Shown here piece by piece: positions 1-33,673 of a DNA stretch of 33,673 bases. The notes below the pieces were generated by a model, which worked only from the letters and a program-made list of their open reading frames with translations, was not told where the DNA came from and ran no database searches. The stretch comes from Pseudanabaena sp. M53BS1SP1A06MG (GTDB taxonomy: Bacteria > Cyanobacteriota > Cyanobacteriia > Pseudanabaenales > Pseudanabaenaceae). The translations under genes and the position numbers were made by a program. Position 1 is the first letter of the stretch. The number at the start of each line of letters is the position of its first letter. The stretch covers positions 1 through 33,673 of the forward strand of contig JADBWH010000034.1 in the NCBI GenBank assembly GCA_020404105.1, written 5' to 3'.

Positions 1-44
1 AATGGTTAACTACACTTAAATCTTTTAAGTAGCTCAACTTAATT

Positions 45-196
45 ACTGATGTTACGTGGAAGTTTCTAAGACCCTCACCCCTAGCCCCTCTCCCATTAAG
101 GGAGAGGGGAACAAGAAATTAGTCTAGCTCCCCCTCTCCCATCAAGGGAGAGGGGGCAGGGGGGTGAGGGTGATATTTGTTCCACGTAACATCAGT
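45..196. repeat. MITE-like element C with 17-bp terminal inverted repeats and two GC-rich hairpins
   Basis: The ends are a perfect inverted repeat: actgatgttacgtggaa at 45-61 and its reverse complement at 180-196. Inside are two similar G/C-rich palindromes built on ccctctccc...gggagaggg, at about 85-112 and 132-158. There is no ORF. Its left flank (25-44) matches the left end of repeat family B, so the element may have inserted into a B copy. No second copy is seen in the window. The terminal repeats are seen directly; mobility is inferred. Confidence 0.7.
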
Positions 197-212
197 TATT
201 AGTGGTTTACAG

Positions 213-314
213 AGTAGCTCGGCATAATTAAAACCCAAACACAGAGTTTATGTCGTCCCCTATGTAGGCAACCTAAACTTCTGTGATTTATGGTTATTTA
301 TACATAGCTACTTA
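213..314. repeat. Family B palindromic repeat, degenerate copy
   Basis: It starts with agtagctcggcataattaaaac, here shortened to its diagnostic part agtagctcggcataatt, and ends with acatagctacttag. These are degenerate versions of the ends of the copies at 9573-9661 and 33130-33233. The central palindrome (gtcgtcccctatgtaggc) is decayed compared with the perfect cores of the other copies. It lies between element C and the 3' end of the DUF3598-like gene. Confidence 0.6.
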
Positions 315-340
315 GTTGCTTAATTAAATCACTAATCAGA

Positions 341-1171
341 CTACCCCACTTTGTGCTCAGTCACTAAAGTCAAATTTTCCCATCCCCCTTGCTGATTATA
401 GGATCGAATCATCCTTTGATGGAGGTTTGGTTCTAATAACCAAGAGATAGACAGGTGAAATGGCTGTCGCGGGATGATTGTTTCAGGACCTGTCACAGAA
501 GAACCATTTGGTAAAAACAAGGTTTGGATGTGGTTTTGCTCAAATTTTAAAATTTGTGGATACTGAGAATTGATGTGAGCAACTGAACTACTTGTCTGAG
601 TACCTAATGCTGTTGACATTTGTAAAGACATAATCACGCGATCACCATCACGTTGCCATTCCGTTACTGTCGGTGTGACTTCTGGTATGAGCCAATTGGG
701 TGAAAGTGTAACCGCCTCACCTTCCCATTTACCCAATAGAGCGTCAAGAGTTAAGGGTGGATATTCAGGCGTGTTGCTATGGGGCAAATGTTCGCGAATC
801 AGTGTCAATTGCTCCAATTTACTAGTTTTGTCATACAGAAGAATTATGCGTAAACGGCGATTGCCATAAATTAAACCTAACTCTGCGCCAAAATTCGTAA
901 CTGGAGAAAACTGAATCGTTCCCTGAGAGAAAGCACCATTTTCAAATAGAATTATGCTTTTATTTAAAGTGCGGTATTCCAGCACTAAGTCCTGTGGCTG
1001 TCCGTCATAGAAGCGCCGCACAACTTGACGCATTGTTTGCTGATCTTCTTTCAGTTCTAAACTAGTTTCACTGGGAATATCTTCTAATATTTCGCCTTGA
1101 GGAGATAATCGAGCAAAAGAACCTTGCCAACAGCCAAGATTTTGAAGTAAACAATCCCATTGCGATCGCAT
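341..1171 (-). CDS. DUF3598-like protein (putative calycin-fold)
   Basis: The 276-residue soluble protein has no signal peptide or membrane helix. The N-terminal stretch QWDCLLQNLGCWQGSFARLSP and the repeat of a similar unit near residue 145 (LLGKWEGEAVTL) resemble the cyanobacterial DUF3598 family, which is thought to adopt a calycin/lipocalin-like beta-barrel duplicated in tandem. The two W-x-G motifs support such a two-barrel layout. The biochemical function of the family is not known to me; some calycins in cyanobacteria (CpcT/CpeS types) handle bilins, but nothing here shows chromophore lyase activity. A HIP1 octamer lies across codons 2-4. The gene stands alone between repeat-rich spacers. 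Confidence 0.7.
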   Translation of the reverse strand: MRSQWDCLLQNLGCWQGSFARLSPQGEILEDIPSETSLELKEDQQTMRQVVRRFYDGQPQDLVLEYRTLNKSIILFENGAFSQGTIQFSPVTNFGAELGLIYGNRRLRIILLYDKTSKLEQLTLIREHLPHSNTPEYPPLTLDALLGKWEGEAVTLSPNWLIPEVTPTVTEWQRDGDRVIMSLQMSTALGTQTSSSVAHINSQYPQILKFEQNHIQTLFLPNGSSVTGPETIIPRQPFHLSISWLLEPNLHQRMIRSYNQQGGWENLTLVTEHKVG

Positions 1172-1352
1172 AATTTTTTTAACATAGAATAAATTTGGCT
1201 AAAGCCGATTACTTATTCTATGGCTTTTGCTTGTGTTAATCGCAATAATAAATCCTATACCATTAAAGTGATTTGATAACATCATTAGCGCTTTGTGCAG
1301 CGCTAATGGCGATAAATCCTACCCTTCCCAATTATTGAGATTTATCATCTTT

Positions 1353-1443
1353 AGGACTTACGCATTGGGTAGATGTGGTGCGGGCTTCGCCCGCACCACA
1401 TCTACCTCAATCCTAAGAAATTCGTTCGGTTTGCGTAAGTCCT
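1353..1443. repeat. Family A palindromic repeat (91 bp)
   Basis: The terminal inverted repeats are aggacttacgca and tgcgtaagtcct, and the internal palindrome is gtagatgtggtgcgggc / gcccgcaccacatctac. The same 91-bp unit recurs in reverse orientation at 6427-6517 and as decayed copies at 9281-9371 and 12381-12467. It has no coding capacity, so any movement would need a transposase supplied in trans. Confidence 0.85.
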
Positions 1444-1624
1444 AATCTTCACAAATTTAGTAATGAGAAAATCGATATCGATCTCTTCTAACTTGTGTAG
1501 ATCCCAAGTGTAGCTATCTGCATAGGCAAGATTGCCATAAATAAAATTGATACGATTGTTGACTTTATTTATGTATAGCTACTTAGGGACTTGATGAGAA
1601 AAAAGGTACCACTGAGTTTGTATA

Positions 1625-1668
1625 GCTTCGACTTCGCTCAGCCAACTTTGGCTGAGCGAAGTCGAAGC
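1625..1668. repeat. Family E hairpin (perfect 20-bp arms)
   Basis: gcttcgacttcgctcagcca, a 4-base loop, then its exact reverse complement. It is preceded by ttgatgagaaaaaaggta (about 1592-1609), which also precedes the related copy at 17301-17360. Other related copies are at 8469-8519 and 20789-20889. It is too far from an upstream gene end to be a terminator of a + strand gene. Confidence 0.75.
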
Positions 1669-1743
1669 CGTTGTAATCAGAAACCTAGGTATAGAGATGT
1701 CATGTTAAAATTATATTAAACATATCTTCAACTTGTATTAACC

Positions 1744-2241
1744 ATGAGGATAGTTAATTCGGCACAACAATATCCAATCTTTGGCTCTGAGATTAAATGT
1801 CCCCATTGTCAGCAGATTATTCCCGCGCTAATTTTGACAGATACCTATCTTTGCCCAAGACATGGTGCATTTGAAGTTAGTTCAAATGGTCGAGATCTGG
1901 TGCATTTGCAGTCTGATCGTCAGTGGCGACTGTGGAACGATGAATGGTATCGGCAACATAATCATCCCGACGGTATCAGGTTTGAGATTCATGAAAATAT
2001 AGATCGGCTATATACCCAAGGTTATCGGGCGATCAAAGTTATGATCGCTCATCGTTATATTGATCTCGTTAGTCCTTATCTTGAGACAGCTGCGATCAGT
2101 TCTAATATGCAACGTCTATATGGATTAAGTGTAGAGTTTAGTCCTCCCGAAGAGGAAGAACCACGTTGGGGAATCATTAACTTTGAGCTAGAAAAAGAAC
2201 TTGGTACGCCTAAAGGTTATCCATACTTTCGTTCTTTTTAA
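1744..2241 (+). CDS. TIGR02652-like conserved cyanobacterial protein with a zinc-ribbon-like motif
   Basis: The 165-residue protein belongs by pattern to a family found essentially only in cyanobacteria (TIGR02652). Near the N-terminus are C-P-H-C (residues about 19-22) and C-P-R-H (about 37-40), spaced like a small zinc knuckle. They are followed by the family hallmarks HLQSDRQWRLWNDEWYRQH and HPDGIRFEIHENIDRLYTQGYRA. It has no membrane segment or signal peptide. The start ATG at 1744 has no obvious Shine-Dalgarno sequence, which is common in cyanobacteria. Function is unknown. The gene is monocistronic and converges on the pcrA-type helicase gene. Confidence 0.8.
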   Translation: MRIVNSAQQYPIFGSEIKCPHCQQIIPALILTDTYLCPRHGAFEVSSNGRDLVHLQSDRQWRLWNDEWYRQHNHPDGIRFEIHENIDRLYTQGYRAIKVMIAHRYIDLVSPYLETAAISSNMQRLYGLSVEFSPPEEEEPRWGIINFELEKELGTPKGYPYFRSF

Positions 2242-2355
2242 GAAAAAAAGGGCTTACACAATGCTAGCGAACTCATCTTCGCGATCGCCCAAATTTATCG
2301 AGGACTCACTCTGATTCCATCAAATGCCATTACGCAGGCTAAGTCTATGATTAGT

Positions 2356-4731
2356 CTAGATTTTCTGAATTGGCGCAATTTTAGGATCGATAATTTTTTT
2401 ACCTTGCCCTGCAAAAGAAACAGCCAAATACATCTTGTCGCCAGTACCTAGCAAATTTGCAACTTGACCTTCGCCAAATTTATCATGCATCACGCGATCG
2501 CCTACCTGCCAATTAACACTAGGCTTGGGCTTGACTGCATTAACCTTAGGTATTGCAACGGTACGGAGAGAACCGCGTACACTCGTAGCTTCAGCACGTT
2601 GACTTGCCTTACTGATAAATTTATCGATGCCATGCCCTGTGAGATATTCTTTGGGCAGTTCAGCAAGGAATTGAGAAGGTATGGCATATTCACGATTACC
2701 ATAGAGACGACGGGCTTGGGCATGGCTGAGGAAGAGTTTCTCTTGGGCGCGAGTAATGCCTACATACATAAGACGGCGCTCTTCTTCCAAGGCGATTGGG
2801 TCATTAATGGAACGAAAGCTGGGGAATAGTCCCTGCTCTAAGCCGACTAAAAATACTACAGGAAATTCTAAGCCCTTAGCTGCATGGAGTGTCATCAGTG
2901 TGACTTTCTCTGCATTCTCACTACTATCATCAAGGCTAGAGGCTAGAGCAGCATTGGCTAAAAAGGCTTCAAGGGAAGCATCTTCATTTTCTTCCGCAAA
3001 TTGCACTGCGGCATTATAAAGCTCTTGCAAGTTAGCAAGGCGATCATTGGCTTCATCATTTCCCTGTGCTTTCAGTTCATCGACATAACCCGATTCTTGA
3101 AGAATCCCTTGAATGATATCTGTTGCAGGAGTGACAGATACCTTTGCTTGCCATTTTTGCATCAGTTCTACAAAGGAGAGAACACCACGCGCCGATCTCC
3201 CTGCGAGGGTTTTAACCGTAGTTTCATCGCTGATGATTTCCCAGATCGGGACACTGAGTTCTTGGGCAGCCTGTTGCAGCTTATCAAGGGTTGCCTTGCC
3301 GATGCTACGTTTAGGAATATTAATGATTCGCATTAGACCAAGGGTATCGGAAGGGTTCGATAGCAGGCGTAAATAGGAGAGAATATCTTTAATTTCTTTG
3401 CGATCATAAAATCGTAAGCCACCTACAACTTTGTAAGGGATATTCCAACGCACTAGCATTTCCTCAAAGGGGCGGGATTGGGCGTTAGTACGGTAGAGAA
3501 TGGCGAAATGTCCAAGGTTAGCACTAGGAGTTTTTGACTTTACGCGACGAATCTGTTCAATTACAAATTGAGCTTCGTCCACTTCATCAGCAGCACGATA
3601 TAGTTCGATCAGGTCGCCTTCTGGACGAGTTGCCTTGAGAATCTTATCAATACGTTGGGAATTATTATCAATCAGTTGATTAGCAATTTCGAGAATATTT
3701 GCCACAGACCGATAGTTCTCTTCGAGCTTGATCATGGTCTTTGTATGGGCATCAGGCAAGCGATCGCCAAAAGCCTCTTGAAATTCCATTAAGATTGTGA
3801 AATCGGCAGAACGGAAACTATAAATCGATTGATCTGCATCACCGACGACAAAAATGGAACGATTCTCCCAAGTCGGCTGGTTGTCATTAGTAGCTAGCAA
3901 ACGAATCAAGTCATACTGAGTGCGATTAGTATCTTGATATTCATCAACGAGAATATGCTTAAATCGATTATGCCAATAGTTGAGAACTTCAGGATTTTTT
4001 TGAAAAAGTCGGACGGGTAAAAAGATTAAATCATCAAAGTCAAGGGCATTATTCGTAGCTAGTTGATTTTGATAGAGGTTATACACCTGTGCGATCGCCC
4101 GTTTGCGATAGGGAGAATCATCACTCTGTTTTTCGTATTCTTCGGGAGTCCAGCCTTTGTTTTTAGCATTACTGATCGCAAAGCGTACCGAACGAGGCTC
4201 AAATTTTTTTTCATCAAGCTTTAATTGATTAACGATAATATCCTTAACTAAAGATTGCGCGTCCGAATCGTCAAAAATCGAGAAATTCTTAGTCCAAGTT
4301 CTCCCATTCGGATCTTGATATTTATCGATATCAAGCCGTAGTATACGACAGCACATACTGTGGAAAGTCCCCATCCAGAGACCATCTTCGGCAAAGCTAT
4401 TGATATAGCGCTTATAAACCTTTTTGCGAAGTTTTTCCTGTTCCCAATCATTAATTTCGCTGAAAGCTTTACCTAGCTCTCTTTGAGCTACCTCTTTGGT
4501 TAGTAGCGATTGAATTCGCTCATTCATTTCCTTTGCTGCCTTATTCGTGAAAGTTACAGCTAAAATTGCTTCTGAGGCAATATCATGATTGAGCAGTAAG
4601 TTGGCGATGCGATAGGTTAAAGTGCGTGTTTTTCCTGACCCCGCGCCTGCAACTACTAGCATTGGACCGTGAAGATGGCTAGCTGCTTTTTGTTGAGCAT
4701 GGTTGAGATGGTATAAAAAATTGGAACTCAT
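2356..4731 (-). CDS. pcrA: ATP-dependent DNA helicase, UvrD/PcrA type
   Basis: This is a 791-residue superfamily 1A 3'-5' helicase for nucleotide excision and mismatch repair and for clearing recombinase or stalled polymerase from DNA. Motifs seen: Q motif LNHAQQKAA (9-17), Walker A GAGSGKT (29-35), motif Ia FTNKAAKEM (about 61-69), DEAD-type motif II VDEYQDT (262-268), motif III GDADQSIYSFR (297-307), and motif VI with VGITRAQEKL near the C-terminus. The terminal VGDRVMHDKFGEGQV is the Tudor-like tail of PcrA proteins, which in other bacteria contacts RNA polymerase. The length is close to that of typical UvrD and PcrA proteins. The gene diverges from the kinase gene at 4804 with about 70 bp between them. 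Calling it uvrD instead of pcrA would be equally defensible. Confidence 0.93.
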   Translation of the reverse strand: MSSNFLYHLNHAQQKAASHLHGPMLVVAGAGSGKTRTLTYRIANLLLNHDIASEAILAVTFTNKAAKEMNERIQSLLTKEVAQRELGKAFSEINDWEQEKLRKKVYKRYINSFAEDGLWMGTFHSMCCRILRLDIDKYQDPNGRTWTKNFSIFDDSDAQSLVKDIIVNQLKLDEKKFEPRSVRFAISNAKNKGWTPEEYEKQSDDSPYRKRAIAQVYNLYQNQLATNNALDFDDLIFLPVRLFQKNPEVLNYWHNRFKHILVDEYQDTNRTQYDLIRLLATNDNQPTWENRSIFVVGDADQSIYSFRSADFTILMEFQEAFGDRLPDAHTKTMIKLEENYRSVANILEIANQLIDNNSQRIDKILKATRPEGDLIELYRAADEVDEAQFVIEQIRRVKSKTPSANLGHFAILYRTNAQSRPFEEMLVRWNIPYKVVGGLRFYDRKEIKDILSYLRLLSNPSDTLGLMRIINIPKRSIGKATLDKLQQAAQELSVPIWEIISDETTVKTLAGRSARGVLSFVELMQKWQAKVSVTPATDIIQGILQESGYVDELKAQGNDEANDRLANLQELYNAAVQFAEENEDASLEAFLANAALASSLDDSSENAEKVTLMTLHAAKGLEFPVVFLVGLEQGLFPSFRSINDPIALEEERRLMYVGITRAQEKLFLSHAQARRLYGNREYAIPSQFLAELPKEYLTGHGIDKFISKASQRAEATSVRGSLRTVAIPKVNAVKPKPSVNWQVGDRVMHDKFGEGQVANLLGTGDKMYLAVSFAGQGKKIIDPKIAPIQKI

Positions 4732-4803
4732 GGGTGCAGGAGGGAAAAACTTAGGTAGACTCTAATACAGTATGCCAAAAATGTTTACTCATACGTTTGC
4801 ACA

Positions 4804-6267
4804 GTGGATATTTACTGCACGCGCCCCAATTGTACTAAGCCTCTAAATTCCTTTGCTGACCTTGATAGTGGCAATACTCTCAAAACAATTACCCAAAAGT
4901 TTTGTACGAGTTGCGGGATGCCCCTATTGCTGGGTGGGCGCTATATTGTCGAGCATCCCATCGCCAGAGGTGGTTTTGGTGCAACTTTCTTAGCTCGCGA
5001 TCGCTATACACCTGCGATGAAACGATGTGTGGTGAAGCTATTGCAACCCATCGGTTTTACGAGTAATCAGATGGTGGTTGCTAAGCAAATGTTTGAACGC
5101 GAGGCAACGGTTTTAGAAGATTTGGGGACACATCCGCAAATTCCTGATCTACTTGCTTACTTTGAGGTGCAGTCAGGACAGGATGAATTTTTTTATTTAG
5201 TCCAAGAATTTGTCGATGGCTTTACCCTAGAACAAATTGTTACGCAGCATGGGGCGATCGCTGAGGCAGATGTTTTAGAAATTATGCATAGCCTCTTGCC
5301 TGTCTTGACATTTATTCATGATAAAGGTTCAATCCATCGTGATATCAAACCTGCCAATATCATGGTGCGTAAGTCCGATCAGTCCTACTTTCTCTTGGAT
5401 TTTGGAGCAGTGAAGCAAGTGGCAGGAGTTGCCCAAGGTCAAAAATCTACAGGTATTTTTACCCCTGGCTATGGCGCACCTGAGCAAATGCGCGGCGATA
5501 CTGTCTTTCCTTCAACAGATCTCTATGCCTTTGCTGTGACCTGTCTCTTTTTATTAACGGGCAAGGAGCCAGATGAATTATTCGATGTTAGTTACAACAA
5601 ATGGCAGTGGGAGCGCTTTGTCAAGCTCAGCCCTAATTTTAGTCATGTTTTACAGAGGATGTTGGAATCGGCTCCTAGTGAACGCTTTACTTCGGCAGCA
5701 GATGTTCTCCAAGCCCTAAGATCTCAAGCACCAGTAAAATCAGTGCAAGTAGTACAACCAGCAGTAACAGCACCTGTCAAGCCAGCACATCAGGCAAGTA
5801 TCCAAGTTCCTGTCCCTGCACCCCTGCCTAATTTTGCACCCGCAGTCCCTAAACCTGTAGCAGCGCGATCGCCAAAAACGCCTTGGTTACTATCTGCCTC
5901 AATTCCTACTCAATTTATTGGTGCTTTTTTGTTAGGTGTAGAGGCGATGTTGCTATGGCAAGTAAGTACAACAGTTGGAATTGCGGCGATCGGTACTCCA
6001 GCTAATTTAATTGCTTTTGCTACAGTATTGCTAGGGATCATTCTGCTCAGAATAAGTTCTGTTCTTGACAATAAAGATCTATTTGTATTCGTAAACTTGC
6101 TAAGTTTCGCAGCCGTCTGGGGATGTCAAATGTTGGCGAAAGTTCAGTTTCAGACCTTTCCTAGTTGGATCGAAGTTGCTCAATATTGTGGAATTGCAGG
6201 ATTTAGTGCGATCGCTCTGATGGCAGCCTTTCGCCTCGTCTTCCAATTGCTCTATTCCTTGATATAA
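4804..6267 (+). CDS. Membrane-anchored serine/threonine protein kinase with N-terminal four-Cys ribbon
   Basis: The 487-residue protein starts at GTG; no in-frame ATG lies upstream. Cys5, Cys10, Cys34 and Cys37 form a probable zinc ribbon, as in the four-Cys class of cyanobacterial Hanks-type kinases. The kinase domain (about 47-305) has the Gly loop RGGFGA (55-60), VVK Lys78, the catalytic loop HRD (178-180) with KPAN, the DFG motif (199-201) and the APEQ loop, so it should be active. A Pro/Ala/Val-rich linker (about 310-360) leads to four hydrophobic segments (about 368-487), which predict a polytopic C-terminal anchor with the kinase in the cytoplasm. There is no extracytoplasmic sensor, so any signal would have to come through the ribbon or the membrane helices. 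Substrate is unknown. Confidence 0.9.
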   Translation: MDIYCTRPNCTKPLNSFADLDSGNTLKTITQKFCTSCGMPLLLGGRYIVEHPIARGGFGATFLARDRYTPAMKRCVVKLLQPIGFTSNQMVVAKQMFEREATVLEDLGTHPQIPDLLAYFEVQSGQDEFFYLVQEFVDGFTLEQIVTQHGAIAEADVLEIMHSLLPVLTFIHDKGSIHRDIKPANIMVRKSDQSYFLLDFGAVKQVAGVAQGQKSTGIFTPGYGAPEQMRGDTVFPSTDLYAFAVTCLFLLTGKEPDELFDVSYNKWQWERFVKLSPNFSHVLQRMLESAPSERFTSAADVLQALRSQAPVKSVQVVQPAVTAPVKPAHQASIQVPVPAPLPNFAPAVPKPVAARSPKTPWLLSASIPTQFIGAFLLGVEAMLLWQVSTTVGIAAIGTPANLIAFATVLLGIILLRISSVLDNKDLFVFVNLLSFAAVWGCQMLAKVQFQTFPSWIEVAQYCGIAGFSAIALMAAFRLVFQLLYSLI

Positions 6268-6273
6268 AAGTAA

Positions 6274-6306
6274 AATGAATGATGATGCAAAGCATCATCA
6301 TTCATT
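6274..6306 (+). terminator. Hairpin after the kinase gene
   Basis: aatgaatgatgatgc, loop aaa, gcatcatcattcatt: a perfect 15-bp stem that starts 6 bp after the kinase stop. There is no T-tract, so intrinsic termination is only probable. It could equally be an RNA-stabilising hairpin. Confidence 0.5.
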
Positions 6307-6388
6307 GGTAATTATGTAATGTAATTGAGTTGCAGGCGATTCGCCCCCGCAACTCAATTACTAAAAAAATTACTTTGCAGCACTACCC
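6307..6388. repeat. Family D palindromic repeat
   Basis: Ends ggta...tacc. The core is taattgagttgc...gcaactcaatta, followed by ctaaaaaaattactttgcag. It is the same architecture as 17435-17514 (opposite orientation) and 19183-19264. The left arm is partly decayed (gtaattatgtaatg instead of gtagtcatgcaatg). Confidence 0.75.
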
Positions 6389-6426
6389 ACTCATTTTGTT
6401 GGGTTTATTTGGGTATTAATTAAGTT

Positions 6427-6517
6427 AGGACTTACGCAAATCGAACGAATTTATTAGGATTGAGGTAGATGTAGTGTGGGCTTTGCCCGCACTACATCTA
6501 CCTAATGCGTAAGTCCT
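6427..6517. repeat. Family A palindromic repeat, inverted relative to 1353-1443
   Basis: aggacttacgcaaatcgaac at one end and taatgcgtaagtcct at the other, around the palindrome gtagatgtagtgtgggc / gcccgcactacatctac. It is exactly 91 bp. It ends 7 bp from the stop codon of the PSII S4 gene, so it probably forms that transcript's 3' end. Confidence 0.8.
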
Positions 6518-6524
6518 ATAAGTA

Positions 6525-7301
6525 TTAAACTGATCGCGTCATTTGTACCCGATAGCGTTCTTTCTTGGTAACCATAATATCGCCAATGGTGACTCGCCCT
6601 TTACCGCGAATTGCGATTAGATCACCTGTTTTCACTTGATAGCTAGGCTGGGAAATGGTTTTCCAATTGACGCGCACATCTTCGCCATTGATCAAGTCCA
6701 CCATTTTGCTGCGAGACATCCCGAAACCGAAAGAAGCGATCGCATCGAGTCGCAATGAGGCTTCAGTGGAAGTGAGTTCTTTGGTAACAGGAATACGAAT
6801 CTTCAACTCTTCCCAAGCGATTACATTGACTTTCACGGGAACAGTCCGCACTTGATTGAAATGCAGTTGCAAATATTCCACTAGCTCAGGGACAATGATC
6901 GCCTGTGCGCCCTTTTCGCCTAAGACATTAATATCACCGACCTTTTGGCGCTCGATCCCTGTACCGAGGATTGCACCCAGAAAATCCCGATGGGTGGCTG
7001 TATCAAATAGAAAATTTCCTGAAATCGAGATGGGTGTGAGACTGACCTGTGATAGTTCGAGGGTTAATTCACTGCGAGCGATCGCTAATCTCTGGCGTTC
7101 AGCTTGCTCATAACCACCCCACCCCAAGCAATGAATTTCGGTCATCTTGCCAAATACTTGCAAAGCTTCTGCAATTTCGGGCGGTGATAGAAAATCACTG
7201 CATACAACTTCCCATGTTTGAACAGCACGGTCACCCAAGTCTAGCAAGCGGCTGAGGGTATCGCGGTTTTCAACATGATTTAATAGGTCACGAGGTAGCA
7301 T
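6525..7301 (-). CDS. Photosystem II S4-domain protein (YlmH-like RNA-binding protein)
   Basis: The 258-residue protein matches the cyanobacterial/plant 'photosystem II S4 domain' family (TIGR03069), a relative of YlmH. The N-terminal half (1-180) is the family-specific alpha/beta region, with GWGGYEQAERQRLAIAR near residue 80. The C-terminal S4 RNA-binding domain (about 183-245) has the typical LRLDAIASFGFGMSRSKMVD and GDLIAIRGKGRV. The family name rests on a proposed link to PSII; its relatives act on ribosomes or stalled nascent chains, so an rRNA-binding role is at least as likely. Its ATG overlaps the stop of the upstream PRC-barrel gene by one base (TAATG), which implies translational coupling. 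Confidence 0.85.
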   Translation of the reverse strand: MLPRDLLNHVENRDTLSRLLDLGDRAVQTWEVVCSDFLSPPEIAEALQVFGKMTEIHCLGWGGYEQAERQRLAIARSELTLELSQVSLTPISISGNFLFDTATHRDFLGAILGTGIERQKVGDINVLGEKGAQAIIVPELVEYLQLHFNQVRTVPVKVNVIAWEELKIRIPVTKELTSTEASLRLDAIASFGFGMSRSKMVDLINGEDVRVNWKTISQPSYQVKTGDLIAIRGKGRVTIGDIMVTKKERYRVQMTRSV

Positions 7302-8299
7302 TAGATTTCGTCAAATTCCTCTTCGGCAATACGTTGTTTGGACTTGTCAGGAATTTTAGTTTCGCCCCAAGCGTCACGGATTTGTTGTTGGGTCTCGTTA
7401 CGAAACTCAGACTTGGAAGTAGTGGGGTAATCATCCTCAAAGTCGTCATAATCATCATCGTAATTATTAACGGGAGTTGGTGGTGGGGTGATCGAACGCG
7501 ATGGTTCAGGACGGAATTCGGCTCTAGCTTGGCGGCGTTGTTGCTGAGGTGGATTTACTTGAACGCGCTCCTCCGCCCAATTATCGCCATCATCCCATGA
7601 TTGTTCTTGGCGATAGACTGGGCGCTGCTGTTGGGGTGGTGGCGAATAGGTACTTCTGGTTCCCGATGACAGGGCATTATCACGAATGGTAGTAGTTGGT
7701 GGTAGATAGTCATCCTCAAAGTCATCTTCCCAAGGCGCTTTGCCTAAACCGAGACGCTCTAATAAGCCTTTGCTAAGCTGCGTCATCCGATCTTCCATGC
7801 CCTCAGTAACGATAATGCGATCGCGACCAACGGCAATGATTTCATTAACATCAATTTCGTAGGTGCTAATTAAACTCGCAGGAATGATTGGATTACCGAC
7901 CGAAGCCACAATCAAAAACATTAGATCCCCAGTTTCAGGATCAAATTTAAAATCGCGTACTTTACCGAGCAATTCCCCTGACTCAGTAACTACTTCGTTA
8001 TTAATTAAATTGGTGTAACGCTCAGTAATTAAAATATCTTCGAGGACTGATTCATCATCAACCAGAATCGCATCGGGACCTAACAAATCAATATTGTCAA
8101 GAGCCATGAAAAATGTGTCACCAATGCCAATCGGTGTACCAGGGATAAAGCGCTCAGCCACAGTTACTCCTGTAACACGGCGTTGATCAACATCTAGCCA
8201 GATTTGCGTGACAATGCCAAGCCGAATGGCTGATCGCTTACTAAAGACCTGCAAACCCAAAACGGCGGCACGTTGACGAAGATTTTCCGATTGCATCAT
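7301..8299 (-). CDS. PRC-barrel domain protein with acidic, Pro/Gln-rich tail
   Basis: The 332-residue protein has two consecutive PRC-barrel-like units: about 14-80 (FSKRSAIRLGIVTQIWLDVD) and about 88-165 (NLINNEVVTESGELLGKVRDF). PRC barrels act in photosynthetic reaction-centre assembly and in RNA metabolism (RimM). The last 130 residues are low complexity, with QQQ/PPP runs and Asp/Glu clusters such as YDDDYDDFEDDYP, so they are probably disordered. The start codon is one of two adjacent ATGs. It is the first gene of a two-gene unit with the PSII S4 gene, and the shared unit suggests a common role in photosystem or RNA-related assembly (inference). Confidence 0.8.
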   Translation of the reverse strand: MMQSENLRQRAAVLGLQVFSKRSAIRLGIVTQIWLDVDQRRVTGVTVAERFIPGTPIGIGDTFFMALDNIDLLGPDAILVDDESVLEDILITERYTNLINNEVVTESGELLGKVRDFKFDPETGDLMFLIVASVGNPIIPASLISTYEIDVNEIIAVGRDRIIVTEGMEDRMTQLSKGLLERLGLGKAPWEDDFEDDYLPPTTTIRDNALSSGTRSTYSPPPQQQRPVYRQEQSWDDGDNWAEERVQVNPPQQQRRQARAEFRPEPSRSITPPPTPVNNYDDDYDDFEDDYPTTSKSEFRNETQQQIRDAWGETKIPDKSKQRIAEEEFDEI

Positions 8300-8468
8300 G
8301 GCTGTGACGTTGCTCTAAATGATTCCTTACAAGTGGGTTGTCCAACAAGTGGGGCATTAACTACATAGGAGAGTAAATACCTAGCCCTGATTCTAGCAGA
8401 CTAGATCGCTGTCGGTATTTTAACGTTGAACGACTTTTAGGTTGTAGAAGCAAAAATGAGATATGAGT

Positions 8469-8519
8469 GGCTTCGGCTGTGCTCACCCATCGGTTTATGG
8501 CTGAGCGAAGTTGAAGCCC
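8469..8519. repeat. Family E imperfect hairpin
   Basis: ggcttcggctgtgctcaccc, a short loop, then ggctgagcgaagttgaagcc. It is a decayed relative of 1625-1668 and begins about 10 bp beyond the end of the SGNH hydrolase gene (-), so it may also shape that 3' end. Confidence 0.65.
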
Positions 8520-8529
8520 AAAATTACCT

Positions 8530-9228
8530 TCACGCTTCAACAGGCTGTAATTGCATCAATGGCTGCCAGTTACGAATATCTTCTAAAAGTGCGAGATAAC
8601 CCTTTGTATTTGGGTGCAAGCCATCTGCACAGATGCGATCGCCTATCCAAACTTGCCCCCGTTCTTGCCATAGATCAAATACATCAAGGTAGGGAATCTC
8701 GCGCATTTGGCAAGCTGATTTCGTAAATTCTTTATAGCGAAATTGATCTGCGTGATTGAAATGTAAGCAATTAAGAAATGGCATTCGTGATTCATCAACG
8801 GGAACCATACCTACGAAGACTACTGGGCAGAGACTTTGCGCTTTGTCTAGTAAGTTCGCGATTTCTAGGGTGAAGCGATCATAGTCTGTAATACTTTTGC
8901 CATCAAGCTTAGCTACTCGCGCCGAGTCATTGACCCCAACTGACAAAATCATCAAATCAGGAACTTTATTTCGCAATTCACCGCGCAGCAAAAATTCTCG
9001 CTCTAAGCGTTGATTGACATGGGCGGATGTATCGCCTCTGACACCTAAATTATAAAGAACATGCCCTGCTGCTGTCCCCATCCATTGCCGTCGCAGTTGC
9101 TCAACCCAGCCTCCATTAACTGGGTCACCATAGCCGTAGATAATGCTATCACCAAAAGCAGTAATCTTTAGAGGTTTCTGACTGCGCGGAGAAATATTCG
9201 GAGTTTGCAAAAGGTTTAAGGTTGTCAT
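8530..9228 (-). CDS. SGNH/GDSL-family hydrolase (lysophospholipase/esterase-like)
   Basis: The 232-residue protein shows the SGNH blocks. Block I is FGDSIIYGYGD with nucleophile Ser28. A Gly in the LYNLGVRGDTS region is block II. LSVGVNDSARV carries the block III Asn. Block V is DGLHP with Asp202 and His205, completing the Ser-Asp-His triad. This is the TesA-like arrangement of small single-domain esterases, thioesterases and lysophospholipases. No signal peptide is evident, so it is probably cytoplasmic. The substrate cannot be told from sequence. It appears monocistronic; no clear Shine-Dalgarno precedes the ATG. Confidence 0.85.
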   Translation of the reverse strand: MTTLNLLQTPNISPRSQKPLKITAFGDSIIYGYGDPVNGGWVEQLRRQWMGTAAGHVLYNLGVRGDTSAHVNQRLEREFLLRGELRNKVPDLMILSVGVNDSARVAKLDGKSITDYDRFTLEIANLLDKAQSLCPVVFVGMVPVDESRMPFLNCLHFNHADQFRYKEFTKSACQMREIPYLDVFDLWQERGQVWIGDRICADGLHPNTKGYLALLEDIRNWQPLMQLQPVEA

Positions 9229-9280
9229 CAGAAAATGTGCTAAGGAAAAATGACTGATTAGTGATTTGACAAAACTACTT

Positions 9281-9371
9281 AGGACTTACGGATTGGTTAG
9301 ATGTGATGCAGTTAAAGCTCGAACCACATCTACTACAAACCCAACAAATTCGTTTGGTTTGCATATGTCCT
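9281..9371. repeat. Family A repeat, decayed copy
   Basis: It begins aggacttacggattggttag and ends ggtttgcatatgtcct. It is still 91 bp long, but the central palindrome is lost (gatgcagttaaagctcgaac). The conserved length with loss of symmetry indicates an old, immobile copy. Confidence 0.65.
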
Positions 9372-9392
9372 ACTACATTAAGGTTAGCGCAA

Positions 9393-9530
9393 CTAAGTAC
9401 TTTTACTTAATATTTCTTTGACTTGATCTTTATAGCCCCTAACATATTCACTTCCCAAATAAGAACCCAACAATTTAATCAGAAAATACATCAATTCAGG
9501 AAATAGCGAAGCAATTTGATACTTGATCCC
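9393..9530 (-). pseudogene. Possible remnant or tiny ORF of unknown family
   Basis: The minus strand is open for 45 codons, with an ATG at 9491 giving 32 residues (MYFLIKLLGSYLGSEYVRGY then DQVKEILSKST). The composition looks protein-like: hydrophobic helix followed by charged helix. No ribosome binding site is apparent and it is bracketed by family A and B repeats. I do not recognise the family. It may be the C-terminal stub of a lost gene or chance. Confidence 0.2.
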
Positions 9531-9572
9531 TCAATCAATAACCTGTAAATCGGAAAATTTTAACAATATAGC

Positions 9573-9661
9573 TAAGTAGCTCAACACCAGAGTTTTATTC
9601 CGCCCACTACGCGGGCGGAATAAAACTCTGTTTTTTTAGTTTACTTATGTCTAGCTACTTA
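9573..9661. repeat. Family B palindromic repeat
   Basis: Left end taagtagctcaac and right end tgtctagctactta. The core is the strong palindrome agttttattccgcc...ggcggaataaaact. A longer copy with the same core design is at 33130-33233. Confidence 0.8.
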
Positions 9662-9746
9662 TCTGTAGTGAAGTAAGATTTCTCTAACTTTTTTAAGATT
9701 GCTATACTATGGTGAAATCACAGCCAATTTTTAGAGAAAAAGGTTT

Positions 9747-12380
9747 ATGACTCGCAAATCGTGGAATAGCTGTTTAGAATTGGGCTTTTGGGACGGAGAA
9801 AGTGACAAATCGAAAAAACATAAATCTTTTCAACTTCCAGGCGCAAAGCCTCACTATAACCCTGATCGACCTGGACAGGTAGAACATATTGCCCTCGATT
9901 TAGCTCTGGATATTCCCCAACAAACCATTATAGGAACTACTAAAATCCGTCTGCGTCCTGTGCGCGATGGCATAACCGATTTGACTTTAGATGCGGTGAA
10001 TTTGCGAATCGACTCGGTGGCAATTACTGATCAAATTGAAGCTAAGCCTTATCCTGCCAAGGCTAAGAGTAAGTTTGACTATGATGGCGAATTTTTGAAA
10101 ATCTATCTTAATGAATCCACGAAGGCAAGTGTGCCAATTGAGATTGCGATCGCCTATGCCGCTGTGCAACCCCAGCGTGGTATTTACTTTGTGCAGCCCA
10201 CGGAGCATCAACCAGATAAACCCACACAGGTTTGGACTCAGGGTGAAGATGAAGACTCCCGCTATTGGTTCCCCTGCTTTGATTACCCTGGACAATTAGC
10301 AACTTCCGAAATTCGTATTTGCGTACCGAAAGAATTAAATGTCATTTCCAATGGAGAATTAATTGAAGTTAAGGAACATAAAAAAGAGAAGATATATCAC
10401 TGGTATCAAAAGGAAGTGCATCCTAGTTATTTGATGACTTTAGCGATTGGTGATTTTGTTGAAGTCAAAGATGTATGGAAAGGTAAACCCGTTACCTACT
10501 ATGTAGACAGATCTCGCACTGTCGATGAAGCAATCTTAACGATGGGCAAAACCCCACGCATGATTGAATTCTTTAGCCAGAAGTATGGCTATGATTACGC
10601 TTTTCCGAAATATGCTCAGGTTTGTGTGGCTGACTTCATCTTCGGTGGCATGGAAAATACTTCCACAACTTTATTGACTGATCGTTGTGTTTTAGATCAA
10701 AGAGCGGCATTGGATAATCGCTCTAGTGAGAGCCTTGTTGCCCATGAGTTAGCGCATCAATGGTTTGGCGATTTAGTCGTGATTAAGCATTGGTCACATG
10801 CATGGGTCAAGGAAGGTGCAGCAACCTATGCTGAGGTTCTGTGGACGGAACATGAATATGGAGCCGAAGAAGCCGCCTATTACCGACTGGGGGAAGCGAG
10901 AAATTATTTGACTGAAGATCGCGATCGCTATCGTCGTCCGATGGTAACTCATGTCTATCGCGAAGCGATCGAGCTATATGATCGCCATATCTACGAGAAG
11001 GGTGGTTGTGTGTACCACATGCTACGTACAGAACTCGGTGAAGATTTGTTCTGGAAAGCGATTCATCATTTTGTGCGGACAAATGCACATAAAACCGTGG
11101 AAACAATTGATTTATTAAGAGCGATCGAGGAAGCCACAGGGCGCAATATTCTCTTCCTCTTTGATCAATATGTTTTCCGTGGTGGACATCCTGAATACAA
11201 GGTAGGCTATAGCTGGGATGGGGATAACAATTTGGCTAAGGTCACAGTTTCCCAAACTCAGGATGAACTCTTTGACTTAAAGATTCCCATTGGTTTTGGG
11301 TTTGAAGATGCTTCCGAATCGCAAGTTTTCAAAGTGCGGGTATTTGAGAAAGAACAGGCTTTCTTTTTCCCTTTAAAGACTAAACCCAAGTATATTAGCT
11401 TCGATCAAGGGAATCACTATCTCAAACAAGTCACCCTCGAATATGGTGTTACCGAACTGAAGGCTGGATTGCAGTCTGACCCCGATCCCCTTGCACGTAT
11501 CCAAGCGGCGGAAGCATTGGCGAAAAAAGGTGGATTGGAAGCGGTGAAAGCCCTCGGTCAAGCTTTACTCGATGAACCTTTCTGGGGTGTGCGTGTGGAA
11601 ATTGCCGAAAATCTTGCCTCCATTAAGCTCGATCAAGCTTTTGAAGCATTAGCAAAGGGACTGGAAGATCCCAATGCGAAGGTGAGAAATGCAGTTCTCA
11701 GTGGTTTAGCACAGAACAAGGTACAGAAGAGTTTGGACTTGATTAAACCATTCATTAAGAAGGGAGATCCGAGCTATACAGTTGAAGCCACTGCCGCGAG
11801 ATTATCGGGTGAATTAGCCGCCGCATTGAGTCATGAACGGGAATATTCCAAAGTGGTCAAACTCTTGCAGACAATTCTCAAAGAACGCGCAGGTTGGAAT
11901 GAAGTGGTTCGTTCAGGAGCGATCGCTGGTTTAGCTAAAATCAAGGAATCCGATGCAGCACTAGAAACCATCCTCAAATATACGGAACCCGATGTACCTC
12001 AATCCTTGCGCCTAGCTTCGATTCGCGCCCTTGGAGCCATTGGTAATTCGCAAACTAAGCCCAAAACTGAGAAAATCCTCAATCGATTGCGGGTGATTTC
12101 CCAAGAGACATTTTTTTTAACGCAAATGTCAGTGGTTGCGGCTTTGGGTCAAATTGATAGCGCTGGAGCAATTGGTGTGCTGCGATCGCTCTCCGACTCG
12201 ACCCCCGATGGTCGGGTGCGACGGGCTGCTGATGAAGCCGTTCACCGTGTCCAAAAGGCGATCGGTAAGGATGCAGGCTTAAAGCAACTGCGCGAAGAAC
12301 TCGAGCAATTGCGTAAGGATAATCAATCCCTCAAGAGTCGATTGGAGTCGATCGAAGCAAAGTCTAAACCTGAGAAATAA
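9747..12380 (+). CDS. M1-family zinc aminopeptidase with C-terminal HEAT-like repeats
   Basis: The 877-residue gluzincin removes N-terminal amino acids from peptides. The M1 signatures are complete: exopeptidase motif GGMEN (300-304) and HELAH (333-337) followed by exactly 18 residues and Glu356, which is HExxHx18E with ligands His333, His337 and Glu356 and catalytic Glu334. The N-terminal beta domain (about 40-220) and catalytic domain (about 220-480) are followed not by the usual ERAP-type C-terminal domain but by HEAT-like repeats from about 570 to 835 (ARIQAAEALAKKGGLEAVKA, VRNAVLSGLAQNKV, LRLASIRALGAIGN). A short coiled coil ends the protein (LRKDNQSLKSRLESIEAK). No signal peptide, so cytoplasmic. 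A good Shine-Dalgarno (aaaaagg) precedes the ATG. Confidence 0.92.
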   Translation: MTRKSWNSCLELGFWDGESDKSKKHKSFQLPGAKPHYNPDRPGQVEHIALDLALDIPQQTIIGTTKIRLRPVRDGITDLTLDAVNLRIDSVAITDQIEAKPYPAKAKSKFDYDGEFLKIYLNESTKASVPIEIAIAYAAVQPQRGIYFVQPTEHQPDKPTQVWTQGEDEDSRYWFPCFDYPGQLATSEIRICVPKELNVISNGELIEVKEHKKEKIYHWYQKEVHPSYLMTLAIGDFVEVKDVWKGKPVTYYVDRSRTVDEAILTMGKTPRMIEFFSQKYGYDYAFPKYAQVCVADFIFGGMENTSTTLLTDRCVLDQRAALDNRSSESLVAHELAHQWFGDLVVIKHWSHAWVKEGAATYAEVLWTEHEYGAEEAAYYRLGEARNYLTEDRDRYRRPMVTHVYREAIELYDRHIYEKGGCVYHMLRTELGEDLFWKAIHHFVRTNAHKTVETIDLLRAIEEATGRNILFLFDQYVFRGGHPEYKVGYSWDGDNNLAKVTVSQTQDELFDLKIPIGFGFEDASESQVFKVRVFEKEQAFFFPLKTKPKYISFDQGNHYLKQVTLEYGVTELKAGLQSDPDPLARIQAAEALAKKGGLEAVKALGQALLDEPFWGVRVEIAENLASIKLDQAFEALAKGLEDPNAKVRNAVLSGLAQNKVQKSLDLIKPFIKKGDPSYTVEATAARLSGELAAALSHEREYSKVVKLLQTILKERAGWNEVVRSGAIAGLAKIKESDAALETILKYTEPDVPQSLRLASIRALGAIGNSQTKPKTEKILNRLRVISQETFFLTQMSVVAALGQIDSAGAIGVLRSLSDSTPDGRVRRAADEAVHRVQKAIGKDAGLKQLREELEQLRKDNQSLKSRLESIEAKSKPEK

Positions 12381-12467
12381 AGCACCCAATGGGTAGATAT
12401 GTTGCGGGCTTTGCCCGCAACATATCTACCTCAAGCCTGATAAATTCATTCGGTTTGCGTAAGTCCT
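12381..12467. repeat. Family A repeat, left end decayed
   Basis: It starts directly after the aminopeptidase stop. It keeps the central palindrome gtagatatgttgcgggc / gcccgcaacatatctac and the right end cggtttgcgtaagtcct, but the left end reads agcacccaat instead of aggacttacgca. It probably serves as the transcript's 3' hairpin. Confidence 0.7.
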
Positions 12468-12592
12468 AACAATAAATCTTTAGGACTACCCTTCACTTCT
12501 AAGGTTACTAAGTAAGAAGCCTGAAGATTCTTGTATCATAGCCTAGTTAATTGTAGTAACCAATTGATTGTAGTAATCAGCAGTAGCGATAA

Positions 12593-13282
12593 ATGCAAAA
12601 GAGAATCCCTGTTAAGCTTCCAGTTACCAATATTTTAAGCACTGCTACAAGGACTATCGCTGTTACGACGATCGCTGGCTATCAGAGATTTATCTCACCC
12701 CATAAAGGATTTTCTTGCGCCCATCGCGTACTCTATGGTTGCGAGTCTTGCTCACAATATTTTAAGCGCGTGATTGCCGAGGATGGCATTCTAGTAGCGA
12801 TCGCCAATGCCAAAGGTCGCTTTCAGGAATGCCGTGAAGCCAATGAAATCTTAAAAGCTCGTCGTACAAAATGTCAGTCAAGGCGGCGATATTATGCTAA
12901 TCGCCTAGTAGCAAATACGATGCCAATTGAATCAGGGGAACCCAATGATGAGCAAGATTCTGATATTAGTGCTGAACCTCAAGATTCTCCAAATCCTGAC
13001 CAGCCCAATATTGGTGGTTCGAGATGGGCTTCAAAAAGGCGATCGCAGGCAAAGGGGGGTGAAAGTAGCAATAACTGTGGCAATTCTAATGATTGCGCTG
13101 ATTTTGCTGATTGTATCAATGGTATAGATGTGATGGACTGTGATAGATTGAAATGCCCTGATTTAAGTTGTTCTGATCTTAATTGTGGTCATGCTGACTG
13201 TTTATCGGGAATGGATTGCAGTGGTTGTGGCGATTGTGGCAGTCTAGATTGTGGCGGTGCAGATTGTGGTAGCTGTGGTTAA
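12593..13282 (+). CDS. yidD: YidD-like membrane protein insertion efficiency factor with a Cys/Asp-rich tail
   Basis: Residues about 25-85 match the YidD/UPF0161 family: IAGYQRFISPHKGFSCAHRV and CESCSQYFKRVIAEDG parallel the classic GYQRxISP...PTCSxYxxEAI core. YidD helps membrane proteins enter through YidC/Sec. Classical YidD is only about 70-90 residues; this one is 229. After a charged linker (about 95-155) comes a roughly 70-residue tail with 14 Cys, eight of them in Asp-Cys dipeptides (NDC, ADC, MDC, GDC, LDC). The tail suggests metal binding or disulfide scaffolding and has no assigned role. The first 25 residues could form a weak amphipathic anchor. No close neighbour is co-oriented except sdhA, 66 bp downstream. 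Confidence 0.75.
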   Translation: MQKRIPVKLPVTNILSTATRTIAVTTIAGYQRFISPHKGFSCAHRVLYGCESCSQYFKRVIAEDGILVAIANAKGRFQECREANEILKARRTKCQSRRRYYANRLVANTMPIESGEPNDEQDSDISAEPQDSPNPDQPNIGGSRWASKRRSQAKGGESSNNCGNSNDCADFADCINGIDVMDCDRLKCPDLSCSDLNCGHADCLSGMDCSGCGDCGSLDCGGADCGSCG

Positions 13283-13348
13283 GGAAATAATTCTCAATCC
13301 AGATAAAAAATAGTTTTCGATTAGTTTTCGATATTTTCTAAAAATTAT

Positions 13349-15100
13349 ATGATTGATCACGATGTACTAATTATTGGTGGTGGATTAGCAGGCTCTAGAG
13401 CCGCATTGTCTGTCGCTCAAAATTATCCTAATCTAAGTGTGGGCTTGATTTCTAAGGTGCATCCGATCCGATCGCATTCCGTTGCTGCCCAAGGAGGCAT
13501 CGCCGCCTCCCTCAAAAATGTCGATAATGATGACTGGCTGACGCATGCGTTCGATACGATTAAGGGTTCCGATTATCTCGCCGATCATGATGCTGTCCAG
13601 GTTTTAACCCAATCGGCTCCTGAGGTAATTATTGATTTGGAACATTTAGGGGTTCTCTTTTCCCGTGCCGAAGATGGCAAGATTGCCCAAAGACCCTTTG
13701 GCGGACATACCTATAGTCGCGCTTGCTATGCCGCAGACAAAACGGGACACGCGATTTTACATGAATTGGTGATGAATCTGATGCGACTCGGTGGCACGAT
13801 TTACCAAGAATGGTATGTCATGGATTTAATTTATGAAGATGGCACAAATGGAACTGAAGTTAAGGGTGTAGTTGCCTATAGTTTAGAAACTTCACGCATA
13901 GAAGTATTTCGGGCTAAGGCAGTATTAATGGCAACAGGAGGCTATGGGCGCGTATTTAATACCACCTCTAATGATCTTGCCTCAACGGGGGATGGACTAT
14001 GTTTGACCGCAAATATTGGCTTGCCTCTACAGGATATGGAATTTGTGCAGTTCCATCCAACTGGTTTATATCCTGTGGGTGTGCTGATTTCGGAAGCGGT
14101 GCGTGGGGAGGGAGCTTATTTGATTAATGATTTGGGCGATCGCTTTATGGCAAATTACCCCATCAGCAAAAATCGGATGGAACTCTCACCCCGAGATATT
14201 ACATCGCGCAATATTGCTTGCGAGATTATGGAGGGTCGCGGCATCAATGGCGGTAATTATGTATATCTCGATGTGCGCCATTTAGGGAAAGAGAAAATCC
14301 TCAGTCGTATTCCCTTTGCAAGGGAGGAAGGTTTGCGCCTCGCAGGCGTGGACTGTATTGAACATCCTTTGCCCGTCCGTCCTACGGTTCATTACTCGAT
14401 GGGGGGCATTCCTACGAATATCAATTGTCAAGTACTTGGCTTAGATAGTCAGCCGATTACAGGATTTTTTGCCGCAGGGGAAACGGCTTGTGTGTCCGTC
14501 CATGGAGCAAATCGCTTGGGTGCAAATTCACTTTTAGAGTGTGTCGTTTTCGGTAAACGTGCTGGTGAAAAAATCGGCGAATATGTCAGCGATCGCTCCA
14601 TGACTAAGCTTGTGTCGCGCCCCTACCTGATCGATGCCGAGGCTAAGCTCAAAAGAATGTTAGCCAAGCAAGGTACATCTCGCATTGCCGATATTCGCCA
14701 ACAATTGCAAGATACGATGACCGAGCATTGTGGCATCTTCCGTGATGATCAACGCCTCAAAGACGGTTTACAAAAAATCCAAACTATTCGCGATCGCTAT
14801 GATCATGATTTGCTAGTTGATGATCGCAGTACGGTTTTTAATATGGAACTGATGCAAGCGATCGAATTACGCAGCTTGTTTACCGTTGGTGAAATTATTA
14901 TGTCCAGTGCTTTATCGCGCAAGGAAAGTCGTGGTGCACATTCTCGCGAAGACTATACCAGCCGTGATGATGCTAATTACCTGAAACATACTCTCGGTTA
15001 TTTAGAAAACGGTCAGGTCAAAACTAGCGATCGCCCCGTTGATATGAGCTTACAAAATATTGATCGCGATCGCTTTACCCCCCAAGAACGCAAGTATTAA
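13349..15100 (+). CDS. sdhA: Succinate dehydrogenase/fumarate reductase flavoprotein subunit
   Basis: The 583-residue FAD subunit oxidises succinate to fumarate. Seen: the Rossmann dinucleotide site DVLIIGGGLAGSRAA (5-19); RSHSVAAQGG (41-50), where His43 aligns with the histidine that binds FAD covalently in SdhA/FrdA; GGHTYSRACYAADKTGH; the substrate-region FVQFHPTGLYP and RGEGAYLIN; and HGANRLGANSLLECVVFG near residue 390. The C-terminal SRGAHSREDY (about 528-537) is the conserved capping helix and Arg region. Start at ATG 13349; the leader contains a short direct repeat (agttttcgat twice, about 13312-13332). In cyanobacteria the iron-sulfur subunit (sdhB) is usually unlinked and is not in this window. 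The enzyme would feed the thylakoid quinone pool. Confidence 0.9.
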   Translation: MIDHDVLIIGGGLAGSRAALSVAQNYPNLSVGLISKVHPIRSHSVAAQGGIAASLKNVDNDDWLTHAFDTIKGSDYLADHDAVQVLTQSAPEVIIDLEHLGVLFSRAEDGKIAQRPFGGHTYSRACYAADKTGHAILHELVMNLMRLGGTIYQEWYVMDLIYEDGTNGTEVKGVVAYSLETSRIEVFRAKAVLMATGGYGRVFNTTSNDLASTGDGLCLTANIGLPLQDMEFVQFHPTGLYPVGVLISEAVRGEGAYLINDLGDRFMANYPISKNRMELSPRDITSRNIACEIMEGRGINGGNYVYLDVRHLGKEKILSRIPFAREEGLRLAGVDCIEHPLPVRPTVHYSMGGIPTNINCQVLGLDSQPITGFFAAGETACVSVHGANRLGANSLLECVVFGKRAGEKIGEYVSDRSMTKLVSRPYLIDAEAKLKRMLAKQGTSRIADIRQQLQDTMTEHCGIFRDDQRLKDGLQKIQTIRDRYDHDLLVDDRSTVFNMELMQAIELRSLFTVGEIIMSSALSRKESRGAHSREDYTSRDDANYLKHTLGYLENGQVKTSDRPVDMSLQNIDRDRFTPQERKY

Positions 15101-15248
15101 CCTAGGATTTATAGCAATCCTAAATGGTTTACAGATGTGTATATCTTCGGGATGAGCTTCTATAAACCCAAAAATATACAAATAATTTTAGGTCTGCTAT
15201 ATACTTGAGAGGACTAAAGTTTTCTCACTTTACAAGTAAGGATTAACT

Positions 15249-16106
15249 GTGGCGATCGACGAATTTATAAAGCTGCTGAATCAAGGCGTAGATAGCTGGA
15301 ACAGATGGCGCGAAAAATATCCTGATATTCGTGGTGTTGATCTCAGTGAAATTCAGTTAGAGGATGTTGACCTTTCTGGGATTGATCTTAGTATGGTGAA
15401 TTTGCGTGGAGCAAGTCTACGGAATGTCAATCTCACCTCTGCTAATTTGCGTGGTTCCGACTTGAGTATGGCCAACCTCCGAGGTATCACTCTCAGTGGT
15501 GCAAATCTTAGCTCATCCCATCTCATCATGATTTGCCTAAGTGAAGCGAATCTCAGTAATACCAATTTAAGTGGTGCTGACTTGCGCGGAGCCAATCTTC
15601 GCCTCGCAAACCTCGATCACGCAAATTTATCAATTGCTAAGCTCAATATGTCCAGCCTAAATGGGGTCAGCATGATTGGTGCAATTATAGTTGGCGCAAA
15701 TCTTATTCGTGCCGAACTACGGGAAGCGAACCTCGGGGGAACTGATTTTAGTCGAGCTAATCTGAGCGAAGCCGATCTTTCTCACAGTAGTCTCAATGTT
15801 GCGTCCTTAGTAGGTGCAGATTTGATCGGTGCAACGCTTGTCGATACTAATCTCAGTGAGTCTAATCTTTGTCGTGCTAATTTAATTGGGGCAAATCTCT
15901 ATCGCGCTAATCTCTGTGGCTGCGATTTGTTGGGAGCAGATTTGCGCGGTACAAATTGCAGTGAGGCATATTTTATCGGAGCTGACCTCAGCCGTACGGA
16001 TCTCAATCGTGCGGAGTTTAACAATGCAAATTTGAGTAAAACTATTTTTACGGGGGCAAATACAGATACTACTGATTTCCAAGATGCAATTCTGCCCGAT
16101 GTGTAG
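15249..16106 (+). CDS. Pentapeptide-repeat protein
   Basis: The 285-residue protein has a short N-terminal helix region (1-30, FIKLLNQGVDSWNRWREKYP) followed by about 50 consecutive A(D/N)LxX pentapeptides to the C-terminus. These predict a right-handed quadrilateral beta-helix (Rfr fold). There is no transmembrane segment and no signal peptide, so cytoplasmic, and no fused enzymatic domain. Pentapeptide proteins are abundant in cyanobacteria and few have a known role; the gyrase-mimic role of Qnr/MfpA cannot be assumed. The start is GTG at 15249, supported by aagtaagga about 8 bp upstream and by a frame that begins just before the family-typical N-terminal helix. A terminator follows directly. 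Confidence 0.9.
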   Translation: MAIDEFIKLLNQGVDSWNRWREKYPDIRGVDLSEIQLEDVDLSGIDLSMVNLRGASLRNVNLTSANLRGSDLSMANLRGITLSGANLSSSHLIMICLSEANLSNTNLSGADLRGANLRLANLDHANLSIAKLNMSSLNGVSMIGAIIVGANLIRAELREANLGGTDFSRANLSEADLSHSSLNVASLVGADLIGATLVDTNLSESNLCRANLIGANLYRANLCGCDLLGADLRGTNCSEAYFIGADLSRTDLNRAEFNNANLSKTIFTGANTDTTDFQDAILPDV

Positions 16107-16114
16107 TAGCACCA

Positions 16115-16145
16115 AATTAAGAAATGGCATAGCCATTTCTTAATT
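16115..16145 (+). terminator. Intrinsic terminator after the pentapeptide gene
   Basis: aattaagaaatggc, loop ata, gccatttcttaatt, followed by ttaaaatt. It is a perfect 14-bp stem 8 bp after the stop codon, with a U-rich run that begins within its 3' arm. Confidence 0.75.
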
Positions 16146-16382
16146 TTAAAATTCTTGATGGTCTTAGTTTTTAATTCATAAAATTGATATAGGAGATCAC
16201 GATCTCATTTATCAGCTTTTCTACTGTTGCCAGAACCATACTACCTATGATTATATGTTAAGTACTGTCTCTCCAAATTTTTGTGTTGACAGTATATAGC
16301 CTTGAGTCTTAAATTACTTCTTTAAGCATTATCAAAGACATACTTAGGGACATGCAAACCTAACTTTTCAGGAATCCAATTA

Positions 16383-17198
16383 ATGATGATGAAAGCTATT
16401 GGAAAGAGTTTATTTATCGCTGGAACGATTTCATCTCTTGCTGCTGTTTTGCCTCAAGTTTCTTTCGCTATTGGTTTAACTCCTATAAATGTATCTGACT
16501 TCACACTTGACACTACAACACCTAGCGGAGTCTTTGATGACGCTGCATCTCCTACAGGACTTTTAAACACCACCCTCTTTGATACATCTGATAGAAATCA
16601 AGCTGGTCAAGATGGTTTTGGTGGTTTTAATAATTTCTTTATTACAGGTAACTTTTTGGCTGTTGGTGGTTTAGGTACTCAAACTATAGGTAGTAGTAGT
16701 AGAGGAAATAATACTAGGGTTAACTCGCAATCGTTTACTCTAAGTGCTGGTGACCTTACCCAAGATCTTTCGATTAAGTTTGACTATATTTTTGCTGGAT
16801 ATATTGGCAGGAATGCAGCAAGCAATTTTAACGTGCAGCTTTCTGATGGTAGTACCGTAGTTGACTTCATAACACCCATTACACTAACTAATACTACTCA
16901 GCCAACGAATTTAAACGGTAAGTTTCAGAACGTCTCTGAAAGAAATGTAACTGGGGTGATTTTAGCAGCAGATTTACAAGCAGCATTTTCAGGTAGTGGT
17001 AATTTATTTGTATCAATTAACGTAGATGAACCTAGTTCATCTACTACGACAAATACAGTAGCTGGATTCCAAAATATTTCTGTCCAGTCTATTCCTTTTG
17101 ACTTTGATCCTTCACTTGGTATTGGCTTACTTGGGTTAGGCTTTGGACTTAACAAGCTTAGAAAAAACTTGAAAGCAAAGAAAAATACAGAAATTTAA
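16383..17198 (+). CDS. Secreted protein with PEP-CTERM-like cyanobacterial sorting tail
   Basis: The 271-residue protein has a signal peptide (1-29: MMMKAIGKSLFIAGTISSLA, cleavage near VSFA). The body is rich in Ser, Thr, Asn and Gly with predicted beta structure and no catalytic motif. The C-terminus reads SIPFDFDPSLGIGLLGLGFG, then LNKLRKNLKAKK. A Pro-Phe-x-Phe-x-Pro motif, a short hydrophobic helix and a basic end resemble the cyanobacterial subclass of PEP-CTERM signals processed by cyanoexosortase, although the strict P-E-P triplet is absent. It is probably exported and surface- or matrix-associated. Ribosome binding site: caggaa upstream of tandem ATGs. A strong terminator follows. Confidence 0.7.
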   Translation: MMMKAIGKSLFIAGTISSLAAVLPQVSFAIGLTPINVSDFTLDTTTPSGVFDDAASPTGLLNTTLFDTSDRNQAGQDGFGGFNNFFITGNFLAVGGLGTQTIGSSSRGNNTRVNSQSFTLSAGDLTQDLSIKFDYIFAGYIGRNAASNFNVQLSDGSTVVDFITPITLTNTTQPTNLNGKFQNVSERNVTGVILAADLQAAFSGSGNLFVSINVDEPSSSTTTNTVAGFQNISVQSIPFDFDPSLGIGLLGLGFGLNKLRKNLKAKKNTEI

Positions 17199-17232
17199 TT
17201 GATTTTTGAAAAATCAATTAAAAATTTCTAAC

Positions 17233-17287
17233 AAACCAGAAGATGAGTTTTGAAGATTCTAAGAGTAATTCATCTTCTGGTTTTTTG
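17233..17287 (+). terminator. Rho-independent terminator
   Basis: aaaccagaagatga at 17233-17246 pairs with tcatcttctggttt at 17270-17283 and runs into a T-tract (ggttttttg). It ends the transcript of the secreted protein gene. Confidence 0.85.
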
Positions 17288-17300
17288 ATTTGTTCTAAGA

Positions 17301-17360
17301 GACTTGACGAGAAAAAAGGTCTTACCGAGTTTTAACGTTAACTGAGCAAAGTCAAAGCCG
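17301..17360. repeat. Family E fragment
   Basis: acttgacgagaaaaaaggt and tgagcaaagtcaaagcc match the flank and right arm of the 1592-1668 copy. The left arm has been lost, so no hairpin remains. Confidence 0.5.
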
Positions 17361-17434
17361 CAGGTACTTTAATTAATCGCAAGTCCATAATGCAAGTGAC
17401 TACAGCTATAGATACTATGCGCTGATCATTAATA

Positions 17435-17514
17435 GGTAGGGCTGCAAAGTAATTTTTTAGTAATTGTGTTGCGGGCGCGAAGCGCCCGCAACACAATTAC
17501 ATTGCATGACTACC
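17435..17514. repeat. Family D palindromic repeat
   Basis: ggtagggctgcaaagtaatt at the left and attgcatgactacc at the right, around the near-perfect palindrome gtaattgtgttgcgggcgc / gcgcccgcaacacaattac. It lies 21 bp downstream of the M23 gene (-), so it probably also forms that transcript's end. Confidence 0.85.
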
Positions 17515-17535
17515 AATTAATGAATATGTGAATCC

Positions 17536-18798
17536 CTACAAATAAGCAGAAGGATCAATCGGTTCACCATTTGCACGTAACTCAAAGTGTAAATGGGGAC
17601 CAGTCGAAAATCCTGTCGAACCAACTGCCGCGATCGGCTGACCTCTCTCAACGACATCCCCATCTTTGACGTATAGTTCACTACAGTGAGCATAGAGAGT
17701 AGTCATGCCATTGCCGTGATCAACAATTACCGAATTGCCATAGCCACCATACCAATCTGCATAAATGACCCGACCTTGGGCGCTAGCATAAATGAGACTG
17801 CCGTAGTCTGCGCCAAAGTCGATACCTGCATGAAATCTTTCTGTTCCTAAAATAGGATGCACCCGCCAACCGAAGTTACTAGTCACAGGACCAATTGTTG
17901 GATACATCAATTGCCCTGTACCTGGAGGGAGGATTAAACCAGAATAGGGCTGGACTCTTGCTATAATGATTTGTGACAGGCGACGCGAATCTTCGGCAAG
18001 ACGATCTTCCGCCTGCTCAAGGGCTTTACGATCGCTCTTAAGGCGCTCAATAGTATTTTGTTGAGCAACTGCTTCAGCCTCAATATTTGATTTTTGATAC
18101 TTCAATTTTTGGGTTAATAGCTCAATCTCATTTTTTTGAGCAATTACTTGATTACGTTGCTTTTCAACCCGTTCTGATTTTTGGCTCAAGTCTGCCAATA
18201 ATTTGCGATCGCTATTATAAATGCGCTCAATCTGCCGACGGCGATCAGCAAACTGATTGAGATCCCGACTACTGAGCAATGTAACCCACCAGCGTTGCAA
18301 CTGTTGCCTTTGTAAATAGCGTAAACGTGCAGAAGTAGCATCACGCTTTTTATTGAGGTCATATTCTAGATCTTGGAGCTTCGTGTTCAGAGCTTGTAAT
18401 TGACTGCGAGCTTGACGAATTTTTTTCTCATTTTCTTGGATTTGCCCCTCCGTCACCCGTACATTTTTCCTTAGAGCCGCCAGACGTGATTCCGCAGGCT
18501 TAGTCAATGCATTAATTTGTTCCTGTTGCTTTTGAATAATTTGACGCTGTTGATCAACAAAGTTTTGATAGTTCTTCAGTTCATCTACAGACTGGGCTTG
18601 CACTGGATGACCTTGCCCCAGCATTAAGTAGCTCATCAAGATCGTCAGCAAGCCAAGCCGCAAAAATAGACCCATCAGTCCTTTGCTCAACCTTTGCACT
18701 AAGTTGGAGATTTCTGCACCATTGGTTTGACAATGTTTACTAGTCATATCTTGCCAGTTGATTTGCTTATTGATTTGCCAATTAAGGCGATCGCGCAT
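17536..18798 (-). CDS. EnvC-like M23 metallopeptidase-family protein with long coiled coil
   Basis: The 420-residue protein has an N-terminal cytoplasmic stretch, then a hydrophobic export segment (about 43-68, LFLRLGLLTILMSYLMLG). A long coiled coil (about 72-265, with QQRQIIQKQQEQINAL, LRYLQRQQLQRWW) is followed by a C-terminal M23/LytM domain (about 300-420). The zinc-site motifs HxGxD (RFHAGIDFG) and GPHLHFELR are intact, so it may be a true endopeptidase, unlike the inactive EnvC of E. coli. Role: peptidoglycan remodelling or amidase activation at division. The export segment begins unusually far in; Met18 or a later start may be the real one, which would make a normal signal peptide. 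Partner amidases are not seen nearby. Confidence 0.88.
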   Translation of the reverse strand: MRDRLNWQINKQINWQDMTSKHCQTNGAEISNLVQRLSKGLMGLFLRLGLLTILMSYLMLGQGHPVQAQSVDELKNYQNFVDQQRQIIQKQQEQINALTKPAESRLAALRKNVRVTEGQIQENEKKIRQARSQLQALNTKLQDLEYDLNKKRDATSARLRYLQRQQLQRWWVTLLSSRDLNQFADRRRQIERIYNSDRKLLADLSQKSERVEKQRNQVIAQKNEIELLTQKLKYQKSNIEAEAVAQQNTIERLKSDRKALEQAEDRLAEDSRRLSQIIIARVQPYSGLILPPGTGQLMYPTIGPVTSNFGWRVHPILGTERFHAGIDFGADYGSLIYASAQGRVIYADWYGGYGNSVIVDHGNGMTTLYAHCSELYVKDGDVVERGQPIAAVGSTGFSTGPHLHFELRANGEPIDPSAYL

Positions 18799-18989
18799 TC
18801 AGTTCACCAAGTCCCAAAAACAAGTATCCATAAACTAGGGCAAGATTTTAACCGTATTTGGACATTAATAAAAGTCTATATTTAGTGTAATTCTCAACTC
18901 AAGCGCACGAAATTATATATCTAGCGAAGATCAAGTATGTCATAGCGCCTAGAAAATGCTATGGCATTTTTCAAGCAAGCGAGATACAT

Positions 18990-19026
18990 AGGTTTGTTTC
19001 CGCGCATTTAGCGGGGAAACAAACCT
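18990..19026. repeat. Inverted repeat, possible repeat core
   Basis: aggtttgtttccgc at 18990-19003 and gcggggaaacaaacct at 19011-19026. It resembles the core of family B (agtttgttccgcc / ggcggaacaaact) without that family's ends. Confidence 0.5.
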
Positions 19027-19182
19027 GTACTTCACCAGACTGGTAAAAGCTATATGTCAGGTTTTAATTTATAATAAAATTTCTGTATTTTTTAATACTA
19101 AAATTACTATATATACTTTTCTCATGACATAATTTAGAGGGCTAAATTCACTTTGGCTCTTAAAAAAATTATTTAAAAACAA

Positions 19183-19264
19183 GGTAGTCATGCAATGTAA
19201 TTGTGTTGCGGGCGCGAAGGACTCGCAACACAATTACTAAAAAAAATTACTTTGCAGCACTACC
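19183..19264. repeat. Family D palindromic repeat
   Basis: ggtagtcatgcaatgtaatt at the left and aattactttgcagcactacc at the right. The core is tgtgttgcgggcgcgaagga, then ctcgcaacacaatta. It is the same unit as 17435-17514 in inverse orientation. Confidence 0.85.
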
Positions 19265-19324
19265 AAAAACAAAATTTAAATAACTAATTTAGTAAACCTG
19301 CTACCAAATCGCAGAGAGAAAGCA

Positions 19325-19564
19325 ATGACAAACACGACACAGATGCGTACTTATCAAGGTACTCAGAATACAAAGCAGTCTCACTATCTACAATGTCTTC
19401 AACCCTTACCTTCTACTTGGGTAACATTGCTAGAACCGATTGCATCTAGTAGCTATGATGAGGCGTTGCTGATGTGTCAATATCCTGATGGGCAATGGGC
19501 TGCTTGGATACCAGATCTGGGGGAAATTAAATTACATTCAGGTCAGTTTTGTCGGATGTCTTAG
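19325..19564 (+). CDS. Small protein of unknown function
   Basis: A 79-residue ORF with a good ribosome binding site (gagagaaag, 6 bp before ATG) and an intrinsic terminator 6 bp after its TAG stop; both support a real gene. The N-terminal 25 residues are polar (Thr/Gln rich). The C-terminal part (LPSTWVTLLEPIASSSYDEA, then PDGQWAAWIPDLGEIKLHSG) looks like a small compact domain. It has two Cys and no membrane segment. I do not recognise the family. The terminator separates it from the glycosyltransferase downstream. Confidence 0.6.
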   Translation: MTNTTQMRTYQGTQNTKQSHYLQCLQPLPSTWVTLLEPIASSSYDEALLMCQYPDGQWAAWIPDLGEIKLHSGQFCRMS

Positions 19565-19569
19565 TATAT

Positions 19570-19600
19570 AAAAAAGGAGATGCTAAGCACCTCCTTTTTT
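19570..19600 (+). terminator. Intrinsic terminator between the small ORF and the glycosyltransferase
   Basis: aaaaaaggag, then an 11-base loop region, then ctccttttttt. The T-tract runs to 19601. It overlaps the first seven codons of the longest glycosyltransferase ORF (from 19580), which argues that translation really starts at 19613. Confidence 0.8.
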
Positions 19601-19612
19601 TGTAGTGAGAAT

Positions 19613-20770
19613 ATGACCAAATCTCAACATATTCATCTCTGGATTCCTGAACTGTTTTCTACCAAGGGAGGGATTCAAGTATTTTCAGGATTTTTATTGC
19701 AAGCACTCCAATCTCTTTATCCTGATTCCAGTTTCAGCATTTTCCTCAAAAATGATGCATGGGAAGACATACAGCCGCGAGTTACTCCAGATAGCAGCTA
19801 TTTGCAGGCAAAAATTTATGGAGCAGGAACGATCCCATTGCATCTGAGGACTTTATTTTTTAGTTGGCAATTACTTAGTAAGGCGATCACCCAAAAGCCT
19901 GATCTGATCATTACGACACACCTAAATTTTGCACCGATCGCTTTTATCCTCAAAAAGATCATTGGTACACGATATATTGTGATCGCTCATGGGATCGAAG
20001 CGTGGAATATTCAAAATCCTTTACTAAAGAAATCACTACAGAATGCGGACTTAATTCTGGCGGTCAGTAACTTCACACGCGATCGAATCTGTCAACAACA
20101 GGTGATATCACCTGAAAAAGTGGGGGTTTTACATAATACTTTTGATGCCCATGCTTGGGAAATTAGAGACAAACCTACCCATTTATTGCAAAAATATGGG
20201 CTAAGCCCTCGGCAAAAAATTATCCTCACGGTATCCCGCCTTGTCACCTCCGAAAAATACAAGGGCTATGATCAGATTCTGTCAGTATTACCGATTCTGA
20301 GGCAATCTATTCCTGATATCCATTACATCATTGTGGGCAAAGGTAGCGATCGCGATCGGTTACTCCAGATCATTCAACAAAATAATCTTCAAAAATATGT
20401 CACTCTCGCAGGCTTCATCCCCGACGAAGATTTATGTGATTACTATAATCTATGTGATTTGTTCGCTATGCCTAGCAAAAGAGAAGGATTTGGGATAGTC
20501 TATTTAGAAGCTCTAGCCTGTGGTAAAGCTGTCTTAGGAGGAAATTTAGATGGGGCTGTCGATGCTTTGTGTCAAGGAGAGATTGGGGCACTAATTAATC
20601 CTGATAACTTACAGGAAATTGCGACAATAATTACCAAAATTTTATCGTGTAAATATGAACATCCTCTAATGTACCAGCCGCAAAGATTACGACAAGTCGT
20701 AATTAGCAAATTTGGATTTGAGCATTTTCAGCAGAATCTATCTAATTATTTATCAAGTTTTCTAAATTAA
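19613..20770 (+). CDS. Glycosyltransferase family 4 (GT-B fold)
   Basis: A 385-residue protein when started at ATG 19613; the ORF is open from 19580, but that start lies in the terminator hairpin and adds 11 residues of no family character. The N-terminal domain carries STKGGIQVFSGFLLQAL (donor/acceptor Gly loop). The C-terminal domain has the GT4 features GKGSDRDRLLQII and the E-x7-E motif EGFGIVYLE (Glu291, Glu299), followed by ALACGKAVLGG. GT4 enzymes are retaining and transfer sugars from nucleotide donors. No membrane segment, so cytoplasmic or peripheral. It heads the polysaccharide-type cluster with the amidotransferase and second GT4; the sugar cannot be predicted. Confidence 0.88.
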   Translation: MTKSQHIHLWIPELFSTKGGIQVFSGFLLQALQSLYPDSSFSIFLKNDAWEDIQPRVTPDSSYLQAKIYGAGTIPLHLRTLFFSWQLLSKAITQKPDLIITTHLNFAPIAFILKKIIGTRYIVIAHGIEAWNIQNPLLKKSLQNADLILAVSNFTRDRICQQQVISPEKVGVLHNTFDAHAWEIRDKPTHLLQKYGLSPRQKIILTVSRLVTSEKYKGYDQILSVLPILRQSIPDIHYIIVGKGSDRDRLLQIIQQNNLQKYVTLAGFIPDEDLCDYYNLCDLFAMPSKREGFGIVYLEALACGKAVLGGNLDGAVDALCQGEIGALINPDNLQEIATIITKILSCKYEHPLMYQPQRLRQVVISKFGFEHFQQNLSNYLSSFLN

Positions 20771-20788
20771 GAGGCTTGCTATTAATCT

Positions 20789-20889
20789 GGCTTCGGTTAA
20801 GCTCAGCCAAGGTTAGGGAGTTGTGACTTCGACTACGCTCAGCCAGCGTTAACTGAGAGAAGTCGAAGTTAGCTGAGCGGAGTCAAAGC
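20789..20889. repeat. Family E compound repeat
   Basis: Three arms in a row: ggcttcggttaagctcagcc, then gacttcgactacgctcagcc, then ctgagagaagtcgaagttag with gctgagcggagtcaaagc. It looks like two overlapping copies and fills the gap between the first glycosyltransferase and the amidotransferase. It could act as an attenuating structure within the cluster (inference). Confidence 0.7.
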
Positions 20890-20930
20890 ACATAAACTTG
20901 ACATAATATTTTGGAGCTAGGAAACATTAT

Positions 20931-22799
20931 ATGTGTGGAATTGCTGGTTTTTTAGCTTTATCACTACCAACTGAAACTGAGCGATATACCCGCATATTAC
21001 AAATTGCCCTTCAGCATCGAGGGGATGATGATCAAGGCTTATATTTATCACCACAGCGAGATGTAGCCTTAATTCATACTCGGCTGGCGATTCTCGATCT
21101 AAGCCAAAATGGACATCAGCCAATGCACATTGCTGATCAAAGATATTGGATTACCTTTAATGGAGAAATCTATAACTTTCTTGAATTAAGAGAACAGTTA
21201 AAAAAAGAAGGAGAAACTTTTTTTTCCCATACAGATACAGAAGTAATTCTCAAACTCTATGCAAAACATGGCGAAAGATGCCTAGATCTTTTGCGCGGAA
21301 TGTTTGCCTTTGCAATTTGGGACGATCGCGAGAAGGTTTGTTTTATGGCACGCGATCCATTTGGGATTAAACCTCTTTATTATTGGTATCAAGGTAAAAC
21401 TTTAATTTTTGCGTCAGAATTACGGGCTATTATCGCGCTTGGTATCATCCCTAAACAATTAAGCCCAGTTGGTTTATTTACATATTTAACTAATGGCTCA
21501 GTTTCCGAGCCTTGGACAATTATTGACGGAATTAAAAGCTTAGAAGCAGGTAGCAGTTTACGATGGCAGGATGGCAAGATTTATCATCAAAAATATTGGG
21601 AAATTAATTTCACATCGGTACGTTATGCAGAGCATTCTGTAGAGCCAAGTTATGCCCCAATAGTAGCGAAACTATCCTTAGAAGCGATCGCTACAACAAG
21701 AACCGCTTTATTCAATAGTGTTACGCATCATCTAGTTAGTGATGTCCCTATTGGTATATTTTTGAGTGGGGGTATCGACTCAACTGCACTTGTTGCCATT
21801 GCTCGACAAATACAAGGTAATGAATTACGCACCTATTCCCTTACATTTAAAGAAGAGGCTTGGAATGAAGGGGCAATCGCGAAACAGGTCGCTGATCACT
21901 TTGGTACATCTCATACTGAATATCTACTAACGGCTGATCTTGCTCATAACCTGTTACCAGAATATTGGCGATCACTCGATCAACCCACAATTGACGGATT
22001 TAATACATTTTGCATTTCTCAAATTACCCACCAACAGGGTATGAAAGTTGTTTTATCGGGACTAGGTAGTGATGAACTATTTGGCGGTTATAGGACATTT
22101 CGGCAAGTACCATGGATGGTGGAACAGAGGCAACGTGTTGCTCTCTTAAAAGCGATCGCCAAAGTTATTGGTAAAGGTTTAGAACAATTAGCCCAGTCCC
22201 CAAAATATCGAAGGCTTGGGGCATTTCTGACTAAAGATAACTCCATCAAAAATGCCTATGGTTTAGTACGTGGAGTTTTTTCGCATTGGGAAGCCTATCA
22301 ATTAGTTCAATTCTATTTAGGAAAAGATGCTGGAGAGCAGATCAAAAATGAGATTGTCACTTTTATTACTAGTGAAAATCAATATTTTCCACAATTTCCC
22401 ACCCCACAAGATGAAGTTTCTTATCTGGAACTCAGTCGCTATATGCGAAATCAATTATTGAGAGATAGCGATGTGATGAGCATGAAATGGGGCTTAGAGT
22501 TGCGTGTTCCCTTTGTTGATCGGGCGCTATTTGAAGTCATAAATCAAATCCCCGCAGCAACCCGTTTACAAAATCACAAAAAGCTATTAACTTAGGCAAT
22601 TCCCGAAATCCCTGAATATATTATTAATCGCCCTAAGCGAAGCTTTACCATTCCCTTTTTTCAATGGATTGACAAGGATTTGCTTAAAGGTACTATGGAC
22701 ATCAAAATTCCAAATCATATTCCTCTACCACCTCAGCAATGGTATCGACGATGGAGCTTAGTAGTTTTGCAAAATTGGTTACAGGTGCTCTCCCTATGA
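20931..22799 (+). pseudogene. asnB: Asparagine synthase-like (glutamine-hydrolysing) amidotransferase, interrupted by an in-frame TAG
   Basis: The first 554 codons are open, then TAG at 22593-22595, then 67 more codons in the same frame to TGA at 22797-22799. The class II glutaminase domain has Cys2 as nucleophile, RLAILDLS, NGEIYNF and the DPFGIKPLYY motif. The synthetase domain has the PP-loop SGGIDST (279-285) and SGLGSDELFGGY. The post-stop codons give AIPEIPEYIINRPKRSF, the conserved AsnB C-terminal block, and the stop sits where the family has Gln (LLTQAIP), so CAG to TAG explains it. The true end overlaps the next gene by ATGA. Such proteins in sugar clusters often amidate uronic acids. 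A ggagctagga Shine-Dalgarno precedes ATG. Without the tail it is probably inactive. Sequencing error remains possible. Confidence 0.88.
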
Positions 22800-23989
22800 A
22801 AGTTCTGCATATTATTCCTTCCGTGGCAAAAGTGCGTGGAGGTCCTAGCAAAGCAGTAATCGAAATGGTGAAAGCGTTGCAATCGCAAAACGTTGATGCA
22901 GAAATCGCGACTACTAACGATAATGGCAAAGACCTATTGGATGTCCCACTAGGTGAACTGACTGATCAGCTAGAGGAATATGGAAATGTACCGATTCGTT
23001 TTTTTGCAAGATTCTCACCTAATGTGAATGCTGTGCGTGAATTTGCCTATTCGAGAACATTAACCGCTTGGCTATGGCAGCATATCACCGATTATGACAT
23101 CATTCATGTCCATGCCATTTTCTCCTATGCCTCCACGATCGCTATGGCGATAGCTCGTATCAAAAAAGTACCCTATATCAATCGCCCCTTGGGGCAGCTT
23201 TGTGAATGGTCATTACAACAAAGCAAACTTCGCAAACAAGTTTATCTCAATATTATTGAACGCTCTAATTTATTGCATAGTCAATCACTCCATTTTACAG
23301 CTGAGCAGGAAAGAGAGGAATCTCAGCAACTAAATTTAAATATTCCTAATTTCGTATTGCCCCATGGAGTGCATATACCAGAGCTAATTGCTAATGCTCA
23401 AGATCAACTGCGTCAAATCCTGCAAATTCCCGATCAGATCCCTATTATTCTGTTTATGTCCCGTATTCATCCTAAAAAAGGATTGGAGTATCTTATCCCT
23501 GCTCTCGGCAAATTCCCAGACTCAAATTTTGCTTTTGTGATCGCGGGAAATGGCGAGAGTGATTACATAAAGCAGATTCAAAGCTTACTCGAAACACATC
23601 AAATTCGCGATCGAACCCATCTTGTCGGTTTCGTTAATGGAGAACTTAAAAATCTCTATCTACAAGGAGCCGATCTATTTGTCCTAACTTCCCATTCTGA
23701 AAACTTTGGTATTGCTGTCATAGAATCCCTCGTCGCAGGAACACCTGTTTTAATTACCGATGGGGTGGCGATCGCACCAATGGTTCAATCTCACGATCTT
23801 GGCTATGTGACGCAATTGGATACTGTGGCGATCGCAGCAACAATCCAAGAATTTTTCGAGCATCCACAAGTTGCTAAGCAAAAAGGCGATCGCGCTCAAC
23901 CATATATTGCCGAAAATTATAGTTGGGCTAAAATAGCCGATAGTTTGATTAATATATATACCAAGTATGTCAAATATTCAAAATCATGA
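22796..23989 (+). CDS. Glycosyltransferase family 4 (second in the cluster)
   Basis: A 397-residue GT-B enzyme. The start at 22796 (MKVLHIIPSVAKVRGGPSK) is chosen because it gives the standard GT4 N-terminus and overlaps the amidotransferase's true stop as ATGA; the ORF is open from 22739, but those 19 residues are just the out-of-frame reading of the amidotransferase tail. The C-terminal donor domain shows LFMSRIHPKKGLEYLIPALG, AGNGESDYIKQI and E-x7-E ENFGIAVIE (Glu302, Glu310). Its last codons overlap the DUF29 start by ATGA. If ribosomes stop at the amber codon 203 bp upstream, translational coupling should be weakened. Confidence 0.88.
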   Translation: MKVLHIIPSVAKVRGGPSKAVIEMVKALQSQNVDAEIATTNDNGKDLLDVPLGELTDQLEEYGNVPIRFFARFSPNVNAVREFAYSRTLTAWLWQHITDYDIIHVHAIFSYASTIAMAIARIKKVPYINRPLGQLCEWSLQQSKLRKQVYLNIIERSNLLHSQSLHFTAEQEREESQQLNLNIPNFVLPHGVHIPELIANAQDQLRQILQIPDQIPIILFMSRIHPKKGLEYLIPALGKFPDSNFAFVIAGNGESDYIKQIQSLLETHQIRDRTHLVGFVNGELKNLYLQGADLFVLTSHSENFGIAVIESLVAGTPVLITDGVAIAPMVQSHDLGYVTQLDTVAIAATIQEFFEHPQVAKQKGDRAQPYIAENYSWAKIADSLINIYTKYVKYSKS

Positions 23990-24428
23990 ATGCAACTAAA
24001 GCTTTATATGAAATGGATTTTAATCTCTGGCTGAAGGAAACCGTAAATCTATTATGCAAAGGAGATGTTGAGAAATTGGATCTCGAAAATCTGGCTGAAG
24101 AAATTGAAGATATGGAAAATAGCCGTAAGGATGCCTTAGAAAGTAATTTGATTAGAGTATTACAGCATTTACTAAAATGGAAATACCAACCACAAAAACA
24201 AACCAATAGCAGGAAAGCATCAATTACCGAGCATTCTCTAAGTTTAAATAAAGCATTCAAAAAAGTCCCAGCCTAAAGCCTTATTTTGAATCTGTATTCG
24301 CAGATTGCTATCAAGATGCAAAATTGATCATATCTCAAGAAACTGGATTAGATATGACCACATTTCCTGACTTTTGCCCTTTTTCTCAAGCCGATGTCTT
24401 AAATCCTCAATACTTGCCTGAAGATTAG
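23986..24428 (+). pseudogene. DUF29 family protein, frameshifted
   Basis: The 5' part (23986-24264, 93 codons) reads ALYEMDFNLWLKETVNLLC and NLAEEIEDMENSRKDALESN, typical of DUF29 (Pfam PF01724). It then runs out of frame to a TAA at 24274. The missing C-terminal part is in the -1 frame at 24264-24428: SPSLKPYFESVFADCYQDAK ... LPED, again DUF29-like. Adding one A to the A6 run at 24259-24264 gives a continuous 147-residue protein of normal family length. DUF29 has no established biochemical function; it is widespread in cyanobacteria. It is translationally coupled (ATGA) to the glycosyltransferase upstream. Ribosomal or transcriptional slippage on the A-run, a real mutation and a sequencing error all fit. 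Confidence 0.8.
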
Positions 24429-24485
24429 CAAAACTATGTAACGATGAATCTCTATTAAAGTCCTATTAGATATAGATTCACTTCC

Positions 24486-25283
24486 CTACTTTCTGCCCAT
24501 TTCTCTCTGACGTTTTGCTTCGTAAAGTAGTAATGATGCACAAATAGCTACATTTAATGACTCTACTCGATCGCTTTGAGGAATTGATAAAGACTCATCG
24601 GCGAGTTCAATTAATTTCTGTGATAAACCATTACCTTCATTTCCTAACAAAATTAGAGTTGGTTGAGTGAAATCGTAATCCCAATAGGTTTTCTTGGCAT
24701 TGGCTAGTGTGGCGATCGCTTTAACCCCTTGGGCTTGCAATTTCCGAATATCATCGGCAATATTTGTCGATGTCTGCATGGGACAGTGAAACCATTGTCC
24801 TGCGGTAGCGCGAATAATTTTGGGATTAGTCAAATCAACACTATCGTTGCTCACTAACATGCCATCAATTCCTACAGCGACGGCTGAGCGAATTATTACC
24901 CCGATATTTCCTGGATCTTGAATAGTTTCCAGTGCTAAACCTAAAGTACTAATTTGGGAAGCTTTACGGGATGGTAAAAAAGCCGCAGCGATTGCCCCAT
25001 CAGGATTTTTCGTAGTAGCGATCGCTTGAAGTACCTCTTCAGAGACGATCTCTAATCTTTTAATTTCATCTACAGAGGCTTCAATGTGTTTGTATAAATC
25101 AGGATTAGCCGTAATCCATTTTTCAGTACAGCATACAGTCGCTATTGGAAAGGCTGTAGCGATCGCTTCAGTTAGAGCATGAGTTCCTTCTACTAAAAAT
25201 AATCCTTGTTCTTTTCGATCCTTAGCGCTCTCACCTAGTGATCGTAGTTGTTTTACTAATGGATTTCTAGTGCTTGTGAGCAA
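24486..25283 (-). CDS. TrmH/SpoU-family RNA 2'-O-methyltransferase
   Basis: The 265-residue SPOUT enzyme uses S-adenosylmethionine to methylate ribose in tRNA or rRNA. N-terminal substrate-binding domain: NPLVKQLRSLGESAKDRKEQ, GLFLVEGTHAL. Catalytic knot motifs: motif 1 QDPGNIGVIIRSAVAVGID, motif 2 LLGNEGNGLSQKL and motif 3 SIPQSDRVESLNVAICASLL near the C-terminus. The start is TTG (25281-25283), supported by GGAG 8 bp upstream on this strand and by the family-typical NPLVK beginning; no ATG fits. The target nucleotide cannot be told from sequence. It converges on the DUF29 gene and diverges from the DUF4189 gene. Confidence 0.88.
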   Translation of the reverse strand: MLTSTRNPLVKQLRSLGESAKDRKEQGLFLVEGTHALTEAIATAFPIATVCCTEKWITANPDLYKHIEASVDEIKRLEIVSEEVLQAIATTKNPDGAIAAAFLPSRKASQISTLGLALETIQDPGNIGVIIRSAVAVGIDGMLVSNDSVDLTNPKIIRATAGQWFHCPMQTSTNIADDIRKLQAQGVKAIATLANAKKTYWDYDFTQPTLILLGNEGNGLSQKLIELADESLSIPQSDRVESLNVAICASLLLYEAKRQREMGRK

Positions 25284-25412
25284 TTTGTAACTCCAATGAT
25301 CAATTTGATCAATATGACATGATTAAGACTTTGCAAACTAAATTACACTAACCTTAATTTACATATTAGAATGGGTATTATAGGGTTTCATTGATGTCAA
25401 CGGAAGGACATT

Positions 25413-25808
25413 ATGTCTAAAAACTTTTGGAATTCTTTAGTGATCGCGGCTGCTATTGTGATTCCTACAATGGCTGTAGGGGGACTAGAAGCCAAAGCTC
25501 AAAGCTATGGCGCAATTGCCCGTTCTCCCTCAACTCAAGACAAGGGATATTCTTGGAATTTTCGTTCTCGTAGCGCAGCGGAAAACCGAGCAATAAGTGA
25601 ATGTGAAAGCGTTTCTGGTGCAGGTGACTGTGAAGTTTTAATCTGGGCAAGAAATGCTTGTATGTCGATATCTGAAAGTAGTAATGGCGCAGCAGGAACT
25701 GGTTGGTCAACTGATGAGTATCAAGCAGAAAGGACTGCTCGAAGAGTTTGTCGTAACTACGGTGGTACAAATTGTTATGTAACGCGCACAATTTGTTTAC
25801 CATACTAG
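25413..25808 (+). CDS. DUF4189 secreted protein
   Basis: The 131-residue protein has a signal peptide (1-30: NFWNSLVIAAAIVIPTMAVG, cleavage after AKA). The mature domain (about 31-131) has the DUF4189 pattern: YGAIARSPSTQDKGYSWNF, AAENRAISECESVSGAGDCE, then ERTARRVCRNYGG. Six Cys in the mature part could form three disulfides in the periplasm. Function of the family is unknown. A strong Shine-Dalgarno (ggaagga) lies 7 bp before ATG. A hairpin follows the stop. Confidence 0.8.
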   Translation: MSKNFWNSLVIAAAIVIPTMAVGGLEAKAQSYGAIARSPSTQDKGYSWNFRSRSAAENRAISECESVSGAGDCEVLIWARNACMSISESSNGAAGTGWSTDEYQAERTARRVCRNYGGTNCYVTRTICLPY

Positions 25809-25816
25809 AAAATAGA

Positions 25817-25860
25817 TGCCAAAAGTACAATTGCTATGTATAAGGTAATTGCACTTTTGG
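25817..25860 (+). terminator. Hairpin after the DUF4189 gene
   Basis: ccaaaagtacaattgc and gtaattgcacttttgg pair over 16 positions with two mismatched or wobble pairs and a loop of about 10. There is no clear T-tract, so it is weak as an intrinsic terminator. Confidence 0.5.
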
Positions 25861-25889
25861 AAATGACAAACTAGCTTTCTTCAAACTCT

Positions 25890-26717
25890 TTGCTACTTAT
25901 CGAATCTCTCTTTTTACAAATTTTGGCGATCGCGATCGGAGCTTGCATAGGCAGTTTCTTGAACGTGGTGATTTATCGTGTGCCTGCGGGACTGTCAATT
26001 CTGCATCCACCCTCACGTTGTCCCCATTGTCTGCGCCAACTTGCGCCACGCGACAATATTCCGATTATTGGTTGGTTTTTAATCAAAGGTAAATGTCGTT
26101 ATTGCCATACACCAGTATCTTGGCGCTACCCTGCGATCGAGGCATTCACAGCCTTCTTGTTTTGGTGCATAGCTTTGTATTTTGGCAATTCACAACCCCC
26201 TCTGATTTTAGGATTTTATGCCCTGTTCCTTAGTTGGTTATTGGCTTTGTCCATGATCGACTTTGACACTATGACTTTGCCAAATTCCTTAACTCAGTCA
26301 GGGCTGTTACTAGGTTCGTTCTATCAAGGCAGTTTAGCCTTTGCTAATAGTAGTGATCGCACAAACTTTGCAACTCATTTACTCTTGGGTATAGGTGGTG
26401 CTGTACTAGGCATTTGGCTACTCGACATCATGCGAATTGCGGGCAGAATTTTTCTGCAAAAGGAGGCGATGGGTGGCGGTGACGCAAAACTTGCAGCAAT
26501 GATTGGGATGTGGCTGGGATGGCAACAAGTTTTGCTCACAATTTTACTAGCATCAGCGATCGGCACTTGTGTGGGAGTGATCGCTGTGCTATTCAGCAAA
26601 GTCTGTAAACAACAGCCTATTCCCTTTGGTCCTTTTCTGGCGATCGGCGGTACAATTTCTCTGTTTTTCGGTAAATCGATTCTGAAGACCTATCTTGGTT
26701 GGTTTGGACTGGCTTAA
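25890..26717 (+). CDS. pilD: Prepilin peptidase (type IV leader peptidase / N-methyltransferase)
   Basis: The 275-residue polytopic inner-membrane aspartic protease cleaves type IV prepilin leaders and methylates the new N-terminus. Seen: N-terminal helix with GACIGSFLNVVIYRVP; cytoplasmic zinc-binding loop with two CxxC pairs, CPHC and CRYC; first catalytic region SMIDFDTMTLPN; second GGGDAKLAAMIG, containing the GxGD-type Asp; about eight hydrophobic segments overall. The Cys pairs suggest a bifunctional enzyme with the methyltransferase domain. Start TTG at 25890: an in-frame stop at 25872-25874 limits the 5' end and no ATG precedes the first conserved helix. No Shine-Dalgarno is visible. 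It stands alone here, as is common in cyanobacteria. Confidence 0.9.
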   Translation: MLLIESLFLQILAIAIGACIGSFLNVVIYRVPAGLSILHPPSRCPHCLRQLAPRDNIPIIGWFLIKGKCRYCHTPVSWRYPAIEAFTAFLFWCIALYFGNSQPPLILGFYALFLSWLLALSMIDFDTMTLPNSLTQSGLLLGSFYQGSLAFANSSDRTNFATHLLLGIGGAVLGIWLLDIMRIAGRIFLQKEAMGGGDAKLAAMIGMWLGWQQVLLTILLASAIGTCVGVIAVLFSKVCKQQPIPFGPFLAIGGTISLFFGKSILKTYLGWFGLA

Positions 26718-26740
26718 ATAAACACAGATTGTGATTTTGC

Positions 26741-27622
26741 CTATTCGATCCCTTCATATCGCCAAGCTACAGGATTAATCGACTCACCATTCACATAAAG
26801 TCCCCAATGCAAATGGGGACCCGTTGCCGTGCCCGTTGCCCCAACTGCACCAATCGCTTGACCAGCATTCACAAAATCTCCTTCTTTTACATAAATTTCG
26901 CTGAGATGGAGAAATATACTCTCTACGCCTTGCCCGTGATCTACGCCAACAGTATTGCCATGCAAACGGAATCCCTGTGACACCGTTCCTACTAAGCGCA
27001 CATAGCCAGCCGCAGGTGCAATCACTGGAGAGCCATAGCCACCCGCATAGTCAATGCCGCGATGGTAGTAATCATTAGCAAATTCCCCATTGTAATAGCG
27101 GCGCACCCCAAAGCCTGTAGTAATCTCACCTTCATTCGGTTTCAAAAATACTCCATTCCAGAACTTTTGAGGCGTTACCAATTTCTTAAAAGCGGAAACC
27201 TTATCCCATTCGTAATCCGTTGGCTCTAAATCACTACCAGATCCGCTCAGCCAAATACTCTGGGTTGGAAAGTCGCGATCGCCTAATTGCATTGGTAGAA
27301 TTTGCTGCAAGCCATCACCTTTGACCACCACCTGCTTTAGCCCTGCTTGATCAAGGGGAGTTGTGGGAATAAACGCCCGCCAACGATTAGCTGACATTTG
27401 GAAGGCGGGAAACTGCTTACGATCAACCAATACCGTTGGTGGCACACCCGTTTTTTTATCAGTAGCAATCCATACCGATACCGTATCACCAAGTACGGGT
27501 GGATTTGGTCTCAGCATTACTTGCAAAGCATCTGCCTTGGATACGCCAAATATCACCGCCGCAATCACCGTAAGTAAACTTAAAGCAATTAGCAAAGGCA
27601 ATTTCAGATAACGAGTGAACAT
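26741..27622 (-). CDS. M23-family metallopeptidase, exported
   Basis: The 293-residue protein has an N-terminal signal/anchor (9-32, LPLLIALSLLTVIAAVIFGV). A beta-rich middle domain (about 34-110, LRPNPPVLGDTVSVWIATD) is followed by a linker and a C-terminal LytM/M23 domain (about 160-290). The metal motifs are HRGIDYAGG (HxGxD) and GPHLHWGLYV (HxH), plus FLHLSEIYVKEGD. It is predicted to cut peptidoglycan cross-bridges in the periplasm. Trp in place of the usual Phe in HLHF is common in this subfamily. It converges on pilD with 23 bp between the stops. It differs from the M23 protein at 17536-18798 in lacking a coiled coil. Confidence 0.88.
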   Translation of the reverse strand: MFTRYLKLPLLIALSLLTVIAAVIFGVSKADALQVMLRPNPPVLGDTVSVWIATDKKTGVPPTVLVDRKQFPAFQMSANRWRAFIPTTPLDQAGLKQVVVKGDGLQQILPMQLGDRDFPTQSIWLSGSGSDLEPTDYEWDKVSAFKKLVTPQKFWNGVFLKPNEGEITTGFGVRRYYNGEFANDYYHRGIDYAGGYGSPVIAPAAGYVRLVGTVSQGFRLHGNTVGVDHGQGVESIFLHLSEIYVKEGDFVNAGQAIGAVGATGTATGPHLHWGLYVNGESINPVAWRYEGIE

Positions 27623-27701
27623 AGCATTTTCTCTGTGAGTCTTTAGCTTTATTTTACGGATTGGCGATCGCTATAAAATGTATTTATCAAAGTATTTATC
27701 A

Positions 27702-28006
27702 TTGAATGGTCAACTTGCCTTTTTTTTGATACTAACTTCTAAATTTCGTGAAGTAGCACGAGATTTACCATTTACATAGCTTTGTAACCATTGTAGTGAA
27801 ACACCAGTAATCCTTACTATTGCTCTTAGTGATACTCGTTCTAGCATTAGCTTTTCAATCAATGCTTTTGTTTCATCTGAGATTGGCTTATTCTTTGGTT
27901 CTAAGCTAAATTGACGATCACAATCACGACATTTATGATTTTGCTTACCATGACGTGTTAAGCCATTAAGCACAATATTCTCGCTCTCACATCTAGAGCA
28001 TCTCAT
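27702..28006 (-). mobile_element. IS1-family insertion sequence remnant (insA plus first codons of insB)
   Basis: A 98-codon ORF (27710-28006) encodes an InsA-like protein: zinc finger with CSRC and CRDC (Cys pairs near residues 3-6 and 27-30), HGKQNHKCRDCDRQF, and a helix-turn-helix (LERVSLRAIVRITGVSLQWL). It ends in an A8 run. In the -1 frame the A8 is followed by GKLTIQ, the residues that begin the InsB part in cyanobacterial IS1 relatives, then similarity stops at about 27702. The DDE catalytic domain is therefore missing and the element is dead. No terminal inverted repeats or target-site duplication were found. The A8 run would be the original programmed -1 frameshift site. Confidence 0.75.
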
Positions 28007-28059
28007 TTTTAGTTCTCATTTCTTTGCTTTTTTCTCTCCCTTCTAGTCTATCCTTACCT

Positions 28060-28321
28060 CTAGATCACTACCATATCCTGCTTAAGCTGAGAAATCTTAT
28101 CTGCAAGCTTTTTTTTCGTAGTCTTCTTTGTCAAGAATTCCACTGTATTGGTCTAGATGTTTTTGAATACGCTGTCGATCTTGAGTTGCTTTTTGTAATT
28201 GCTCTTGTAGCCTTGTTTGATTTATGGCTGCTTTCTCACGATTCCCTTTGAGTTGCTTGTATAGATAAACATTGCCACCTACAAGTGAGAGGAATGCCAT
28301 TGAGAGTAGAAATCCTACCAT
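28060..28321 (-). CDS. Small membrane-anchored coiled-coil protein, possibly frameshifted
   Basis: As it stands the ORF (28097-28321) encodes 74 residues: an N-terminal transmembrane segment (2-22, VGFLLSMAFLSLVGGNVYLY) and a charged coiled coil (LQEQLQKATQDRQRIQKHL), ending abruptly in KKACR. Removing one A from the A8 run at 28109-28116 gives EKKLADKISQLKQDM and a stop at 28060, a natural coiled-coil extension of 86 residues in total. The corrected version is preferred on composition alone. I do not recognise the family. Its neighbour is the IS1 remnant about 90 bp away (to 28006), on the same strand. Confidence 0.5.
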
Positions 28322-28385
28322 AACTGGCGTTCACTAAAATTAAGAAGAATATTTCTTATGCTATTAGTAATTTACTACAAAAAAC

Positions 28386-28434
28386 AAAAAATTCATTAAA
28401 AATGCTATAAAATAACAATTTTAATGAATTTTTT
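28386..28434 (-). terminator. Bidirectional AT-rich terminator after pdhA
   Basis: aaaaaattcattaaaa and ttttaatgaatttttt pair perfectly over 16 bp with a 17-base loop. Read on the minus strand it ends in T-rich sequence about 55 bp beyond the pdhA stop. Confidence 0.7.
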
Positions 28435-28489
28435 CTATTTTTTAATGTAAACTCTTGATAGAGACAATTAGTACAAGGTTGGGTAATTT

Positions 28490-29518
28490 TTACTCGTCTT
28501 CAGCAAATTGATAACGGAATAGATCCTTAGGATCTGGCTCAGGAGATTCTTCTGCAAAGCGAACACATTCCTCTACGACATTACGGATCTTTTTGTCGAT
28601 CGCCTTCAGTTGGCTTTCATCAACTAATCTATGCTCAATCACACGGCTAGCAAAAATTTTAATTGGATCACGACCAAACCATTTATCTTTGTCTTCCTTG
28701 CTGCGTAATTCATCGGGGTCAGCGAGAGAGTGACCTCTAAAGCGATAGGTCATACATTCTAAGACTGTAGGACCTTCACCAGCACGAGCGCGACGGATTG
28801 CTTCTTGAGCGTGTTTCCGTACTTCAATTACATCCATGCCATCCACTTCATAACCAGGCATTCCAAAAGCAGCAGCTTTCTTATGAATTCTCACATCGGA
28901 AGTAGCCCGTTCATGCTTCATGCCGATCGCCCAGTCATTATTTTCGATTACAAAAATGATGGGCAACTTCCATAGAGCCGCCATATTGAGTGTCTCGAAA
29001 AATTGACCATTATTACTTGCGCCATCACCAAAGAAACAAGCAGTCACTTGGTCAGCATTAGGATCGCCCATTACTTCGCGGCGATATTTGGACTGAAATG
29101 CTGCACCTGCGGCCACGGGTATACCTTCAGAAACGAAGGCATAGCCACCTAAGAAATTATTCTTGGCGGAGAAGATATGCATGGAGCCACCACGCCCCTT
29201 ACTGCATCCTGTCTCTTTGCCAAATAGCTCAGCCATGACCTCATTGGCTGTAACACCTGCGCTAAGAGCGTGAACGTGATCGCGGTAAGTGCTACATACA
29301 TAGTCGTCGGGGCGCATTGCTTTGATTACGCCAGTAGCAACCGCTTCTTGACCATTGTACAAATGCACAAACCCAAACATTCTTCCGCGATAATACATCT
29401 CAGCGCACTTGTCTTCAAAAGTCCGCCCCAGTACCATATCTTCATAGATGGTAAGGACTTCTTCTTTGGTGAGATTAAGCTCAGAGGTCGCAACAGGCGC
29501 AACAGTTTTTTGAGACAT
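28490..29518 (-). CDS. pdhA: Pyruvate dehydrogenase E1 component, alpha subunit
   Basis: The 342-residue alpha subunit of the heterotetrameric, thiamine-diphosphate-dependent E1 decarboxylates pyruvate and passes the acetyl group to E2 lipoamide. The ThDP motif runs from GDG (164-166) to NN (193-194), with the fixed distance. [20 protein letters not shown] (108-127) and [20 protein letters not shown] carry the phosphorylation-loop-like region of this family. Length is typical of the cyanobacterial and plastid form. E1-beta, E2 and E3 genes are not in the window, as is usual in cyanobacteria. A terminator-like palindrome follows. Confidence is high for the family and good for the substrate. 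Confidence 0.93.
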
Positions 29519-29867
29519 CGATTCAGTACTTGTGCTAATCGTTAAAAATTTTTTCTTTTGCTAGTCTAGCAGCGAATGACTATTGCAGTACAGGTCATAT
29601 TTTGATTATAAAAATAACAACTGGGTAGTCATGCAACACAATTACATTGCATGACTACCAACAACTCATAACAGCTCAAGCCCTTGTCCAAACTGACCTT
29701 CTCTTATTCTGACTCACATGCTTCCACTCATGGCACTAACTATTCATTAGCGACTAAAACTGGCGATGAGGGCAATTGGGGTTTTAGCTAAGTCTTAATT
29801 TTGCATAGCCTCATCAATTTATAGGATCGTGCTAATCTAGCTACTTAGATTTGATTTGTAGAGCGCT
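29519..29867. other. Divergent spacer between pdhA and dnaE
   Basis: This 349-bp spacer holds a minimal family D derivative (29624-29659) and a B-like end fragment (about 29837-29848, ctagctacttag). No ORF or RNA gene is evident. Promoters for both flanking genes must lie here. Confidence 0.5.
29624..29659. repeat. Minimal family D derivative (36 bp)
   Basis: ggtagtcatgcaa, ten bases (cacaattaca), ttgcatgactacc: two perfect 13-bp inverted arms. The internal GC-rich core of the other copies is absent. Both arms are of the 'gtcatgc' type, whereas the full copies have one arm of each type, so it is not a simple internal deletion. Confidence 0.75.
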
Positions 29868-32800
29868 ATGACTGGATTTGTTGGATTACACATTCATACT
29901 GAGTACAGCTTGCTTGATGGAGCAAGCCAAATTCCTGATTTAGTTAGTCGTGCTGCGGAATTGGGTATGCCTGCGATCGCTTTGACCGACCATGGGGTGA
30001 TGTATGGAGCGATCGAATTGATCAAAACCTGCAAATCAAAGGGAATTAAGCCAATCATTGGTAATGAAATGTATGTGCTGAACGGAGATATTACTAAGCA
30101 AGAGAAAAAGAAGAAATTTCACCAATGTGTTCTTGCCAAAGATACACAGGGTTATCGTAACCTTGTTAAATTAACTACTATTTCTCATTTACAGGGTTAT
30201 CAAGGTAAAGGCATTTTTGCCCGTCCTTGTATCAATAAAGATTATCTGCTGCAATATAAAGAAGGCTTGATAGTGACATCAGGATGTCTAGCGGGAGAAG
30301 TGCCACAGGCAATCATGAAAGGTGATCCTGAAGAAGCGCGACGGGTAGCAGCTTGGTATAAAGAATATTTTGGCGATGATTATTATTTAGAAATTCAAGA
30401 TCATGGCTATCCTGAAGATCGGATTGTGAATGTTGAGATTTTCAAGATTGCGAGGGAATTGGGTATTCGCGTAATTGCCACCAATGACTCTCACTTCACC
30501 TCCTGTTCCGATGTGGAAGCTCATGATGCGTTGCTCTGTATTCAAACAGGCAAGTTGATTTCAGATGAGAAGCGGCTCCGTTATAGCGGTATGGAATATC
30601 TCAAATCTTATGATGAGATGAAGCAGCTCTTTCGCGATCATTTGGAAGATGAGTTAATTGAGGAGGCTTTGGCGAATACCCTCCATGCCGCTAATAAGGT
30701 TAAGCCCTACGACCTGATGCGCGATCCCCGTGCTGCGGAATACCCAATTCCCGAAGGACATACTCCTGATACCTATTTTGAAGAAGTGACATGGCAAGGT
30801 TTATTGCAAAGATTTAATGTAAAAACCCATGCTGAGATTCCCCAAAACTATCAAGAACGTCTGCGTTTTGAATTGGGAATTATTATGCAAATGGGATTTG
30901 CGACTTACTTTCTTGTGGTGTGGGACTATATCAAATATGCCAGAGATAAAAAGATTCCTGTTGGTCCTGGGCGGGGCAGTGCAGCAGGTTCCCTTGTTGC
31001 CTACTCACTCGGAATTACGAATATTGACCCGATCCATCATGGACTTCTATTTGAGAGATTTCTCAATCCTGAACGGAAGTCAATGCCAGATATTGATACG
31101 GACTTCTGTATTGATCACCGTGGTGAATTGATTGAATATGTGACTCAACGCTATGGGCAGGAAAGGGTCGCACAGATTGTTACATTTAATCGCTTGACCT
31201 CGAAAGCTGTTCTCAAGGATGTAGGGCGGGTGCTAGATGTTTCCTATAGCGAAGCCGACAAGATGGCGAAAATGATTCCTGTGTCTCGAGGCAAGCCTGC
31301 CAAATTAAAGGTAATGATTTCCGAGGACTCGCCAGCACCTGAATTTCGCGATCGCTATAAGCAAGAACCAAAAGTTTACGAGTGGCTAGATATGGCGATG
31401 CGAATCGAAGGTGTGAACAAGAGTTCGGGGGTTCATGCTGCGGGGGTGGTGATTGCGCCTTTCCGATTGGATGAGGTTGTGCCATTACAACGCAGTAATG
31501 AAGGTCAAGTCGTTACCCAATACACCATGGAAGATTTGGAATCCCTCGGTCTATTAAAAATGGACTTCTTGGGATTACGGAACTTAACCACGATTGAGCA
31601 TACAAGTCAGTTAATCCGTAATAGTCAAGATCCAAATTTCCATATCGATGCGATCGCCCCCGATATGTCCACAGAGGCAAATCAAAAAACCTATAAGCTC
31701 CTTGAAAAAGGCGACCTCGAAGGTGTCTTCCAATTAGAATCGTCAGGCATGAAGCAGATCGTAAAAGATCTCAAGCCTTCCAATATTGAAGATATTTCTT
31801 CGATTCTGGCGCTTTATCGACCTGGTCCTTTAGATGCAGGACTAATTCCTAAGTTCATTAATCGTAAGCATGGACGAGAAGCGATTGAATATCAGCATCA
31901 TACTTTAGAACCAATTTTAAATAACACCTACGGTGTTTTATGTCTGGCTAAAGGGACTTTAATTGCTAGACCAGATGGCAAAAGTACAGCAATTGAGAAG
32001 ATTTGCAAAGGGGATCTAGTTCTCTCGTCTGATGGTAAGCGCGTATGGTCAGCAAAAGTTGCAAAACAATGGCAAAGTGGCATTAAATCGATTGTTAAAA
32101 TCACGCTTTCAACAGGTACAGAAATTTTTTGCACTCCAGAGCATCGTTTTCTAACACCACAGGGCGATCAGTTTGCCTATGCATTAAAGTCTTTAACTGA
32201 GACAGAAGATACTATTACCTATGGATCAATACTTTTCCAGTTAGATACTAATTCTTTAAATGAAGTAATTCCAGTATTTGTGGTATCTGTTGAAGATTGC
32301 GGGGAATCTGAATGCTTTGATATTGAAATGGCAGATCAAAGTTCTCCCTATTTTCTTGCCAATGGAGTCGTTACTCATAACTGTTATCAAGAACAGATCA
32401 TGAAAATGGCTCAGGAATTAGCGGGCTATTCCCTCGGTGCTGCGGACTTGTTGCGTCGAGCGATGGGTAAAAAGAAACCTGAAGAAATGGAAAAACAGCG
32501 TTCTATTTTCCTTGATGGTTGCGCGAAGAATGGAATTAGGAAAGAAATTTCTAACGATCTCTTCGATCAGATGGTTCTCTTTGCGGAGTATTGCCTCAGT
32601 TACGACACCTTAGTGCGAACTGTGGAATATGGCATAATGCCGATCGGTAAGATCGTGGAGCATCAAATTGAATGTCAGATTTACAGTGTTGATGAGAATG
32701 GATTTGTTTATACACAACCCATTGCCCAATGGCATGATCGCGGCAATCAAGAAGTCTTTGAATATGTGTTAGAAAATGGCGATCGCATTAAAGCTACCAA

Positions 32801-32894
32801 AGATCATAAGTTCATGACTACTGATGGCGAGATGCTGGCGATTGATGAGATTTTTGAACGTGGGTTAGATTTGGCTGTAGCAAAACAAACTTGA
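29868..32894 (+). CDS. dnaE: DNA polymerase III alpha subunit, N-terminal half, with a cis mini-intein and the N-half of the split DnaE intein
   Basis: The 1008-codon ORF begins with a PHP domain ([20 protein letters not shown], residues about 8-27). The polymerase palm has PDIDTDF, where Asp408 and Asp410 align with the first two catalytic aspartates of E. coli DnaE, and MDFLGLRNL with Asp566 as the third. At residue 692 the host sequence NTYGVL is interrupted by a 147-residue intein (692-838); the host resumes with [11 protein letters not shown]. At residue 909, after the conserved FAEY, the canonical CLSYDT starts a 100-residue IntN that ends the ORF. The N-extein is thus 761 residues after removal of the mini-intein. 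The C-half gene (IntC plus the rest of alpha) is not in this window. Replication needs both splicing events. Confidence 0.95.
31941..32381 (+). other. Cis-splicing mini-intein inside DnaE-N (147 residues)
   Basis: Block [21 protein letters not shown] with nucleophile Cys1. Block [16 protein letters not shown] with the T-x-x-H motif (TPEH). Block [19 protein letters not shown]. Block G: VVTHN followed by Cys as the +1 residue. The roughly 50 residues between blocks B and F hold no LAGLIDADG or HNH endonuclease, so it is a mini-intein that cannot home by itself. It lies between NTYGVL and CYQEQ in the conserved palm, a site where removal restores the uninterrupted DnaE sequence. All residues known to be needed for splicing are present. 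Confidence 0.92.
32592..32894 (+). other. Split DnaE intein, N-terminal half (IntN)
   Basis: Cys1 in CLSYDT follows the extein residues FAEY, the classical cyanobacterial junction. The block A/B features include [39 protein letters not shown] and [14 protein letters not shown], with T-x-x-H in TKDH. It ends LDLAVAKQT and a TGA stop. At 100 residues it matches the Npu/Ssp-type IntN in length. It associates with IntC of dnaE-C and trans-splices the two halves. Confidence 0.95.
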
Positions 32895-33129
32895 ATGGCG
32901 ATCACCTTTTCTCCAAAAGTCAAAATTCATTAGCTGCTAACCGCTGACAAGGAGATAAATAATATCCAAGAAAAACAAGAAACTGGGAAGTGGTAATTAC
33001 AGAAGAGTGATCAACCTAATCTTGCAATTGTTAGGGAATTATTTTTTGATTTATCGATTACGCCTTAGTACTGGAGTCTCTAAAATATCTTTTACCCACC
33101 ACCCTGAATTATATATCTACTAAAAAGAG

Positions 33130-33233
33130 TAAGTAGCTCAACTTAATTAAAACCTAAAACCAGAGTTTGTTCCGCCCGCTACGCGGGCGGAACAAACTTC
33201 TCGGTTTTTATTTTACTTATGTCTAGCTACTTA
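33130..33233. repeat. Family B palindromic repeat, best-preserved copy
   Basis: taagtagctcaacttaatta at the left and acttatgtctagctactta at the right. The core palindrome is agtttgttccgcccgc / gcgggcggaacaaact around tac. At 104 bp it separates the dnaE stop from the IntN relic and may mark the rearrangement that created it. Confidence 0.85.
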
Positions 33234-33454
33234 GTTTGTTTTATACCCGTTATTTTTGACCATTTTTTTAAGCTCAAAGTATTACCATTGTGGGTTAAAA
33301 GTATCTCTCCTTCTCCCCCTTTGTTTTATTGTTCATGTCGTCAACAACCCCTAGATAAACAGAGTCGGCTTAAGTAATTCCCTCCAATATCTCCTTAAGT
33401 GTTCCCATAAATATCTATATTCTTGTTTAAAAATTAAAATTTTCTAAATTTTAT

Positions 33455-33620
33455 ATTTCTATAATCGCAGTAGTCAAGAAATCTTTGAGTATGAGTTAGA
33501 AAAGAGCGATCGCCTTAAAGCCACTAAGAATCATAAATTTTATGACCACTGACGGTGAGATGTTGGCGATCAGTGAGATTTTTGAAAAAGGGCTAGAGTT
33601 GCTCTGTAGCTAAATCGATC
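33455..33620 (+). pseudogene. Degenerate duplicate of the C-terminal part of the split-intein IntN
   Basis: Codons from 33463 read NRSSQEIFEYELEK, then SDRLKATKNHKF, aligned with [14 protein letters not shown] and [12 protein letters not shown] of the intact IntN. An extra T then shifts the frame and [20 protein letters not shown] follows; a second one-base shift near 33604 restores VAK. By hand, 112 of 141 aligned bases agree with 32733-32875 (about 79%). Many differences are synonymous, and most amino-acid changes are conservative. No start, no block A and no Cys1 are present, so it cannot splice. Confidence 0.85.
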
Positions 33621-33673
33621 AAAATTAAATATTGCAGTCCTAAATCATTTGTAGATTTTTGGGTTTGTGGAAG

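Follow-up and report, generated by a model that had tools for sequence, protein, structure and literature searches.

The window, by which we mean the whole 33,673-nucleotide stretch of a Pseudanabaena contig analysed here, encodes on its forward strand the N-terminal half of the DNA polymerase III alpha subunit (dnaE-N; 29868 to 32894, +) as an open reading frame of 1,008 amino acids (TIGR00594, PF07733) that contains two inteins. The first N-extein (29868 to 31940, +) covers the PHP and palm regions together with the larger share of the finger region and ends in NNTYGVL. It is followed by a cis mini-intein of 147 amino acids (31941 to 32381, +; residues 692 to 838), which interrupts the finger region of the polymerase and runs from Cys1 through TPEH to THN, with Cys as the next residue. 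An extein of 70 residues (CYQEQ...FAEY; 32382 to 32591, +) separates the mini-intein from the 100-amino-acid IntN of the split DnaE intein (32592 to 32891, +), whose partner IntC belongs to dnaE-C, on another contig. The boundaries of the mini-intein, Cys692 and Asn838, were read directly from the open reading frame. The splicing residues of class 1 inteins are grouped in named blocks, among them B and F, and the mini-intein has C1, T65-H68, N147, and C+1 along with the Asp of block F and a His-Asn end; a homing endonuclease domain is absent from its 147 residues. The whole dnaE-N protein matches Intein_splicing (PF14890) with 58.3 bits and the mini-intein matches it with 37.6 (cut-off, 35.8), and a genome search with TIGR01445 recovered the cis and split N parts separately (41.6 and 55.3 bits; cut-off, 24.5). 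The C-terminal intein model TIGR01443 scored 15.2 against a cut-off of 15.6, that is, 0.4 bit under it. A profile of the mini-intein matches solved inteins, DnaE inteins included; an AlphaFold model with an input of 11 inteins reached a mean pLDDT of 33, and the assignment of an intein fold to the mini-intein rests on sequence. A preliminary description of this DNA had proposed a cis mini-intein and a split IntN in one dnaE half-gene, 70 residues apart, and the junctions and intein profiles agree with it: the double intein in dnaE-N is real, and it is very probably functional.

The partner gene, dnaE-C, lies on contig C122 of the same assembly, where IntC (MKIVGRKSLGEKAVFDIGLERDHNFLLDKGYVASN) stands directly before CFNK. 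This IntC begins with MKIVGRKSLG, ends with VASN, and has Ser instead of His at its penultimate position; IntN thus ends dnaE-N and IntC starts a separate dnaE-C, as the preliminary description had expected of the same genome. That description would have given way to an intein-free, intact dnaE, and searches with PF07733 and TIGR00594 found no further polymerase alpha gene in the draft assembly (4.63 Mb in 163 contigs; completeness, 99.97), the sole other match being weak (42 positions; E, 0.36). Likewise, dnaE-C is the single match per genome in the 16 Pseudanabaena genomes searched. Removal of the mini-intein in cis would join NTYGVL to CYQEQ; IntN would then pair with IntC of the dnaE-C product, and FAEY and CFN would be joined in trans by the established DnaE mechanism. 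Because no other dnaE was found, both splicing reactions must work for replication.

We compared the cis site among relatives. The gene dnaE-N was recovered from 25 of the 26 listed Pseudanabaena genomes, the exception (G006) being 82% complete; 22 loci form the first set, and G414, G415, and G416 were added later. The cis site is empty in 8 of the 25 genes, holds a 147-amino-acid mini-intein in 8, and holds a 399-amino-acid form in 9. In the empty alleles the insert is missing at exactly the insertion point seen in the window, and two of the eight mini-intein carriers, the window genome (G000) and G416, represent one species. The preliminary description had picked out the compact pairing of cis and split inteins as deserving study; the pairing is not peculiar to the window gene, as it occurs in 17 of the 25 Pseudanabaena genes and in at least four genomes of other genera. 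In an alignment of five full forms, two LAGLIDADG-like motifs were recognised by eye, and the 399-amino-acid form therewith apparently carries a homing endonuclease. Where the full form has this LAGLIDADG-like domain, six aligned mini forms have a linker that is one homologous stretch, and because they have it in common the deletion behind the mini form was probably a single event. These features suggest that the mini form derives from a homing intein by loss of the endonuclease.

The three allelic states do not follow the extein tree (22 genes), since they need 10 changes on it and shuffled labels need 10.7 on average; the starred branches force at least 5 changes for each. Such scatter is consistent with a mobile intein that goes through homing cycles and is exchanged between strains. 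Inner branches of the intein tree are mostly weak, and the starred ones force just 2 changes between mini and full, so it is the common linker that supports one origin for the mini form. In the 15 double-intein genes checked, the splice residues are retained with one exception, a Ser in place of the Thr of TxxH in a single gene. The mini-intein is under purifying selection: the ratio of mean dN to mean dS is 0.12 (6 genes), about six times higher than the ratio of 0.02 for 300 flanking extein codons, and the endonuclease region of the full form has a ratio of 0.08 (9 genes).

These data bear on two other accounts of the locus. One is that the mini-intein is dead and is retained in the alpha subunit; the TIGR01443 score slightly below cut-off would fit this, but Cys1, His-Asn, and Cys+1 are kept in 15 of 15 double-intein genes checked, selection on the mini-intein is purifying, a retained insert would split the finger domain, and a second dnaE was not found in the genome, all of which make a dead element very improbable. 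The other account is that the two inteins interact, with the halves of the mini-intein or IntN pairing with the wrong partner and splicing being regulated or giving dead-end products; a narrower form of it, mis-pairing of the mini-intein halves with IntC, had been raised in the preliminary description. Both inteins do sit in one chain, 70 residues apart, and the available text of one study (PMC3443213) describes cross-reaction in an atypical split intein that had been engineered and whose very short N fragments are 40 to 50% identical. Against this, the cis and split inteins are identical at just 22 of 96 aligned residues in their N parts and 10 of 35 in their C parts, and their charge polarity is opposite in the 15 (of 17) double-intein genes compared: net charge is +2 to +6 for the cis N part, −5 to −7 for the cis C part, and −9 to −13 for IntN. 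For IntC (16 genes) the charge is +2 to +4 over the first 14 residues and −2 to +2 overall, and because the whole IntC is near zero the charge argument rests on those first residues. Given the opposite patterns, wrong pairs would join acidic with acidic parts, or basic with neutral or basic ones. Mis-pairing of the mini-intein halves with IntC is accordingly disfavoured on both identity and charge and appears unlikely, the cis and split inteins are probably orthogonal, and double-intein alleles persist in 17 of 25 genes; we regard an interaction of any of these kinds as improbable, if somewhat less so than a dead element. We put at roughly 0.9 the probability of the explanation as a whole, in which the dnaE-N product would be a precursor with two independent protein-splicing elements, the mini-intein a former homing intein, and the pair orthogonal. 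As part of an essential replicase, the gene offers a natural, compact system for testing in what order cis and trans splicing proceed and whether they are orthogonal, and a single genus supplies empty, mini, and full alleles as controls.

Further interrupted genes were seen elsewhere in the window genome, all named by reading. A dnaB-like gene (L022, contig C35) contains a pair of inteins, of which one has an apparent endonuclease domain; a dnaX-like gene (L023, contig C77) contains a mini-intein. Protein splicing seems to be required for several of the replication proteins encoded in this genome. A class II ribonucleotide reductase-like gene (nrdJ-like; L024, contig C90) has two apparent inteins and is interrupted by an open reading frame of 369 amino acids that may be an intron endonuclease; no Rfam family reached its gathering score in this nrdJ-like region. 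In the window itself, a small open reading frame on the reverse strand (27710 to 28006, −) resembles by eye the InsA part of an IS1-type element.

Downstream of dnaE-N, at a distance of 0.57 kb, the window holds a decayed, frameshifted copy of the 3' part of IntN (33461 to 33632, +; about 81% DNA identity), a feature absent from the preliminary description. What is copied is the terminal stretch of dnaE-N, at most about 170 nt long, which corresponds to the 3' part of IntN. Copies occur on the same contig downstream of dnaE-N at 12 of the 22 first-set loci, in one to five pieces each; G001, G005, and G022 have IntN copies on other contigs or 30 to 34 kb away, and among the later-added genomes G416 has two and G414 and G415 have none. 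When dnaE-N was tiled in five genomes (150-nt tiles, 75-nt steps), secondary copies were found for the last two tiles only (the last 225 nt), apart from a weak secondary copy of the third tile in one of the five. No copied pieces of dnaE-C were found in the 16 Pseudanabaena genomes searched. Among nine loci of other genera, seven are without a downstream copy in 1.4 to 3.6 kb, one (L051) shows no IntN by pattern, and one (L095, in G388) has two. The two copies at this last locus comprise about the last 92 nt of IntN and lie beside tandem RTX-like repeat genes.

Two further observations concern the DNA around the decayed copy. We considered the copy as a relic of an unsplit intein, IntN followed by IntC, which alignment did not support: the stretch after the decayed copy scored 27 against IntC of dnaE-C, a value reached by 3.4% of 500 shuffles, and a longer piece of neighbouring DNA scored 28 against the same stretch. 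Separately, a repeated element with a G+C-rich perfect palindrome lies between dnaE-N and the decayed copy (33122 to 33241) and again at 213 to 317 and 9594 to 9661.

In related genomes, small units alternate with the IntN copies downstream of dnaE-N. Pfam assignments identify them as MazE/MazF-type pairs, a ParE toxin whose partner falls short of the Phd cut-off, Phd/YoeB-type pairs, a PIN toxin and its small partner, for which Pfam has no name, DUF2442/DUF4160 pairs, a "Cytotoxic" (colicin-type) domain with an unnamed partner, and Mrr-type and Uma2-type nucleases; some arrays also hold other genes, with no recognised toxin role. A unit begins no more than 100 nt from the dnaE-N stop at 15 of the 22 first-set loci and in none of the three later-added genomes. 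These adjacent units are Uma2 (six loci), Mrr (three), Phd/ParE (two), DUF2442/DUF4160 (two), MazEF (one), and a PIN partner (one, truncated by the contig end). Some units, MazEF, Phd/ParE, and DUF2442/DUF4160 among them, come after the live gene in certain genomes but after a dead copy elsewhere.

The C-terminal tail of the live dnaE-N mostly goes with the adjacent cassette. All six dnaE-N genes before Uma2 have LLCYN-type tails, and all three before Mrr have a KIL or KII tail. There are departures: G414 and G415 have LLCY tails without Uma2, in G017 a KIL tail goes with what by eye is no more than a remnant of the Mrr end, G000, G001, and G416 have an AVAKQT tail as G003 does but are without the cassette of G003, and the tails of G002 and G003, both before Phd/ParE, differ. 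The point at which IntN homology starts lies at about nt 168 after PIN (two genomes), 143 to 146 after MazF and Mrr, 186 to 188 after Uma2, and 135 beside a nuclease/immunity pair at three loci (124 at a fourth), and it varies within a type (130, 137, and 214 after ParE; 197 and 239 after YoeB). Mean identity of the IntN 3' part is 0.915 for same-cassette pairs (23 pairs) versus 0.898 (97 pairs); label shuffles gave values as high in 4 of 2,000 cases for the 3' part, 616 of 2,000 for the 5' part, and 112 of 2,000 for the difference, a test that is weak by itself. A close MazF is present in 19 of 26 genomes, once in each, and three of these lie beside dnaE-N or within its array; the one in G001 lies beside an IntN copy away from dnaE-N. 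At the ten other MazF places examined, no long copy of a neighbouring gene end was found, just repeats of 40 to 80 nt; the MazF place of G017 has a 1,150-bp repeat between two neighbouring genes.

One genome gives a close view of a single event. G416 is a single-contig genome of the same species as the window genome; its dnaE-N product is identical to that of the window at 1,006 of 1,008 residues, and the 779 nt after dnaE-N, decayed copy included, are 99.7% identical. In G416 a PIN toxin-antitoxin pair follows the decayed IntN copy, about 0.6 to 2.6 kb after dnaE-N (L135), and is flanked by a 601-bp direct repeat (99.5% identity) that starts inside the IntN copy. The pair is apparently absent from the window genome, because the PIN relatives there are only 39 to 47% identical. 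The window contig ends inside the 601-bp repeat, so the empty site cannot be read there.

To explain these arrays we tentatively favour, at a little under even odds, a reading in which the 3' end of dnaE-N is the recombination anchor for a recombinase-free traffic of toxin-antitoxin and nuclease cassettes in Pseudanabaena. Each cassette would bring along a copy of the end of the split-intein gene and would enter or leave by homologous recombination within it; entry at the 3' end would spare the essential gene, and old ends would accumulate downstream. The cis-intein endonuclease, with its site about half a kilobase upstream, may drag the adjacent cassette along during homing. The same picture, with the tail going with the cassette and old ends lying downstream, would come from integrative elements that use a site-specific recombinase and the dnaE-N 3' end as attachment site and that restore this end on integration. 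We consider such elements unlikely: neither Phage_integrase (PF00589) nor Resolvase (PF00239) has a match in the arrays of 13 genomes, a set outside which G001, G005, and G416 fall, and although a recombinase could act from elsewhere, the homology starts vary both between and within unit types, some of them perhaps shifted by decay. A site-specific integrative element would be marked by a recombinase gene of its own and by a single shared core, and neither showed in these arrays. Less probable again is a simple tandem duplication that took in the dnaE-N end and its neighbour and then decayed, with no transfer of cassettes. It would suit L095, in another genus, where each tandem RTX-like gene copy comes with the last 92 nt of IntN, but in Pseudanabaena the units between copies are of different gene families and in differing orders, and a given unit may follow either the live gene or a dead copy, depending on the genome.

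The arrays, which in the favoured reading are anchored on an essential replicase gene, are a more unusual observation than the double intein, and in the titles and abstract openings of the open-licence literature we found no report of the phenomenon. If the reading of dnaE-N as a recombination anchor is true, the arrays show a way for toxin-antitoxin genes to spread in which an essential gene's end, carried along, takes the place of a recombinase. The available text of PMC3967940 describes orphan rhs-CT/rhsI modules as displaced 3' ends of the main gene, usually without initiation signals, and proposes homologous recombination. The arrays are similar in that displaced 3'-end fragments of a main gene each lie within a toxin/immunity module; they differ in that the displaced end of an rhs orphan itself encodes the toxin, a displaced 3' end encoding the toxin tip being the mark of Rhs/CDI orphan arrays, whereas what is displaced beside dnaE-N codes for IntN, part of an intein in a replicase, and the toxins have open reading frames of their own.

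The cis insertion site is also occupied in other genera. Among 386 genomes sampled over the phylum, the mini-intein had a match in seven, four of them outside Pseudanabaena, at E values up to 1e-12, a limit that weaker same-site relatives would escape. In these four genomes, the intein lies between a YGVL or YGIL and a YQEQ or FQES motif and IntN lies further downstream; the order of elements was partly reconstructed in G349, where the gene is on two contigs, and in G388, where it contains a run of N. The preliminary description had suggested comparing the insertion site with known DnaE intein sites, and the same site is indeed used in all four, G349 included. At three loci with same-site inteins (L092, L093, and L095), GKNH or SKNH replaces the TPEH of Pseudanabaena, which means that conservation of the Thr in block B does not extend beyond the genus. 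G349 and G388 have an additional cis intein between the first intein and IntN, with junctions in G349 of LLRR before C...HN and CMGKKK after it, and the first intein of G349 is long, with tandem repeats inside. We take G349 to be Trichodesmium, and its repeat-bearing first intein and extra cis intein to be the Trichodesmium layout. Liu and Yang reportedly described, in 2003, a split dnaE of Trichodesmium erythraeum with multiple inteins, and this gene is the precedent to which the preliminary description had pointed. Like that gene, the dnaE-N described here has a cis intein upstream of the split IntN, and its first cis intein has an insertion site identical to that of G349; unlike G349, which has a long first intein and a further cis intein, it has a lone mini-intein. 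A two-intein dnaE half-gene is a rare layout that was already known, and the insertion site is not new.

The split half of the arrangement agrees with the split DnaE inteins of cyanobacteria, which are said to have been described by Wu et al. in 1998 and Caspi et al. in 2003: IntN follows FAEY, IntC precedes CFN, and Ser stands for the penultimate His, and the difference is the second, cis intein upstream. Replacement of the penultimate His of IntC by Ser or Ala is noted in the available text of PMC5874633. The available text of PMC5029880 reports an intein in DnaE1 of the Pseudanabaena clade at a position common to other cyanobacteria, which, the site not being given in that text, we take to be the split intein. 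A Desulfonema DnaE intein has been described as related to cyanobacterial ones, in a source whose available part names Pseudanabaena in a gene count only, and the titles and abstract openings of the literature yielded no description of the Pseudanabaena cis intein. For the alleles, a close counterpart is in the MCM-a and MCM-d inteins of haloarchaea: according to the available text of PMC10643990, these lie next to each other in a replication gene and occur in empty, mini, and full states, as in dnaE-N; both of those are cis inteins, whereas one of the two in dnaE-N is naturally split and is without an endonuclease.
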